A DNA stretch of 61,506 nt, taken from the NCBI GenBank assembly GCA_019429185.1, contig JAHYJH010000008.1:1-61506 (forward strand). The letters run 5' to 3'. This document shows positions 1 to 61,506 of the stretch, piece by piece. Both the position numbers and the translations under genes were made by a program. Under the pieces are notes generated by a model. That model was not told the DNA's origin, searched no databases, and saw only the letters and a program-made list of their open reading frames with translations. The DNA comes from Vicingaceae bacterium (GTDB taxonomy: Bacteria > Bacteroidota > Bacteroidia > Flavobacteriales_E > Vicingaceae). How positions within the stretch are numbered: position 1 is the first letter of the stretch; every line of letters begins with the position of its first letter.

Positions 1-97
1 GATAAAAACAAAAAAAATGGACTAATAGAAAAAAATTACAGAAATTAGCCCTAAATAACTGGCTGGAATAAAATTCCAAAAGGAAAAAATTGAAAAA

Positions 98-128
98 AAT
101 TGGACTTTATAGACAGACACTAATTAGT
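98..128 (-). repeat. Half copy of a TAATTAG-type palindromic repeat
   Basis: Read on the minus strand this stretch starts CTAATTAGTGTCTGTC and continues into ATAAAGTCCAA. It closely matches the left arm of the palindromic element at 29333 and the arms of the element at 23168. Only one arm is recognisable here. It lies immediately upstream of the toxin gene and its promoter-like box. Confidence 0.5.
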
Positions 129-136
129 TAACTTTG
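129..136 (+). promoter_or_regulatory. Possible -7 promoter box (TAACTTTG) for higBA
   Basis: The octamer fits the Bacteroidota -7 consensus TAnnTTTG. It ends only four bases before the GTG start of the toxin gene, so transcription from it would give a leaderless or nearly leaderless message. A TTG at 100-102 is somewhat too far upstream (26 bases) to be an ideal -33 element. Confidence 0.4.
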
Positions 137-140
137 TGTT

Positions 141-479
141 GTGGTAAGAAAGATAGTTACCTATAAAAAATATTTTATTGATTTTTACACAAATCAAAAC
201 GAAAAAATTCAAGAAAAGATAGAATACGTATTAGATTTAATTCGGTTTGAAAGGCAAGTGCCAAGTAAGTTTTTTAAAGCACTTGAAAATACTGATGGGA
301 TTTATGAAGCACGAGTGATTACAGCTTTTAAAAGCATTCGAATTTTATGTTTTTTTGATGACGGAAACTTAATAGTATTAACAAATTGCTTTATTAAGAA
401 AACACAAAAAACACCTAAAAAGGAAATTAAACTCGCTGAAAAATTAAAAAAAGACTACTTTAAAAATAAAAACAACTGA
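141..479 (+). CDS. higB: HigB/RelE-like toxin (phage Gp49-like family)
   Basis: This 112-residue protein matches the Gp49-like/HigB toxin family, whose members are translation-dependent mRNA endonucleases. Visible hallmarks are IYEARV (54-59, the usual LyElR strand), the RILCFF strand (67-72) and the C-terminal FIKKTQKTPKKEIKLA (84-99), which corresponds to the family's typical GFxKKTqKTP...EI.rA motif. An in-frame TAA at 129-131 leaves GTG at 141 as the only plausible start; the first ATG would remove most of the fold. It is followed after one base by the antitoxin gene, so the two are surely co-transcribed. The family is clear; the specific RNA target cannot be inferred. Confidence 0.85.
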   Translation: MVRKIVTYKKYFIDFYTNQNEKIQEKIEYVLDLIRFERQVPSKFFKALENTDGIYEARVITAFKSIRILCFFDDGNLIVLTNCFIKKTQKTPKKEIKLAEKLKKDYFKNKNN

Positions 480-480
480 T

Positions 481-771
481 ATGCAAAATATTACAGATTT
501 TGAGGCTATACTTGTTAAAAAGTACGGAAAAAAAGGAACAGAAAAACGTAATAAGTTTGATGCAGACTCTTTATCATTTCGACTTGGAGTAATGTTAAAA
601 GAGGCTCGAAAAGAAGCTAATCTAACACAAGAAGAACTTGCTGAAAAAACTGGAACTAAAAAAAGTTATATATCTAGAATTGAGCGAGGATTGAGTGATA
701 TACAAATTTCTACCTATTACAAACTAATTGAATTTGGGCTTGGAAAACACTTAAATATTGAAATTGCATAA
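481..771 (+). CDS. higA: HigA-like antitoxin, XRE-family helix-turn-helix
   Basis: This 96-residue protein carries a Cro/C1-type HTH at about residues 35-88, with the recognition segment LTQEELAEKTGTKKSYISRI (48-67). It follows the HigB-like toxin with a TGA-T-ATG junction, the usual toxin-first order of HigBA loci. By family analogy it neutralises the toxin and represses the operon by binding near the promoter around 100-140. The basic N-terminal 30 residues (KKYGKKGTEKRNK) probably contact the toxin. The pair appears intact, with no frameshift or internal stop. Confidence 0.87.
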   Translation: MQNITDFEAILVKKYGKKGTEKRNKFDADSLSFRLGVMLKEARKEANLTQEELAEKTGTKKSYISRIERGLSDIQISTYYKLIEFGLGKHLNIEIA

Positions 772-788
772 TTTTAAAGGTTTGCGCA

Positions 789-813
789 ACTTTAAACTTT
801 AAACTTTAAACTT
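789..813. repeat. Heptanucleotide tandem repeat (ACTTTAA)x3.6
   Basis: Three complete copies of ACTTTAA plus four bases of a fourth lie between the antitoxin gene and the start of the ABC transporter gene, ending five bases before its ATG. A change in copy number would move any upstream promoter or leader relative to the start codon without altering the coding frame. Confidence 0.8.
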
Positions 814-817
814 CTCT

Positions 818-3800
818 ATGAGCGAGCGAATACTCAAAGCTTTAATGCAATTATTTTCTATCGTTTCTGATGCAGCTGAGGCATCAGAAAAAAGTAGATT
901 AATTGTTGCATCTTTTCTTACACAACAACTTAATCAACAACTTGTTGATGAGTATTTGGCTCTCTATGATAACTTCATAGAAGAAAAAACAAAAAAAGCA
1001 GACGGCTCTCGAAGACAAAAACGTACTTCTGTTAATTCCGTTAAAATCCTTCTAATTTGCACTCAAATAAACGAAGAATTAGCTCAAACTCAAAAAATTA
1101 TTGTGTTAATTCGTTTGCTCGAATTTATTTATGCAAACAACAATCCTAAAGAGCAAGAATTAGAATTTGTATCTACAGTTTCGGAAACATTTAACATCAA
1201 ATCACAAGAACATCAACTCTGTAGTGATTTCATAAAAAATCCGCTCGAAGAAAAAATAGATTCACCTTTTGCTTTAATAATCAATAATCAACTCAAAAAT
1301 GAATTAAATCTTAGTAAACATATATATTCTGATGGAATTAAAGGGGAGCTTCGTATTATAAAAATTGAAAGTGTAAACCTCTATTTTGTTCGCTATTTTG
1401 GTAATACCGAGCTTTATTTAAATGGAATTTTAATAAACAAAAATCAATCCCGAATTTTAAACCAGGGTTCATCTATCAGAAGTTCTAGAGTTCAACCCAT
1501 TTATTATAGTGATATTATTACTAAGTTTTTTGTGAATGATGATGCTGAAAAAGTAGTTTTTGATGTAGAAAATATTACCTACAAATTTAAAGGAGGTAAT
1601 ATAGGAATGCATCATTTTAGCTTCACAGAAGAATCCGGACGTATGGTTGGAATTATGGGAGCAAGTGGAGCAGGAAAATCAACATTGTTAAATCTTTTAA
1701 ATGGACTATATACCCCAACTACAGGAAGAATAACTATAAATGGAATAGATATTCATCACGAGCCAGAAAAAATAGAAGGAGTGATAGGTTATGTTTCACA
1801 AGATGATTTATTGATAGAGGAACTTACTGTTTTTCAAAATTTATATTACAACGCACGTTTGTGTTTTGATAATTTAACAGAAGCACAATTAATTAAAAGA
1901 GTTTCAGATGTATTAATTAGCATTGGGTTGTATCAGGCAAAAGATTTAAAAGTAGGTAGCCCTCTTGAAAAAACAATTAGTGGCGGACAACGAAAAAGAT
2001 TGAATATTGCTTTAGAACTGATAAGAGAGCCATCCGTTTTGTTTGTTGATGAACCTACATCAGGTTTATCCTCCAGAGATTCTGAAAACATTATGGATTT
2101 ACTTAAAGAACTTGCCTTAAAAGGTAAATTGGTTTTTGTAGTTATTCACCAACCATCATCAGATATTTTTAAAATGTTTGATAATCTTTTAATTTTAGAT
2201 ACTGGTGGTTATCCTATTTATAATGGAAATCCTGTTGATGCAGTTATTTATTTCAAACAATTAGTGAACCATGTAAACTGCAATGAAAGCGAATGTGTTA
2301 CTTGTGGAAATGTAAATTCAGAACAAATTTTTAATATTATTGAAGCAAGAGTTGTTGATGAATATGGGCATTCAACCGAAAACAGAAAGGTTACTCCTCA
2401 AGAATGGTATGCAAAATATTTAGATCTTATTGAAAGTAAAAGCAATAATATAATTGAAAAAATAGACCAAGCCCCAAAAATTAGTTTTAATATTCCAAAC
2501 AAATGGAAGCAATTTAGGGTTTTTGTTACTAGAGATGTACTGTCAAAACTTACTAATCAACAATATTTATTAATTAACTTTTTAGAAGCACCAGTATTAG
2601 CATTTATATTGGCTTTTTTAATACGTTATTTTAATACTGATCATAGCAATGAATTGGGTTACATTTTTAGAGAAAACGAAAACTTGCCAGCATATATGTT
2701 TATGGCTGTAATTGTGGCTCTTTTTATTGGATTAACAGTAAGTGCAGAAGAAATAATTAGAGACCAAAAAATCAGAAAAAGGGAGAAGTTTCTTAATCTG
2801 AGCAAATCGAGCTACTTGTTGTCTAAAATTACAATTATGTTTGTGATTTCAGCCATTCAAACACTCACATTTGTATTGGTTGGGAACTCAATTTTAGGAA
2901 TTCAAGGAATGAATTTGGCTTATTGGTTAGTGTTGTTTACAACAGCTTGTTTTGCCAATATGTTAGGATTAAATATTTCAGCAAGCTTCAACTCGGCAGT
3001 AACCATATATATATTAATTCCTTTTTTGGTTATACCTCAATTACTTTTAAGTGGAGTTATTGTTAAATTCGACAAACTAAACCCAGTTATAACACTTCAA
3101 ACCAGTGTTCCTGTTGTTGGTGAAGTAATGACTTCTCGTTGGGCTTATGAAGCATTGGCTGTTCATCAATTTAAAAACAATGCTTTTGAAAAACAATTTT
3201 TCGATTTAGATAGCGAACTTAAACAAGCTGAATTTAAAAAGAATTTTTGGTTGTCAAAGTTGAAAGAAAAGTTGAGCAGCACCAAAAATAATATAGCTAA
3301 AGAAGATAAAAAAGAAGTTATTGAAGATAACCTTATTTTATTGAGAAACGAGATAGAAACTGAGTTACAAAGAAATCCAACAATTAAATTTCAACAACTT
3401 GAAAATTTATTTCCAGAAAAAATTACTCAACATGTAATAAAAGAAACTGAAAATTATTTTTATGAACTCAATCATCATTATTTACAACTATACAAAGCCG
3501 CAAACCAAAAGAAAGATGCATTAGCAACAAAATTAAATGCAGATTCAACTTTAAAAGCGATTTTTATTGCGATGAAAAATGATTATACTAATGATGCACT
3601 ATCTGATTTTGTGAAAAACAAAAATGACTTAAATAGAATTTTGGAATTAGATGGTCATTTATATCAAAAAATAGACCCTATATATCTTCAACCAAAAGGG
3701 ATTAGAGCACATTTTTATGCTCCTGTAAAACTTGTTTTAGGAAATAAAATACCAACATTTTGGTTCAACACCATTATTATTTGGCTCATGTCAATTTCAT

Positions 3801-3895
3801 TAATGATATCCTTATATTTTGATTGGTTGAAAAAAATAATAGATGGTATTGGAAAATTAATGGAAAAAGTAACCAATAAGACACCAAATCACTAA
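818..3895 (+). CDS. ABCG-like ABC transporter, fused ATPase and permease
   Basis: This 1025-residue fused transporter has a helical N-terminal domain (about 1-150) that resembles TerB-like helical bundles. A beta-rich stretch around 170-235 (LNGILI...QGSSIRSS) looks FHA-like. The ABC ATPase follows: Walker A GASGAGKST (281-289), Q-loop VSQDD, signature SGGQRKR (388-394), Walker B LFVDEP (408-413) and H-loop VIHQPSSD. The C-terminal half carries an ABC2-type permease with about six membrane segments (ALFIGLTVSAEEIIRDQKI is typical of the ABCG class), interrupted by a long charged helical insertion (about 785-935). This order matches ABCG/White half-transporters. The substrate is unknown; the patatin lipase gene 67 bases downstream hints at a lipid link, which is only inference. 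Confidence 0.85.
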   Translation: MSERILKALMQLFSIVSDAAEASEKSRLIVASFLTQQLNQQLVDEYLALYDNFIEEKTKKADGSRRQKRTSVNSVKILLICTQINEELAQTQKIIVLIRLLEFIYANNNPKEQELEFVSTVSETFNIKSQEHQLCSDFIKNPLEEKIDSPFALIINNQLKNELNLSKHIYSDGIKGELRIIKIESVNLYFVRYFGNTELYLNGILINKNQSRILNQGSSIRSSRVQPIYYSDIITKFFVNDDAEKVVFDVENITYKFKGGNIGMHHFSFTEESGRMVGIMGASGAGKSTLLNLLNGLYTPTTGRITINGIDIHHEPEKIEGVIGYVSQDDLLIEELTVFQNLYYNARLCFDNLTEAQLIKRVSDVLISIGLYQAKDLKVGSPLEKTISGGQRKRLNIALELIREPSVLFVDEPTSGLSSRDSENIMDLLKELALKGKLVFVVIHQPSSDIFKMFDNLLILDTGGYPIYNGNPVDAVIYFKQLVNHVNCNESECVTCGNVNSEQIFNIIEARVVDEYGHSTENRKVTPQEWYAKYLDLIESKSNNIIEKIDQAPKISFNIPNKWKQFRVFVTRDVLSKLTNQQYLLINFLEAPVLAFILAFLIRYFNTDHSNELGYIFRENENLPAYMFMAVIVALFIGLTVSAEEIIRDQKIRKREKFLNLSKSSYLLSKITIMFVISAIQTLTFVLVGNSILGIQGMNLAYWLVLFTTACFANMLGLNISASFNSAVTIYILIPFLVIPQLLLSGVIVKFDKLNPVITLQTSVPVVGEVMTSRWAYEALAVHQFKNNAFEKQFFDLDSELKQAEFKKNFWLSKLKEKLSSTKNNIAKEDKKEVIEDNLILLRNEIETELQRNPTIKFQQLENLFPEKITQHVIKETENYFYELNHHYLQLYKAANQKKDALATKLNADSTLKAIFIAMKNDYTNDALSDFVKNKNDLNRILELDGHLYQKIDPIYLQPKGIRAHFYAPVKLVLGNKIPTFWFNTIIIWLMSISLMISLYFDWLKKIIDGIGKLMEKVTNKTPNH

Positions 3896-3962
3896 ACTTA
3901 AAATTACTTTTATCGTAGTAGTAGATTAGTGAATTGTTCACTCTATTTATGATAAACAACAA

Positions 3963-6191
3963 ATGATTCGCAAACTTATTTTTTTCTTTCCTGTTCAGCT
4001 TTTTTTGGTTAACCTGAAAAGAAACCACCTCCTTCTTATTTTTTGGGTTATACTGTTCAGCATAGTCAGTCAATCATTAGCTACTAAATACGGGATTCCT
4101 TATCTTTTTTTAGCACCAGAATACCTTGATGAAATTAGTTTTTTGTCCTATTTAATCATTGGTTTTTCTATTGGAGGTTTTGTGATGACTTTCAACATCA
4201 CCAGCTATATTATAAATAGTGGAAGATTTCAATTTATAGCAACTCTCAGAAGACCGTTTGTGGTGTACTGTATTAATAATTCCGTTATTCCTTTGGTTTT
4301 TATTCTTTTCTATATCTATAAGGTTATTTTTTATCATTTAGAAAATGAAAACACTTCTGCTTTAGAAATAATGATGTACGTTTCAGGAATTATAGTAGGT
4401 TATACCATCAATATATTAATTTCACTTACTTATTTTTTATCTACCAATAAAAATATCTTTAATATTTTAGGAATAAGTTCTGATACAGATAATGCAAAAC
4501 CAATTAGCACTATTTTATTAAGAGATGAAGATTTATTTAACTTTCTTAAACAAAGAGAAAAATGGCATGTTGAAACGTATTTACACACTCCTTTTTCAAC
4601 TAAAATAGCAAGAGATATTTCACATTATGATACCACCATGCTTCAATCTGTTATTAAACAGAACCACCTAAATGCATCTGCATTTGAAATGGTAGTTTTT
4701 ATTTCATATATTGTATTAGGTTTGTTTCATGAAAGAGCAATATTTATTATTCCAGCAGGAGCAAGCGTAATGTTGTTTTTCACAATGATATTAATTATAT
4801 CAAGTGCTTTTCATACTTGGTTAAAAGGGTGGACTACTTTTGCATTTATTCTACTATTATTATTGATAAACTTCCTGTCTAAACATCAAATTTTCTCTTA
4901 TGCAAATATGGGGTATGGAATAAATTACAAGTTAGAACAAGCAGATTATTCATTAAAAAATTTGAATAACTTAAGATTTAATGAAGAAAATTTAAAAAAT
5001 GATAAAGATAATGCACTTGAGATTTTAGAGCATTGGAAAACAAAAAATGGAAATCTTAAAAAACCAAAATTAGTTTTTTTTAATACAAGCGGAGGTGGAT
5101 CTCGTTCCACATTGTGGACTTACTATACGCTTCATTATTTAGATAGTATTTACGGAGGTAATTTCTTTCAAAAAATACATTTAATATCAGGTTCTTCAGG
5201 AGGTATGGTCGGAGCTGCTTACTATAGAGAACTTTATTTAAGACAAAGAAACAATAATTTACAACCACATTTAACGGATTATTCTTATGTAACAAATGCT
5301 GGAAAAGATTTATTAAACTCCATTGCATTTAGCATAGCAACAAACGATTTTTTTATCAGAATGAAAACATACAATGATGGGAAATACACTTATTTAAAAG
5401 ACAGAGGTTATGCATTTGAATGGCAATTATTAAAAAACACAAACAACGTGTTGAACAAACGCTTGATTGATTACCGAGCACCAGAATACGAATCTCAAAT
5501 TCCAATGATGATTTTTGCTCCTACAATTATAAATGATGGAAGAAGATTACTCATTTCCAGCCAATCCATCTCATTTTTAAGTAATAATGTTCCTAGTAAA
5601 AATACACACAATAATCCAATTGCAGAAAATGTAGAATTTACAAGATTGTTTGAACAACAAGATGCCTATAATTTAAAGTTTACAAGTGCCATCCGTATGA
5701 GTGCTACATTTCCCTATATAATGCCAAGTGTTTCATTGCCAAGTAATCCACAAATTAATGTCTTAGATGCAGGAATGAGAGATAATTATGGAGCAATGAC
5801 AACCTATAAATATATGTACACTTTTCGAGAATGGATTAAGGAAAATACTTCTGGAGTTGTAATAATTAGAGTTAGAGATAAAGAAAAAAATAAAAATATT
5901 AAACAGAATCCGTTGGTAAGTATTGGAGAAACATTTTCATCACCCATTGGAAGTTTGTACGCAAACCTTTTCTCAATTCAAGACTATAATTTAGATGATA
6001 TGATTCAATACATAAGTAATGACATTAGTCAACCTATTCAAATCATTGATTTTGAATTAGAAAATGAAGAAAATCGAATTTCGTTAAGTTGGCATTTGAC
6101 TACTAAAGAAAAAGAAAGTATTATCAATTCCATGAACTCCAAAAAAAATCAAAAATCGTTGGTAGAATTGCAAGATATAATTAAACATTGA
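3963..6191 (+). CDS. Membrane-anchored patatin-like phospholipase
   Basis: The N-terminal 330 residues contain about seven hydrophobic membrane segments. The C-terminal half is a patatin lipid acyl hydrolase. The oxyanion-hole loop TSGGGSR begins at about residue 375, the nucleophile is in GSSGG (S412), and the catalytic aspartate is in VLDAGMRDNYG (D602), so the Ser-Asp dyad is intact. Patatins cleave acyl chains from phospholipids or galactolipids. The fusion to a multi-pass membrane domain suggests action at the inner membrane. It lies on the same strand as the ABC transporter and may be co-transcribed with it. ATG at 3963 is used; the first helix starts almost at once (LIFFFPVQLFLV). Confidence 0.8.
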   Translation: MIRKLIFFFPVQLFLVNLKRNHLLLIFWVILFSIVSQSLATKYGIPYLFLAPEYLDEISFLSYLIIGFSIGGFVMTFNITSYIINSGRFQFIATLRRPFVVYCINNSVIPLVFILFYIYKVIFYHLENENTSALEIMMYVSGIIVGYTINILISLTYFLSTNKNIFNILGISSDTDNAKPISTILLRDEDLFNFLKQREKWHVETYLHTPFSTKIARDISHYDTTMLQSVIKQNHLNASAFEMVVFISYIVLGLFHERAIFIIPAGASVMLFFTMILIISSAFHTWLKGWTTFAFILLLLLINFLSKHQIFSYANMGYGINYKLEQADYSLKNLNNLRFNEENLKNDKDNALEILEHWKTKNGNLKKPKLVFFNTSGGGSRSTLWTYYTLHYLDSIYGGNFFQKIHLISGSSGGMVGAAYYRELYLRQRNNNLQPHLTDYSYVTNAGKDLLNSIAFSIATNDFFIRMKTYNDGKYTYLKDRGYAFEWQLLKNTNNVLNKRLIDYRAPEYESQIPMMIFAPTIINDGRRLLISSQSISFLSNNVPSKNTHNNPIAENVEFTRLFEQQDAYNLKFTSAIRMSATFPYIMPSVSLPSNPQINVLDAGMRDNYGAMTTYKYMYTFREWIKENTSGVVIIRVRDKEKNKNIKQNPLVSIGETFSSPIGSLYANLFSIQDYNLDDMIQYISNDISQPIQIIDFELENEENRISLSWHLTTKEKESIINSMNSKKNQKSLVELQDIIKH

Positions 6192-6193
6192 TT

Positions 6194-6369
6194 GTAACTA
6201 TTCAATAGGGATTAAAAAAACAAAAACTTGCCACTAAGGCTCAAAGTCGCTAAGAAACACAAAAAAAACTTAGTGAAACTTAGTGTTTTTAAGTCTTTGT
6301 GGCAAAAACAAAATGGTACTAATTATTAATTTACTATGTTTTTTATAAATAGGCTATCTGAATAGTTAC
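6194..6369. repeat. MITE-like element with 11-bp inverted ends and an inner palindrome
   Basis: Perfect 11-bp inverted ends, GTAACTATTCA at 6194-6204 and its reverse complement at 6359-6369, bracket a 176-bp AT-rich segment with no coding frame. Inside is a second imperfect palindrome, TTGCCAC at 6228-6234 and GTGGCAA at 6299-6305, with tandem ACTTAGTG units between. It fills most of the 273-bp gap between the patatin gene and gcvP. The inner GCCACTAAG...CTTTGTGGC form resembles scattered REP-like palindromes common in Bacteroidota genomes. No clear target duplication is visible. Confidence 0.65.
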
Positions 6370-6421
6370 CATTAATCAAAAATAATTACCCAATCAACAT
6401 TCATAATTCAACATTCATAGT

Positions 6422-6429
6422 TACATTTG
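6422..6429 (+). promoter_or_regulatory. Promoter -7 box (TACATTTG) for gcvP
   Basis: TACATTTG lies 35 bases upstream of the gcvP ATG. No convincing TTG is seen at the -33 position. Confidence 0.5.
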
Positions 6430-6464
6430 TAGCTCTCAATTTTATTAACCATTTTCATTTAACA

Positions 6465-9329
6465 ATGTCAACAAAAAAATTTTCAGAACGACACATCGGA
6501 CCTCGAGAAAACGATGTAAAAAGTATGCTTTCCGAAATAGGAGTAGCATCAATGGAAGAATTAATTAATCAAACCATTCCATCAAAAATTCGATTAAAAA
6601 AAGAATTAGAGTTAACAGCCCCAATGACAGAATACGAATACTTAAATCATATTACTGAATTAGGTAAGAAAAATAAAATTTTTAATACTTACATAGGATT
6701 AGGCTATTACAACACCATTACACCATCAGTTATTAAACGAAATATTTTTGAAAACCCAGGTTGGTACACTGCCTACACGCCTTATCAAGCAGAAATTTCG
6801 CAAGGAAGATTAGAAGCATTATTAAATTATCAAACCGCCATCATTGATTTGACAGGAATGGAAATAGCTAACGCCTCTCTTTTAGATGAAGGTACTGCCG
6901 CTTCCGAAGCGATGATAATGGCTTTCTCGAACAGAAGTAAAAAACTAAAACAACAAGAAGCAAACACATTTTTTGTTTCAGATAAATGTTTGCCACAAAC
7001 CATAGATGTATTAAAAACTCGTTCAAATCCACTTGGAATAGAATTAGTTATAGGCGATTTCTCTACTTTTCAATTTACAGATAACGTATTTGGAGGAATT
7101 GTTCAGTACCCAGATGCAACAGGTCAAATTAGCAATTATAAAACTTTTGTAGAAAAAGCACACACCAACGAAAGTTTAGTTGTTGTTGCTGCCGATTTGC
7201 TAAGTTTAACGCTTTTAACTCCACCAGCAGAATGGGGTGCAGATGTAGTTGTTGGAACATCGCAACGCTTTGGTATTCCGCTTGGTTATGGCGGACCACA
7301 CGCAGCTTATTTTGCAACAAAAGAAACCTACAAAAGAGCAATTCCGGGTAGAATTATAGGCGTTTCTATTGATGCTCATGGAAACAGGGCATTAAGAATG
7401 GCATTGCAAACCAGAGAGCAACACATTAAAAGAGATAAAGCAACTTCTAACATCTGTACCGCTCAAGTGTTGCTTTCTGTTATGGCAGGAATGTATGCTG
7501 TTTATCACGGTGCAGAAGGAATAAAAAACATAGCAACAAAAATAAACGTATTAACAAACAAACTTTCGCAACAAATTGACAGCTTAGGATTAAAACGAAC
7601 AAATTCAACATTTTTTGATACGCTAACTTATGCTATTTCTGCTTCTCAAAAAGAGCATTTAGAAAAAATTGCGTTAGAAAATAAAATTAATTTTTATTAC
7701 ACCAACAATTCTGTTTCAATAAGCATAGGAGAAACAGAAAATGAAGCATCTATTAACCAAATTGTTGCTGTTTTTGAAAAAGCATTAGGACAAAAAGCTA
7801 CTCAAAATAGCAATCCTACACTTTCAATACCTGCTGAATTTCATAGAAAATCAGCTTATTTAACCCACGAAGTGTTTAATAAGTATCATTCTGAATCAGA
7901 AATGATGCGTTACATTAAACGATTAGAAAATAAAGATTTATCATTAACACATTCCATGATTTCATTGGGTTCATGTACCATGAAATTGAATGCAGCAACC
8001 GAGCTTATTCCATTAGGTTGGTCAGATTGGGCGAATGTTCATCCTTTTGTACCGCTTAATCAAGCAGAAGGTTATCAAGAAATGCTAAAAACATTAGAAA
8101 ATGATTTAGCTGAAATAACAGGGTTTAACGCAGTTTCATTACAACCAAATTCGGGTGCTTCTGGAGAATATGCTGGTTTACTTGTTATCAGAGCGTATCA
8201 CAAAAGCAGAGGAGATACACATAGAAACATTGCTTTAATTCCATCTTCTGCTCATGGAACGAATCCAGCAAGTGCAGTAATGGCAGGAATGAAAGTGATT
8301 GTTACTAAATGCGATGAACATGGAAACATTGATGTAGCTGATTTAAAAGTAAAAGCCGAAGAACACGCTGCTAATCTCTCTTGTTTAATGGTTACGTATC
8401 CATCTACGCACGGTGTTTTTGAAGAAAGCATTATGGAATTAACAGAAATTATTCATGCAAATGGAGGTCAAGTTTATATGGATGGAGCCAATATGAATGC
8501 ACAAGTAGGATTAACAAACCCAGCAAATATAGGTGCTGATGTTTGTCATTTAAACTTACATAAAACATTTGCTATCCCTCATGGTGGTGGTGGTCCTGGA
8601 GTTGGTCCTATCGGTGTAGCAAAACATTTAGCTCCTTTTTTACCATCAAATGCAATAATTAAAACAGGTGGAGAAAAAGCCATATTCGCTGTTTCTTCTG
8701 CTCCTTGGGGAAGTGCTTATGTATGTTTGATTTCTTACGCTTATATTAAAATGTTAGGTACTGAAGGATTGAAAAAATCAACTCAATTTGCCATACTTAA
8801 TGCAAATTACCTAAAAGCCAAATTGGCAGAAGCATATCCTATTTTATACACAAATGTAAACGGAAGGGTTGCTCATGAAATGATTTTGCAATGCAACCAA
8901 TTCAAAGCTGCTCATGTTGATGTTACCGATATTTCAAAACGATTAATGGATTATGGATTCCATGCTCCAACCGTTTCTTTTCCTGTACACGATACTTTAA
9001 TGATAGAGCCTACCGAAAGCGAAAGCAAAGAAGAATTAGACAGATTTGTTGAGGTAATGCTTGCCATTAGAGCAGAAATTGATGCAGTAGCTTCAGGTAA
9101 AATGAATGCAGAAGATAATATGTTAAAAAATGCACCACATACGTTAGCCTCAATAATTGATGCAAATTGGAATCATCCTTATACACGAGAACAAGCTATT
9201 GCCCCATTAAATTGGATACAACAAGCTAAATATTGGCCCACAGTTAGCCGAGTAAATGATGGTTATGGGGATAGAAACTTAGTTTGCAGTTGTAATCCTA
9301 TTGAAAATTATATGGAAGTAGGGGTTTGA
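6465..9329 (+). CDS. gcvP: Glycine dehydrogenase (decarboxylating), P-protein
   Basis: This is the P-protein of the glycine cleavage system, which decarboxylates glycine with PLP and transfers the aminomethyl group to lipoylated H-protein in the cytoplasm. The 954-residue length is that of the full single-chain form, with both halves fused. It starts with the typical RHIGPRENDVKSML. The PLP lysine is in LNLHKTFAIPHGGGGPGVGP (K near residue 700), and SSAPWGSA and SLGSCTMKLN are also characteristic. The gene stands alone, without gcvT or gcvH nearby, as is usual in Bacteroidota. It is uninterrupted and probably transcribed from the TACATTTG box at 6422. Confidence 0.97.
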   Translation: MSTKKFSERHIGPRENDVKSMLSEIGVASMEELINQTIPSKIRLKKELELTAPMTEYEYLNHITELGKKNKIFNTYIGLGYYNTITPSVIKRNIFENPGWYTAYTPYQAEISQGRLEALLNYQTAIIDLTGMEIANASLLDEGTAASEAMIMAFSNRSKKLKQQEANTFFVSDKCLPQTIDVLKTRSNPLGIELVIGDFSTFQFTDNVFGGIVQYPDATGQISNYKTFVEKAHTNESLVVVAADLLSLTLLTPPAEWGADVVVGTSQRFGIPLGYGGPHAAYFATKETYKRAIPGRIIGVSIDAHGNRALRMALQTREQHIKRDKATSNICTAQVLLSVMAGMYAVYHGAEGIKNIATKINVLTNKLSQQIDSLGLKRTNSTFFDTLTYAISASQKEHLEKIALENKINFYYTNNSVSISIGETENEASINQIVAVFEKALGQKATQNSNPTLSIPAEFHRKSAYLTHEVFNKYHSESEMMRYIKRLENKDLSLTHSMISLGSCTMKLNAATELIPLGWSDWANVHPFVPLNQAEGYQEMLKTLENDLAEITGFNAVSLQPNSGASGEYAGLLVIRAYHKSRGDTHRNIALIPSSAHGTNPASAVMAGMKVIVTKCDEHGNIDVADLKVKAEEHAANLSCLMVTYPSTHGVFEESIMELTEIIHANGGQVYMDGANMNAQVGLTNPANIGADVCHLNLHKTFAIPHGGGGPGVGPIGVAKHLAPFLPSNAIIKTGGEKAIFAVSSAPWGSAYVCLISYAYIKMLGTEGLKKSTQFAILNANYLKAKLAEAYPILYTNVNGRVAHEMILQCNQFKAAHVDVTDISKRLMDYGFHAPTVSFPVHDTLMIEPTESESKEELDRFVEVMLAIRAEIDAVASGKMNAEDNMLKNAPHTLASIIDANWNHPYTREQAIAPLNWIQQAKYWPTVSRVNDGYGDRNLVCSCNPIENYMEVGV

Positions 9330-9368
9330 TAGTAATTATTTTTACATTTTTAATAAAAACGAAACACA

Positions 9369-9560
9369 ATGAATAAATTACCTAAAATAATATTAAACGA
9401 AACTCGTGAAGAGGTTGAAATTCCTGAATCAGGTAGTTTAGGACTTTTAGCCTTAGGAGCTGTTGGGATTAAAGCATGGAGAGAAGCTAGAGATAAAATT
9501 GCTACAGTCAGTAATGAAAAAAAAACAACTCCAAAAAAAAATAAAAAAGAAGTAAGGTAA
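9369..9560 (+). CDS. Small basic protein preceding the AlkP-TPR protein
   Basis: This 63-residue protein of unknown function has an acidic N-terminal third (ETREEVEIPESG), a short hydrophobic stretch (GSLGLLALGAVGIKAW, about 22-37) and a very basic tail (KKTTPKKNKKE). It ends four bases before the start of the large phosphodiesterase/sulfotransferase gene, and 39 bases separate it from gcvP. The tight spacing supports translation and a function linked to the downstream gene. The hydrophobic stretch is too short to call a firm membrane anchor. No family is recognised. Confidence 0.6.
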   Translation: MNKLPKIILNETREEVEIPESGSLGLLALGAVGIKAWREARDKIATVSNEKKTTPKKNKKEVR

Positions 9561-9564
9561 CATT

Positions 9565-12126
9565 ATGGGAAAAAGACTAGCAAAAAAAGTATTAGTTATT
9601 GGTTGGGATGCTGCAGACTGGAAGATAATAAAACCTTTAATGGATACAGGTAAAATGCCTACATTAAAAAAGTTTTTGGCAGAAGGAACTTGGGGTAATA
9701 TAGCAACACTTGACCCTCCTTTATCTCCTATGCTTTGGACATCAATAGCAACAGGAAAAAGAGCTGACCAACATGGAATACTTGGTTTTGTTGAACCATC
9801 TGCCGATAACAAGGGTGTTAAACCAGTAAGTTCAACTTCAAGAAAAGTTAAGGCAATATGGAATATATTGAACCAACAAGGAATGAAATCTAATGTTGTT
9901 GGATGGTGGCCAAGTCACCCAGCTGAACCAATTAATGGTGTGATGGTTTCAAATTTCTATCAACATTGTAGTGTAAAATATGGTGATGAATGGCCTCTTT
10001 TAAAAGGAGTTGTTCATCCTGAAAGATTACATGATGAAATGGCAAACCTTCGAGTGCATCCAGTTGAACTTACCATGGCTCATATCTTACCATTTGTGCC
10101 AAATGCTAGGAAAATTGATGTTGATAAAGATCAACGGCTGTTTGCGGTATCAAAAGTGCTTAGCCATTGTGCTAGTATTCATAATGCAGCTACTTATTTA
10201 ATGGAGGAAGAAGAATGGGATTTTATGGCAGTTTATCATGATGCCATAGATCATTTTAGCCATTTGGCAATGAAGTACCATCCACCTCAAATGAAGGGAT
10301 TGTCTGATGAAGATTATAAAAATTACAAACACGTTGTAACAGGAGGCTATCTTTTTCATGATATGATGTTAGAGCGAATGTTGAACCTTATTGATGATGA
10401 TACTACAGTGATGATAATATCAGATCATGGATTCCATTCAGATCATTTACGACCAACCTCATTACCCGATGAACCTGCAGCCCCAGCACACGAACATCGA
10501 CCTTATGGTATTTTTGCCATTAAAGGACCAAACATAAAAAAGGGAGAGCAAGTATTTGGAGCATCAATAATTGATGTAACACCCACTTTATTGGCACTAT
10601 ATGGATTACCGATAGGAAAAGACATGGAAGGAAAACCATTGGTAGAATGTTTTACTGAAAACCCATTTTTAGAGCATATTGAAAGTTGGGAAAAGGTAGA
10701 TGGAATCCATGGGATGCACGATGAAAATTTGCAGGAAGATAAGTGGGCAAACCAAGAAGCACTGGATCAATTAGTAGAATTAGGATATATTGAAAAACCT
10801 GATGAAAATCAAGCGAAAGCAGTTGAAAATGCGAAAAATGAATCCAAATTTTATTTAGCACGAAATTTAATAGATGGAAACAAAATTGATAAAGCCATAC
10901 CAATTTTAGAAGAACTTATCATTACAGATAAGAAAGCATTTCGTTTTTATGAAAAATTAGCTGTTTGCTACATGAATAAAAAAATGTTTAAAGAGTGTGA
11001 ACAGCTATTAATAGATGCACGAAAAAACATTGAAGTTGAAAAATTACCACCATTAGTCGATTTTTATGAGGCTGATTTATATGCAAGAACCAATAGATTA
11101 AATCTTGCATCTAAAAAGTTTACTGAATTAGAGCTTAAATTTCCCAAAAGTGCATCTATACAAATAGAATTAGCTAAAATCGAACATAGTAAACAAAATT
11201 GGAGTGAGGCAGAGATTTTTTATGCAAAAGCAATAGACATTGACCCAGGAAATTCAGTTGCAAGACATGGATTAGGATTATGTAAATTAAGACAGGAGAA
11301 GCCAGAGGAAGCTCTGATAGAATTTTTTAATGTTATTGAACATACTTATTTTTATCCACAGTGTCATTATCATATTGCTGAAGCATTGGTGCAATTAGAA
11401 AAATATTCAGAAGCAGCACAAGCATTTGAATTAACATTAACAATGGCTCCAAAAATGACTCGAGCAAGAAAATGGTTGATAGATATTTATGAGAATTATT
11501 TAAATGATAATGAAAAAGTATTATTCCATAAAGAAAAAGTGAAAGAAGCTAGTAAAGGAGATGTTGTTATTGTTTCTGGATTACCTCGGTCAGGCACTTC
11601 AATGATGATGCAAATGCTAACAAAAGGAGGTTTAAAAGCTCTTGTGGATGAAAATAGAGAGGCAGACAAAAATAACCCAAAAGGTTATTATGAATATGAG
11701 CCAGTTAAACGTTTAGCTAATGATAATTCATGGATGCATTTAGCTTCAGGAAAAGTAATTAAAGTAATTGCTCAACTTTTGCCATCGCTACCACCAAATT
11801 TTAATTATAAAATTATTTTCATGCAGCGAGAAATGGATGAAGTGCTTGTTTCTCAACAAATAATGTTGGGGAAAAAGAAAGAAAAAGCAGAAAAAACTTT
11901 TTCATTACCTCTAGCTGAAACATATAAAAAACAAATAGAAAAAACAAACACTTGGTTAGATAGTCAGCCAAATATTGATATTCTCCCCATTAATTATGCA
12001 GAAGTAATAAATCATCCACAAATAGAGGCTGAAAAAATAAATGCTTTTTTAGGAAATATATTATCTCAAGAAAAAATGGTGCAAGTTGTTGATTCAAATC
12101 TTTATAGAAGTAAAGTAAAAAAATAA
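9565..12126 (+). CDS. AlkP-superfamily phosphodiesterase-TPR-sulfotransferase fusion
   Basis: Three modules are visible in 853 residues. Residues 1-about 390 form an alkaline-phosphatase-superfamily (type I phosphodiesterase) domain: VIGWDAADW gives metal ligands, SPMLWTSIATG the nucleophile region, and HDAIDHFSH, ISDHGFHSDH and HEHRPYG the second metal set. Residues about 410-650 form TPR repeats (for example AEIFYAKAIDIDPGNSVARH). Residues about 668-853 form a sulfotransferase-like P-loop domain starting VSGLPRSGTSMMMQML, the 5'-phosphosulfate-binding loop. No signal peptide is seen, so it looks cytoplasmic. The enzyme could remodel or sulfate a surface polymer or lipid, but the substrate is unknown. 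Confidence 0.8.
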   Translation: MGKRLAKKVLVIGWDAADWKIIKPLMDTGKMPTLKKFLAEGTWGNIATLDPPLSPMLWTSIATGKRADQHGILGFVEPSADNKGVKPVSSTSRKVKAIWNILNQQGMKSNVVGWWPSHPAEPINGVMVSNFYQHCSVKYGDEWPLLKGVVHPERLHDEMANLRVHPVELTMAHILPFVPNARKIDVDKDQRLFAVSKVLSHCASIHNAATYLMEEEEWDFMAVYHDAIDHFSHLAMKYHPPQMKGLSDEDYKNYKHVVTGGYLFHDMMLERMLNLIDDDTTVMIISDHGFHSDHLRPTSLPDEPAAPAHEHRPYGIFAIKGPNIKKGEQVFGASIIDVTPTLLALYGLPIGKDMEGKPLVECFTENPFLEHIESWEKVDGIHGMHDENLQEDKWANQEALDQLVELGYIEKPDENQAKAVENAKNESKFYLARNLIDGNKIDKAIPILEELIITDKKAFRFYEKLAVCYMNKKMFKECEQLLIDARKNIEVEKLPPLVDFYEADLYARTNRLNLASKKFTELELKFPKSASIQIELAKIEHSKQNWSEAEIFYAKAIDIDPGNSVARHGLGLCKLRQEKPEEALIEFFNVIEHTYFYPQCHYHIAEALVQLEKYSEAAQAFELTLTMAPKMTRARKWLIDIYENYLNDNEKVLFHKEKVKEASKGDVVIVSGLPRSGTSMMMQMLTKGGLKALVDENREADKNNPKGYYEYEPVKRLANDNSWMHLASGKVIKVIAQLLPSLPPNFNYKIIFMQREMDEVLVSQQIMLGKKKEKAEKTFSLPLAETYKKQIEKTNTWLDSQPNIDILPINYAEVINHPQIEAEKINAFLGNILSQEKMVQVVDSNLYRSKVKK

Positions 12127-12160
12127 TTAATAATTTTTTTAATTATTGAATTAAATAAAT

Positions 12161-12168
12161 TATATTTG
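12161..12168 (+). promoter_or_regulatory. Promoter -7 box (TATATTTG)
   Basis: TATATTTG is 40 bases upstream of the ATG at 12209 in a very AT-rich leader. It gives the T9SS cargo gene its own transcript, separate from the sulfotransferase operon. Confidence 0.5.
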
Positions 12169-12208
12169 TGGTTATAAATTAATAGTTATTAATAATAAAC
12201 AAATACTT

Positions 12209-13072
12209 ATGAAAAAAACTAACTCTATTTTAGACAAAAAATTAATGAATTACATGTCTGCTTCAGCAGCTATTTTAGCTACAGGAGCATCAGCAACAGG
12301 ACAAATTATTTATACTGATGTAATTCCAGATCAAACGGTAACAGGTCAAAATCAAATCATTACTATTGATTTAAATAATGATATGACTGGTGATTTTATA
12401 GCAGCTGTTGTAGGTAATAGTCAGGTTAATGCGGCTGTAGCAGTTCCATTTGCAACAGGTTCAGCTTGTGCTGGTGGAAATCCTGATAACGAAATAATGG
12501 GTTCTGCACCAAGTGCATATAATTATGTTAAAAAATTAGCTAATGGAGCTGCAGTTGGAGCAACTGGTCCGTGGTTAGGCACAAATTGTGTGCAAGGAAC
12601 AATGGGTTTTTATGTTATTGGACAAGGTTCTCCATATAACGAAGAATGGAACGGAGGAGTTACTGATGGCTATATGGGATTGAAATTTAGTGTTGGCGGT
12701 AACATTCACTATGGATGGGCTCGTTTTGATGTTTCTGCAGATCAATTAACATTAACTTTAAAAGATTACGCATATAATGCAACTCCAAACACACCTATTA
12801 ATGCTGGTGATATGGGAACAAGTTCTGTATCAGAAAATATTGCTAATCAAGTTTCTCTTTTTAACTATAACAACACATTGAAGTTGACAACAGATGCTAA
12901 ATTAACAAATGGTGTAATGCAAATTATGAATGCTGCTGGTCAGTTGGTAAAAGAAATCAAAGTGGTTTCAGGAACTCAAGAATATCTTTTAGATGATATG
13001 GCTGCTGGTTTGTATGTTGTAAATGTAACATACGATCAAGGAGTTTTAACAGAAAAAATTAACATTAGATAA
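12209..13072 (+). CDS. Secreted protein with T9SS sorting domain
   Basis: This 287-residue exported protein has an N-terminal signal region ending near SATGQ (about residue 30) and a C-terminal type A-like sorting domain (residues about 205-287) ending GLYVVNVTYDQGVLTEKINI. The middle section (GYMGLKFSVGGNIHYGWARF) matches a beta-sandwich pattern seen in many Bacteroidota surface proteins. Two cysteines (SACAGGNP, TNCVQG) could form a disulfide. The T9SS system would move it across the outer membrane and attach or release it. Function beyond that is unknown. Transcription probably ends at the hairpin at 13091. Confidence 0.75.
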   Translation: MKKTNSILDKKLMNYMSASAAILATGASATGQIIYTDVIPDQTVTGQNQIITIDLNNDMTGDFIAAVVGNSQVNAAVAVPFATGSACAGGNPDNEIMGSAPSAYNYVKKLANGAAVGATGPWLGTNCVQGTMGFYVIGQGSPYNEEWNGGVTDGYMGLKFSVGGNIHYGWARFDVSADQLTLTLKDYAYNATPNTPINAGDMGTSSVSENIANQVSLFNYNNTLKLTTDAKLTNGVMQIMNAAGQLVKEIKVVSGTQEYLLDDMAAGLYVVNVTYDQGVLTEKINIR

Positions 13073-13090
13073 TTTCTAAAATTAATTTAT

Positions 13091-13128
13091 AAAAAAAGCT
13101 GTTCTGATTTTTTAGAACAGCTTTTTTA
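13091..13128. terminator. Bidirectional rho-independent terminator
   Basis: AAGCTGTTCT pairs with AGAACAGCTT around an 8-base loop, with A-tract before and T-tract after. It serves the plus-strand T9SS gene ending at 13072. Its T-tract overlaps the stop codon of the convergent lipoprotein gene (13126), so it can end both. Confidence 0.9.
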
Positions 13129-14049
13129 TTTTATCCACTCAAAATAAGTTACTTCTTCAGCAACTTTAAATTCTTTTTTGTTTAACAAGTTATAGACAAA
13201 TACATCATAAATCCAGACATCTTCTTCAGACAATCTTTTATTTCGAGCAATCATAATTTTATCATCATTTTTAGAATACTTCGGAAACAAATTATTCTTT
13301 CCACTTAAGAGATGATTCTGAGTTTTATTTTCAATATCAAACTCATAAATACCTTCTAAATCAGAAATTAAATTTGGATTAAATTGTACAATAATTTTTT
13401 TTTGATTGTTAGATAGTTGAGGGTTAATATATCCCCCAATAATTCTCTGTCCTTTAGTATTTTCGTTTTCAATAACTAATTCTTCCTTTCCATTTTCTTT
13501 TAAGTAAATATTTCCTTTTCTACTAATAACCTCTTTAGAGGTAATTGTATTGTTTTTTAATACCAAAGACCACTCATTACAATGAACTATTTTTTTTTCA
13601 ACATTAAATGTATCACAAGGAACTAAAGTGTCATTTATGAAATTAATATTCCCACTATTGGAAAATTGAGTAATAGTTATATTAAAATGATACTCTTTTT
13701 GCTTAATTAAAAAGGTCTTGAACTTCCAAAATTCCTTGTTATTTTTATTAAGGTAATAGAAGTTGAATTGATTTTCGTTAGAATTTTCAGATGTTGTTTT
13801 TTCACCAAAAATTACATCTTTCTCGTTAAAATTAGATTTAACTCTATAAGGAAGAAATAAATTATTTCGTTCAAGCAATAGATCACTGTTTCGAGTTGTT
13901 AAATCAAAAGTATAAACACCTGAAGAAGTGGTATATAAAATTTGTTCACCATTATTAATTAAAGGATTATTATTTTTCAATAGATTACAACTATTTAAAA
14001 AAATAAAAATTAATAATAAGGCATTCCACTTTAAGGGCAATAGTCTCAT
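13126..14049 (-). CDS. Putative lipoprotein with beta-propeller-like repeats
   Basis: This 307-residue protein has a lipoprotein signal: a hydrophobic run (NALLLIFIFLNSC, lipobox LNSC with Cys at 21). The mature part has strands that read like a TolB/WD40-type propeller, with repeats of the form GEQILYTTSSGVYTFDLTTRN, GIYEFDIENKTQNHLLSG and VWIYDVFVYNLLNKKEFKV. Such proteins sit in the periplasm or at the outer membrane; no enzyme motif is seen. The gene stands alone, convergent with the upstream T9SS gene and divergent from the T9SS pair that follows. Specific role unknown. Confidence 0.6.
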   Translation of the reverse strand: MRLLPLKWNALLLIFIFLNSCNLLKNNNPLINNGEQILYTTSSGVYTFDLTTRNSDLLLERNNLFLPYRVKSNFNEKDVIFGEKTTSENSNENQFNFYYLNKNNKEFWKFKTFLIKQKEYHFNITITQFSNSGNINFINDTLVPCDTFNVEKKIVHCNEWSLVLKNNTITSKEVISRKGNIYLKENGKEELVIENENTKGQRIIGGYINPQLSNNQKKIIVQFNPNLISDLEGIYEFDIENKTQNHLLSGKNNLFPKYSKNDDKIMIARNKRLSEEDVWIYDVFVYNLLNKKEFKVAEEVTYFEWIK

Positions 14050-14155
14050 GAGAGAATGTTTAGGATATAAATAAAAGGTTTACAAATATGATTAAGTGAA
14101 TGAATATTGCAAAACTAATTTTTTTACTTTTTATAATCGATAAATTTTAATATTA

Positions 14156-14187
14156 TTGGTAGAGTTAAAAATTAATGATTAAATTTG
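14156..14187 (+). promoter_or_regulatory. Bacteroidota-type promoter (TTG-N21-TAAATTTG)
   Basis: TTG at 14156-14158 and TAAATTTG at 14180-14187 are separated by 21 bases, matching both the -33 and -7 elements. The start codon at 14220 follows 32 bases later. Confidence 0.65.
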
Positions 14188-14219
14188 AACCTTAATTTAA
14201 AAACCAAAAATAAAAAACT

Positions 14220-16001
14220 ATGAAAAAAATTTACTTATGTGCAGTTGCACTATCAATTGGATCGTTGTCTTTTGGGCAAACTGCTGTTAAAAAAGCACAT
14301 CCATTAAAACAACAAAATGAAAGTTACATTAAATCTGTTACAAATATTAATCACTCTAAAGGAGCAACTCTTTGGTCTAATGATTTTAGTAATCCTTCCG
14401 ATTGGATAATTGGTAATTTAGCTGGTAATTCAGATGACTGGGTTGTTGGAACAGGTGTTCCTACAGGTGCATTTGCTATTAACGGTATTGCTTCAACTAG
14501 TGCAGCAAACGGTTTTGCATTATACGATTCTGATTTAATGTGTTCTGGTAATCAAAATGCATATATACAGATAGCTACACCTATTAACTTACTTGGTAAT
14601 GCTAATGTATCAATAGAGTTTGAACAATATTATAGAAAATTTCAAGATTCAACATTTGTTGAAGTAAGTAACAATGGAGGAACAACTTGGACTCGTTTCA
14701 GAATCAATAATGTTGCTGTAAATGCATTTAGTGGTGGATCTGCAGCAGTAAATCCTGATATAGTAAATGTAAATATTTCTTCTGTTGCAGGAAATCAAGC
14801 AGCTGTATTGTTTAGATTCAAATATGAAGGAGGTTGTGATTATGCTTGGATGGTTGATGATGTTAAAATTACAGAAACTGATGACAATGATTTAGTTGCA
14901 AAAAATGCTTGGTACGGATTCAATACCATTCCTTATTCTAGAGTTCCTATGAATCAAATTCAAGCTGTAGATTTTTCTATGGAAGTGGATAATGTTGGTG
15001 CGTTGGCTCAATCTCAAACTCAACTAACTGTAGATGTAAATAGTGGAACTTTTACTGCTACAAGTGCTGCAGTTACTGTACCTGTTGGTGGAAGTGATAG
15101 TTTGTTCTTAACTACTCAATACACTCCTGCTACTGCTGTTGGAGCTCATAATATTACCATGACTGTTGCTTCTTCTGCTACAGATGCTTCTCCTTCTAAT
15201 AATACAATAACACCTCCTCCTTTTGAAATTACAACTGATAAATATGCTATGGATGATTTTACGTTGGCAGGAAATGGTGGTGGACTTAGTCCTTCTAATG
15301 GAGCTGAATTTGAAGCTGGTAATTATTTTGAAATAGTAAACACAACTATCGCTACAGGCATTGAGGTTATTGTTGGTACTACAACTGCTGCAGGAACTAC
15401 AATGGATTTAGTGCTTTATGAAGATGATGGTACAGCTCTTGTAGAAGTAGATAGAAGTGCTTTTTATACAACAACTTTAGCTGACCAAGGAAATTCTGTG
15501 GTTTTACCTTTACCTACAACACCAACTGTTACTGCAGGAACATTTTATTTTGCAGCTGTTCATGCTTACACAAATTTTGTTTATGGCGTTAGTGGAACCT
15601 CTCCTGATAATACATCTCCTTCAGGTCCTGTAAGTTTAATTTTCTATCCAAACATGACTAATCCAACAACAAATGAAAATTATTATACAACTGCAACTCC
15701 TATGGTTCGATTAATTGTAAACAGTGCAATTGGAGTTAAAGAATTATCAAGTAACACTATGTTCACTGTGTTTCCAAATCCAAGTAATGGGATTTTTAAC
15801 ATTGATTTAGATGCAAAATCTACAGAAGTGGTTAACTTAACTGTTACTAATATTGTTGGACAAACAGTTTTAACTAAAAAAGTTACTGTTTCAGGCCAAA
15901 CAAAAGAAACTATTTCTTTAGCTGATTTTGATAAAGGAATTTATTTCTTAACTATTGATAACAGCAATGAAAAACAAACAGTTAAATTGATTGTTGAGTA
16001 A
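14220..16001 (+). CDS. T9SS-secreted surface protein, paralogue 1
   Basis: This 593-residue exported protein starts with MKKIYLCAVALSIGSLSFGQ, a signal peptide cleaved after about residue 19. The N-terminal half (40-220) has a jelly-roll/MAM-like pattern with aromatic motifs (FEQYYRKF, GGCDYAWMVDDVKI). A CARDB-like or Ig-like stretch follows. The last 80 residues form a type A T9SS sorting domain (FTVFPNPSNGIFNI...FDKGIYFLTID...VKLIV). It has no catalytic motif and is probably an adhesin or matrix protein. It forms a tandem pair with the next gene, with near-identical signal and sorting domains. It has its own promoter (14156) and terminator (16045). Confidence 0.75.
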   Translation: MKKIYLCAVALSIGSLSFGQTAVKKAHPLKQQNESYIKSVTNINHSKGATLWSNDFSNPSDWIIGNLAGNSDDWVVGTGVPTGAFAINGIASTSAANGFALYDSDLMCSGNQNAYIQIATPINLLGNANVSIEFEQYYRKFQDSTFVEVSNNGGTTWTRFRINNVAVNAFSGGSAAVNPDIVNVNISSVAGNQAAVLFRFKYEGGCDYAWMVDDVKITETDDNDLVAKNAWYGFNTIPYSRVPMNQIQAVDFSMEVDNVGALAQSQTQLTVDVNSGTFTATSAAVTVPVGGSDSLFLTTQYTPATAVGAHNITMTVASSATDASPSNNTITPPPFEITTDKYAMDDFTLAGNGGGLSPSNGAEFEAGNYFEIVNTTIATGIEVIVGTTTAAGTTMDLVLYEDDGTALVEVDRSAFYTTTLADQGNSVVLPLPTTPTVTAGTFYFAAVHAYTNFVYGVSGTSPDNTSPSGPVSLIFYPNMTNPTTNENYYTTATPMVRLIVNSAIGVKELSSNTMFTVFPNPSNGIFNIDLDAKSTEVVNLTVTNIVGQTVLTKKVTVSGQTKETISLADFDKGIYFLTIDNSNEKQTVKLIVE

Positions 16002-16044
16002 TTTTAACAAATCTAAAAAGATACGTTAAAATACAAATTTTCTT

Positions 16045-16085
16045 AAAAAAGAACACCTGAATTTTATTCGGGTGTTCTTTTTTTG
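16045..16085 (+). terminator. Rho-independent terminator after paralogue 1
   Basis: AAAGAACACC pairs with GGTGTTCTTT around a TGAATTTTATTC-type loop, followed by a T-run. The T-run runs directly into the promoter box of the next gene. Confidence 0.9.
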
Positions 16086-16093
16086 TATATTTG
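16086..16093 (+). promoter_or_regulatory. Promoter -7 box (TATATTTG) for paralogue 2
   Basis: TATATTTG starts right at the end of the upstream terminator, 33 bases before the ATG at 16127. No TTG lies at the expected -33 position, which falls within the terminator loop. Confidence 0.5.
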
Positions 16094-16126
16094 TTAACTA
16101 ATTAATAATTTATAAAATAAAAAACT

Positions 16127-18010
16127 ATGAAAAAAATTTACTTATGTGCTATGGCACTTTCTGTAGGTTCTTTTGCTATTGCACAAAGCAATCAACAGAA
16201 AACGTTTAGCGATGCTAAGCTAGAGATTTATAACCCTGCTAAAGATGTAGGGGTTAAATCAAACAACATTATTAATAAAGCTGCAGGTGATACCATTTGG
16301 TCGGAAGATTTTACTGGAGGAATACCAGTTGGTTGGACAACTGGTGGAGCTGATGGGGCAAATTGGGTTATTAATGCAGCAGCGATAAGTGCTACTTTTA
16401 CCAACACAGGAGCTATTGCTTCAACAAGTGGTGGAAATCACATGTTGTTTTTTGGAGAAACTATTACTCCTATTGCAGATAGAGATGCTTACTTCCAAAC
16501 AGCAGCTATCGCTTTAACAGGACAATCAGATGTTTCTGTAGTTTTTCAACAAAAATTCAGATTATGTTGTGCCTCAGCAGCAGCATTAAATTTAGTAGTA
16601 AGTACAGATCCTACTTTTGCTACAAATGTACAAACATTTGATGCTCGTGGTGGTGTTGCTATCAACGCTATGTCGGCTGATCCTTTTGTAAAACACATTA
16701 ATATCTCTGCTATTGCTGGTGGTGTTACTGGTAATATTTATTTGCGTTTTCATTGGGCTTCAGGTGCATCTCACTATTTTTGGATGGTTGATGATATTGC
16801 AGTTATTGAAACTCCATTAATGGATTTAGTAGCTTCCAATGCTTATTATGGTTCTGCTCAAGGAGAAGTTCCTTATACAAGAATTCCAGTTGCTCAAAAC
16901 CAACCAATTAATTTTTCTATTGAGGTTGTAAATCAAGGTGCTGCTACACAAACAGGAACTATAATGACTGCGAATATTAATGGTGGTACTGCATTTGCTG
17001 GAACAAGCACTCCTGTTGCTTTAGCACCAGCTGCCACAGATAGTTTATTTCCAACTACTTCTTTTACACCTCCAACAACTCTTGGCATTCCTTACAATAC
17101 TTCATTGGAACTTTCTTCAAATACAGGTCATACCGACTTTTTACCTAGCGACAATACTATGAGTTTTCCTCCATTTGAAATTTCTCAATACATTTATGCT
17201 GCGGATGATTTTGGTCCACTACAAGATTTTGGAACTACCAATACAATTGGAAACGGTGGAGGTCCAAGACCTGCACCTTCTACATCTGTAGAATTTGAAG
17301 CAGGTAATTACTTTGATGTTGTATCAACTCAACCATTGTATGCTATTGATGTTGTTGTTGGTAATAGTACTACAGGTACAAACCCAATAAACATTGTTGG
17401 AGCTACTATTGATGCTGTATTGTATGGTTTTGATGCTAACGGTGATTTTGTTGAACTTGACAGATCTAATTTTTATACAGTTACTAATAGTGATTTACGT
17501 AACCTAGTAAAATTAGAATTACCAAACACGCCAACTGTAACTGCAGGTGAATTTTATTTTGTAGCAGTTCATGCGTTGAATCCATTTTTCTATGGAACCA
17601 GTGGATCTTCTCCTGGAAACGGAACAAGAAGTGGTGCAACAAGTTTGATTTTTTATCCAACTATGGCAAATCCAAATACAGGAGAAGCTTTCTTTACAAC
17701 TTCAACTCCAATGGTAAGAATGAATTTCGATCCAGGTAGTTCTGTTAATGAATTATCTAACAACACTACTTTCTCTGTGTTTCCAAATCCAAGTAATGGA
17801 ATTTTTAACATTAGTTTAGATGCAAAATCTACAGAAGTAGTTAATTTAACTGTTACTAATATTGTTGGACAAACAGTTTTAACAAATAGAGTTACTGTTT
17901 CAGGTCAAACAAAAGAAACAATTTCTTTAGCTGATTTTGATAAAGGAATTTATTTCTTAACTATTGATAACAACAATGAAAAACAAACTGTTAAATTGAT
18001 TGTTGAGTAA
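16127..18010 (+). CDS. T9SS-secreted surface protein, paralogue 2
   Basis: This 627-residue paralogue of the preceding protein has the same architecture. The signal peptide is MKKIYLCAMALSVGSFAIAQ. It continues through a jelly-roll-like N-terminal domain (FRLCCASAAAL, FHWASGASHYFWMVDDIAVI), a CARDB/Ig-like middle (EVVNQGAATQTGTIM) and a type A sorting domain. The last ~85 residues differ from paralogue 1 at only about ten positions, while the N-terminal domains are clearly diverged. A double cysteine (CC) near residue 145 is specific to this copy. It is likely exported by T9SS; the ligand is unknown. Confidence 0.75.
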   Translation: MKKIYLCAMALSVGSFAIAQSNQQKTFSDAKLEIYNPAKDVGVKSNNIINKAAGDTIWSEDFTGGIPVGWTTGGADGANWVINAAAISATFTNTGAIASTSGGNHMLFFGETITPIADRDAYFQTAAIALTGQSDVSVVFQQKFRLCCASAAALNLVVSTDPTFATNVQTFDARGGVAINAMSADPFVKHINISAIAGGVTGNIYLRFHWASGASHYFWMVDDIAVIETPLMDLVASNAYYGSAQGEVPYTRIPVAQNQPINFSIEVVNQGAATQTGTIMTANINGGTAFAGTSTPVALAPAATDSLFPTTSFTPPTTLGIPYNTSLELSSNTGHTDFLPSDNTMSFPPFEISQYIYAADDFGPLQDFGTTNTIGNGGGPRPAPSTSVEFEAGNYFDVVSTQPLYAIDVVVGNSTTGTNPINIVGATIDAVLYGFDANGDFVELDRSNFYTVTNSDLRNLVKLELPNTPTVTAGEFYFVAVHALNPFFYGTSGSSPGNGTRSGATSLIFYPTMANPNTGEAFFTTSTPMVRMNFDPGSSVNELSNNTTFSVFPNPSNGIFNISLDAKSTEVVNLTVTNIVGQTVLTNRVTVSGQTKETISLADFDKGIYFLTIDNNNEKQTVKLIVE

Positions 18011-18049
18011 TTTTAAGTTAGAATAATATTAAAAATTAATCGAATAAGA

Positions 18050-18078
18050 AGCCGCCTCATCACTGAGGCGGTTTTTTT
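18050..18078 (+). terminator. Rho-independent terminator after paralogue 2
   Basis: CCGCCTCA pairs with TGAGGCGG around a short loop and is followed by seven T residues, an unusually GC-rich stem for this region. Confidence 0.92.
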
Positions 18079-18085
18079 ATTTAAT

Positions 18086-18166
18086 TTATTGTTTAACCCA
18101 TCCTGAATAATCTTCTTGAATTTTGTTGAAAGTGTGCATCATTTTTTTACCAAAATTTCCCAAAAC
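18086..18166 (-). pseudogene. Possible C-terminal gene remnant
   Basis: On the minus strand a 26-codon frame ends in TAA at 18086 and reads protein-like (NFGKKMMHTFNKIQEDYSGW), but an in-frame TAG lies just upstream and no larger frame precedes it. It may be the decayed end of a lost gene or chance. It is reported because composition and amino-acid pattern look coding-like in an otherwise empty 210-bp gap. Confidence 0.25.
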
Positions 18167-18184
18167 CTATGTGTGTTGAGTATA
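18167..18184 (+). repeat. 18-mer shared with the recN promoter region
   Basis: CTATGTGTGTTGAGTATA is found exactly here and again at 24382-24399. Both copies are followed by a TAnnTTTG box and then a start codon. Confidence 0.7.
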
Positions 18185-18190
18185 AAAACC

Positions 18191-18198
18191 TATATTTG
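18191..18198 (+). promoter_or_regulatory. Promoter -7 box (TATATTTG)
   Basis: TATATTTG sits 30 bases before the ATG at 18221 and seven bases after the shared 18-mer. Confidence 0.5.
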
Positions 18199-18220
18199 AA
18201 CCACTTTTTTATAGATTTAA

Positions 18221-19117
18221 ATGAATAACGTAATTATTTTTGGAGCAAATGGCTATTTAGGACGACACCTAGCCTTACATTTAAAAGATAATCACGTTGA
18301 TTTTTTACCAATAGGAAATTCAACTCATTCTGCTGATAAGTATGAAAACTACCTTCAGATAGACATTACCAACAAAAAGGAAGTAGAACAATTAAATTTT
18401 GATGTAGAAACTATTTACATTTTTGCAGGACTTACAGGAACAACAGTGGGTTTTGACCAATATCAGGAATTTATTTTAGCCAATGAAATTGGATTGTTAA
18501 ACATTCTCAATCATCATAAAAATTGCAAATCAAAAGCAAGAATTGTTTTTCCTTCCACGCGTTTAGTTTATAAAGGGCAGAAAGACGTTTTTTTGAGTGA
18601 AGATGCTGAAAAAGAAGCATTAACAATTTACGCTCAAACAAAATTAGCGTGTGAATCCTACTTGAAAATGTATCAGCATAATTTTGGGGTAGCTTATACT
18701 GTTTTTAGAATTTGTGTGCCTTATGGAAATCGAATTAACGAATCTTATTCTTATGGAACACTCGGTTTTTTCTTAAACAATGCAAGAGAGAAAAAAAACA
18801 TAACACTTTATGGAGATGGAATGCAAAAAAGAACATTTACACATGTTGAGGATATCATTGCATGCATAACCCAATCCATAGAATTAGAAACTACTAAAAA
18901 TAAGATAATTAACATTGGAAGCAACGATAATTTAAGTTTATTTGAAGTAGCTAAGCTCATAGCAAAAAAATACGGAGTAAGTGTTGATTTTATTCCATTT
19001 CCAGAAGAAGCATTAAAAATAGAATCGGGCGATACTATTTTTGATGATACGTTACAAAAAAAACTGATTAATTACACGTATAAAAATAGATTATCTGACT
19101 GGATACTTAATATTTAA
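18221..19117 (+). CDS. NAD-dependent epimerase/dehydratase (extended SDR)
   Basis: This 298-residue extended short-chain dehydrogenase has a Rossmann GxxGxxG at 8-14 (GANGYLG) and the catalytic Y137-x3-K141 (YAQTK), with VFPSTRLVY before it as the Ser/Thr strand. Such enzymes epimerise, dehydrate or reduce nucleotide sugars for surface polysaccharides. It is about 20-40 residues shorter than typical UDP-glucose epimerases. The exact substrate cannot be read. The next gene, a membrane glycosyltransferase, starts eight bases downstream and the two are probably co-transcribed. Confidence 0.85.
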   Translation: MNNVIIFGANGYLGRHLALHLKDNHVDFLPIGNSTHSADKYENYLQIDITNKKEVEQLNFDVETIYIFAGLTGTTVGFDQYQEFILANEIGLLNILNHHKNCKSKARIVFPSTRLVYKGQKDVFLSEDAEKEALTIYAQTKLACESYLKMYQHNFGVAYTVFRICVPYGNRINESYSYGTLGFFLNNAREKKNITLYGDGMQKRTFTHVEDIIACITQSIELETTKNKIINIGSNDNLSLFEVAKLIAKKYGVSVDFIPFPEEALKIESGDTIFDDTLQKKLINYTYKNRLSDWILNI

Positions 19118-19125
19118 TAACGATT

Positions 19126-20769
19126 ATGAAGAATAAAAATTGTAATAAGAAAGTTGATAAAGAAGAAATTATAAAGGAAAAAAAAATAGAAACAACTAAA
19201 TCTGATACTTCTATAAGTAACTGGAAATTAATATCTCTAACAGGAATATTAGCCATTTTGTATTATGTTTTTTCTACTTTTTCAGATGGATTTTATCAAC
19301 ATGATGAGGTAGCAAATTTCATTATGTCGCAAAGCATTTGGCACGATGATTTTAGTTCCATTTTTGGAGCAAACTCTAAAATAGGCTATCGATTGCTTTA
19401 TGCTCTTCCTGCGTTAGGTGGTTTTACTTTTTTAAAAGTTTTTAATAGCATTTTAGCTGCTTTTACTGTTTATTTTTCATATAAAATTTTGCATAAATTA
19501 AATGCTCAAAATGGAATTTTAATATTTTTTCTTCTAGGCTTACAACCGCTATGGTTCATGTTGTCATTCAGAAATTATGCAGAGTTATTAGTTGCATTTT
19601 TAATTGTATTATCAGTACTTCAATTTTATAATAAAAAGTACATCGTATCAGCTTTAATTATTTCTTATGTAGCTTTCACAAGGCAAGAATACCATGTGCT
19701 TTCGGGATTATTGTTTTTTGTCCTTTTAGTTAAAAAAGAATGGATAGCAGCAGTTTTAACTGGTATTTTTACAGCTCTTCTAAATTTAATTGGATATATA
19801 CAAACAGGAGATTTACTCTATGTTTATACACAATCAAAAGAATTTTCGGAGCGAATTAAAGATGAATGGCCCAAACAAGGTTTTGAGCATTACTTTGAAA
19901 TGTCAAATGTGATATTTGGCTCTGTTGTCTTAGTTCTTTTTGTAGCTTATGTTGGAATAAAAATTTTAAAAAGAGAAAAACCAAATTGGTTACTCTCTGT
20001 ACCTGTTATAGTTGTGCTACTAGTAAATTGTGCTTTCAATATGCAGTCTATAAATTTTGGACCAGGAAACGGAGGAAATCTTAGGTATTTAATTACAATA
20101 TCACCGCTACTAGCAATTATAGGTGTTTTGGCTGTTCAGGAAATCACAAGTTATAATAAAAAACATTTATTACTCATTTTTCTTATTCCACTATTGATAC
20201 TCGTTGGTGTTTACCAATCCTATGAACATAATTTTGTTCATTTAAGTGAGGTAAGAAATTGGAAGCCCTTACTGTTTTCTGTGCTAGCAGTTGTGTTGCT
20301 TATTTTGCCACTCAAACTCAAACAATATATCATTGCGTTTTCATTAATCATTGTTTTTGAAGGTTTTACTTCCATTACATCTAGAAAAATACAACCAGAA
20401 GAACAAACTGTTGAAAAAGCCGCACGTTGGTACAAAAACCACATAACATCAACACCGCCCAATGAACAGTTATTTACAGCAGATTCTAGAGTTGTTTGTG
20501 GACATACACTTTTCTATTATTACCTCAATCAAAATAAAAATGAATTTAAAAACAAAGCCATTGATAGTGTAACTAAAGAAGTTACAGACTCATTAAAAAA
20601 AGGTGATTTGTTAATATGGGAATCACATTATGGTTATCGACCAAATTTACGACCAACAAGCCAACCTTACGAATTTTATCAAAACAACCCAAATTTTCAA
20701 CGCATACAATATTATCAATCTTCGGACAATAGATTTACCATAGTGTTTTTTAGAAAAATTACAGATTAA
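19126..20769 (+). CDS. GT-C type membrane glycosyltransferase
   Basis: This 547-residue protein has a charged cytoplasmic N-terminus (MKNKNCNKKVDKEEI) followed by about ten to eleven membrane segments and a soluble C-terminal tail of about 110 residues. The first extracytoplasmic loop carries FYQHDEVANF, a His-Asp-Glu pattern where GT-C enzymes such as PMT/ArnT-like mannosyl- or dolichyl-sugar transferases place their catalytic acidic residue. These use lipid-linked sugar donors at the outer face of the inner membrane. It follows the epimerase gene closely. The family is fairly clear; the sugar is unknown. Confidence 0.7.
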   Translation: MKNKNCNKKVDKEEIIKEKKIETTKSDTSISNWKLISLTGILAILYYVFSTFSDGFYQHDEVANFIMSQSIWHDDFSSIFGANSKIGYRLLYALPALGGFTFLKVFNSILAAFTVYFSYKILHKLNAQNGILIFFLLGLQPLWFMLSFRNYAELLVAFLIVLSVLQFYNKKYIVSALIISYVAFTRQEYHVLSGLLFFVLLVKKEWIAAVLTGIFTALLNLIGYIQTGDLLYVYTQSKEFSERIKDEWPKQGFEHYFEMSNVIFGSVVLVLFVAYVGIKILKREKPNWLLSVPVIVVLLVNCAFNMQSINFGPGNGGNLRYLITISPLLAIIGVLAVQEITSYNKKHLLLIFLIPLLILVGVYQSYEHNFVHLSEVRNWKPLLFSVLAVVLLILPLKLKQYIIAFSLIIVFEGFTSITSRKIQPEEQTVEKAARWYKNHITSTPPNEQLFTADSRVVCGHTLFYYYLNQNKNEFKNKAIDSVTKEVTDSLKKGDLLIWESHYGYRPNLRPTSQPYEFYQNNPNFQRIQYYQSSDNRFTIVFFRKITD

Positions 20770-20816
20770 TATGATTTTATGTCGTTTAATTTTAATTTTT
20801 AAAACGCTTTAATTCT

Positions 20817-20824
20817 TACATTTG
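20817..20824 (+). promoter_or_regulatory. Promoter -7 box (TACATTTG) for the bamD operon
   Basis: TACATTTGC ends five bases before the bamD ATG at 20830, implying an extremely short or absent 5' leader. Confidence 0.5.
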
Positions 20825-20829
20825 CACCC

Positions 20830-21639
20830 ATGTTAAAAAAGGGAAGTTATATCTTATTAGTGTTATCTATCATTTTTGTTGGATGTAGTAAGTACCAACG
20901 TATCCTAAAGAGTGGAGATGTAGAGTTGAAATATACTGCAGCAAAAGAATATTATGAAAAAGAAAAATACGATAGAGCTATACCTCTTTTAGAAGAATTG
21001 ATTCCATTATTAAGAGGTTCGGATAGGGCAGAAGAGGTTTATTATTGGTACACTTATGCCAACTTTCAATCGAATTTATTATATAGTGCGGCTTATCATT
21101 TTAAAAAATTTACTTCAACATTTCCAACAAGCAAACATGTGGAAGAAATGCTTTTTATGAATGGATATACACTTTATTTATTATCTCCTATTCCTGAGTT
21201 GGATCAAACAGAAACATACAACGCCATTAATTCTTTGCAAACTTTTATTAATACATATCCTACCAACACATTAGTTGATTCGAGCAATGTGTTAATGGAT
21301 AAACTTAGAAGTAAATTAGAAGAAAAAGCCTATTCTAATTCTAAACAATATTTTAAAATTGAAGATTATAAAGCTGCAATTGTAGATATAAATAATACAT
21401 TAAAAGATTTTCCTGACACTAAATACCGTGAAGAATTAACTTTTTTAATACTAAAATCTAATTATTTGCTTACAAATAATAGTATTAAAGAAAAAAAATT
21501 GGAAAGAATTGGAAATACTATCGAAGCTTATTATACCTTTGTAGATTCTTTTGGTAAAAGTAAATACCTAAAAGAAGCTCAAACCATTTTCGAAAAAATG
21601 ACTGAGGAACAAAATAAAATTAAACTAGAAAATTTATAA
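20830..21639 (+). CDS. bamD: Outer membrane assembly lipoprotein BamD
   Basis: This 269-residue lipoprotein has the lipobox FVGC (Cys19). The mature part is made of TPR-like helix pairs (EYYEKEKYDRAIPLLEELIP, YYWYTYANFQSNLLYSAAYH, FKKFTSTFPTSKHVEEMLFM). BamD is the essential periplasmic lipoprotein of the Bam complex that inserts beta-barrels with BamA. Length and the start SKYQRILKSGD match the Bacteroidota form. It opens the conserved order bamD-rpoZ-coaBC-DUF4835-recN, with rpoZ three bases downstream. Confidence 0.95.
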   Translation: MLKKGSYILLVLSIIFVGCSKYQRILKSGDVELKYTAAKEYYEKEKYDRAIPLLEELIPLLRGSDRAEEVYYWYTYANFQSNLLYSAAYHFKKFTSTFPTSKHVEEMLFMNGYTLYLLSPIPELDQTETYNAINSLQTFINTYPTNTLVDSSNVLMDKLRSKLEEKAYSNSKQYFKIEDYKAAIVDINNTLKDFPDTKYREELTFLILKSNYLLTNNSIKEKKLERIGNTIEAYYTFVDSFGKSKYLKEAQTIFEKMTEEQNKIKLENL

Positions 21640-21642
21640 ACT

Positions 21643-21969
21643 ATGAACTTCAAAACAACCAATGCAGAACTAAGCACAATTACTAGAGATTTAAAAGAAA
21701 TCGAAGAGAAAACAGGAAATATTTATGAATCTTGTGTGGCAATTGCTAAAAGATCAAACCAAATAGCTGTTGAATTAAAAGAAGAATTAGTAAATAAAAT
21801 TCAAGAATTTGCTTCAACTACAGACAATTTAGAAGAAGTTTTTGAAAACAGAGAGCAAATTGAAATTTCTCGTTTCTATGAGCGTTTGCCAAAAACAAAT
21901 GCAATTGCATTAAAAGAATTTTTAGAAGATAAATTGTTTGTTAAACACCCTTCAGAATCTAAAGAATAG
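21643..21969 (+). CDS. rpoZ: RNA polymerase omega subunit, Bacteroidota type
   Basis: This 108-residue protein belongs to the Rpb6/omega family. The conserved stretch is GNIYESCVAIAKRSNQIAVE (25-44). Omega binds the C-terminal part of beta-prime and helps fold RNA polymerase. Bacteroidota omega proteins are longer and divergent, with the extra C-terminal helical region seen here (FYERLPKTNAIALKEFLED). Position between bamD and coaBC, with three- and five-base gaps, is the conserved arrangement of the phylum and supports the call. Confidence 0.88.
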   Translation: MNFKTTNAELSTITRDLKEIEEKTGNIYESCVAIAKRSNQIAVELKEELVNKIQEFASTTDNLEEVFENREQIEISRFYERLPKTNAIALKEFLEDKLFVKHPSESKE

Positions 21970-21974
21970 TAAAT

Positions 21975-23174
21975 ATGCTTAAAGGCAAACATATTCTTCT
22001 TGGGGTTTCAGGTGGAATTGCTGCTTATAAAACACCCTTACTTGTTCGTTTATTAATAAAAAACGGAGCAACTGTAAAAGTTGTTCTAACTCATTCTGCA
22101 ATTGATTTTGTTACTCCTCTAACTTTAGCAACTGTTTCTAAAAATGAAGTTTTTATTGAATTTTTCAATAAAGAAACAGGCGTTTGGAACAACCATGTTG
22201 AATTGGCACGTTGGGCCGATTTGTTTATTATTGCTCCAGCAACAGCAAACACCATTGCTAAAATGGCAAATGGCATTTGTGATAACTTATTATTAGCCAC
22301 TTATTTCTCTGCTAAAAGCCAAGTTATGATTGCCCCAGCAATGGATGTTGATATGTTTCAGCATCCAACATTAAAAGCAAATATAGCTAAATTAAACGCT
22401 TTTGGAAATACCATTTTGCCCTCTCCAAAAGGTGAGTTAGCTAGTGGAATTGATGCCGAAGGAAGAATGAGTGAACCTGAGTTTATTTATAACAAGGTAT
22501 TAGATTTCTTTAATACAACTCAAGTTTTAAAAAAAAAAAGAGTACTCATAACAGCAGGTCCAACCATAGAAAAAATTGACCCAGTTCGTTTTATCAGTAA
22601 CTTTTCTACAGGAAAAATGGGTGTAGAGTTAGCCAACAGAGCTGCTCAACTTGGTGCTGATGTTGATTTAATCATAGGGCCAACAAATTTAGCAACATCA
22701 TCTTCGATTAATAGAATAAACGTATTATCTGCTCAAGAAATGTATGATGAAGTTCATAAAAAAATAGTTTTTGCAGATATAATAATAATGGCTGCTGCTG
22801 TTGCAGATTTTACACCTAAACTTAAATCAACAACTAAAATAAAAAAAACAACTCAAAAAGAAAATATATTATCTAATTTGGAGTTAGTTCCAACAAAAGA
22901 TATTTTAGCTTCTGTTGGGAATATTAAAACAAAAAAACAACTATTGGTTGGATTTGCATTGGAAACAGACAATGAGCTTAAAAATGCAAAAGATAAATTG
23001 AAAAGAAAAAAATTAGACTATATTGTTTTAAATTCGTTGAATGATAGCGGTGCAGGTTTTGAATATGAAACCAATAAAATAACTATTATTGGGAAAAATA
23101 ATATGGAAAAATCATTTCCTTTAAAATCAAAAACGGAAGTGGCTAAAGATATTTTTGAAACAATACTTAATTAG
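21975..23174 (+). CDS. coaBC: Phosphopantothenoylcysteine decarboxylase / phosphopantothenate-cysteine ligase
   Basis: This bifunctional coenzyme A enzyme makes 4'-phosphopantetheine from 4'-phosphopantothenate. The N-terminal flavoprotein (CoaC) domain has GVSGGIAAYK (8-17) and VMIAPAMDVDM. The CoaB ligase domain starts at about residue 190 with ITAGPTIEKIDPVRFISN and STGKMG, then MAAAVADF. The 399-residue length is normal. The frame ends with TAG at 23172-23174, and that stop codon lies inside the terminal TAATTAGAG of a palindromic insertion, so the last residues may have been shaped by the insertion. Confidence 0.95.
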   Translation: MLKGKHILLGVSGGIAAYKTPLLVRLLIKNGATVKVVLTHSAIDFVTPLTLATVSKNEVFIEFFNKETGVWNNHVELARWADLFIIAPATANTIAKMANGICDNLLLATYFSAKSQVMIAPAMDVDMFQHPTLKANIAKLNAFGNTILPSPKGELASGIDAEGRMSEPEFIYNKVLDFFNTTQVLKKKRVLITAGPTIEKIDPVRFISNFSTGKMGVELANRAAQLGADVDLIIGPTNLATSSSINRINVLSAQEMYDEVHKKIVFADIIIMAAAVADFTPKLKSTTKIKKTTQKENILSNLELVPTKDILASVGNIKTKKQLLVGFALETDNELKNAKDKLKRKKLDYIVLNSLNDSGAGFEYETNKITIIGKNNMEKSFPLKSKTEVAKDIFETILN

Positions 23175-23390
23175 AGTTTGTCCATAATGTCCGATTTCTT
23201 CGTTTTTCTCGACCTTCAAATCAGTCATGTACAAAAGTACACTCCTGATTTTCAGGTCTTCGAAACCTCGAACTCGAACATTCTGAACCAAACTCTCGAC
23301 TAAAAAGATAGACACTAATTATGGTTTGTCCAGAATGTCCGATTTCTTCGTTATTATCGATCTCTAACATTCTAACTCAGCCTCTAATTA
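23168..23390. repeat. Double-hairpin palindromic element (TAATTAGAG ends)
   Basis: Perfect 9-bp inverted ends, TAATTAGAG at 23168-23176 and CTCTAATTA at 23382-23390, bound a 223-bp non-coding insert. Unit A is a long imperfect hairpin: 60-base arms at 23173-23232 and 23237-23296 around AAAA. Unit B, 23315-23390, is a shorter one. The left arms of A and B match at 34 of 37 positions (23176-23212 and 23324-23360). It separates coaBC from DUF4835 in an otherwise tightly packed operon. The same family occurs at 29333 and, as a half copy, at 98. Confidence 0.75.
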
Positions 23391-23402
23391 ATAAAAGTTA
23401 TT

Positions 23403-24329
23403 ATGGAACAATTGTTATTAACGATAAAAAAAATAAGTTTTTTAATACTGCTTTTAGTACTACTTTTAATGAGCAGTACATTTTCTATTGCCCAAGAGCT
23501 TAACTGTTCAGTTCAAATCAATTCATCTCAAGTTCAAGCTACCGACAAAAGTGTTTTTGATGTGATGCAAAAAAATATTTTTGAGTTTATGAATTCTAGA
23601 AAATGGACGAATAACATTTATCAACCCAATGAACGAATTGAGTGTTCAATGCTAATTTCGGTAAACGAACAATCATCGCCAACTACTTTTAAAGCATCCA
23701 TACAAGTTCAATCGAGACGACCTATTTTTAATAGTTCTTATAATTCAACCTTACTCAATCACATAGATAAAGAATTTGAATTTACGTTTAATGAATTTGA
23801 TAATTTACAATATTCTGAAACTTCTTTTCTAAATAACCTGACTTCTGTGTTGGCTTTTTATGCCTATGTTATCATCGGATTGGATTATGATTCTTATTCA
23901 TTAAAAGGCGGAACACCCTATTTTACAGAAGCACAAAAAATTATAACCAACGCTCAAGGAGCTAGAGAACCAGGTTGGAAGGCTTTTGAAAGCAACGCAA
24001 ACAGATATTGGATTATTCAAGATTTATTACATCCAACTCACGAACCGCTTCGCCAGTGTTATTACGAATATCACCGATTGGGATTTGATGTAATGGCAAA
24101 AGATGTTGCTACAGGTAGAGTAGTGGTATTAGAAAGCCTGAAATTATTGGATAAAGTCTATAAAGCTAAACCAGGAGCATTTCAATTGCAATCTTTTTTT
24201 AATGCTAAAGCAGATGAAATTGTAAACTTATTTAAAGACGCATTAGTGAATGAAAAAAACGAGGTGGTTACCTTGTTAGACAGAATTAATCCGATGAACG
24301 CAAGTAAGTATAAGGCAATTAAAAAGTAA
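23403..24329 (+). CDS. DUF4835 family exported protein
   Basis: This 308-residue protein of the Bacteroidota DUF4835 family has a long N-terminal hydrophobic signal (ISFLILLLVLLLMSSTFSIAQ) with likely cleavage after SIAQ. The mature start LNCSVQINSSQVQATDKSVF and the motif NRYWIIQDLLHPTHEPLRQCYYEYHRLG are characteristic. Its function is unknown. Fixed position between coaBC and recN is the family norm. Here a palindromic insertion lies upstream, so it may depend on readthrough or on a new promoter. Confidence 0.85.
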   Translation: MEQLLLTIKKISFLILLLVLLLMSSTFSIAQELNCSVQINSSQVQATDKSVFDVMQKNIFEFMNSRKWTNNIYQPNERIECSMLISVNEQSSPTTFKASIQVQSRRPIFNSSYNSTLLNHIDKEFEFTFNEFDNLQYSETSFLNNLTSVLAFYAYVIIGLDYDSYSLKGGTPYFTEAQKIITNAQGAREPGWKAFESNANRYWIIQDLLHPTHEPLRQCYYEYHRLGFDVMAKDVATGRVVVLESLKLLDKVYKAKPGAFQLQSFFNAKADEIVNLFKDALVNEKNEVVTLLDRINPMNASKYKAIKK

Positions 24330-24381
24330 AACTTTTTCTATTTTTCGTAAGACAAATTTATCTTACTAATTGTTTCTGTAA

Positions 24382-24399
24382 CTATGTGTGTTGAGTATA
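24382..24399 (+). repeat. Second copy of the shared 18-mer
   Basis: CTATGTGTGTTGAGTATA is identical to 18167-18184. Here it lies 26 bases upstream of the recN -7 box. Confidence 0.7.
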
Positions 24400-24425
24400 T
24401 GCAATTTGTCTCGAAAAAAAATATG

Positions 24426-24433
24426 TATTTTTG
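24426..24433 (+). promoter_or_regulatory. Promoter -7 box (TATTTTTG) for recN
   Basis: TATTTTTG lies 31 bases before the recN ATG, downstream of the shared 18-mer. No LexA-like palindrome was recognised in the leader. Confidence 0.45.
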
Positions 24434-24464
24434 AAAAAGTTTAAGTTGCAATTTTCAATTCATT

Positions 24465-26123
24465 ATGCTTCAATCTCTCCTCATTAAAAATTATGCTATT
24501 ATCGAGCAACTTCAGCTTGATTTCAATAATGATTTCACAGTTATTACAGGTGAAACAGGGGCAGGGAAGTCTATTCTTTTAGGAGCATTATCACTCATTT
24601 TAGGACAAAGAGCAGACGTTTCAGTGTTGAATGATAAAACAAAAAAATGTGTGGTTGAAGGAAGTTTTATTATTAGTGAAACAAAATTTAGATCTTTCTT
24701 TGAGCAACATGAATTGGATTTTGAAACGCCAACTGTTATCAGAAGAGAAATTAGTGATAATGGTAAATCTAGAGCTTTTATAAATGATACTCCAGTAAAT
24801 CTTATTGCCATAAAAGAGCTTGCAACAGCCCTCTTCGATATTCATTCTCAACATCAAACATTAGAATTAAATTCGTCAGATTTTCAGTTGGAAGTAATCG
24901 ATTCCTTTGCTAAATTAACTGACGAAACAGTTGTTTATCAACAAGCATTCAAAAACTATCAGCAACTTAAAAGAGAATATGAACAACTAGTTAATAAAGA
25001 GGTTGCTGCAAAAAATGATATGGATTATCTTTTATTTCAAATCAATGAATTAGTAGAATTTAAACTGCAACCCAATGAACAACAAGAAATAGAAGGTCAA
25101 TTAGAAATTATTAACAATGCAGAACAAATTAGTAACGCATTAGAACTTACCTCTAATCAACTTTTAGCATCTGAAGATAACATTGTTGGAAAATTAACAA
25201 CAATCACTTCGGCAATAGCCAAAATTGCACATTGTTCTGATGCATTTCAACAACTGCACGAACGATTAAAATCAGCTCTTATAGAACTGAAAGACATTGC
25301 TGTTGAAACAGAAAATGAACTGACATCAATGGATGTTGATGTTTCTAAGGCAGAATATCTTAACAACAGATTAAATGCAATCTATTCATTAACCCAAAAA
25401 CATCGATTACAAAATGCTGACGAACTTTTCGAACTTCAAAAGCAATTAGAACTTCAATTGTTAGAGATAAACTTAGCCGATGATAAAATAAAACAATTTC
25501 AAACGGAGATAGAACAAACAAAAAAAGAGTTGTTAAAAGAGGCTATAATCATTTCCAATAAAAGAAAGGAATGTTTTAAGGAATTAGAGAAAAACATTAC
25601 CTCTAATTTAACAGAATTAGGAATGAAAGATGCTATTTTTAAGGTAGATCAAACAACCAATAATCAGTTTACAGAAAAAGGAATAGACATAGTAGATTTT
25701 CTTTTTTCGGCAAATAAAGGATTTGCTCCAAAATCGTTAAGTAAAACAGCTTCAGGAGGAGAACTATCAAGGTTAATGTTAACCATAAAATCCATTTTAG
25801 CAAAAAATTCATCCATACAGACCATTGTTTTTGATGAAATAGACACAGGAGTTTCTGGTGATATTGCTTATAAAATGGCTTCTATTATGCAGCAAATGAG
25901 CAAAAAAATACAAATTATAGCCATCACTCATTTGCCGCAAGTGGCAGCAAAAGGGAACACACATTTTAAAATTTACAAGGAAAATAATAAAGAAAAAACG
26001 CTTACATTAATGAAAAAATTATCGTTGGAAGATAGGGTTGATGAAATTGCCAAAATGTTGAGCGGAAAAGAACTTACCAATGTTGCAAAAGAAAACGCCA
26101 AAAACTTATTGGCAATTGATTAG
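24465..26123 (+). CDS. recN: DNA repair protein RecN
   Basis: This SMC-like ATPase of double-strand-break repair is 552 residues, the usual length. Walker A GETGAGKS is at 29-36, followed by a long coiled-coil region (about 155-360). The ABC signature SGGELSRLMLTIKSI and Walker B TIVFDEIDTGVSG follow, with AITHLPQVAA as the H-loop strand. RecN binds single-stranded DNA ends and tethers DNA. It closes the bamD-recN block but has its own likely promoter and the shared 18-mer. Confidence 0.97.
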   Translation: MLQSLLIKNYAIIEQLQLDFNNDFTVITGETGAGKSILLGALSLILGQRADVSVLNDKTKKCVVEGSFIISETKFRSFFEQHELDFETPTVIRREISDNGKSRAFINDTPVNLIAIKELATALFDIHSQHQTLELNSSDFQLEVIDSFAKLTDETVVYQQAFKNYQQLKREYEQLVNKEVAAKNDMDYLLFQINELVEFKLQPNEQQEIEGQLEIINNAEQISNALELTSNQLLASEDNIVGKLTTITSAIAKIAHCSDAFQQLHERLKSALIELKDIAVETENELTSMDVDVSKAEYLNNRLNAIYSLTQKHRLQNADELFELQKQLELQLLEINLADDKIKQFQTEIEQTKKELLKEAIIISNKRKECFKELEKNITSNLTELGMKDAIFKVDQTTNNQFTEKGIDIVDFLFSANKGFAPKSLSKTASGGELSRLMLTIKSILAKNSSIQTIVFDEIDTGVSGDIAYKMASIMQQMSKKIQIIAITHLPQVAAKGNTHFKIYKENNKEKTLTLMKKLSLEDRVDEIAKMLSGKELTNVAKENAKNLLAID

Positions 26124-26201
26124 TAAAATACCTTTTGTCTATTTTTATCGAATTAATGATAATTTATTTTAAACTATAACACTTTATTTTATTTATCTCA
26201 C

Positions 26202-26209
26202 TATATTTG
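26202..26209 (+). promoter_or_regulatory. Promoter -7 box (TATATTTG) for fabI
   Basis: CTATATTTGTGAACG lies 37 bases before the fabI ATG; the G/T-rich downstream edge matches strong Bacteroidota promoters. Confidence 0.55.
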
Positions 26210-26245
26210 TGAACGAATAAAAAAAATAAAGAAACAAACAGTATT

Positions 26246-27064
26246 ATGTCTTATAACTTATTAAAAGGAAAAAAAGGAATCATCTTCGGAGCCTTAAACG
26301 ATCAATCAATTGCATGGAAAGTAGCAGAAAGAGCTTACGAAGAAGGTGCTGAGTTTATATTAACAAATGCTCCAGTAGCAATTAGGATGGGAGAGTTGGA
26401 TGAGTTAGCAAAAAAAACAAATTCAGATGTAGTTCCTGCAGATGCAACCTCAATTGAAGATATTGAAAAATTGTTTGATGCCGCAATTAAAAAATTTGGT
26501 AAAATAGATTTCATCCTACATTCAATAGGAATGTCTATCAATGTTCGTAAAGGAATTCCTTACACTGAGAGCAATTATGAGTTCTACATGAAAGGAATGG
26601 ATATTTCTTCAGTATCTTTCCATAAAGTTATGAAAGTAGCCATGCAAAAAGAGGTGATGAATGAATGGGGTTCTATTGTTGCCCTTTCTTACATTGCAGC
26701 ACAACGTGTTTTTCCGAATTACAATGATATGTCAAATGCAAAAGCATTATTAGAATCAATAGCTCGTAATTTTGGTTATTATTTTGGTGAGAAAAATAAA
26801 GTAAGAGTAAATACCATTTCTCAATCTCCAACAGCAACAACCGCAGGAAGTGGTGTTTCGGGCTTTGATGCGTTTATTAACTATGCTGAAGATATGTCGC
26901 CACTTGGAAACGCAAGTGCCTTAGCTTGTGCCGATTATTGCGTATCTCTATTTTCTGACTTGACTAAATATGTAACTATGCAAAATTTATTTCATGATGG
27001 TGGTTTCTCTAGTGTTGGTGTGAGTCAAAAAGTAATGGATAGGTTTGGTACTTTGAAAATGTGA
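26246..27064 (+). CDS. fabI: Enoyl-[acyl-carrier-protein] reductase FabI
   Basis: FabI reduces trans-2-enoyl-ACP in the last step of each fatty-acid elongation cycle. The 272-residue protein shows the FabI-type nucleotide site GALNDQSIAW (15-24) and the triad-like spacing Y149-x9-Y159-x6-K166 (SYIAAQRVFPNYNDMSNAK), the same spacing as Tyr146/Tyr156/Lys163 of E. coli FabI. SPTATTAGSG forms the substrate-binding loop. The gene is monocistronic with its own -7 box, followed by REP-like sequence (ATTCGTGCATTCGTGGC) at about 27105-27122. Triclosan-type inhibitors target this family. Confidence 0.96.
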   Translation: MSYNLLKGKKGIIFGALNDQSIAWKVAERAYEEGAEFILTNAPVAIRMGELDELAKKTNSDVVPADATSIEDIEKLFDAAIKKFGKIDFILHSIGMSINVRKGIPYTESNYEFYMKGMDISSVSFHKVMKVAMQKEVMNEWGSIVALSYIAAQRVFPNYNDMSNAKALLESIARNFGYYFGEKNKVRVNTISQSPTATTAGSGVSGFDAFINYAEDMSPLGNASALACADYCVSLFSDLTKYVTMQNLFHDGGFSSVGVSQKVMDRFGTLKM

Positions 27065-27150
27065 AAATATGAAGATGTGTGAATTAGAGATTAGTTTCTG
27101 GTAAAATTCGTGCATTCGTGGCTAAAAAAAAAACGAAAATCAGCGTTCCA

Positions 27151-28158
27151 TCAACAAAAAAAGAAATAATCCTTTCCTTGTAAAAGATTTTTTTTATCGA
27201 GAAAATTTTTAATGTCTTTTTGAAAATCTGAATTAGCAACAGTTATTATGCTTTGGTGGTTTTTAAAAGTAGCTACAGTTTTATAATCTAACATTAATTG
27301 GTTATAAATGTGTTTCCCTATTTTTTTTGGATTATCACATATCCAATCAAAAGGAATTGCTTTTTCAATTAAATATTGAGCAATGCGTTTGCCTTTTTTT
27401 CCTGCTCCCCAAAGTATAATTTTTTTATTTTCATCAAAATCAATTGCTAAAAAATGATGTATTTTAATGGCTATAAAACTGCTATCTGCATAATTTGTAT
27501 CATTTCTTGATGTTCGTTCGGGATAATCTCGCCAATAATGAAGTATTTTATTGCTTGGAATACATTTTAAATTATTTTTATAAAATCGAAAAACTAAATC
27601 ATAATCTTCGGGGTAAATAGTAGAATTAAAACCTCCACATTTTTCAAAATCTTCTCGGTAAACCATCCAGCAAGGAGAAGCTATAACACATTCTTTATAA
27701 ATATCCGAAAAATTTAATCCAGTTTTAGTAAGGTTGTTTAACCAAGTTTCATATTTTTTGTAGCCATCGCCAAGAGGAGTATTAGAAAAGTAGTTAACCA
27801 ACCCTAATGCAATATGCTTTTTCCCAAATTGAAGTAATTGATTTTTTTGAGTTTCTAATTTAGTTGGAGCCATAATATCATCAGCGTCCATACGGGTAAT
27901 AAAATTTCCATCGCTTTTTGAGTATGCAAGCTGGAGAGCATCAATAATTCCAGTTCCACCATTATCAAAAACCTTTATACGGTTGTCGGTTTGAGCATAA
28001 GAAATTAAAATTTCCTTTGAATTGTCTGTTGAATTATCATTTACAGCAATTAATTCCCAATTTTTTTCAGTTTGATTTAAAATGGAAGTTAAAGTTACTG
28101 CTAAAAATGGAGCTGCATTTTTAACAGGCATAAGGATGGCAATTTTATTATTCATCAC
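27151..28158 (-). CDS. GT2 glycosyltransferase with C-terminal Rossmann-like domain
   Basis: This 335-residue family 2 glycosyltransferase has the N-terminal GT-A fold: MPVKNAAPFLAVTLTSILNQ, then the metal-binding RMDADD and the PEDYDLVFR acidic motif. The last ~90 residues form a second small domain beginning IILWGAGKKGKRIAQYL, a GxGxxG-like nucleotide-binding signature of unclear role. Its ATG overlaps the TGA of the upstream di-heme peroxidase gene (ATGA), so it is translationally coupled to the MbnP/MbnH pair even though its function looks unrelated. Confidence 0.85.
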   Translation of the reverse strand: MMNNKIAILMPVKNAAPFLAVTLTSILNQTEKNWELIAVNDNSTDNSKEILISYAQTDNRIKVFDNGGTGIIDALQLAYSKSDGNFITRMDADDIMAPTKLETQKNQLLQFGKKHIALGLVNYFSNTPLGDGYKKYETWLNNLTKTGLNFSDIYKECVIASPCWMVYREDFEKCGGFNSTIYPEDYDLVFRFYKNNLKCIPSNKILHYWRDYPERTSRNDTNYADSSFIAIKIHHFLAIDFDENKKIILWGAGKKGKRIAQYLIEKAIPFDWICDNPKKIGKHIYNQLMLDYKTVATFKNHQSIITVANSDFQKDIKNFLDKKNLLQGKDYFFFC

Positions 28159-29252
28159 GGAGCTTGAAAAGCTGGATTAATCACAAAATCATTATCTGTT
28201 AGAGATAACAAAAACGCTTTTAAATCGGATTTTTCCGAAGCAGTTAATTGCACCCCTCCTTGAAAAGCAAATTCCATCATAGGGTCAACGGTTGAAGATT
28301 GTTGAACACCAGTACTGTAATGTTCCAACACTTCGTCTAAGGTTTGAAATCTTCCATCGTGCATATAAGGAGCGGTAAAAATTAAATTTCGGAGTGAAGG
28401 TGTTTTAAATTTTCCATTATCGGAAGCATTTCCTGTAACAGCTCCTAAACCCAAGTCGGTAAAAGTAGCATCTAACCCATTGTTATGAAAGGAATTATCC
28501 GTCCATAGTGGATTGCCCGCATTACCATGGCAATGAAAACAATCACCACCTTGCTGATTCATAAATAAATTAAAACCACTTGCTTCTTGAGGGGTTAATG
28601 CTTCTAAACCTAGTAAAAATCTGTCAAATTTTGAATTAGCAGAAATTAATGTACGTTCAAATTGTGCAATTGCTTTTGTTACTAAACCAGAATCAATAAT
28701 AGAAGTGCCAAAAGCAGCATTAAATAAACTTGGGTAAGTTGGATGTGCTTGTAAACTTGCCATTGCATTAACCCAAGTGTTGTGCATTTCTATGGGATTT
28801 ACAACAGGACCAAAAGCTTGTGCTTCCACACCTAACGCTCTACCGTCCCAAAAATATTTATCAGTAAAATTCCAAGCGACATTAAAAATGGGCATAGCGT
28901 TTCTATCTCCTTGTATAAAGTCAATACCTGTACTAAAACGATTGGTATCCACAAAAGCATTTGCAGGAGCATGACATGAAGCACAAGCTTGGGTTCCATC
29001 TCCTGAAAGAATAGGGTCATAAAATAATTTTCTACCCAATGCAATTCCCTCCACAGTTTGTGGATTGTTACTTGGTATTAACGGAGGTGGTAATGTTTGT
29101 GCGAAAATGGCAGGAACAACTAATGGAGCAGGTGTTGGAGAACCTGATGGAGGATTTGGTGGATTAGGAATAGGTATAACCTTATCATTGTCTTTTTTAC
29201 AAGAAATAATTATTGTTAAAAATACAATAAGTAATAAAAATACATTTTTCAT
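28155..29252 (-). CDS. MbnH/MauG-like di-heme cytochrome c peroxidase lipoprotein
   Basis: ATG at 29252 is preferred over the upstream TTG at 29282 because it begins the lipoprotein signal directly (MKNVFLLLIVFLTIIISC, Cys18). Two c-type heme sites are visible: CASCHAP and CFHCHGN. The bacterial CcpA/MauG pattern continues with KTPSLRNLIFTAPYMHDGRF and LDEVLEHYSTG. It lies directly downstream of an MbnP-like gene. In the characterised MbnP-MbnH pairs the di-heme enzyme oxidises a tryptophan of MbnP to kynurenine, creating a copper site. The alternative is a simple peroxidase. Confidence 0.88.
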   Translation of the reverse strand: MKNVFLLLIVFLTIIISCKKDNDKVIPIPNPPNPPSGSPTPAPLVVPAIFAQTLPPPLIPSNNPQTVEGIALGRKLFYDPILSGDGTQACASCHAPANAFVDTNRFSTGIDFIQGDRNAMPIFNVAWNFTDKYFWDGRALGVEAQAFGPVVNPIEMHNTWVNAMASLQAHPTYPSLFNAAFGTSIIDSGLVTKAIAQFERTLISANSKFDRFLLGLEALTPQEASGFNLFMNQQGGDCFHCHGNAGNPLWTDNSFHNNGLDATFTDLGLGAVTGNASDNGKFKTPSLRNLIFTAPYMHDGRFQTLDEVLEHYSTGVQQSSTVDPMMEFAFQGGVQLTASEKSDLKAFLLSLTDNDFVINPAFQAP

Positions 29253-29332
29253 TTGTAATTTTTTAAATAAAAACCTGAACAAATTTAATCATTCAAGTCT
29301 TTGTTTTACATGATGATGGTCATTGAACCACT

Positions 29333-29419
29333 TAATTAGAGTTTGTCTGTAAAGTCCAACAAGGGGTCATGACCCCTTGTTAAAAAATGATATAGAACAT
29401 TATGGACAGCCTCTAATTA
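29333..29419. repeat. 87-bp palindromic element with TAATTAGAG ends
   Basis: TAATTAGAG at 29333-29341 and CTCTAATTA at 29411-29419 form perfect inverted ends. The centre is a perfect 24-bp palindrome at 29358-29381 (AACAAGGGGTCA and its complement). The right arm reads TAATTAGAGGCTGTCCATAA on the minus strand, nearly identical to the arm at 23168. It lies between the MbnP and MbnH genes and supplies the MbnP stop codon. Confidence 0.8.
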
Positions 29420-30298
29420 GTGTACGTGGTCTAATTGAAACACTGTAGCTGAGTTTTGTTGCATCATTTGTTGTGCTTGAAAATTTGGCATCAACAAGGT
29501 ACTAAATTGATTTAAATCCCAAGTATTAGGATTTTTAAACCACTCATCGAGATTAACTTTCAAATGAAATGCAACTTCATCGGCAGTAACTATATACGCA
29601 TTATTAGATAAATTAGCTGTTCCAAAATTAGGGTGAAAAATGGTATCGTTAGTAGCTGTAATTTCTCTGGCTGTTCCATAATGATAAGCATAATTTACAG
29701 TAGCACTTGAACTGTTTACAAATTGTCCTTCCAATTGCATATAATGATATCCTCCACCTAAGGCATCTGGCCAGTTCCAAGTTGCAGCATTCAATGTAGG
29801 ATAGAAGTTCGATATATTATTGGCTGTTGTAAATCCAATGGTAAACGACAATCCTTCATACTCTCCTTTAGGAATTTTAGCGGTAAGTAATGGTATATTT
29901 GAACCAGGCACTGATAAATCTATTAACTTAAATTCATTAACTGTAATTGTATCGTAGTAAGGATGTCCTCTGTGAAATTTAAAGTTAGAGATTAAATAAC
30001 GTAATTTACTGATGCTTAAATTATTTCCAAAATCATTTGTAAATATGAGTTGATTAAAGTTTGCAGTTGATACACCAACTCCATTAAAAAAATGATCAAG
30101 ATCAAAGGCAACACTTGCTTCGTTTGAAGCAGGTAAAGGAGGCGTTGGATAAATACAAGAACCATCATCCTTGTCAGCTTTTTTATCAAAGTTTAGGGCT
30201 ACCGGGTCGGTGCAGCCTTTATCATCAGAACAAGATGTGAAAAATGGTGTTATAATCGCTAAGATTATTAGTGTTGAAATGATTTTTGTTGTTTTCAT
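29417..30298 (-). CDS. MbnP-like copper-binding lipoprotein
   Basis: This 293-residue lipoprotein (lipobox TSC, Cys23) has an N-terminal GCTDPVALNF...ADKDDGSCIY motif, a TSP3/calcium-type loop common on Bacteroidota surface proteins. The MbnP domain follows: ASVAFDLDHFFNGVGV, LSISKLRYLISNFKFHRG, then WNWPDALGGGYHYMQLEG and AYHYGTA. The conserved tryptophans and histidines are present. In characterised relatives a tryptophan is converted to kynurenine by MbnH to bind copper. The MbnH-like gene follows, separated by the palindromic element, and the stop TAA lies in that element's terminus. Confidence 0.82.
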   Translation of the reverse strand: MKTTKIISTLIILAIITPFFTSCSDDKGCTDPVALNFDKKADKDDGSCIYPTPPLPASNEASVAFDLDHFFNGVGVSTANFNQLIFTNDFGNNLSISKLRYLISNFKFHRGHPYYDTITVNEFKLIDLSVPGSNIPLLTAKIPKGEYEGLSFTIGFTTANNISNFYPTLNAATWNWPDALGGGYHYMQLEGQFVNSSSATVNYAYHYGTAREITATNDTIFHPNFGTANLSNNAYIVTADEVAFHLKVNLDEWFKNPNTWDLNQFSTLLMPNFQAQQMMQQNSATVFQLDHVH

Positions 30299-30359
30299 TT
30301 TAAAAATTTTTATAATTGTTGAAAATAGTTTATGATATTAAATTTGATTGTTAAAAAAA

Positions 30360-30752
30360 TTAAACTATTTCTTTTGGAGGAGGATATGTTATTGATAGGT
30401 ATCTTTTTATTTCCGTTTCAGCATAGATAAATAAATATTTTTTTTTATCGGCATTAAGTACATTTAAATTTAAAATAGTTTCAATAACTTTAAAAATAAG
30501 CTCTGTATTTATGTTAGATTGAGAAGGTAAAAAAGGTAACTCATCATCATTTGCTTCTACTTTTTTCAATTCTTGTGCTAAATGACATTTTCCATTACAC
30601 TTCAGTTCGGGCTTATCTTTATTGATGCAAAAAAGCTTAATAATTTCGGATTGATTAATGAAATAGTGAAAGGTGATAATAGACTTAACGCCAATTCCAG
30701 AAAAAAGTATTGTGATTAATGCAATTGATATGGTTTGTTTAAATAAGTTCAC
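30360..30752 (-). CDS. Small membrane protein with Cys/His motif
   Basis: This 130-residue protein has one N-terminal membrane helix (about 5-25) and a periplasmic cluster FCINKDKPELKCNGKCHLAQ with Cys42, Cys52, Cys56 and His57. It resembles small Bacteroidota proteins near metal-handling genes, but no named family is claimed. It lies in the same minus-strand run as the MbnP/MbnH genes, 61 bases upstream of MbnP. The Cys/His cluster makes a metal-binding or metal-delivery role reasonable. That is inference from motif and context, not proven. Confidence 0.65.
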   Translation of the reverse strand: MNLFKQTISIALITILFSGIGVKSIITFHYFINQSEIIKLFCINKDKPELKCNGKCHLAQELKKVEANDDELPFLPSQSNINTELIFKVIETILNLNVLNADKKKYLFIYAETEIKRYLSITYPPPKEIV

Positions 30753-30767
30753 GTTACAAAAATAGTA

Positions 30768-33338
30768 CTAATTTTTTATGATTTTTATTATCTTAATCAT
30801 ATTACCAGCATTTTCAAATAATGTTAAAAAATAAATACCATTTTTATATGGACTCATATTTACTTGAATCTGTTGCAAGTTAGGTGTTAATTTTTGAGTA
30901 TTCACTACTTTTCCCAAAACAGTTGATAGTGTGTAAGAATAAACATCCTTTTGGTTGAATTCAATTGTTATAATAGTTGAAGTTGGGTTTGGGTAAACAC
31001 GAATATCATCTGATAAAAATTCATCAACACCAACAATAGTTACAGTAATGGTGTCTGAATAATTAATACAACCAAAACTATCGGTAACACTCACAAAATA
31101 ATCGCCACTTGTTTGTACAAAAAGTAAGGTATCAGTTTCTCCTGCCAAAGGATTGTTATTTAAAAACCATTGTGTGTTTTGATTTGAAGTTATTATTAAT
31201 GTATCGTTATTTATTATGTTGATAATTGGCTTGTTAGGTAATTCTTTCCATGTGGTTATTATGGTATCAGAAAAGCCTGTGCAACCGCTTTGGTTGATTG
31301 CTGAAAGATAAATAATAGCTGAAGAATCTAATAGAATACTTTGTGTTGTGTCGCCATTAAACCATTGATAAGAGTTAAAGAAAGGAGCTGAAATTAATAA
31401 ACTATCTCCATCACAAATTAGAGCGTCATTTCCTAAACTGAACGTAAAATTTGAGTTCACTAATGTTGCTAATCCATCTACTTTTCCATTTCCATACGCA
31501 GTGTTTGCTGTTGTACCAGTAAAACTGTCTTTTTTAGCAGAAGAAGTTATGGCTTGAGCTATTTCTGTCATAGTTGCAGTAGGGCATTTTTCAAAATAAA
31601 GTGCAGCAACACCGGCAACAACAGGCGATGCCATAGATGTTCCGTTTTTCAACATGTGTTTGCCTCCTGGAGCGAGCCATATATGATTTGCGGGATTAAT
31701 CATAAAAAAATTAATTGTAGAATCAGGCACAGAACTCATCATATATCGTCCTGTTGCAGCTATTTCAGGTTTTAAAACGCCTCGTCTGTTTGGACCTAAA
31801 CTAGAACCAGGATCAATTTGTCCAGGTGTTCCTGCGGTTACTTGTGTTGTTAAGTTTATATCTAAATATGTTTTTCTATTGCGATAAGTTCCAACAGCAA
31901 TAACAGAAGGTAAACAAGTAAAACTGCTCACAATGGTTTGAGCTGTATCGGGCAGTTGGTAATGAATAATGTTGGGATAAACAGTTGCTAAGGGTAAATT
32001 TGTTCTTACTATTTCTGAAGTACGCATAATTCCGTTATTGGTACTCCAAACATCTAATTTTCCATTTCCTGTAGTCATTAAACTAAATAAATAGGCGTTA
32101 GAATCAGGTTCTTGAACATGAATTTGAAGTAAGTATTTATCGCCTTGCAGTTCGCCATAAGTATCAACTATAGCTAAGGTATTGCTTCCATTTTTTATGG
32201 TGTCAGAAACATTTCCTAAACGGTTTTGAATGTTATCGAAAGGTGTTTGCCCTCGTTTGGCGAAACTTCCCGAAGGTAAATTCATTCCAACTGCAAAATC
32301 TACATTATTAAAATCGGAAGTATCTGCCCAAATCTCATAAAATACAGCACCATAACCTAAAACGCTAGATGGATTGTATTTAAACCAAGTAAAAGTAGTG
32401 TCAGAAGTAACATTGTGCTGTAGATGAAAAGGTAAAGCTCCTGCATTTCCTGCCGCACAAACAAAAGCTCTTCCGGGTTTTGCATTAACCAAGCTATCTA
32501 TGATTACTGCCTGTGCATCAGTACCATCATGAGAACCCCTGTAATCACCCAAACTTACATTGACAACACAGGGCATACCTAATGAATCAGCTATATTATA
32601 AATATACTGCAAAGCATCAACAACGGTTGAGTTGTTACTATTAAAATCTATCCCAACAGCAATAATGTTAGCATCGGGAGCAACTCCTTTGTAATTTGAA
32701 ACAGCCCGTCCATTTCCTGCAGCAATTCCTGAAACGTGCGAACCATGTCCTTTAAAGAAAAAAGGATCGTGATGGGTTGATGTCCCTAAGTTTATGGCTG
32801 CAGAATCCCACATTGATCCGTAGCCGAAAGCATTACCATCATACGGTTTTGTTTGATCCCACAATCCTAAAATTCGAGTATTTCCTAATGAATCTTGAAA
32901 ATCGGGATGAGTAATATCTATTCCAGTATCGATAAGTCCAAATAAAACACCTTTTCCGGTATATTTTTTTGTAAGTGGTGCTATTCCTGAATGAACAGGA
33001 ATTATATTGTTTTGAATAAGTGCAGTGTCGTTTAATACTTGTAGATTGGGAATAGTATATTCAATGTAGTCAATGAAATTATTTTTAGAAAAATCAATGA
33101 TTGTATTAGCAGGAAGTTCAACTTTAATAAATCCTTTTGTTGAAACCCCTGATTTTCCTTTTAATCGTAAAACTTCATTTTTTATTTCAGCAACATTTCC
33201 TTTAACAAAAAAAGTAATTGTTGAGTTTGTGGAGCTGTTCTTTTTAATAGCAACTTGCAAATCGAAATTAATTTTTGAAACTTGTGCAAAAGAACTGAAT
33301 GTGAAAAGAAAGAAAATTACAGTTGTTAAAAAACGCAT
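30768..33338 (-). CDS. Subtilisin-like S8 protease with T9SS sorting domain
   Basis: This 856-residue secreted serine protease has a signal peptide ending near SFAQ (19), a propeptide region, and an S8 catalytic domain. The triad is intact: Asp137 (GLIDTGID), His198 (GHGSHVSG) and Ser568 (NGTSMASP). A long insert (about 290-520) lies between the His and Ser segments. Ig/PKD-like repeats follow (YQWFNGD..., WFLNNNPLAGE) and the C-terminal type A sorting domain ends FLTLFENAGNMIKIIKI. T9SS would export it to the surface. It ends 15 bases before the small Cys/His protein and may be co-transcribed with the copper genes. Confidence 0.92.
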   Translation of the reverse strand: MRFLTTVIFFLFTFSSFAQVSKINFDLQVAIKKNSSTNSTITFFVKGNVAEIKNEVLRLKGKSGVSTKGFIKVELPANTIIDFSKNNFIDYIEYTIPNLQVLNDTALIQNNIIPVHSGIAPLTKKYTGKGVLFGLIDTGIDITHPDFQDSLGNTRILGLWDQTKPYDGNAFGYGSMWDSAAINLGTSTHHDPFFFKGHGSHVSGIAAGNGRAVSNYKGVAPDANIIAVGIDFNSNNSTVVDALQYIYNIADSLGMPCVVNVSLGDYRGSHDGTDAQAVIIDSLVNAKPGRAFVCAAGNAGALPFHLQHNVTSDTTFTWFKYNPSSVLGYGAVFYEIWADTSDFNNVDFAVGMNLPSGSFAKRGQTPFDNIQNRLGNVSDTIKNGSNTLAIVDTYGELQGDKYLLQIHVQEPDSNAYLFSLMTTGNGKLDVWSTNNGIMRTSEIVRTNLPLATVYPNIIHYQLPDTAQTIVSSFTCLPSVIAVGTYRNRKTYLDINLTTQVTAGTPGQIDPGSSLGPNRRGVLKPEIAATGRYMMSSVPDSTINFFMINPANHIWLAPGGKHMLKNGTSMASPVVAGVAALYFEKCPTATMTEIAQAITSSAKKDSFTGTTANTAYGNGKVDGLATLVNSNFTFSLGNDALICDGDSLLISAPFFNSYQWFNGDTTQSILLDSSAIIYLSAINQSGCTGFSDTIITTWKELPNKPIINIINNDTLIITSNQNTQWFLNNNPLAGETDTLLFVQTSGDYFVSVTDSFGCINYSDTITVTIVGVDEFLSDDIRVYPNPTSTIITIEFNQKDVYSYTLSTVLGKVVNTQKLTPNLQQIQVNMSPYKNGIYFLTLFENAGNMIKIIKIIKN

Positions 33339-33382
33339 CTTTTTTTTATTTAAGTTCAGTAAAGTTAATAAAAAAACTTATC

Positions 33383-33390
33383 TACTTTTG
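33383..33390 (+). promoter_or_regulatory. Promoter -7 box (TACTTTTG) for terC
   Basis: TACTTTTG lies 30 bases before the terC ATG in the 81-bp divergent gap with the protease gene. Confidence 0.5.
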
Positions 33391-33419
33391 TTTGCTGACT
33401 AAAAATTAAATAAATCAAC

Positions 33420-34121
33420 ATGGAAATTTTTTTAAGTATTGATACTTGGATTGCTTTATTAACACTTACTTTTTTAGAAATTGTATTAGGTATTGATAAC
33501 ATCATTTTTATTTCTATTGTTGCTGGAAAATTACCTCTGCATCAACAACGAAAAGCAAGGTTGTTAGGGCTTTCATTAGCACTAATAGTTCGAGTATTAT
33601 TGCTTTTTGGAATAACTTGGCTCATAGGACTAACTCAACCAGTTTTAGAAGTTTATGATTTCAGCTTAAGTTGGAGAGATATAATTTTGATGATAGGAGG
33701 GCTGTTTTTGATAGCAAAAAGCACTTCTGAAATTCATCATAAAGTTGAAGGAGATGAACATACTACCGAAGTAAAAAAAGTTACTGCTTTAGGCAATGCA
33801 CTCGTTCAAATTGTGTTGTTAGACATTATTTTTTCTTTCGATTCTATTTTAACAGCCGTGGGGTTGACAAATGAAATTACCTTAATGATTATTGCTGTCA
33901 TTGTATCAATTATTGTAATGATGATTTTTGCAAAAGCGATAAGCAATTTTATAAACAACCAACCAACATTGCAAGTGTTGGCATTGTCATTTTTGATATT
34001 AATTGGTTTTATGTTGATTATTGAAGGATTGCATTACCACGTTCCTAAAGGATACATCTATTTTGCTGTTTTCTTTTCACTTGTTGTAGAGATTATTAAT
34101 ATTAGAGTTAGAAAAAAATAG
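33420..34121 (+). CDS. TerC-family integral membrane protein
   Basis: This 233-residue protein has about seven membrane segments with the two diagnostic acidic motifs LGIDNIIFISIVAGKLP (helix 1) and FSFDSILTAVGLTNE (middle). TerC proteins are linked to tellurite resistance and to metal (manganese) export or metalation of exported proteins. Here no ter operon surrounds it, so a general metal-homeostasis role is more likely. It has its own promoter box. The DUF2235 hydrolase gene follows after 51 bases. Confidence 0.88.
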   Translation: MEIFLSIDTWIALLTLTFLEIVLGIDNIIFISIVAGKLPLHQQRKARLLGLSLALIVRVLLLFGITWLIGLTQPVLEVYDFSLSWRDIILMIGGLFLIAKSTSEIHHKVEGDEHTTEVKKVTALGNALVQIVLLDIIFSFDSILTAVGLTNEITLMIIAVIVSIIVMMIFAKAISNFINNQPTLQVLALSFLILIGFMLIIEGLHYHVPKGYIYFAVFFSLVVEIINIRVRKK

Positions 34122-34172
34122 GTTTTTTTATTTTTTTTGTATTTTTATCCCTCATTTTTAATTATTTATACA

Positions 34173-35195
34173 ATGAAACGAATAATAATATGTGCTGATG
34201 GTACTTGGAATAAACCTGAGGAAAATTTAGAAAAAGATTTCCCAACCAATGTATTGAAGTTTTCAAGAGCAATTAAACCAGTTGATAGTAATGGAGTTGC
34301 TCAGACCGTATTCTATGATTGGGGAATAGGTTCTTATCATGATAAAATAGGCGGAGGCAGCTTTGGTGCAGGGTTGGATAAAAACATTATGGACGCTTAT
34401 CGTTTTATAGTGCATAATTATGATGAAAGCGATGAGCTTTATTTTTTTGGATTTAGTAGAGGTGCATACACTGTAAGAAGTTTAGCAGGGTTTATAAATA
34501 ATTGCAGTATTTTAAAAAAACAACATGCCAATCATATTTACAAAGCTTTTGAATTATATAAAAACCCGAATGAAAAACCAGACAGCGATTTTTCAAAAAA
34601 ATTTAGAAATACATTTGCTGTTACCCCTAAAACACCTGTTCATTTTGTTGGAGTTTGGGACACAGTAGGAGCATTGGGGTTACCTACAAGTATTTTTGGC
34701 TTCATAAAAGAAAAAAATCTTTTCTATGATAACAAAATAGGCTCAATTATTAAAACTGCCCGACACGCCTTATCTATTGATGAGATAAGAAAAGATTTTG
34801 AACCCACCATTTGGAAACAAGATTTTGAAGGGGAAGTAGATTTAAAGCAGGTTTGGTTTGCAGGTGTTCATTCTGACGTGGGAGGAAGTTACCCTCCAGA
34901 TAGAAATAAACATACGTTGAGCGATATTCCTATGCTTTGGATGAAAAAAGAAGCAGAAAAATTGAATTTAGAATTTCAATCACACATTTCAAATGTGAAA
35001 ATTAATCCATTGGCAGAGCAGAACAATGAATATAAAAATCATTATAAACTTTTAGGAAAAAAGATTAGAAAAATAACTCCAGATACTTTTATTCACAAAA
35101 GCGTTAAAGAGCGTTTTGATGGAAATAAGGATTATCGACCAAAAAACCTAGAAAATTATATAAATGAATACGGTTGGAAAAATTTAACGGATTAG
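34173..35195 (+). CDS. DUF2235 alpha/beta hydrolase (Tle1-like)
   Basis: The start is set at ATG 34173 because the family begins MKRIIICADGTWN; the upstream 12 residues are not conserved in kind. The 340-residue protein has the nucleophile elbow GFSRGAYTVRSL and the acid/base segment WFAGVHSDVGGSYP, both typical of DUF2235. Relatives include the Tle1 phospholipase effectors of type VI secretion, but no T6SS gene or PAAR/VgrG is near. It could be a housekeeping lipase. The protein is complete. Confidence 0.88.
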   Translation: MKRIIICADGTWNKPEENLEKDFPTNVLKFSRAIKPVDSNGVAQTVFYDWGIGSYHDKIGGGSFGAGLDKNIMDAYRFIVHNYDESDELYFFGFSRGAYTVRSLAGFINNCSILKKQHANHIYKAFELYKNPNEKPDSDFSKKFRNTFAVTPKTPVHFVGVWDTVGALGLPTSIFGFIKEKNLFYDNKIGSIIKTARHALSIDEIRKDFEPTIWKQDFEGEVDLKQVWFAGVHSDVGGSYPPDRNKHTLSDIPMLWMKKEAEKLNLEFQSHISNVKINPLAEQNNEYKNHYKLLGKKIRKITPDTFIHKSVKERFDGNKDYRPKNLENYINEYGWKNLTD

Positions 35196-35199
35196 TTTT

Positions 35200-36477
35200 T
35201 TAATCAGGTTGTTTCAGAGTTACCAATTTTTTATAATAAAATAACAACGGAAAAAGCGATATTAAAATAAAAAATCCGCCAATAAAATAACTCCAAATAA
35301 TGTTGTTTTCGGTTGTGAAAAAGGACATTGCAAAAAGTGCAATAAAAGAAAACCTCAGAAAAACATTAATGGAGTGAAAAACGCTTCCAGTTCTGCCAAT
35401 TAAATGATTAGGAATGTGGTTAAATAAATAGGTAATTCTTAAAATTCGTGTGCCAGAGTTAGCAATACCTAATAGAAAGCAGCTAAACACTAACAAATAA
35501 GCACTTTTTGTAAACACCAAAATTTCCAACACAATAAAAGTAACTATCATTAAAATTAGGATTGCTTTCACGGTGTTCGTTTTGCTAAAAATACGATGGA
35601 TACTAAGTCCAGCGACCAATGCACCTAATCCCTGAAGAATTTCTGCTGTAGCATATATAGACGCATCTCCATTTAAATGATTGGAAATATAAATAGGAAC
35701 TAATTGGTGTATATGAATTAATACGATTACAAAAATTGCAAAAGAGCCTATTCCAAATTGAAATAACAAAGGATTTTCTTTAAGGTAAAGAATACCTGAT
35801 TTCAGACGATTTAATATGTTGCCAGCATCTATTACTTTTTCAAAAATTGGTTGATATTTTATTAATAAAATAAGAAAGAAAGCAATGAGGTAGGTAAGTG
35901 CATCTAATAAAAAAATCTCGTGCATTTTCCAAGGTTCAATGTGCAAAGAAATGAAGTTTTCTAATCCAACTTTCGCTAAAAATTCGGTATTAATGCCTGT
36001 TATTAAAACTGCTGCAAATGCACCAGCTATAATACTGGTGGATTGTCCTTGAACTTCAATAAGCGAATTAATTTTCCGATAGTCTTTTTTTTCTGTGATT
36101 TCTTGCCCAAAAGCATACAACGTAGGGTAGTGAATGTTATAAACAAACATGGTGTAACAAAAAACAGCTCCTATACTAATTGTTGAAAGTTCACCACTGT
36201 AAAACCCATAAAAAGAGATGCTTCCGATGAAAGAAAACCCAACAATGGAAAGAATAAGGAAAATATTTTTACGAGAGTATTTGTCGATTAAAGTTCCTAC
36301 ATATAAGCCCCAAAACAATGTAAGTATTGTAGTTATGGCATACATAACTCCAAAATCGGAACTTTGGTTTAGCACATCTGCAAAATACCATGGAATAGCC
36401 AACATACTAATTCCTTGAGCAACTCCAGAAACTGCATTTGCACTGAGCAATAAATAAAGTGCTTTTTTGTTTTTCAT
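35200..36477 (-). CDS. Major facilitator superfamily transporter
   Basis: This 425-residue protein has about twelve membrane helices in two halves, with a cytoplasmic loop at about 205-225. The motif GLYVGTLIDKYSRKN (loop 2-3) is the MFS motif A in the form seen in MFS_3/enterobactin-exporter-like efflux proteins. It is convergent with the DUF2235 gene and divergent from recX, with a very short intergenic region that contains a TATTTTTG box on the minus strand (36495-36502). The substrate is unknown. Confidence 0.85.
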   Translation of the reverse strand: MKNKKALYLLLSANAVSGVAQGISMLAIPWYFADVLNQSSDFGVMYAITTILTLFWGLYVGTLIDKYSRKNIFLILSIVGFSFIGSISFYGFYSGELSTISIGAVFCYTMFVYNIHYPTLYAFGQEITEKKDYRKINSLIEVQGQSTSIIAGAFAAVLITGINTEFLAKVGLENFISLHIEPWKMHEIFLLDALTYLIAFFLILLIKYQPIFEKVIDAGNILNRLKSGILYLKENPLLFQFGIGSFAIFVIVLIHIHQLVPIYISNHLNGDASIYATAEILQGLGALVAGLSIHRIFSKTNTVKAILILMIVTFIVLEILVFTKSAYLLVFSCFLLGIANSGTRILRITYLFNHIPNHLIGRTGSVFHSINVFLRFSFIALFAMSFFTTENNIIWSYFIGGFFILISLFPLLFYYKKLVTLKQPD

Positions 36478-36510
36478 TCCTTAATTTTGGAGGACAAAAA
36501 TACTTTTTTT

Positions 36511-36981
36511 ATGGCTCAATTTTTTAGAAATATGTCTCCCGAAAGAGCATTGGAAAAAGCCAAATGGTATTGTTCTTTTCAGGAAAGATGTAAAAACCAT
36601 GTACTGAACAGACTAACAGCATGGAAAGTGGAGCAAAAGCATTTTGATGCTATTATTGAAACCCTAGAAAAAGAAGATTTTTTAAATGAGAAACGATTTA
36701 CAGAAGCTTATGTTCGAGGAAAATTTTTGATAAAGAAATGGGGGAAAATAAAAATTACGAGCCATTTATATCAACTCGCTATCAAAAATAAACTCATTAA
36801 TGAAGCCATTGCCTCTGAAATTAACGAAGACGATTATTTTAAAACCTTACAAGAATTAATTAAAAAAAAGAACGCGTTGCTTCATGAAAAAGATGATTTA
36901 AAACGAAAAGAAAAACTCTATCGTTATTTGTTGTCAAAAGGGTATGAAAGTGAATTGATTTTTAAGGTAATGAAGAAATGA
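36511..36981 (+). CDS. recX: RecA regulator RecX
   Basis: ATG at 36511 is preferred; a TTG at 36487 would extend it by eight residues not typical of the family. The protein of about 156 residues is all-helical, with the RecX repeats: ALEKAKWYCSFQERCKNHVL, DAIIETLEKEDFLNEKRFTE, AYVRGKFLIKKWGKIKI. RecX inhibits RecA filament extension and recombinase activity in the cytoplasm. It is not next to recA here, as is common in Bacteroidota. It is divergent from the MFS gene and convergent with bshB1. Confidence 0.9.
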   Translation: MAQFFRNMSPERALEKAKWYCSFQERCKNHVLNRLTAWKVEQKHFDAIIETLEKEDFLNEKRFTEAYVRGKFLIKKWGKIKITSHLYQLAIKNKLINEAIASEINEDDYFKTLQELIKKKNALLHEKDDLKRKEKLYRYLLSKGYESELIFKVMKK

Positions 36982-36993
36982 AAATTCCGAAAC

Positions 36994-37710
36994 TTACCTT
37001 AAAGCAGTAATATCTTCAATACCAATAAAACGCTCGGCAACAAATCCTTCGGCAAAATCAAATCCAGCTTCTCTTCCTAATGTTATCATGCGAGCTTTTA
37101 CAAAATCCATAAAAAGTTTGTTTGTGAGAGGTGTTTCGGGTTCTTTAGATTCAGGATTATAAAATTGAGAACTATACGCATTTATTGCTTCCATTTTTTT
37201 ATCTACAAAATCAGTTACATCAACCACAAAATCAGGTTTTAGATAGCGGTCTTGAATGTAATGATAAACTGCTTTTGGTCGCCAATGTTGTTGCAATTGA
37301 CCTTCAAACTCGGTTTCAATTTTGCGTAAACCACTGTAAAAACAAGCGTCCGAAATAAGTTTTGAAGCCCTTCCGTGGTCAGGATGTCTGTCGGATATTG
37401 CATTTGCCAACACAATTTCGGGTTGGTATAAACGTAACATCTTTATAATGGCTAATTGGTGTTCTTTGTTGTTTTCAAAAAATCCATCAGAAAAGTTAAG
37501 AATTTCACGTGTATGAACTCCCATAATTAAAGCTGCATTTTTCGCTTCTTGCAAACGTATTTCAGCACTTCCTCTAGAGCCTAATTCTCCATGTGTTAAG
37601 TCTAAAATACCAACTTTTTTGCCTAATGCAATGTGTTTTAATAAGGTGCCACTACAACTAAGTTCCACATCGTCAGGGTGTATGCCTATGGCTAAAATAT
37701 CTAATTTCAT
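36994..37710 (-). CDS. bshB1: Bacillithiol biosynthesis deacetylase BshB1
   Basis: This 238-residue LmbE/PIG-L type zinc deacetylase has GIHPDDVELSCSGTL (His11, Asp13, Asp14 as metal ligand/catalytic residues) and SDRHPDHGRASKL (the second zinc histidine). The specific BshB1 features LTHGELGSRGSAEIRLQEA and the C-terminal AEGFVAERF are present. It removes the acetyl group from GlcNAc-malate in bacillithiol synthesis. The partner genes bshA and bshC are not in the window. The gene is monocistronic and convergent with recX. Confidence 0.93.
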   Translation of the reverse strand: MKLDILAIGIHPDDVELSCSGTLLKHIALGKKVGILDLTHGELGSRGSAEIRLQEAKNAALIMGVHTREILNFSDGFFENNKEHQLAIIKMLRLYQPEIVLANAISDRHPDHGRASKLISDACFYSGLRKIETEFEGQLQQHWRPKAVYHYIQDRYLKPDFVVDVTDFVDKKMEAINAYSSQFYNPESKEPETPLTNKLFMDFVKARMITLGREAGFDFAEGFVAERFIGIEDITALR

Positions 37711-37801
37711 TTGAATGATAAATTTTTATAATTTTTTATAAAATTAGCCCTATTTATTGTAGTTTACAATACTTACTTTTATACTTTAAATTATTTATAC
37801 A

Positions 37802-39202
37802 ATGAAAATCAAGTTTGCAGGAGCAGCACGAACAGTTACAGGAAGTAAGCATTTAATTACTACCCGAAATGGTAAAACAATTTTGTTAGATTGTGGGCTT
37901 TTTCAAGGCGAAGATGCCAAACGGCATAATTATAATAAAGATTTGGGTTTTGAAGCATCAGAAGTAGATTATTGTATCTTATCTCATGCTCACATTGACC
38001 ATTCAGGGGCAATACCTTACCTTGTGAAAAGAGGATTTAAAGGAAAAATTTATTGCACTAAAGCAACACTAGATTTATGCAGCATTATGTTAATTGACAG
38101 TGCTCATATTCAAGAAGCAGATTTGCAATACATTAATAGAGCAAGAATTCAAAAAGAGCTTGAACCAGTAGAACCATTATACACCATTGCTGATGCGGAA
38201 ATTGCATTAAACCAATTCGTTGGGCTAGATTACAATAAATGGTCGAAAATAAATGATGAGATAGAAGTTTGCTTTACTATAGTTGGACATATTTTAGGTG
38301 CTGGAGCAATTAACCTAAAAATTAAAGAAGAAGGTCAAATACATACACTTTGTTATACGGGAGACATAGGAAGAAATCAGCACAAAATTATTAAGCATCC
38401 TGAGTCCTTTCCTCAAGCAGATTATATTATTACAGAAGCTACTTATGGAAACAGACTTCATGACAATACATCAACAACAGAAAATAAATTGTTGGATATT
38501 GTTGAAGATACTTGCATTCGCAAAAAAGGAAAATTGATTATTCCTGCATTTAGTGTGGGACGAACACAAGAAATTATTTATGCACTTGATCAATTTGAAA
38601 CACAAGGAAAATTACCTCATATTAATGTGTATGTGGATAGTCCACTTTCAACAAATGCAACTGAAATTATGCGTAATCATCCAGAATCGTTTAATCAAGA
38701 GGTGGTGAATTATTTAAAAATTGACAGTGATCCTTTTGGGTTTAACAGATTGAAATACATCAGAAATGTGGAGGAATCAAAAGCATTAAACAACTCCAAT
38801 GAACCTTGTATTATTATTTCAGCTTCTGGTATGATGGAAGGAGGAAGGGTTGTTCATCATCTTAGAAATAATATATCAGATAAAAAAAATACCATTTTAA
38901 TAGTGGGATATTGTGCTCCATTTACCTTGGGAAACAGAATTATGCAAGGTGTAGAAACAATAAAAATTTATGGCGAAGAAATTCCTGTAAAAGCAGATAT
39001 AAAAATTCTTACCGAATATTCAGCTCATGGAGATTATCAAGAAATGATAGACTATTTAAGTTGTCAAGATCCACTTAAAGTAAAAGAAATGTATTTGGTT
39101 CATGGTAATTATGAAGTTCAGCAAGAATACCGAGAAAAACTATTGGAAAAAGGGTTTAAAAACATTCGAATACCTGATGAAAACTCAGAATATTTAATTT
39201 AG
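37802..39202 (+). CDS. MBL-fold/beta-CASP RNA-processing exonuclease
   Basis: This 466-residue metallo-beta-lactamase protein with a beta-CASP insert and RMMBL C-terminus belongs to the CPSF73/Ysh1-like RNA nucleases. The zinc motif HAHIDHSG is at 62-69. Later ligands are in FTIVGHILGAGA and YTGDIG. Beta-CASP motifs include PAFSVGRTQEIIYAL and ISASGMMEGGRVVHHL. The RMMBL part is YSAHGDYQEMIDYL and LVHGNYE. It probably acts in RNA maturation or decay in the cytoplasm. Length and motifs are complete. Confidence 0.92.
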   Translation: MKIKFAGAARTVTGSKHLITTRNGKTILLDCGLFQGEDAKRHNYNKDLGFEASEVDYCILSHAHIDHSGAIPYLVKRGFKGKIYCTKATLDLCSIMLIDSAHIQEADLQYINRARIQKELEPVEPLYTIADAEIALNQFVGLDYNKWSKINDEIEVCFTIVGHILGAGAINLKIKEEGQIHTLCYTGDIGRNQHKIIKHPESFPQADYIITEATYGNRLHDNTSTTENKLLDIVEDTCIRKKGKLIIPAFSVGRTQEIIYALDQFETQGKLPHINVYVDSPLSTNATEIMRNHPESFNQEVVNYLKIDSDPFGFNRLKYIRNVEESKALNNSNEPCIIISASGMMEGGRVVHHLRNNISDKKNTILIVGYCAPFTLGNRIMQGVETIKIYGEEIPVKADIKILTEYSAHGDYQEMIDYLSCQDPLKVKEMYLVHGNYEVQQEYREKLLEKGFKNIRIPDENSEYLI

Positions 39203-39358
39203 TATTTACTTTTCTAGTATCACGTTTTCAATAAGGGTAAAAATTGTATTTTTTCCTACGTTCAATTCAACAGAAAACATTTTAGTTTGATATGCTTCAG
39301 CTTATACAGAAATATTTTCCTTGTTTGTGAAGATATAAACAAAGGCGGAAAGATAATT

Positions 39359-39694
39359 TTATTCCTTAATATAATTTATCCAGTCAATTTTTAAATATTC
39401 GGAAATAGCTTCTGCTCTTTTAAAAGCTTCTTGCTTGTTTTTTGTTTTTATGACCAAAACTTTGAGTTTCTTATTGATGCATAGATATACACAAAATATT
39501 GGAAATGTAATAGTAGATGAAGCTGAAAAGGTTCTGGGAGCATTTAATTTTTGAGCTCCTTTTCGCTTTGTAGTTGCTACAAAATTAAAATTTAAAAGAG
39601 GTTGCCAATCTCCAAATTTGATTCCTAAAAAAGAAACATATATTTTATAAATTTTCTTTTCTTTATCAATTATTACACCTTTATCCTGATACAT
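39359..39694 (-). CDS. Hypothetical protein coupled to the PD40 gene
   Basis: This 111-residue protein of unknown family has a first half of beta-rich segments (KKIYKIYVSFLGIKFGDWQP) and a helical C-terminus (KNKQEAFKRAEAISEYLKID). No signal peptide or membrane helix is seen. Its ATG overlaps the stop of the upstream TPR/PD40 gene (TAATG), strong evidence for a translated, coupled gene. The same frame continues past its stop with two more open stretches to about 39209, possibly remnant sequence. Confidence 0.6.
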   Translation of the reverse strand: MYQDKGVIIDKEKKIYKIYVSFLGIKFGDWQPLLNFNFVATTKRKGAQKLNAPRTFSASSTITFPIFCVYLCINKKLKVLVIKTKNKQEAFKRAEAISEYLKIDWINYIKE

Positions 39695-41334
39695 TACTCC
39701 TCTGGTAATTTAACCAACTCCATTTTTTCTACATGAATGTATGTTTCTCTTTTTCCGGCAGGTAAATCCACACTTATCGTTTTGGTTTCATAACCTTGAG
39801 CAGTAGCAGTTACCGAATACTTTTTTCCTCCTTGAAGTGTTATAAAAAAATCGCCTTCATCGTTACATAGAGTCTTGGTTGTGTTTCCTTGTTCATCTTT
39901 AAACTCCAAATTAGCTACTACCTTATCTTTACCGCTTGTAACAATTCCCTTTAATATAGATAATTTGATTGCAACACCATCCGTTAACACAGGATAGTTA
40001 CTCATATTTATTTTGTAGATATCTCTTTCTCCCATGCCATCTTTCATTTCATTGGAATAATAAGCCGTTTTTCCATCTAAACTTAAAACAAAGTGAATAT
40101 CATCGTTTACGGTATTAATTGGATAACCAAGGTTTTGAGGAATTGACCAGGTGCTGTCCGTGTCATTAAATTTAGACATAAAGACATCATATCCCCCCAT
40201 AGATAGGTGTCCTTTTGAACTAAAAAACAAGGTTTTTCCATCAGGATGAATAAAAACAGCAATTTCATCTTCGGGTGTATTAATTATAGGTCCTAAATTT
40301 TTTGGTTCACCCCACTGGCTTTTCGATATTTTTTCAACGACATAAATATCTCCTTTTCCTTGTGCTCCTGCTTTTTTATCTTTTCGTTCGCTAACAAAAA
40401 AGAGCTTATTTCCATCGGATGAAAGTGATGCTGAACTTTCAAAAAAAGAAGTGTTTATGGGTTTGTCGAGCGGTTTTGGAGTACTCCATTTACCTGAAGA
40501 CTCTCTTTTTTTAGAAACGAAAATATCGCCAATGTATAAACTTCCATCGTTGCGATAAATGTAAATTTCGTGTCCATCGGGCGAAATGCTTAAACTTGCA
40601 TCGTGTCCTTCTGTGTTTATCGCTCCTTCAATAGGGTAGGCTTTCCCCCAATCGTTTAAGGTTGAATCCCAAGTAGAAAGGTAAATGTCTTCAAAATATT
40701 TATAATCACCGGCTTTGTCTATTCCACCTCCTTTGGTATCAGATCTTCTGGATGTAAATATCATTGTTTTACCATCGGCAGTGATGGAAGGAGCGTAATC
40801 AGCACCTCTGGAATTAATGTTTTCTGAAAGAATTTCAATTTCAACATTAACAGGATGTTCTTTCATTTTTTTAGCATAATTTACCTGATTGAGTGCTTTG
40901 GAAACATCGTAAGTTTTTAAAACACTTTTTTTTGCAGTTGCTTTAAATTTTTCTAACGATTCAATAGATTCATCTAATTGGAGATTTTTATGGTAAGCTA
41001 TTCCTAAATTATAATGCAATTCGGGAACAACGGGTTTGTCTTTTAGCTTACGTGCATTTTGAAAATATTCAACAGCCAATTCAGGCGAATTTAAGTTTAA
41101 GTAACACTCTCCAATTCTGTAATTTACCATTGCATCGTTGGTAAAATCAGTAAGTAATTCTCTATAAATATTAAGTGCTGCTCTATAATTTTTATCTCCC
41201 AACAAAAGGTGATGAGCTTCTGCCATTTTTAATTTGTAGGTAATTTTTCCTTTTTGCTTTGTTTCAGATTGAGCTAAAGATATTGATGTGCTTACGAAAA
41301 GCATAATTAAAAAAACGAGTATATTTTTCTTCAT
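39694..41334 (-). CDS. Exported TPR-PD40 protein with regulatory-like C-terminal domain
   Basis: This 546-residue protein has a signal peptide (cleavage near SLAQ, 21), then TPR repeats (about 35-150: AALNIYRELLTDFTNDAMVN, PELAVEYFQNARKL). PD40/WD40-like propeller blades follow (about 180-440), each of the form PDGxxxYFSS/SxDGNKLFFVSERKD. The end is a carboxypeptidase-regulatory-like beta-sandwich (KGIVTSGKDKVVANLEF...VTATAQGYETKT). This order matches the T9SS accessory protein PorE and related gliding/peptidoglycan proteins, but the terminal OmpA domain is absent. It probably sits in the periplasm or on the outer membrane. Confidence 0.82.
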   Translation of the reverse strand: MKKNILVFLIMLFVSTSISLAQSETKQKGKITYKLKMAEAHHLLLGDKNYRAALNIYRELLTDFTNDAMVNYRIGECYLNLNSPELAVEYFQNARKLKDKPVVPELHYNLGIAYHKNLQLDESIESLEKFKATAKKSVLKTYDVSKALNQVNYAKKMKEHPVNVEIEILSENINSRGADYAPSITADGKTMIFTSRRSDTKGGGIDKAGDYKYFEDIYLSTWDSTLNDWGKAYPIEGAINTEGHDASLSISPDGHEIYIYRNDGSLYIGDIFVSKKRESSGKWSTPKPLDKPINTSFFESSASLSSDGNKLFFVSERKDKKAGAQGKGDIYVVEKISKSQWGEPKNLGPIINTPEDEIAVFIHPDGKTLFFSSKGHLSMGGYDVFMSKFNDTDSTWSIPQNLGYPINTVNDDIHFVLSLDGKTAYYSNEMKDGMGERDIYKINMSNYPVLTDGVAIKLSILKGIVTSGKDKVVANLEFKDEQGNTTKTLCNDEGDFFITLQGGKKYSVTATAQGYETKTISVDLPAGKRETYIHVEKMELVKLPEE

Positions 41335-41362
41335 TTTGAATAAAAGGTTAAAATAGAGTAAA

Positions 41363-41393
41363 CAAATGTAAGGAATTAAAATAATTACAACAA
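41363..41393 (-). promoter_or_regulatory. Minus-strand promoter (TTG-N20-TACATTTG) for the PD40 gene
   Basis: Read on the minus strand, TTG (41393-41391) is followed after 20 bases by TACATTTG (41370-41363), then the ATG at 41334. Both elements match the Bacteroidota consensus. Confidence 0.65.
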
Positions 41394-42122
41394 TTCTAAA
41401 AATTTTTTTATTGCATTTCGTTTGTTTTCTGTTAAAGTATAGCTAATATTGTTTGTTAAATAAGCATAGAGTTCTGTTTTTTTTTCATTTTCTATTGCAT
41501 AAAAATCTAGCACTAAAGGTATGTTTACAACACCAATTCCAATGGCTTCATTAAATTGTTTGATGAAATCGGGAGCTATTTTTTTATTGGCAACCCAACA
41601 CGCAAAAACAAAAGGAAGTCCTGTAAATTTTTCCCATTCTTCGGCTAAATCATATACAAAATTATATTTTTTTGAAAGATTAAATGTTCTATCTCCAATA
41701 ATAACTCCTGCTGTAGTTTGGTTGATGGTTGTTTCAAACCCTGCTGTTGCTTCTTCAAAATGCGGTTGTATGTTCCAATAATTTTTTGCTAATACTTTAG
41801 TTAAATTTATTGATGTTTTAGACTGATAATCAAGCAAAATTGTTTTTATTTCGGTGAGAGGAACATCGCTTAGTAATAAAACTGATTTTACCTTTCCAAC
41901 TGCACCTATACAATAATCGGAAATGATGTAATGTTCTTTTAGTTGTGGCAGAATGGCAACAGGTACTAAACCAATGTCCACTTGGTTGTTCATTAGTTTC
42001 TCGGCACAAGCCGAAGGGTAATCTAACGATAAATCAATTTTATCAATAATGGAATTTTTTTTTAATCCATACAAAAAAGGGTAGGTATTGGCATAAGAAA
42101 CTGCCGAAATTTTATACTTCAT
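41385..42122 (-). CDS. mqnA: Chorismate dehydratase MqnA (futalosine menaquinone pathway)
   Basis: This 245-residue periplasmic-binding-protein-like fold matches MqnA, which dehydrates chorismate to 3-enolpyruvylbenzoate, first step of the futalosine route to menaquinone. Family features are the N-terminal ISAVSYANTYPFLYGL, the central VDIGLVPVAILPQL and the later GVVIGDRTFN-like AGVIIGDRTFNLSKKY. The other mqn genes are not in the window. Its start overlaps the end of the EI24 gene by 11 bases, so the two are coupled. MqnD shares the fold, but these motifs fit MqnA better. Confidence 0.88.
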   Translation of the reverse strand: MKYKISAVSYANTYPFLYGLKKNSIIDKIDLSLDYPSACAEKLMNNQVDIGLVPVAILPQLKEHYIISDYCIGAVGKVKSVLLLSDVPLTEIKTILLDYQSKTSINLTKVLAKNYWNIQPHFEEATAGFETTINQTTAGVIIGDRTFNLSKKYNFVYDLAEEWEKFTGLPFVFACWVANKKIAPDFIKQFNEAIGIGVVNIPLVLDFYAIENEKKTELYAYLTNNISYTLTENKRNAIKKFLELL

Positions 42123-42846
42123 TCAATTGATTATTAATAATTTGCTGAGAAGAAATAGTGGCTGCAACAACTGAAATGATGGATACAAACCCAGCTAAGG
42201 TAACTCCACAAAATGGAATAAACATAACAAGAGCAAAGATACTTCCATTAGCAATAGCAACACCTTTGTTTAAACGCATGAATTGAACGCTTTTTTTAAT
42301 GTTAAATCGTTGCCTTTCAAGAGCGTAATCAATAAAGGAAAAGCCATAAAAATAGGCTGAAATGAAAAATAAAATTATAGCTGCAAATTGACCTACAAGT
42401 GGTATAAAACCAATAATAAAGAATAAAATAATATAAAGTGTTTCAATAAAAACATTTCGTAAAGCGATGAGAATACCTCTAACAATATCTCGCATCATTT
42501 GGTCGGGATTGAAAGGATAGGTTTTTCCCAGTAAAATTTCTTCTGTTTTTTCGGATAAAATAGCAAAGATAGGAGAGAGGCAAATAATGATTATGTATCC
42601 TCCAAAAGTGGCAAAAACAAAGAAAAATGTTACCTTGAAAAATAACCACATAAAACCACTAGAAGCTTTTTTTAGATAAAAACCAATAGTGTTCATAAAT
42701 TCTAATCCTAAAAAAGGTTCACTATCAATATTTATAAGGTTTATAAACCAATCTTCAACCCATGAGGTTATTATTCCAATACCATAAAAACCTCCAATTA
42801 AAAATAAAATATTTAAGAGTATGGGAAATAAAAAATACCACCACAA
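42112..42846 (-). CDS. EI24-domain membrane protein (CysZ-like)
   Basis: This 244-residue protein has four to six membrane helices (LLNILFLIGGFYGIGI, VTFFFVFATFGGYIIIICL, IILFFIIGFIPLVGQF) and the EI24 signature RQRFNIKKSVQFMRLNKGVA. CysZ relatives transport sulfate, but this subgroup is uncharacterised. The marked start is a TTG. The frame stays open upstream to 42963 and reads family-like residues (LLKDISIGLSAYPKAIALLF), so the true N-terminus lies further upstream, yet no ATG, GTG or TTG exists there. A hairpin repeat occupies the place where the start codon should be. Confidence 0.8.
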   Translation of the reverse strand: MWWYFLFPILLNILFLIGGFYGIGIITSWVEDWFINLINIDSEPFLGLEFMNTIGFYLKKASSGFMWLFFKVTFFFVFATFGGYIIIICLSPIFAILSEKTEEILLGKTYPFNPDQMMRDIVRGILIALRNVFIETLYIILFFIIGFIPLVGQFAAIILFFISAYFYGFSFIDYALERQRFNIKKSVQFMRLNKGVAIANGSIFALVMFIPFCGVTLAGFVSIISVVAATISSQQIINNQLNEV

Positions 42847-42953
42847 ACCATTAGAAAATAGAAGAGCTATTGCTTTTGGGTAAGCAGAGAGTCCAATTGA
42901 TATGTCTTTTAGTAGTTTGATATGTTTTTGAGGTATAAGGTATGAGGTATTAG

Positions 42954-42999
42954 TAATTAGGTGTTAGGTTAAGAGTTCTAAAACCTAACCACCTAATTA
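42954..42999. repeat. Hairpin repeat at the EI24 5' end
   Basis: TAATTAGGTGTTAGGTT (42954-42970) pairs with AACCTAACCACCTAATTA (42982-42999) with one bulged base, loop 11 bases. Next to it are three AGGTAT(N)A-type 7-bp units (42931-42951). There is no T-tract on either side, so it does not look like a terminator. Confidence 0.7.
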
Positions 43000-43011
43000 T
43001 TAACACCTTAG

Positions 43012-43296
43012 TTAGCGTATAATAATTTCTTGTACAATTCTTTTTCTCATACGTTGATTAAGTTTATGCATAATGGCTTCTTTGCTGTAATTTAATTCTT
43101 GTTTTAATGCAGCAGAGTCTAACTTAACAAAGAGTTTTTTATCCTTAAAATAGATTTTTTGCATATGTTTCATATACATCACACCAACAGCTTCTTCAAA
43201 CAACTTTATCAATTCAATTTCATCTAACTGGTCTTGATAACCATAAGCACGTAACAACTTATCTATTAATTCTTTTATTGGTTTTTCATTGCTCAT
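43012..43296 (-). CDS. DUF721 (DciA-like) protein
   Basis: This 94-residue protein of the DUF721 family has the RNA/DNA-binding-like core: EEAVGVMYMKHMQKIYFKDK (about 30-49) and LFVKLDSAALKQELNYSK (about 50-68). DUF721 proteins are related to DciA, a loader or operator of the replicative helicase. It follows recF with an 11-base overlap, the typical dnaN/recF-linked position. It is therefore a likely replication/repair factor rather than a transcription factor. Short length is normal for Bacteroidota. Confidence 0.82.
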   Translation of the reverse strand: MSNEKPIKELIDKLLRAYGYQDQLDEIELIKLFEEAVGVMYMKHMQKIYFKDKKLFVKLDSAALKQELNYSKEAIMHKLNQRMRKRIVQEIIIR

Positions 43297-44392
43297 TTTC
43301 TATCACCCCATCTTTTATTTTAAACGCTTTAAAATTAATATTTTCTTTTTTTAATAACGAAGGAATTCGAACAAAAGAAGTGTCGGTAATAAAAATTTGT
43401 CCAAACGTATTGCTTCCAACAATGGTTAACAATTGAGTCATGCGTTTGTTGTCGAGCTTGTCGTAAATATCATCTAACAAAAGTGTTACTTCACTTTTTT
43501 TTATGGATTGTATCAATGCTGCTTGGGCTAATTTCAGGGCTAGTAAATAGGTTTTTTGTTGCCCTTGCGAACCAAATTTTTTTATGGGATGTTCGCCAAT
43601 GTTAAAAATTAAGTCATCTTTATGAATCCCAATATTGGAATAATGATTTGCTCGGTCTTTTACCAAATTTTCAATTAATAGGGTCTTGAAATTTTCATCA
43701 GTAAGTTGCGATTGATAATCTAAAGAAACTACTTCTTTTTTTTGACTTAAAAGGTCGTAATACTCTTGAAAAAAAGGAGTGAAATCAAAAATAAATTTTT
43801 TGCGTGTTTCATGAATAAATTCGCCATAGAGAGCGAGTTGTTCATCCCAGATTTCTAACGCATCAGCATCAAAGTTTCGGTTCAACCAAAATGATTTTAA
43901 TAATAAATTTCGTTGGTTTAGTGCCTTGTTGTAATTGATGAGGTGGTTTAAATATTGGTTGTCATATTGAGAAATTATCCCATCAATAAATTTTCTTCGC
44001 ACTTCACTTCCTTCTGTAATTAAGGAAGTGTCGGCAGGAGAAATAATTACCAAAGGAATTTTGCCAATGTGTTCGGACAAACGGTCGTATTCTTTTTTAT
44101 TGTATTTAAACACTTTTTTTTGACCTCTTTTCATTCCACAATAAACAACTTCTTTTTTATTGTTTTTATTGAAATAACCTTCAACTACAAAAAACGGAAA
44201 GTCGTGTTTTATGTTCTGACTATCAATAGGATTGAAGTAGCTTTTGCAAAAGGATAAATAATAAATGGCATCTAACAAATTGGTTTTTCCACCACCGTTA
44301 TCTCCTAAAAAACAATTAATTGTATCTGAAAAAGAAAGATTAGCTTCTTCGTAGTTTTTAAAATTAATTATTGATAATTGGGTTAATAACAT
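43286..44392 (-). CDS. recF: DNA replication and repair protein RecF
   Basis: This 368-residue SMC-like ATPase has Walker A GDNGGGKTNLL (30-40), RecF-specific NFKNYEEANL (10-19), and a C-terminal ABC signature FGSQGQQKTYLLALKLAQ with Walker B LLLDDIYDKLD. RecF loads RecA at gapped DNA together with RecO and RecR. Here it stands with DUF721 and without dnaA/dnaN, a common Bacteroidota arrangement. A full minus-strand promoter lies just upstream. Confidence 0.96.
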   Translation of the reverse strand: MLLTQLSIINFKNYEEANLSFSDTINCFLGDNGGGKTNLLDAIYYLSFCKSYFNPIDSQNIKHDFPFFVVEGYFNKNNKKEVVYCGMKRGQKKVFKYNKKEYDRLSEHIGKIPLVIISPADTSLITEGSEVRRKFIDGIISQYDNQYLNHLINYNKALNQRNLLLKSFWLNRNFDADALEIWDEQLALYGEFIHETRKKFIFDFTPFFQEYYDLLSQKKEVVSLDYQSQLTDENFKTLLIENLVKDRANHYSNIGIHKDDLIFNIGEHPIKKFGSQGQQKTYLLALKLAQAALIQSIKKSEVTLLLDDIYDKLDNKRMTQLLTIVGSNTFGQIFITDTSFVRIPSLLKKENINFKAFKIKDGVIENEQ

Positions 44393-44396
44393 GGCA

Positions 44397-44429
44397 CAAA
44401 TTTAAACAATGGGTTTAATGTAACAACAA
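44397..44429 (-). promoter_or_regulatory. Minus-strand promoter for recF (TAAATTTG, very short leader)
   Basis: On the minus strand TAAATTTG (44404-44397) ends four bases before the recF ATG, and TTG triplets at 44424-44429 lie 19-22 bases upstream. Transcription would start at or next to the start codon. Confidence 0.6.
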
Positions 44430-44458
44430 ATTAAATAAATAACACGTAAATTTATCTT

Positions 44459-44496
44459 TTAAAATAAATGAAAAAATCAGTTTTTACTTTCATATT
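44459..44496 (+). repeat. 38-bp direct repeat, first copy (orphan gene start)
   Basis: An exact 38-base match to 44683-44720. It includes ATG at 44468 and the first ten codons of the DUF6268 gene (MKKSVFTFI), but here the frame runs into a hairpin and stops after 25 codons. It is therefore a non-functional duplicate of the gene start. Confidence 0.9.
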
Positions 44497-44503
44497 TTTT
44501 CTG

Positions 44504-44562
44504 TGCCATTGTTTGTGTCATCACAAACGATATTTTTGTTTGTGATGACACAAACAAAGGCA
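44504..44562. repeat. Long near-perfect hairpin (24 of 25 bp)
   Basis: A perfect 20-bp stem (44509-44528 with 44538-44557, loop GATATTTTT) extends by one mismatch and four more pairs (TGCC/GGCA) to 44504 and 44562. The stem repeats TTTGTGTCATCACAAA-like sequence. There is no T-run after it on either strand. It lies inside the segment bounded by the two 38-bp direct repeats. Confidence 0.9.
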
Positions 44563-44682
44563 ACAAACATTAAAAGCATTTATTAATACGAGAAAATTTA
44601 TCAACGGCTTGTTTATTTTTTTAATATTGTGCTAAAGTTCTCTGTGGCATAATTAATTTAGGTAATAAAACGGATAAGCATA

Positions 44683-44720
44683 TTAAAATAAATGAAAAAA
44701 TCAGTTTTTACTTTCATATT
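44683..44720 (+). repeat. 38-bp direct repeat, second copy (functional gene start)
   Basis: Identical to 44459-44496. This copy contains the working start codon (44692) of the DUF6268 gene; the distance between copies is 224 bases. Confidence 0.9.
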
Positions 44721-45639
44721 GTTTTTTTTAATTCTGCTTCATTCAGCATTTAATCAGTCTTTTCATGTCAATAATATATTTAATCCAGGACTTACAATTG
44801 GTACTGATTACCCACTTTCAGCCTCATTAAATGATACATCTGATTTTCAATTAATAAGATATAAAATTCAACTTGTTAAACCTGTGCGAACACGATATGG
44901 AGTAGCTTTAGAAGATTTTGATGTTAAAGATCCGAATGCAAAGGCAAGTCAGATGTTTGTTGCAACTAAATTTAGTGTTGCTCATCCTTCCATAACCAAT
45001 AGTCATTATGATAATGTTTACAAAGGCGAGTTGGAATTTACAGCAATTACAGCAAGCAATAAAAATGGTATTTGGGTGTATTCTGCTAATCTTTATGCTG
45101 AAGAAAGTAGCACTTCTTTTCATAAAAATTTCATGCCTAACATTAAGGTTTATACTGCTTTTGTAAATATTCAGCATTTAAAATTTGTTTATTTTTATGG
45201 TGCTACTATTCTTGTTAACCAAGGCAGATTTTATCCATTACCTTTGTTTGGTTTTAGGGCTATTTTATCTCAAAGATTAAAGTTAGAGTTTCTAATTCCT
45301 GTTCACATAAAACTAAATTATGAACTTACCGAAAAATTAAATCTTGATTTAGCAGGTTATTTTAGCGGAATTAATGCCATAAAAAGAGAAGGATCGGCAC
45401 TACAAAAAAACGACAATACATTGAATTTAAGAGAGCTAAAAATTTATTTAGCATTAAACACTAAATTGGCAGAGCATTATAAACTAAAAGTTGAATTTGG
45501 CTATGCTTCTATGCGGAAAATTCATAGATTAACAACTGATTTTAAGCAAGATTTAACATCAGCACCTTATATTAGTTTTTCGTTGAATTATAATTTTGGA
45601 AATTCCGTATTTGGAAACTTCATTGATAGAACAGAATAA
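44692..45639 (+). CDS. DUF6268 outer-membrane beta-barrel protein
   Basis: This 315-residue exported protein has a signal peptide (MKKSVFTFILFFLILLHSAFNQ, cleavage about 20). The mature region alternates hydrophobic strands and ends with an aromatic strand pattern (APYISFSLNYNFG), consistent with an outer-membrane barrel. Segments such as LNTKLAEHYKLKVEFGYASM fit the DUF6268 family. Function unknown. Its first 29 bases and the preceding 9 are duplicated at 44459, and a large hairpin sits between, so its 5' region has been rearranged. Confidence 0.65.
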   Translation: MKKSVFTFILFFLILLHSAFNQSFHVNNIFNPGLTIGTDYPLSASLNDTSDFQLIRYKIQLVKPVRTRYGVALEDFDVKDPNAKASQMFVATKFSVAHPSITNSHYDNVYKGELEFTAITASNKNGIWVYSANLYAEESSTSFHKNFMPNIKVYTAFVNIQHLKFVYFYGATILVNQGRFYPLPLFGFRAILSQRLKLEFLIPVHIKLNYELTEKLNLDLAGYFSGINAIKREGSALQKNDNTLNLRELKIYLALNTKLAEHYKLKVEFGYASMRKIHRLTTDFKQDLTSAPYISFSLNYNFGNSVFGNFIDRTE

Positions 45640-45939
45640 ATATGTTTTGGATAATGCCTATAAAATATTACTTTAGCTTCGTTTTATTTTAAGAAAAAAT
45701 AAATGAAAATAGGGATTAACTAAGTTTTTAATGGAAATAGGTGGTGTTTAGAAATTAATCTGTGAATAAAATCTGAGTAATCTGTGGCATACAAAACGAA
45801 GTGATAATAATCCAAATAATCTCTGATTTATTTTTAGGATACTATTTTTTTGCCACAGATTCCCCATTAATTCTCACAGATTTTATTAATTTAAGGATTT
45901 ATAAAAACTTACTATAGCCGAAAATAGTTTGCAAAAAGA
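45640..45939. repeat. 300-bp gap with REP-like inverted repeat
   Basis: No coding frame is visible. AATCTGTGGCA at 45779-45789 is matched by its reverse complement at 45851-45861, with looser AAAATCTGAG/CTCACAGATTTT arms outside. TCTGTGGCA/TGCCACAGA palindromes of this form are frequent between genes in Bacteroidota. No clear -7 box for aroB was found. Confidence 0.6.
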
Positions 45940-47013
45940 ATGAAAAAAATAAAAACAAATAACAGTCAAATTATTATTGGAGAGGATGTTTTTATAGCAT
46001 TAAAAAAGACATTAAAACCCTATCAATTTCATAAAAAGTTTTTATTGGTTGATGAAAATAGTTTTACCCATTGTGTTTCAGACTTTATACTTCAAACAGA
46101 TTTAACAAACGATATAGAAATTATTGAGATAGAAAGTGGCGAAGAAAATAAAACATTAGAAATATGCCAACATATATGGCAAACCTTTTTAGATTTTAAT
46201 GCAGATAAAAAAACATTACTTATTAATTTGGGAGGAGGAGTGATTACCGATTTAGGTGGTTTTATTGCGTCAACATACAAAAGAGGAATAGATTTTATTA
46301 ATGTTCCCACAACACTGCTAGCACAAATTGATGCATCTGTAGGAGGGAAGGTAGGAGTTGACTTTAATAATTTTAAGAATATAATTGGTGTTTTTAACGA
46401 ACCTAAATTAGTGGTTATTTATCCTTATTTTTTAAAAACACTCAATAAACGACAAATGCTTTCGGGCTATGCAGAAGCTTTGAAACATGGATTGATAGCT
46501 GATAAATTGTATTGGAAAATGCTACAAGCAGGATTGCTTTCCGATGCAAATAATTGGGAGAAACTAATAGAAACATCTATAGAGATTAAAAATAACATTG
46601 TTAAAAATGATTTTGAGGAAAAAGGTGAACGAAAAAAATTGAATTTTGGACATACAATTGGACACGCAATAGAAAGTCATTCACTAAAGCATGACAAACT
46701 TCCTCTACTTCATGGTGAAGCAATTGCAGTAGGAATAATTTGTGAGGCTTATCTTTCACACATAAAGTTAAATTTATCATCAAAAGAATTAAAAGAAATT
46801 TCATCTACTATTTTATCTTATTTTAATCCTTATCCAATTAAAGAATCTTTTTTTAACCATTATTTGGAGTTAATGAAGAACGATAAGAAAAATGAAAACG
46901 ACACAATTAATTTTACTTTACTTACAAGAATAGGAGAAGCAGAATTTAATCATGAAGCCTCTGCCGAAAATATAGTGGAATCATTGAAGTATTATATTTC
47001 AATTACCAAATAA
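45940..47013 (+). CDS. aroB: 3-dehydroquinate synthase
   Basis: The second enzyme of the shikimate pathway converts DAHP to 3-dehydroquinate with NAD+ and a divalent metal. The 357-residue protein shows the NAD-binding GGGVITDLGGFIASTYKRGI, the catalytic VPTTLLAQIDASVGGKVGVD, and the metal-ligand histidines in FGHTIGHAIESH and LLHGEAIAVG. Length is normal. It is followed after four bases by aroA, forming a shikimate operon. Confidence 0.97.
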   Translation: MKKIKTNNSQIIIGEDVFIALKKTLKPYQFHKKFLLVDENSFTHCVSDFILQTDLTNDIEIIEIESGEENKTLEICQHIWQTFLDFNADKKTLLINLGGGVITDLGGFIASTYKRGIDFINVPTTLLAQIDASVGGKVGVDFNNFKNIIGVFNEPKLVVIYPYFLKTLNKRQMLSGYAEALKHGLIADKLYWKMLQAGLLSDANNWEKLIETSIEIKNNIVKNDFEEKGERKKLNFGHTIGHAIESHSLKHDKLPLLHGEAIAVGIICEAYLSHIKLNLSSKELKEISSTILSYFNPYPIKESFFNHYLELMKNDKKNENDTINFTLLTRIGEAEFNHEASAENIVESLKYYISITK

Positions 47014-47017
47014 AATC

Positions 47018-48244
47018 ATGTCAATTTTAGTATCACATTCAAGCAAAAAAATTAATGTAAGTATTAATCTTACCACTTCTAAAAGTGAAAGTAATCGAGT
47101 GCTAATTATTCAAAAAATTTTAAATAATAGTTTTAAAATCAATAATTTATCAACTTCTAATGACACGAAAATTTTGATTGAGTTATTAAAATCCAAGCGT
47201 TCGGTATTAGATGTTGGACACGCAGGAACTACCATGCGATTTTTAACTGCTTTTTTTGCCTCCCAACAACGAGAAGTAACAATCACTGGTTCGGAACGAA
47301 TGCAACAACGACCAATAAAAATTTTAGTAGAAGCATTAAATCAATTAGGTTCAACCATCTCTTATTTAAAAAAAAATGGTTTTCCTCCCATAAAAATAAA
47401 TAAAAGCGAAAAATTAATAGGTGGTGAAATAGAGTTAGATGGAAGTGTTAGCAGTCAATACATTTCAGCCTTGTTGCTTGTCGCTCCCACATTTAAAAAT
47501 GGGTTAACCATTAACTTCATAGGAAAAATTGTTTCAAAACCTTATATTAAAATGACAATCAATATTATGCACTATTTTGGAGCAGATGTTACTTGGCAAG
47601 GAAATAAGATTAGTGTTAAAAATACGATTTACCAACCAAAAAACTTTAGTATTGAAGCAGATTGGAGTGCTGCTTCATATTGGTATAGCATTGCAGCATT
47701 AGCAGCGAATGTCAGTATTGAAATAATTGGGCTAAAAGAAAATAGCTTACAAGGAGATAGTTATGTTGTAGAACTTTATAAGTTTTTTGGTGTAGAAACT
47801 ACATTTACTGAAAATGGAATTAGAATCACAAAGACTAATAAAATTGATAAAAAATATATCCCTGAAGTAAATTTTGAAGATTTCCCTGATTTAGCTCAAA
47901 CTTTTGCTGTTACTGCTGCAGCACTTAATTTTTCGGTAAAATTAACGGGTCTTTCAACTTTGCGAATTAAAGAAACAGACCGTGTTTATGCTTTACAAAA
48001 AGAGTTGACAAATTGTGGGTTTAAGGTAGCAATTAAGAATGACGATTTAATTATCTATCCATCAAAGAACATTTCTCTTGTTGAAAATAGAATTATTAAT
48101 ACATATAGTGACCATAGAATGGCAATGGCATTTGCTCCATTAGCTTTATTTTTTCCAATTACAATTAATGATGAAGAAGTGGTAGGAAAATCCTACCCTA
48201 ATTTTTGGGAAGATTTGAATGTAGCAGGATTTGATATTGTGTAA
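47018..48244 (+). CDS. aroA: 5-enolpyruvylshikimate-3-phosphate synthase
   Basis: EPSP synthase condenses shikimate-3-phosphate with PEP. The 408-residue protein is slightly short but has the key segments: KSESNRVLII (substrate lysine/serine/arginine), GHAGTTMRFLTAFFA (PEP site), SVSSQYISALLL, FEDFPDLAQTFAVTAAAL with the catalytic aspartate, LRIKETDRVYALQKEL and SDHRMAMAFAP. The PEP-loop reads GHAGTTMR where many bacterial enzymes have GNAGTAMR, a class II-like or Bacteroidota variant. It is cytoplasmic and operonic with aroB. Confidence 0.95.
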   Translation: MSILVSHSSKKINVSINLTTSKSESNRVLIIQKILNNSFKINNLSTSNDTKILIELLKSKRSVLDVGHAGTTMRFLTAFFASQQREVTITGSERMQQRPIKILVEALNQLGSTISYLKKNGFPPIKINKSEKLIGGEIELDGSVSSQYISALLLVAPTFKNGLTINFIGKIVSKPYIKMTINIMHYFGADVTWQGNKISVKNTIYQPKNFSIEADWSAASYWYSIAALAANVSIEIIGLKENSLQGDSYVVELYKFFGVETTFTENGIRITKTNKIDKKYIPEVNFEDFPDLAQTFAVTAAALNFSVKLTGLSTLRIKETDRVYALQKELTNCGFKVAIKNDDLIIYPSKNISLVENRIINTYSDHRMAMAFAPLALFFPITINDEEVVGKSYPNFWEDLNVAGFDIV

Positions 48245-48258
48245 TATGTTTCAATAAA

Positions 48259-48690
48259 CTATTGCTCATCGTAAGGCAACGAGTAGTAATAAATTATTTT
48301 ATTTGCTTTTTTTCTAATGTTTTTTGGTAAATAATTATGTGATTTGTAATCAATAAGAATGCGTTGTAGTTTTTTCTTGTTATATTTTAATAAGACATAA
48401 GAACCATGTATGAAAAATGGAAAACTAATAATAGATAATCCCAATCCTATTGTTGGGGAAAGAAAAAAAACAGCTGTTGTAATAGGTAAAAAAGCCATTT
48501 CTGTATAAGCATTATTTCCTTTTTTCTCAAAAAACAATTCAATTACTGCTGCAGAAGTATCATTAATAGAGTAATTTGCCATAAAATCATTGAAAGATAA
48601 TTTTCTTGGTTTAATTGTAGTTGTATCTGATTGACTTAAAATTGTTAATGAAAATTGAGTGAAAATAATGAATATAAAGACTTTTAACAT
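48259..48690 (-). CDS. Hypothetical membrane protein
   Basis: This 143-residue protein has an N-terminal signal-like helix (VFIFIIFTQFSLTILSQ) and two further hydrophobic helices in the middle (about 62-98: FLPITTAVFFLSPTIGLGLSIISFPFFIHGSYVLL). The C-terminal tail is basic (NKKKLQRILIDYKSHNYLPK). It has no recognised domain. It is convergent with aroA, and the next minus-strand gene lies 100 bases upstream. Confidence 0.5.
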   Translation of the reverse strand: MLKVFIFIIFTQFSLTILSQSDTTTIKPRKLSFNDFMANYSINDTSAAVIELFFEKKGNNAYTEMAFLPITTAVFFLSPTIGLGLSIISFPFFIHGSYVLLKYNKKKLQRILIDYKSHNYLPKNIRKKANKIIYYYSLPYDEQ

Positions 48691-48792
48691 ACTTGTATTT
48701 TGCTATAAAAGTACAAAATAAACCATTAAACTTGAGGTTGATTATTCTTTTGAACTCAGGTTATTCTCGAACAACCACCTAAGGAATTCCTT

Positions 48793-49677
48793 TTAAGGAA
48801 TTATATGTAGTTCTTCTACTTGTAAAACTTCATAATTAGAAGCCGATTTATAAATATGAGCAACAACAATGCAATTTTCTTTATTCAAATTAGTAGGTAG
48901 AGTTATTGCAAATTCTTGTATATTTGTATCACCTAAATTTGAGCTAGGGATTGGAGTACCCCAAGTTCCATTTATAGCACTTCTGAATACATGTCGATGG
49001 TTATAGAATTGTACATAAACGCCATTGTCTAATTGCCAATCAACAACATTATCTTCCACTAAATAGAGTTGTAAGTTGTGATTTCCAGTTTCTGTTGCCA
49101 ACCATTTAGAATTAACAATAGCTTTCACTGTTCTTGTTGAGTCATCATAAAGAGTTGATAAACCAATACTTATTTTTGGAACATCATTTTTTATAGAATT
49201 AATATCAATTTCCCATTGAGCTAAACCTGTAATATTCGCATTATTTAACCTTGATACAGTTGCCGCAGGATTAGAAGCAACTCCAAAAGTAGTGAAATAA
49301 GTTTCTCCTGCAGGGAGTACTCTGAAATCGGTTGTGAAATCCATTATAAAATCACCATTCGCATCAAAACCAGCTCCATTTGCAGGAACAAGAGCAAAAC
49401 TACCAGCATGAATAGACATTGATATTAATTGTCCACTAAGTATGGAGTCTAATCGTTCAATTTCTCTTGCACCATCAGGGCAATAGGTACACAAATGACC
49501 AGTAAATTCTTCTACTAATATTTTTCTCATCGCTGGATTGGATTCAATATACAAAGAATCATCCCAATTTATTCCATCAACATTAACAGTGTTTTTTGGA
49601 ATAGGATTATCAATTTTATCACAGCTTACAGCAAATAAAATGGCTGTTATAAATAATATATAAATTAACTTTTTCAT
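48793..49677 (-). CDS. Omp28-family lipoprotein with CxxC
   Basis: This 294-residue lipoprotein (lipobox AVSC, Cys19) has the Omp28/thioredoxin-like segment ILVEEFTGHLCTYCPDGARE, with Cys63 and Cys66 forming a CTYC motif. Omp28 of Porphyromonas is an outer-membrane protein. The CxxC suggests thiol-disulfide activity or metal binding outside the inner membrane. It is the last gene of a minus-strand run with a DUF6029 barrel, a TlpA-like protein and a second Omp28 protein. Confidence 0.85.
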   Translation of the reverse strand: MKKLIYILFITAILFAVSCDKIDNPIPKNTVNVDGINWDDSLYIESNPAMRKILVEEFTGHLCTYCPDGAREIERLDSILSGQLISMSIHAGSFALVPANGAGFDANGDFIMDFTTDFRVLPAGETYFTTFGVASNPAATVSRLNNANITGLAQWEIDINSIKNDVPKISIGLSTLYDDSTRTVKAIVNSKWLATETGNHNLQLYLVEDNVVDWQLDNGVYVQFYNHRHVFRSAINGTWGTPIPSSNLGDTNIQEFAITLPTNLNKENCIVVAHIYKSASNYEVLQVEELHIIP

Positions 49678-49691
49678 ACTTGCGTTTTAAA

Positions 49692-51362
49692 TTAAAAACT
49701 ACTTGTTATACTTAGTGTTACACCATTAGAGGCAGGAACATTTCGACAAACACCTCCCACACAAAAAATACCAGCTCGTTGTCTTCCATAGCCTAACTGA
49801 ATTCGGTTTGTTCCATTCACATAACCAACTGCACCAAAATAATAATGTATGCGTTCCTCTGATTTTTTATTTCCATAATTATATTGATCCATCACAGCAA
49901 CAAACCAATGAGGTGAATACGTATATTCAATTAAAAATGTTGCCCAATCTTGTTTGTCTTGTTTTGTAAACAGACCCTGCAATTCGGTTCTGATGGCATG
50001 TTTTTTACTAAGTTTATAGGTTAAATCTATCACACCAATATTTGCATAAATATTTGGGTGGTCTTGAGGGGTTTTCCCTTGAACAACAGCTTGATTAAAC
50101 ATTAAATTGGAGTAGGTGAAAATACCTTTTAATTTTGGACTAAACTTTTTAGTAATTTCTATATTTATTTCATCGAAATATTTTTCATTACCTATTGAAA
50201 AAATTTTTGTTGTGTAACCTTGTCTAAGAGAATCATTTCCGACTATTTTTGTAGAATCAATATTGTAAACTGTTGAATAGTTGATTAACAAGCTTGTTCC
50301 ATATTTTCCACCTAAAAGCGTTTCTTTTTTAAATTTATAAACTAATTCTCCTTGAAAAGCAATTTCACCATTAGGTTGAGTGGCATAAGGATATAAAGTA
50401 GCTAATAAATTATAGGCGTGTTGCTTGGTTAAAGCGGGTAAATAATTAATTTGTAAATCAGTGAGCGATGCATTGCGTTCCGACCTAAAACTCATATTGT
50501 CAACACCTTTTGCAGATAAAGTTAATCCAAACCCTTTTGTGGAGTAGGAGGATTGAAGATAAAACGCTTCGCCTTCTTTATAAATGAAGTAATTGTCTGC
50601 TGAAGGGTCGTTAATTTTTTTAGCGTATTCGCCATCGAAACGTATTTTTCCTCTTTGCAAAATAAATCGTCCTGCATAAGCTCCTACATTCTCAGGAAGA
50701 ATATATTGAGAGCTTTGGTCGGCTTCATATTTACTAATAAAGCTTCCTCCTAATGTTAATTTTGTTTTACTTTCAGCTAATGAACCTCCAAAAAAATCAT
50801 TAATCATTAACTCACCATCAATTCCTCTAACTATACCTTCGCCTGTTTCAAAATAGTAGCGTTGTTTCCCTATTATTCCTTTTACATGAAGTCCTTCTGT
50901 AATTTTATAGTTAATTCTGATTCCATCCATTGCATTGTCATATCCTAGACCTCTTTCTTCGTAAGAACGAAATATTAATCCATTTCCAAATTGTTCATAA
51001 TAATTTCCTACGGTAATTTTCATTTCTTTATTGGTAAAAGACGCATATCTGTAGCCAATACCATTTCCTTTATACTTAACAGGAAAACCTAACATTGTAT
51101 TCAAATAACTTTCATATCGAACTCCAGCCTCAAAATTTCCATTGGTATAAATAAAGTTTGCAAAACCATTCATTAACACATCTTCGGGTACTGCTTGAGC
51201 TCCAATTAAGCTGTCCTCTTTATAGTATTGCATATCTAATTGAAAGTTTCCGTGTACCTCTCCTTTTGAAAGTATTTGCTCAATTCCTTGTGCCGATAAT
51301 TTATTTGATAAGATTGTTATTAGTGATAATAAAATTATAACAATATTTTTTGTAATATTCAT
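49692..51362 (-). CDS. DUF6029 outer-membrane protein
   Basis: This 556-residue exported protein has a signal peptide ending near LSAQ (25). The mature part is a large beta-barrel-like sequence with alternating strands and the family start GIEQILSKGEVHGNFQLDMQ, then VGNYYEQFGNGLIFRSYEER and the aromatic C-terminal strand ending SITSSF. DUF6029 proteins occur next to Omp28 genes in Bacteroidota. It may be the outer-membrane channel or scaffold for the neighbouring Omp28 and TlpA proteins; this is inference from context. Confidence 0.8.
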   Translation of the reverse strand: MNITKNIVIILLSLITILSNKLSAQGIEQILSKGEVHGNFQLDMQYYKEDSLIGAQAVPEDVLMNGFANFIYTNGNFEAGVRYESYLNTMLGFPVKYKGNGIGYRYASFTNKEMKITVGNYYEQFGNGLIFRSYEERGLGYDNAMDGIRINYKITEGLHVKGIIGKQRYYFETGEGIVRGIDGELMINDFFGGSLAESKTKLTLGGSFISKYEADQSSQYILPENVGAYAGRFILQRGKIRFDGEYAKKINDPSADNYFIYKEGEAFYLQSSYSTKGFGLTLSAKGVDNMSFRSERNASLTDLQINYLPALTKQHAYNLLATLYPYATQPNGEIAFQGELVYKFKKETLLGGKYGTSLLINYSTVYNIDSTKIVGNDSLRQGYTTKIFSIGNEKYFDEINIEITKKFSPKLKGIFTYSNLMFNQAVVQGKTPQDHPNIYANIGVIDLTYKLSKKHAIRTELQGLFTKQDKQDWATFLIEYTYSPHWFVAVMDQYNYGNKKSEERIHYYFGAVGYVNGTNRIQLGYGRQRAGIFCVGGVCRNVPASNGVTLSITSSF

Positions 51363-51382
51363 AGTGATTGTTGAAGTGAAAA

Positions 51383-51417
51383 AATAAACCCGAAACTATA
51401 AAAAAATCGGGTTTATT
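51383..51417 (-). terminator. Terminator between the TlpA and DUF6029 genes
   Basis: AATAAACCCGA pairs with TCGGGTTTATT around a 13-base loop. On the minus strand it is followed by a T-rich run. It ends the TlpA transcript (stop 51443) and may partly separate it from DUF6029. Confidence 0.8.
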
Positions 51418-51442
51418 CAAATTAATAATGTTTTTTTGAATG

Positions 51443-51952
51443 TTATTTCGCTTCTAATAATTTTTTTACTTGTTTGTATAATTCATATTCATCTCCTTCA
51501 GAGTAAGAATTATGTTGCCAAACTATTTCTCCTTTTCCATTAACTAAAAAAGTGTGAGGCACATTATTTACATTCAAAGCTCTTTTAAAATCTTGATTTG
51601 CATCCAAATACACTTCAAATTCCCATCCTTTTCCATTCACATAAGGAGCTACTTTTCCAGCGTTTCGTGCATCATCAATTGAAATAGCTATGAGTTTAAC
51701 ACCTGTTTCTTCTACCCAATCATCATAAAGTTCGGCAATGTTGTTTAATTCTCTTTTACATGGACTACACCATGTTGCCCAAAAACTTATAATCATTGGC
51801 TTACCATTGTTTTGAAGTTCAGTTGTGTTTACATCACCACCATCTAAATTTTTAATATTTGCTGAGGGGATAGTTCTGTTGTCTGATTGAGGTATGAAAG
51901 CAAAACTGATGAGTGTTATAGAAAGGATTAGTAAAAGTTGTATTTTTTTCAT
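51443..51952 (-). CDS. TlpA-like thioredoxin family protein
   Basis: This 169-residue periplasmic redox protein has a signal peptide (QLLLILSITLISFAF) and the thioredoxin active site ISFWATWCSPCKREL (Cys62, Cys65). TlpA/ResA proteins reduce disulfides of exported proteins or apocytochromes. The cis-proline region is VNNVPHTFLVNGKGEIVW. It lies between two Omp28/DUF6029 genes with CxxC motifs, so it is a good candidate electron donor for Omp28 proteins. The fold is certain; the partner is inferred. Confidence 0.9.
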   Translation of the reverse strand: MKKIQLLLILSITLISFAFIPQSDNRTIPSANIKNLDGGDVNTTELQNNGKPMIISFWATWCSPCKRELNNIAELYDDWVEETGVKLIAISIDDARNAGKVAPYVNGKGWEFEVYLDANQDFKRALNVNNVPHTFLVNGKGEIVWQHNSYSEGDEYELYKQVKKLLEAK

Positions 51953-51966
51953 TTTAGGCTAAGGTT

Positions 51967-52014
51967 AAAAAAATAATAGTGAGGATTTTTTTTATCACCC
52001 CACTATTATTTTTT
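51967..52014 (-). terminator. Terminator after the large Omp28 gene
   Basis: AAAAATAATAGTG pairs with CACTATTATTTTT, with an extra GG/CC pair inside, a loop rich in T and A, and a T-tract on the minus strand. It follows the stop of the 600-residue Omp28 gene at 52032. Confidence 0.85.
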
Positions 52015-52031
52015 AGTAATTATTAAAAGTA

Positions 52032-53834
52032 TTACTTAAGTACAGATATTTTTTTGGTAACGATTTGATTTCCTATTGTAAGGTTTACAAAATATATGCC
52101 ATTAGGTAATTCAGTACCATCAACAATTAGTTGTTGATTTCCAACATTCATTGTTTTAGTTGGACTTGAATAAACAATACTTCCCATAGTGTTATAAACA
52201 TCTATACTTACTAAACTAGATTCAGTTAAATAGAATGAGATGGTAGATTTATCATTTGTTGGATTAGGATAGATAGTGAATTCAGATGCAACATCAGATT
52301 CTTTAATTCCAGCAATTAAAGAAGTTATTTCAAATGGTTTGCGATAAGAAGAGCTATATTGTCCATTACTTGTAAACACAGCAACACTATTGCTATTTTC
52401 AAATCTAACACTTCCTGCACCGTAACCTGAATTAATTCCATCACCATACGCATCGAAGATGGTAAAAGTATAACATCCTGTATTAGAAAGTGTAACATTA
52501 TGTACATGAGCTAAAGTTCCTGTAGCAGCTAAATCTGTGTATGGTCCACCTGTTCCACCAGGAATAGGACTTCCTGTAGCATTATCAATAATTTCCCAGG
52601 TAATTTCAGAACCATATCTGTCTTGTATAACGGTTAACGTATAATTTGTTCCTGTACTTGAAGCTGTAGTATTTGTAATGTTGTTTTTTGTACCACTATT
52701 ATCAGTCATATCTCCATCAGCACCACCATTAACATCAGTTATTGTTACATTTAGTGTGTTATTACCCAAATCATTGAAAGAATAGGCTGGTAAATTAACC
52801 GTTGCACTAGCTAGAGAATTTAATGAACCTGTCCAAGGATAAGTCATTGGAGTTCCTCCATTCACATTGTAAGAAATAGTTGCAGCTGTCATTACAGCGT
52901 TGCCATAATTTTGAATTTTTACTGTAGGTGTTACCACAGAACCACATACTTCATTATCGGATTCAACACTTTTTAATTTAGCATTGTTAGTAAAATTTAA
53001 ACCAGTAAATGTGATAGGTCCAGATGAACCAGTAATAATTTCTTGTTGACCCTCAATGATATAAGAAATAACTTTAAGATCGCTCAACTCAACTGGTACA
53101 CCATTTATTGCTGTTGGAATAGTATAGGTATATTGACGTTGAACCAATGTGCCTTGTGTAGTTGTTGTGATAATATCACCCCATTGACCAGTTAAAAAGT
53201 GTCGCAACATTTTATTGTGTAAATACTTACCGTTTGGTTGAATCATTGCAGGATACCATGTTGATCCACCCGTTTGAGGTCCTTCTATGTTATCTTGAGT
53301 TAAAGCTACATTTAAATTCATAGATGAAGGAGCTCCTGTTCCAGTGAAATATGCCTCAACATCAACAGTAATAACCCTAGTGCTAACATCTAGATTTGCT
53401 TCACATGCAACATTAACATAAGATGCTTGAGATAAAATTGTGTTAGCAGCACTTGCCCAGTCCCCTCTACCCATTGCTGTTCCACTACCTTGTGATAAGC
53501 CACTAAATAAATGCCTGTTAACTGTTCCGGCAGGATATCCAGTTAATCCTGTTTGATTAACAATTGCAGTGCCAAAACTAGTTCTAAAGTCAGGTTCACT
53601 TCCATTAGGTACGGCATAACTACCAACATGAATATTAAGAATAAATACATCGTTTGGATTTGCAGCTCTTAGTTGATCTGCTCTTTTATGCCCATCTGGA
53701 CAATATGTACAATGTATTCCTGTAAATTCTTCTAAGATAACATTTTTGTTTTCTGGTGTTTGACTAACTGGTAGTTGAGCAAAAGAACTCATTCCTACAG
53801 CAACACATACAGCCGTGAGTAAATTTTTTTTCAT
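52032..53834 (-). CDS. Omp28-family T9SS protein with CxxC
   Basis: This 600-residue secreted protein has a signal peptide (MKKNLLTAVCVAVGMSSFAQ). The Omp28 domain has VILEEFTGIHCTYCPDGHK (Cys42, Cys45) and VFILNIHVGSYAVPNG. CARDB/Ig-like domains follow (CGSVVTPTVKIQNYGNAVMT). The end is a type A T9SS sorting domain (FTIYPNPTNDKSTISF...NGIYFVNLTIG). It is therefore a surface-exposed version of the lipoprotein Omp28 at 48793. A minus-strand promoter with both elements lies upstream. Confidence 0.88.
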   Translation of the reverse strand: MKKNLLTAVCVAVGMSSFAQLPVSQTPENKNVILEEFTGIHCTYCPDGHKRADQLRAANPNDVFILNIHVGSYAVPNGSEPDFRTSFGTAIVNQTGLTGYPAGTVNRHLFSGLSQGSGTAMGRGDWASAANTILSQASYVNVACEANLDVSTRVITVDVEAYFTGTGAPSSMNLNVALTQDNIEGPQTGGSTWYPAMIQPNGKYLHNKMLRHFLTGQWGDIITTTTQGTLVQRQYTYTIPTAINGVPVELSDLKVISYIIEGQQEIITGSSGPITFTGLNFTNNAKLKSVESDNEVCGSVVTPTVKIQNYGNAVMTAATISYNVNGGTPMTYPWTGSLNSLASATVNLPAYSFNDLGNNTLNVTITDVNGGADGDMTDNSGTKNNITNTTASSTGTNYTLTVIQDRYGSEITWEIIDNATGSPIPGGTGGPYTDLAATGTLAHVHNVTLSNTGCYTFTIFDAYGDGINSGYGAGSVRFENSNSVAVFTSNGQYSSSYRKPFEITSLIAGIKESDVASEFTIYPNPTNDKSTISFYLTESSLVSIDVYNTMGSIVYSSPTKTMNVGNQQLIVDGTELPNGIYFVNLTIGNQIVTKKISVLK

Positions 53835-53870
53835 AGTTATGATTTTTGTTTATAAATAATTTTTTCAAGA

Positions 53871-53902
53871 CAAATGTATTTATTTCATTTTTTATAAAAC
53901 AA
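53871..53902 (-). promoter_or_regulatory. Minus-strand promoter (TTG-N21-TACATTTG)
   Basis: On the minus strand TTG (53902-53900) and TACATTTG (53878-53871) are 21 bases apart, and the Omp28 ATG at 53834 follows 36 bases later. This is the best two-element promoter in the window, together with the one at 14156. Confidence 0.7.
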
Positions 53903-54087
53903 TGATAAAACAATTATTATTTTATTTCTAAATTTACATTTTTAATTGATATAAAATAATAAACTATTGATAATAAGTATTTAATGTAAATTTAAAATCA
54001 TCGAAATAGGTTTTATTATTTGTTTTCTTTTTTATTTAATGTAACGTGTTATTTGGGTTATTATTAGATTTTAATTAAATCTATGTC

Positions 54088-54095
54088 TATTTTTG
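54088..54095 (+). promoter_or_regulatory. Promoter -7 box (TATTTTTG)
   Basis: TATTTTTG lies 26 bases before the ATG at 54122. The TTTG at 54052-54055 is too far upstream to be a standard -33. Confidence 0.45.
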
Positions 54096-54121
54096 GACAT
54101 ATAAATTAAAAAAATATTACT

Positions 54122-55051
54122 ATGAAAAGAAAATTACTCTATTTAAGTGCATTTATTTTTGCAGGAAGTCTTTCTGCACAAAATCTTGAGTTGCAAGACC
54201 CATCCAGTACTATTATGAGCGGACGTACTCATTATATATATGATAGTGGGATGAACATGTCAACTACTGAATTTCATGTTGTTAATAATTCAGCAAATCC
54301 TATTAACTTCGATTGCACAGTTTGGGAAATTGCAAATACAACAGCAACAGAGTGGCAAGTGTGCTTTGGAACAGCATGTTATATTGCAAACGATGGTGTT
54401 TCAACAGGTCAAACTTTTTCTTACGCTACAGCTCCTGCTATGGGGTCTTATAATCAACTGAAAGTAGCTCCTTTTTCTTTTGGTTGGATAACAGGCGATT
54501 TTGGTGTTTGGAAAGTGAGTGTCTTTGATAACACTAATCCAACTGATTCATCAGCTTGCTACATTGTTTGGACTGCCAATGGTAATCCAGCTGGCGATAT
54601 AAATGGAAATACTATTATTGATGGAAGCGAAATTGCTGGAGATGTAAATTTAAATGGAATTATTGATGGCAATGAAATTACTGGTGATATGAATGGAAAT
54701 GGTATAATTGATATTTGGGAAGTGGGAGGTGATGCAAATGGAAATGGCATAATTGATAATGGTGAAATTCTTTCTATCGATAAACTATCATCTAATAATA
54801 TTGATTTTAGCATCTTTCCAAATCCTGTTTCAGATGATTTAACTATTAATTATTCTATTAAAGGAGGAAATACAACAAATTCAACTATTGATTTGTATGA
54901 TGTTTTGGGACAAAAAATTGAAACACATAATTTAAAAACGAATAAAGGAATTCTTAAAATTAATGTTGAAAATTTAAAAGCAGGAATTTATTTTTATGCT
55001 GTTAAAGTTAATGGTGAAATAATAAAAACTGAGAAAGTAATTGTGCGTTAA
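54122..55051 (+). CDS. T9SS-secreted protein with four EF-hand-like repeats
   Basis: This 309-residue secreted protein has a signal peptide ending at LSAQ (20), a beta-rich N-terminal domain (about 25-155) with cysteines C61, C81 and C85 region motifs, then four exact 15-residue repeats (about 158-217). Each has the calcium-loop pattern D-x-N-x-N-G-x-I-D-x-x-E (for example GDVNLNGIIDGNEIT). The end is a type A sorting domain (FSIFPNPVSDDL...AGIYFYAVKV). The loops resemble dockerin/TSP3 repeats without flanking helices. It probably binds calcium at the cell surface. It has its own terminator at 55067. Confidence 0.8.
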   Translation: MKRKLLYLSAFIFAGSLSAQNLELQDPSSTIMSGRTHYIYDSGMNMSTTEFHVVNNSANPINFDCTVWEIANTTATEWQVCFGTACYIANDGVSTGQTFSYATAPAMGSYNQLKVAPFSFGWITGDFGVWKVSVFDNTNPTDSSACYIVWTANGNPAGDINGNTIIDGSEIAGDVNLNGIIDGNEITGDMNGNGIIDIWEVGGDANGNGIIDNGEILSIDKLSSNNIDFSIFPNPVSDDLTINYSIKGGNTTNSTIDLYDVLGQKIETHNLKTNKGILKINVENLKAGIYFYAVKVNGEIIKTEKVIVR

Positions 55052-55066
55052 TAAAAAAATTATTCA

Positions 55067-55109
55067 AAAAAAAGCTAATATTGATTTTTTCAATATTAGC
55101 TTTTTTTTT
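55067..55109 (+). terminator. Rho-independent terminator
   Basis: AAAGCTAATATTGA pairs with TCAATATTAGCTTT around a T-rich loop, followed by a T-run, 15 bases after the stop of the T9SS gene. Confidence 0.93.
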
Positions 55110-55157
55110 GATAAAAGTTTAACCAAAATTTATTGCTCTTTAAAAATATAATTTAAT

Positions 55158-56003
55158 ATGATATTAATAGCAGATAGTGGTTCAACAAAAACAGATTGGA
55201 GATTGGTTGACAGTAATAGCAACCAAGTTTATTCAATAGAAACGATTGGTTTTAATCCTTATTTTATTGATGAAAATGAGATTTTTGCTGAACTATCAAA
55301 GAGTGCATTAAACAAAAACAAAGCAGAAGTTAAACAGGTTTTTTTCTATGGAGCTGGATGTTCGTCTTCAGAAAAGAGTAATATTATTCAAACCGCATTA
55401 CAATTGTTTTTTAATAATGCACAAATTGATGTAGAGCATGATTTACTAGCAGCAGCCAGAGCTGTTTCTGGAAACAAACCAGGGTTAGTTGCTATTTTAG
55501 GAACAGGAGCAAACACTTGTTTGTATGATGGGGATAAAATTACAAGTAACATTCCTGCGTTAGGATATTTGTTGGGAGATGAGGGAAGTGGAGCTCATTT
55601 AGGGATGAATTTTATAAAAAATTATTTGCATCATGAATTTTCTGAAGAAATTAATGCGGAATTTTCAAAAACTTATCCAGATCTAAGCCTTAATAAAATT
55701 TTGGATGCAGTTTATAAACAAGCGTTACCTAATCGGTTTTTAGCTCAATTTAGCCGTTTTGTTTATGCACATACTAAGGATGAGAAAATCAGTGCATTGA
55801 TTACTGTTTGCATGAATGAATTTTTTGAGAAGTACATCTGTAAATATCCAAATTACAGAGATTATAAATTAAATTTGGTTGGTTCAGTTGCTTTTTATTA
55901 TCAAAATTTTATACGAGAAATAGCATCTACTTACCAAGTAGAAATAAATAAGATTATAAAACAGCCTATTGATGCATTGGTTAAGTTTCATATTAACGCT
56001 TAA
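55158..56003 (+). CDS. BadF/BcrA-family ATPase, N-acetylglucosamine kinase-like
   Basis: This 281-residue ASKHA-fold ATPase has phosphate-1 motif IADSGSTKTDWRLV (4-17), phosphate-2/GlcNAc-kinase-like AILGTGANTCLYDG, and adenosine motif NLVGSVAFYY. LGYLLGDEGSGAHLG is typical of GlcNAc kinase-like BadF proteins of Bacteroidota. It probably phosphorylates an amino sugar recovered from cell-wall turnover. The end overlaps the convergent barrel gene by four bases. Confidence 0.87.
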   Translation: MILIADSGSTKTDWRLVDSNSNQVYSIETIGFNPYFIDENEIFAELSKSALNKNKAEVKQVFFYGAGCSSSEKSNIIQTALQLFFNNAQIDVEHDLLAAARAVSGNKPGLVAILGTGANTCLYDGDKITSNIPALGYLLGDEGSGAHLGMNFIKNYLHHEFSEEINAEFSKTYPDLSLNKILDAVYKQALPNRFLAQFSRFVYAHTKDEKISALITVCMNEFFEKYICKYPNYRDYKLNLVGSVAFYYQNFIREIASTYQVEINKIIKQPIDALVKFHINA

Positions 56004-56911
56004 AATCTTTTGAACCAGCCTAATGTTGGGATAGGAAAAGGAATAAATCTATCGTCAACATATACTTGAGTTAGCCCAATTTGAAAGGCATTTTTATTAC
56101 TTCCTATTCTAATTCCTGGCATAACTACAACTACATCGCTATTAGTTTCTTTAAAACCAAATGAATCAACAACAAACGATACTTTTTCTCCTAACCGAAC
56201 CATTCCAGCAACAGAAAACAAAACTGATTCATGGGACTCGGTAGGTGTTTGATTTGCGTCTTGAACAAATATCCATCCACCAGAAAAGGTAATGTTGTTT
56301 TTTAAGTTACCTATAGTAACAGAGCCATAAGGTAAAACCCCATTAGCAGATATGTTTGACCAACTTAATGAGCCTCCTAAAACACCAGCTCCAACATGAA
56401 GGTTATCTGTTAATTTTGCAGAATATTTTAAAGATAAAACGATAGGCATTCCTATCCAAGAAGTCAGTCCTCCAACTGTTATGTTATCCGTAACAGCAAA
56501 TTGAACTTCAGGACCAAATATGTGCATTAAAAGATAGTGGTCGCCTTTTTTTTGGTTAAATCCATTTGTAGTAATAAAATATCGGGACGAGAAAAAATCA
56601 TCTTCGGGAAGTTTTGCTGCAATTACTTCTTCTTTATTTACTAAACTAATTGATTTTATTTCGTGTTTAGGAATGTATAATTTTCCTAATTTTAGTGTGT
56701 TCACTAAAATTTCTCGACCATCATCTGAAAGAATTTCACCAATATATTCAGTACCATTATTTTTAATAATTAAATATGTTTTTTCAGGAACATATTCACT
56801 GTTATTCTGCAAGGTATCTTGTGCAAAAGAACTGAAAACAGGAATTAAAAGTAAAAAAATAGCTCCTATAAAAAATTTAATTCTAATACTGTTTATAAAT
56901 TTTGTTTCCAT
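56000..56911 (-). CDS. Exported beta-barrel-like protein, unknown function
   Basis: This 303-residue protein has a signal peptide (FFIGAIFLLLIPVFSSFAQ). Residues about 40-100 look like a small beta-domain (YLIIKNNGTEYIGEILSDDG), and residues about 115-303 form alternating strands of a small outer-membrane barrel, ending TLGWFKRF. Such proteins are usually annotated as hypothetical in Bacteroidota. A TACCTTTG-type box on the minus strand (56939-56932) could drive it. It overlaps the BadF gene end by four bases, in opposite orientation. Confidence 0.6.
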   Translation of the reverse strand: METKFINSIRIKFFIGAIFLLLIPVFSSFAQDTLQNNSEYVPEKTYLIIKNNGTEYIGEILSDDGREILVNTLKLGKLYIPKHEIKSISLVNKEEVIAAKLPEDDFFSSRYFITTNGFNQKKGDHYLLMHIFGPEVQFAVTDNITVGGLTSWIGMPIVLSLKYSAKLTDNLHVGAGVLGGSLSWSNISANGVLPYGSVTIGNLKNNITFSGGWIFVQDANQTPTESHESVLFSVAGMVRLGEKVSFVVDSFGFKETNSDVVVVMPGIRIGSNKNAFQIGLTQVYVDDRFIPFPIPTLGWFKRF

Positions 56912-56993
56912 AATTTTATTATTACAACAATCAAAGGTAAGTCAAAATTAAATATGAAATAATTTTGTTTTCAATGTATATTTTCAAAATGAA

Positions 56994-58247
56994 TTACAAA
57001 AGGACTTGTTCGAAATTAGATTTGAGTGGAGCGTAATCAATATCCAAATTCTTTAAATGAAACTCATAGCTAGATTCATTTCTTTTAAAATTACCTTCCA
57101 TTTGGCTAGTAAGCGTTTCTATCAACTCTAAACCAAAATTAAATTTAGGAGATTGGTTTTCTTTCCAAGTTCCTGTGTCGCTGTATTTGAATGTGAAATC
57201 AATTTCATTTTCCGTTGTAATTTCTATAGTTATTTCTCCTTTTTCGTTGTTTTTAAATGCGTGTTTAAAAGAATTTGATAGCAGTTCATTTAACAACAAG
57301 CCAAGAGGAACTATGGTTTTTAGTCCAACTGAATTATAATTAGAATAAATGTTTGTTGCAATATTTTCATTAGAGGATAGAGAGGATAATATTTCATTTA
57401 CCAAATCATTAATATAAGATTCAATATTTACCTTTGATAAATCATCAGATTGATAGAGTTTGCTATGAATTAAAGCCATGGTCATAATTCGATTAATGGC
57501 TTCATCAAACTTTTGAGCAACATCTGGGTTTAATGTGTTTTTTTGCAACCTCAATAAACTGGTAATAATTTGTAAATTATTTTTAACTCGATGATGCACT
57601 TCTTTTACCAAAAGTATGTTTTCATTGTTCCTAATGGTTATTAGCTCATTTTGGTTTTCAAGTTCAAAATATGCTTTTTCTAACTCTTTTTTAGAATAAG
57701 ATTGAAAAATCAAGTATTGATAAGTAAGGTAGCTTACAACAAAAAGGGCAAAAAGCACTTCAATAAATTCACCTATCAATTCAAAATTTGTTCGTGGTTG
57801 AAGAATTTCAACGTGTTTGTTTAATGTGAAAAAAAAGAAGAACCCTAAAAGAAGGGCATTAAAAATAATGAAGCTAACTCCAACTTTCCTACCTAGACCT
57901 ACAAAAGCAATGTAAATGCAAATCATTATCCATAGAAAATCTACATAATGAGTTAAATTTAATACGGTATTCATGGCGTAATGAGCCAACAAGGTGCCAC
58001 TTACTGCATATATCCAAAAAACTACTTTTGTTTTTTTAGTAAAATGTAAAAAGAGTAAACAAAAAACTCCAACTAATAAAACCAAAATGGAAGGAATTAC
58101 AGCCGTAAAACCCGAAAAACTGTAAAAAAAAGCGATGATAGTAAAAATGAAGATGAAAACAATAGAAATTCGCCACGCAAGCAAATAAAGCCCTTTGTCG
58201 AAATAGTTATTAAAAAAAGAAGTGTCAGGATTAAAAAGCTTATTCAT
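56994..58247 (-). CDS. Membrane histidine kinase (HisKA_2/HWE type)
   Basis: ATG at 58247 is preferred; the TTG at 58262 adds five residues. The N-terminal half has six membrane helices. After a helical linker the phosphoacceptor domain reads LLVKEVHHRVKNNLQIITSL, the HisKA_2 family pattern, followed by an HATPase_c domain (LLNELLSNSFKHAFKN, N-box; GTW...FGLELIETLTSQM, G-box-like). This class often pairs with unusual response regulators; none is adjacent. It probably senses a membrane or small-molecule signal. Confidence 0.9.
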   Translation of the reverse strand: MNKLFNPDTSFFNNYFDKGLYLLAWRISIVFIFIFTIIAFFYSFSGFTAVIPSILVLLVGVFCLLFLHFTKKTKVVFWIYAVSGTLLAHYAMNTVLNLTHYVDFLWIMICIYIAFVGLGRKVGVSFIIFNALLLGFFFFFTLNKHVEILQPRTNFELIGEFIEVLFALFVVSYLTYQYLIFQSYSKKELEKAYFELENQNELITIRNNENILLVKEVHHRVKNNLQIITSLLRLQKNTLNPDVAQKFDEAINRIMTMALIHSKLYQSDDLSKVNIESYINDLVNEILSSLSSNENIATNIYSNYNSVGLKTIVPLGLLLNELLSNSFKHAFKNNEKGEITIEITTENEIDFTFKYSDTGTWKENQSPKFNFGLELIETLTSQMEGNFKRNESSYEFHLKNLDIDYAPLKSNFEQVLL

Positions 58248-58528
58248 TTTGAAAATCAACAATAGTATTAAAATTTTGATAAAAGTAATATTTTATAAAA
58301 AAAATCAAATTAATTTTGAATCAAATTATCAATAAAATCAGGCAATTTGGCTTAAATATCTCTTTTTCAGGTAGTCTATTAATTTAATTCGTAATTTCAA
58401 AAATTAGTTGTAATTTCATCTGTTTATATTTATTGTATTAATTTGGTCAGATGGAAGTCGCCTTTAATCATCTTCCTGTGTGTTGTAATTTTTAACATGG
58501 CTCGTTTCATGTATAATAAAAACTAAAA
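58248..58528. other. 281-bp intergenic region, no gene seen
   Basis: Very AT-rich. No credible coding frame, hairpin terminator or repeat was recognised. A TTAATTTGG sequence at about 58439 resembles a -7 element for the downstream gene but lacks the full TAnnTTTG. This is the likely divergent promoter region of the histidine kinase and the DUF6155 gene. Confidence 0.5.
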
Positions 58529-59044
58529 ATGAGTAAAAAAGACCTAAAGTTATATTTAGCTTCACTTAAAAAAAAGCAATTAGAAGAACAAATTATTGAT
58601 TTATATGAACGATTTAATGAGGTTAAAACCTTTTATAACTTTGTGTTTAAACCTAATGAACAAAAACTGTTAGATGAAGCAAAATTTAAAATATCGAAAG
58701 AATATTTTCCAATAAACAATCGTAAACCGAAAATGAGGCGTTCTGTTGCTCAAAACTTAATCAAACATTTTATTCAATTAGGAGTAGATAATTACATCAT
58801 TGCTGAGTTAATGTTATACAACATCGAAATAGCACAAGCATACACACAGATCAAAACAGTCAATCAAGCATCTTTTTATAAAAGTATGCTTACTAGTTTT
58901 GAGCAAGCAATTTATTTTATTAATGAACATACCATGCAAAAAGAGTTTTATCCTAAAATTATTAAAATAATTGATACTTCTAAAACTCAAAATTGGATTA
59001 ATTCCGAAGCATTTGAGATTATATTATCAAGTAAAAATAGTTAA
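58529..59044 (+). CDS. DUF6155 family protein
   Basis: This 171-residue, strongly helical and basic protein starts MSKKDLKLYLASLKKKQLEE, which matches the uncharacterised DUF6155 family. No signal peptide, membrane helix or metal motif is seen. A possible helical repeat runs through about residues 70-150 (LIKHFIQLGVDNYIIAELML). It is probably cytoplasmic. The MOSC gene follows after nine bases, so the two are likely co-transcribed. Function unknown. Confidence 0.6.
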   Translation: MSKKDLKLYLASLKKKQLEEQIIDLYERFNEVKTFYNFVFKPNEQKLLDEAKFKISKEYFPINNRKPKMRRSVAQNLIKHFIQLGVDNYIIAELMLYNIEIAQAYTQIKTVNQASFYKSMLTSFEQAIYFINEHTMQKEFYPKIIKIIDTSKTQNWINSEAFEIILSSKNS

Positions 59045-59053
59045 TTTTACAGC

Positions 59054-59500
59054 ATGGGAAAAGTAATTGGAATAGCAGGTAAAGAAAAAAAAGGAACAGA
59101 AATGGTTGTTTATGCTTCTGCAAAAGCATCTTTTGAGCATGGAATTGGCGATGATTATCGAGGAGCAAGAAAAGACGATAAACAAGTTTCAATTATGACC
59201 ATAGAAAGCTGGAACAGTGTGTGTGAAGAGCTAAAAAGAAAAATTCATTGGACAAAACGAAATGCAAATATTATTATTGAAGGAATAGACCTTGAAAATT
59301 CCACAGGTGATATTCTGAAAATTAATGATTTTTATATAGAAATTACAGGTGAATTAATTCCTTGTGATTCCATGGATGAAGTGTGTAAAGGATTAAAACA
59401 AGCATTAACACTAAATTGGAGAGGAGGAGTTTTTGGTAAAGTTATTAGCGAAGGATTAATACATGAAGGAGATAAAGTAACTTTAATGGAAAGGGCTTGA
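59054..59500 (+). CDS. MOSC-domain protein
   Basis: This 148-residue stand-alone MOSC domain begins KVIGIAGKEKKGTEMVVYAS and includes DYRGARKDDKQVSIMTIESW and the cysteine segment ELIPCDSMDEVC (Cys about 114). MOSC domains of molybdenum cofactor sulfurases bind a sulfur carrier on this cysteine. Here it may act in detoxification or sulfur transfer like YiiM-type proteins. It is co-directional with DUF6155. The fold is certain; the reaction is not. Confidence 0.83.
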   Translation: MGKVIGIAGKEKKGTEMVVYASAKASFEHGIGDDYRGARKDDKQVSIMTIESWNSVCEELKRKIHWTKRNANIIIEGIDLENSTGDILKINDFYIEITGELIPCDSMDEVCKGLKQALTLNWRGGVFGKVISEGLIHEGDKVTLMERA

Positions 59501-59540
59501 TTTTATTAGTTAATAAGATAAATTATATCTTCTAAAAGCG

Positions 59541-59548
59541 TAATTTTG
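59541..59548 (+). promoter_or_regulatory. Promoter -7 box (TAATTTTG) with long leader
   Basis: TAATTTTG lies 77 bases before the cold-shock ATG, giving a leader of roughly 70 bases. Long leaders are common for cold-shock mRNAs that are regulated by folding. Confidence 0.45.
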
Positions 59549-59625
59549 TAGGGTAAAATGTGGAACTAATTTTTCATTATTATATAAAGCATTTAACACC
59601 AAAACATTAAAAACTAAACTTACCT

Positions 59626-60072
59626 ATGGCAAAATCGCAGCAAACCTATAATAAAAAAGAAATAGAAAAGAAAAGATTAAAAAAACGTCAAGATAAATTG
59701 GCGAAAAAAGAAGACCGAAAGTCAAATACTGGTGGTGGTTTTGATTCAATGATAGCTTATGTTGATGAATATGGTAGGATAACAGACACGCCACCAGATC
59801 CAACAAAGAAAAAAAAGGTAATTGATGCAGATAGTATAGAAATTGGAGTTTCTAAAAGAGTAAATGAAGAAGTTAATCCTTTTAGAAAAGGAAAAGTTTC
59901 TTTCTTTGACACCTCAAAAGGCTATGGTTTTATTTTAGACACCGACAACCAAGAAAAATATTTTGTTCACGTTAGTGGTTTAATTGATGAAATAGGAGAA
60001 AACGATAAAGTTTCTTTTGAATTGGAGCAAGGACAAAAAGGGTTGAACGCTGTACGCGTAAAAAAGGTTTAA
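59626..60072 (+). CDS. Cold-shock domain protein with charged N-terminal extension
   Basis: This 148-residue protein has a very basic/charged N-terminal half (KKEIEKKRLKKRQDKLAKKE) and a C-terminal cold-shock domain from about residue 86: KGKVSFFDTSKGYGFILD (RNP1-like KGYGFI) and YFVHVSGL (RNP2-like). CSD proteins bind single-stranded RNA and DNA. The long N-terminal extension is typical of Bacteroidota CSD proteins and may increase RNA affinity. It has its own promoter and a leader of about 70 bases. Confidence 0.9.
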   Translation: MAKSQQTYNKKEIEKKRLKKRQDKLAKKEDRKSNTGGGFDSMIAYVDEYGRITDTPPDPTKKKKVIDADSIEIGVSKRVNEEVNPFRKGKVSFFDTSKGYGFILDTDNQEKYFVHVSGLIDEIGENDKVSFELEQGQKGLNAVRVKKV

Positions 60073-60179
60073 GCATTTAATTCACACAAAAAATCAATTA
60101 CTTTCTTTTGTTAGTCGCTGCTGCATTTATTACAGTTTGGCTTTAGCCGAATAAACTGGGGCAGGCTGATTCGTTTACA

Positions 60180-61286
60180 TCATATTCTAACGCCTATAAT
60201 ACAAACATCGTCAACCTGCTCTAAAGTACCTTTCCAAGATTCGAAATACTTCTCTAAAATTTCTTTTTGTTCATCCATATTGCTTTCTTGTATTGATAAA
60301 AGCAATTCCTTAAATGGTTTATACATTAATTTCTTTCCCTTTTCTCCACCAAATTGATCTGCAAAACCATCTGTAAAAACATAGATAGAATCTCCTTTTT
60401 GGAGTTCGATGGAATGTGTTGTAAAAGATTCCTCTGTAGAATATTTACCAATGGGTTGTTTGTCTCCTTTATATTCTAGTAACTCAAATCCATTATTTAA
60501 TGAATTAGCTTTCATTTCAGAGTGAATTGGTCTTATAATCCATAAAGGATTATTAGCTCCAGCCCATTGAAGTTTTATATGACTTTTGGAAAATTTAAGG
60601 CTACAGAGTGAAATATCCATTCCGTCTTTTACATCTTCATCACTTTTTTCAAATTCTTGTATTACAATTTCTTTAGTTTTATCAAGTATTTTGCCTGGGT
60701 CAGTTAGTCCATGTTCTCTAACGCTTCTATTTAATCCATTGTTACAAACAACACTAACCATTGCTCCAGGGACACCATGCCCTGTACAATCAGCAGCGGC
60801 AAATAAAATAGTATCATTTTTATGTTCTATCCAATAAAAATCACCTGCAACAATGTCTTTAGGAGTGTATAGAATAAATGATTGTGGTAAATACTCTTTA
60901 ACTAATTTAAGAGGAGGTAAAATTGCATTTTGAATTCGTTTAGCATAGATAATAGAATCTCTAATTTCTTGATTTTTATCTTCAAGGACAGATTTTTGAA
61001 ATGAAATAACCTCATTCTTATTTATTAATTCTTCGTTCTTCTTTTTTGTTTTTTTTATAGAAATAAATAATATTCCACCTATTAAGATTGCTATAAAAAG
61101 TCCAGTCAAACTCATAAAAGTGTTTCTTTTTTGATTACTCACTTCTTGTTGATGTTTTAAATTGGTTATTTCCATTTCTTTTAATGTTTGAATACTGTCT
61201 TGCTCTAATTTTTGCTTGTATTCAAAATCATATTGTTGTTTAAAAATATCTTTTTGATATTTTTTTTCTTTATCCATAATACGCAT
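60180..61286 (-). CDS. SpoIIE-family protein phosphatase, 5'-truncated by an IS630-type insertion
   Basis: The remaining 368 residues contain a coiled coil, one membrane helix (about 58-77) and a PP2C/SpoIIE domain with metal aspartates in AGDFYWIEH, ADCTGHGVPGAM and TDGFADQFGGEKG. Upstream of ATG 61286 the frame stays open to 61370 and reads TPR-like (SELLYLHYKNKNEFKKSLAF), so the intact gene once had an N-terminal TPR sensor. Immediately beyond, transposase sequence begins. The remnant could still be made from internal ATGs but would lack its sensor and signal peptide. It is probably a pseudogene or a truncated, unregulated phosphatase. Confidence 0.82.
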   Translation of the reverse strand: MRIMDKEKKYQKDIFKQQYDFEYKQKLEQDSIQTLKEMEITNLKHQQEVSNQKRNTFMSLTGLFIAILIGGILFISIKKTKKKNEELINKNEVISFQKSVLEDKNQEIRDSIIYAKRIQNAILPPLKLVKEYLPQSFILYTPKDIVAGDFYWIEHKNDTILFAAADCTGHGVPGAMVSVVCNNGLNRSVREHGLTDPGKILDKTKEIVIQEFEKSDEDVKDGMDISLCSLKFSKSHIKLQWAGANNPLWIIRPIHSEMKANSLNNGFELLEYKGDKQPIGKYSTEESFTTHSIELQKGDSIYVFTDGFADQFGGEKGKKLMYKPFKELLLSIQESNMDEQKEILEKYFESWKGTLEQVDDVCIIGVRI

Positions 61287-61365
61287 ACTACTTAGAATTT
61301 CTAAAAACGCTAATGATTTCTTAAATTCATTTTTATTCTTATAATGTAAATAAAGTAATTCACTA

Positions 61366-61506
61366 GTGCATTAACTTGCAAGTTTCTGTCGGTATTTAAC
61401 AGTGTTAAAAGCCCAATTAATAGGCTTGCTTAAGATATTGTTGTAGTAACAGATAAAATCAGCTATTTGTTTTTCCAAACTATCCACCGATTTAAATTCT
61501 CCATGT
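61366..61506 (-). mobile_element. IS630-family insertion sequence, partial at window edge
   Basis: The transposase C-terminus below and the abrupt end of the phosphatase frame at CACTAGTG (61361-61368) define one end of the element. IS630-family elements insert at TA, and a TA lies at 61364-61365. The rest of the element is beyond the window. Exact end and inverted repeat are inferred. Confidence 0.65.
61371..61506 (-). CDS. IS630-family transposase, C-terminal part
   Basis: The last 45 codons on the minus strand, open at the window edge, read FKSVDSLEKQIADFICYYNN and then ILSKPINWAFNTVKYRQKLA, ending in TAA at 61371. The pattern (SV..L...I..FI.YYN...KP..W) is the conserved C-terminal end of IS630/DDE_3 transposases. 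The catalytic DDE residues lie outside the window. No frameshift is seen in this part. Confidence 0.8.
   Translation of the reverse strand, partial: HGEFKSVDSLEKQIADFICYYNNILSKPINWAFNTVKYRQKLAS

Follow-up and report, generated by a model that had tools for sequence, protein, structure and literature searches.

A dispersed hairpin repeat between long direct repeats at the start of a DUF6268 gene in a Vicingaceae genome

How did the start of a DUF6268 gene come to be present twice, with a long hairpin between the two copies? The locus lies in the window, by which we mean the whole 61.5-kb stretch of DNA analysed here. The first-pass annotation described an exact 38-bp repeat occurring twice, 224 bases apart, and a hairpin with 24 of 25 pairs right after the first copy, and both descriptions were borne out when coordinates and exactness were re-checked. 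Specifically, the copies occupy 44459–44496 and 44683–44720, with a start-to-start spacing of 224 bp, and the hairpin arms are found at 44504–44528 and 44538–44562 (24/25 pairs, 9-nt loop). The repeat stretches to 42 bp with one mismatch, at position 39 (41/42 identical), and encloses 182–186 bp that begin with the hairpin. The hairpin region folds far better than its dinucleotide shuffles (z = −6.1). A scan of the window for direct repeats within 600 bp gave no other pair that is both at least 30 bp long and >90% identical; a second listed pair, at 23168/23316, reaches 88% identity. The features of the locus are as follows.

44459–44496, + strand: copy 1 of the direct repeat, exact over 38 bp and extending to 44500 (42 bp) with one mismatch; its left side runs into native upstream sequence
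44468–44545, + strand: abortive upstream reading frame, MKKSVFTFIFFLCHCLCHHKRYFCL, which starts in copy 1, enters the hairpin and stops there
44501–44566 (about 44501–44570), no strand: R, the hairpin repeat, made of two inverted REP-like halves with arms at 44504–44528 and 44538–44562
44584–44631, + strand: fragment resembling the family B dispersed repeat; 44596–44631 is 97% identical to the C79 copy
44657–44682, + strand: solo right terminus of MITE family C, TTTAGGTAATAAAACGGATAAGCATA, exact terminus match
44683–44690, + strand: TTAAAATA, the first 8 bp of copy 2, which in length and base composition resembles a family C 8-bp target duplication
44683–44720, + strand: direct repeat copy 2; its right side runs into the intact DUF6268 gene
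44692–45639, + strand: DUF6268 gene, 315 aa, complete, with its start inside copy 2

The closest relatives, G001 and G005 of the same genus, are about 91–96% identical to the focal locus and carry the empty site. Their alignment runs from the upstream recF-like gene through one uninterrupted copy of the 42-bp sequence, without the hairpin, into the DUF6268 gene, and the window matches them to the left of copy 1 and to the right of copy 2. The same structure is absent there; therefore, the insert and the duplication both arose in the focal lineage. The duplication is recent, because the copies are 41/42 identical. The DUF6268 gene of G001 seems, from two alignment pieces, to have lost ~507 bp internally (L030 1675–1682).

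A search for the hairpin elsewhere in the 3.66-Mb genome identifies it as a dispersed repeat, R, present at about 27 places. R comprises two inverted halves, GCCATCGTTTGTGTC…/…GACACAAACAAAGGC, with ends GCCATCGTTTGTGTC and GCCTTTGTTTGTGTC, and amounts to a head-to-head dimer of GCC-A/T-TYGTTTGTGTC-N-TCACAAAC hairpins; lone halves occur too. About 10 copies are carried within a larger repeat starting GTATTACAGGATTTAG. A degenerate half lies at 39317–39346 of the window (TTCCTTGTTTGTGAAGATATAAACAAAGGC). In form R is REP/REPIN-like, that is, an inverted palindromic dimer, dispersed and mostly extragenic. When the hairpin was compared with known RNA families, only microRNA-type hairpin models appeared, all below threshold. 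Among the sister species, R has only degenerate matches, one in G001 and three in G005, and none was found in G002–G004. R is also present in two genomes of other genera in the family (G035 and G031), and a search of a species-level genome collection for R outside the family gave one exact pattern match. In G035, R and its flank show local tandem or partial duplications that have diverged (94% and 89%; L184 1–222 and L177 1491–1607).

R sits after codon 9 of the DUF6268 gene. The frame of copy 1 ends inside the hairpin after 25 codons, and the DUF6268 gene behind it is intact. The locus illustrates how a gene-internal insertion that also duplicates the gene start can spare a functional copy, and the preservation of one intact gene may be what lets R insertions within genes persist.

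Three R sites of the focal genome lie between long, nearly identical direct repeats, of 38 bp at the focal locus, 87 bp on contig C90 and 66 bp on contig C91. The C90 insert consists of nothing but the 61-bp R (GCC...GGCAAC), which abuts identical 87/87-bp copies on both sides; the empty site in G001 has a single copy without R. On C91, 65/66-bp copies over the start of a gene that, from its translation, is presumably lipB enclose two R halves. The duplication at C91 is at least 66 bp long; the rest of copy 1 was not found on another contig, the pattern being present only once in the genome, and the upstream neighbour of lipB in G001 has no match in the focal genome. Copy 1 at C91 is broken by a family B element (described below), and several contig ends coincide with this family. 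A fourth case comes from a different genus, on contig PFUQ01000218.1 (C32) of G035, Flavobacteriales bacterium CG_4_9_14_3_um_filter_32_8, where R directly follows the first of two 56/56-bp copies; copy 1 is cut by the contig end, so the duplication is at least 56 bp. At all four duplication loci, the right end of copy 1 falls within a few bases of the R end.

The association was quantified by scanning 833 kb of the focal genome for spaced repeats (≥38 bp, ≥97% identity, gap 40–260), which gave six, three of them enclosing R. With 40 random sites, the chance expectation for an overlap of R and repeat is 0.02, giving P of about 1e-6 by a rough Poisson estimate, rough also in that the 833-kb sample comes partly from contigs picked for R and not every R copy is independent of the rest. 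On C160 (L150 13522–13694), a spaced direct repeat of 48 bp carries no R and lies within another repeat family (GCCACTAAGACACAAAATCACAAAG).

Duplication accompanies R at 3 of ~27 sites, or 3 of ~17 outside the larger R-carrying repeat; no flanking repeat was found at the remaining R places. Concatenated R-site flanks were used to search for further empty sites, and only four loci, on C109, C123, C160 and C147, aligned across the insertion point. In these, the relatives show ~10–36 bp of other sequence where R stands, and there is no duplication; some of the stretches that look replaced may be ordinary divergence. Thus, R insertion has variable outcomes, from as much as 87 bp of target duplicated to some tens of bp lost. 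Such a range would not be expected of a DDE transposase whose stagger is fixed, but would be of break repair that captures a piece of DNA, or of a similar process. The variable target change at R sites thus seems to fit staggered-break repair better than fixed-stagger transposition.

The focal insert as a whole is composite. That the entire 186-bp spacer is one element was considered and did not hold: searched as a unit, the spacer has no second copy in the genome, where only R, the B-like piece and the family C end recur, and the element is instead the ~65-bp R. No donor with R joined to the 116-bp right part was found anywhere in the assembly. The two recurring families other than R are as follows.

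MITE family B (L088, L089, L090, L018 and L025:1–127): ends GTTACTACTCAGCCG, 8-bp target duplications; full copies start GTTACTACTCAGCC
MITE family C (contigs C102, C121, C123, C174, C215 and C225 of G000; L091–L095): ends TATGCTTATCCGTTTGTTTACCTA, ~175 bp

Family C comprises six such elements with paired inverted ends, terminal sequence AAACGGATAAGCATA and 8-bp target duplications, the last inspected at L091, L093 and L095. At the focal locus, the family C right end is exact and the left end is missing, and TTAAAATA occurs on both sides only because the long repeat carries it. The terminus followed by TTAAAATA probably marks a separate MITE event, the left end of which was lost or decayed. 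Three orders of events are possible: R with its 38-bp duplication came first and a MITE then inserted at the edge of copy 2; a MITE came first, and an R event then duplicated ~154 bp, with loss of the left MITE; or two separately hit copies recombined.

How R and the long duplications arose together is best explained, in our view, by capture of R at breaks. On balance, and with modest confidence, we take R to be a short, mobile-like palindromic repeat whose insertion into the DUF6268 start copied the adjacent target by staggered-break repair, a mechanism suggested by the anatomy of the sites. R DNA would be joined into a staggered or resected break; repair synthesis restarting upstream of the break would create the long duplication, and where bases were lost at the break, R would end up replacing some tens of bp, the pattern of the duplication-free sites. 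The extra 116 bp to the right of the focal R would then be a second layer, consisting of the remains of a family C MITE with its own 8-bp duplication (TTAAAATA) and the family-B-like stretch. The earlier suggestion that an element arrived and generated a long target duplication is supported by the empty sites, the dispersal of R and the clean C90 case, with the amendments that the long duplication is not invariable and that the element is R rather than the spacer. The companion suggestion, capture of the gene start, is not needed, because every case duplicates its own local sequence.

A bolder account, which we consider tentative and clearly less probable, is that the ~61-bp non-coding R is a true transposable unit for which some host or transposon enzyme would make a long staggered cut; duplications of ~40–200 bp would then be normal, and the duplication-free sites would be old or secondarily altered. 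To a similar degree doubtful is that R is a non-autonomous MITE, reduced to its terminal inverted repeats and mobilised by a DDE transposase whose target duplications are long and variable. IS1549 and IS1634 do make direct repeats of 8–514 bp (PMC2266710), the focal genome holds IS1634-family transposases, R has inverted ends and is an exact unit between 87-bp repeats at C90, and its ends from the second base, CCATCGTT and CCTTTGTT, fit the loose, weak IS1634 consensus C-----YT (PMC2266710, table). However, the resident complete IS1634-family copy, on C224, ends ACCTAAATTGG, unlike R; nowhere in the 833 kb scanned do two R halves lie close together with a gene-sized gap between them; and several R sites have no duplication and look like replacements, while single halves also exist. 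R as the ends of that resident copy was considered separately and rejected, the C224 ends (ACCTAAATTGGAAAATAAG) having no significant match to R. The C224 element itself (L120 1279–2950) has a 525-aa open frame and 30-nt inverted ends, ACCTAAATTGGAAAATAAGTTAATAACCAT.

Mobilisation of R by a RAYT (Y1 transposase) in single-stranded form, in the manner of a REPIN or BIME and with the duplications as later template-switching accidents at the long hairpin, is unlikely. It would account for the coexistence of inverted-hairpin dimers and singles, as in REP/BIME systems (PMC3733652), and for the local tandem R duplications in G035, and there are six Y1 transposase genes in the focal genome. Yet none of the six is flanked by R in an assembly that is 96% complete, R has no GTAG or CGTC foot (GCC precedes its halves), and the C90 duplication meets R exactly on both sides and both are absent from the relative, pointing to a single event. 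The analysis turned up no enzyme acting on R. For the focal case only, R in codon 9 and a family C MITE before the start codon could have inserted independently and been joined by recombination between sister copies, the repeat length then being the distance between the insertion points; the right junction is exactly the family C terminus followed by a possible 8-bp target duplication, but C90, with R alone between 87-bp repeats, is left unexplained, and we regard this as quite improbable. Least probable is an assembly artefact. All genomes used are drafts split into many contigs and probably assembled from metagenomes, R is repetitive, and the C91 and PFUQ01000218.1 cases lie at or near contig ends; against this, the focal case and C90 are contig-internal, the focal copies differ at position 39, a typical read is far longer than the 38-bp repeat, and the same pattern is present at four loci in two genomes.

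Capture of R at breaks, our preferred reading, can be set beside several known systems. Long, variable target duplications in bacteria have been reported for two insertion sequences, IS1549 and IS1634, and according to the review that describes them no mechanism had been proposed (PMC2266710). R resembles these at the sites where long direct repeats of variable length flank the insert (8–514 bp in IS1549 and IS1634; PMC2266710). It differs from them in that they are ~1.5–2 kb long with their own transposase, whereas R is ~65 bp, non-coding and often without a duplication; no transposase ends matching R were found in the comparison with the resident IS1634-family element. Like REP dimers, BIMEs and REPINs, R is a short dispersed palindrome, mostly extragenic, in which two inverted units form a long hairpin. 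Unlike them, it lacks a GTAG or CGTC foot, has a low copy number of ~27 and has no R-flanked RAYT gene that we found, and the portion of the REP literature consulted reports no long flanking duplications such as those of R. The family B and C MITEs of the same genome are also non-coding inverted-repeat elements, and a family C end lies within the focal insert itself, but every copy inspected has a target duplication of the same length, 8 bp. The CGTC-type RPE of Rickettsia are likewise short palindromic repeats that form dimers and have no dedicated transposase known (PMC3733652); R differs in having no CGTC foot, and at the focal locus the target is duplicated and the gene is intact. Because its ends differ, the foot is absent and no Y1 gene is flanked by R, we place R neither with IS1634 nor with REP. 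As a 61-bp element with long duplications at some sites, deletions at others and empty sites in relatives, R offers a simple natural system for studying how such long duplications form.
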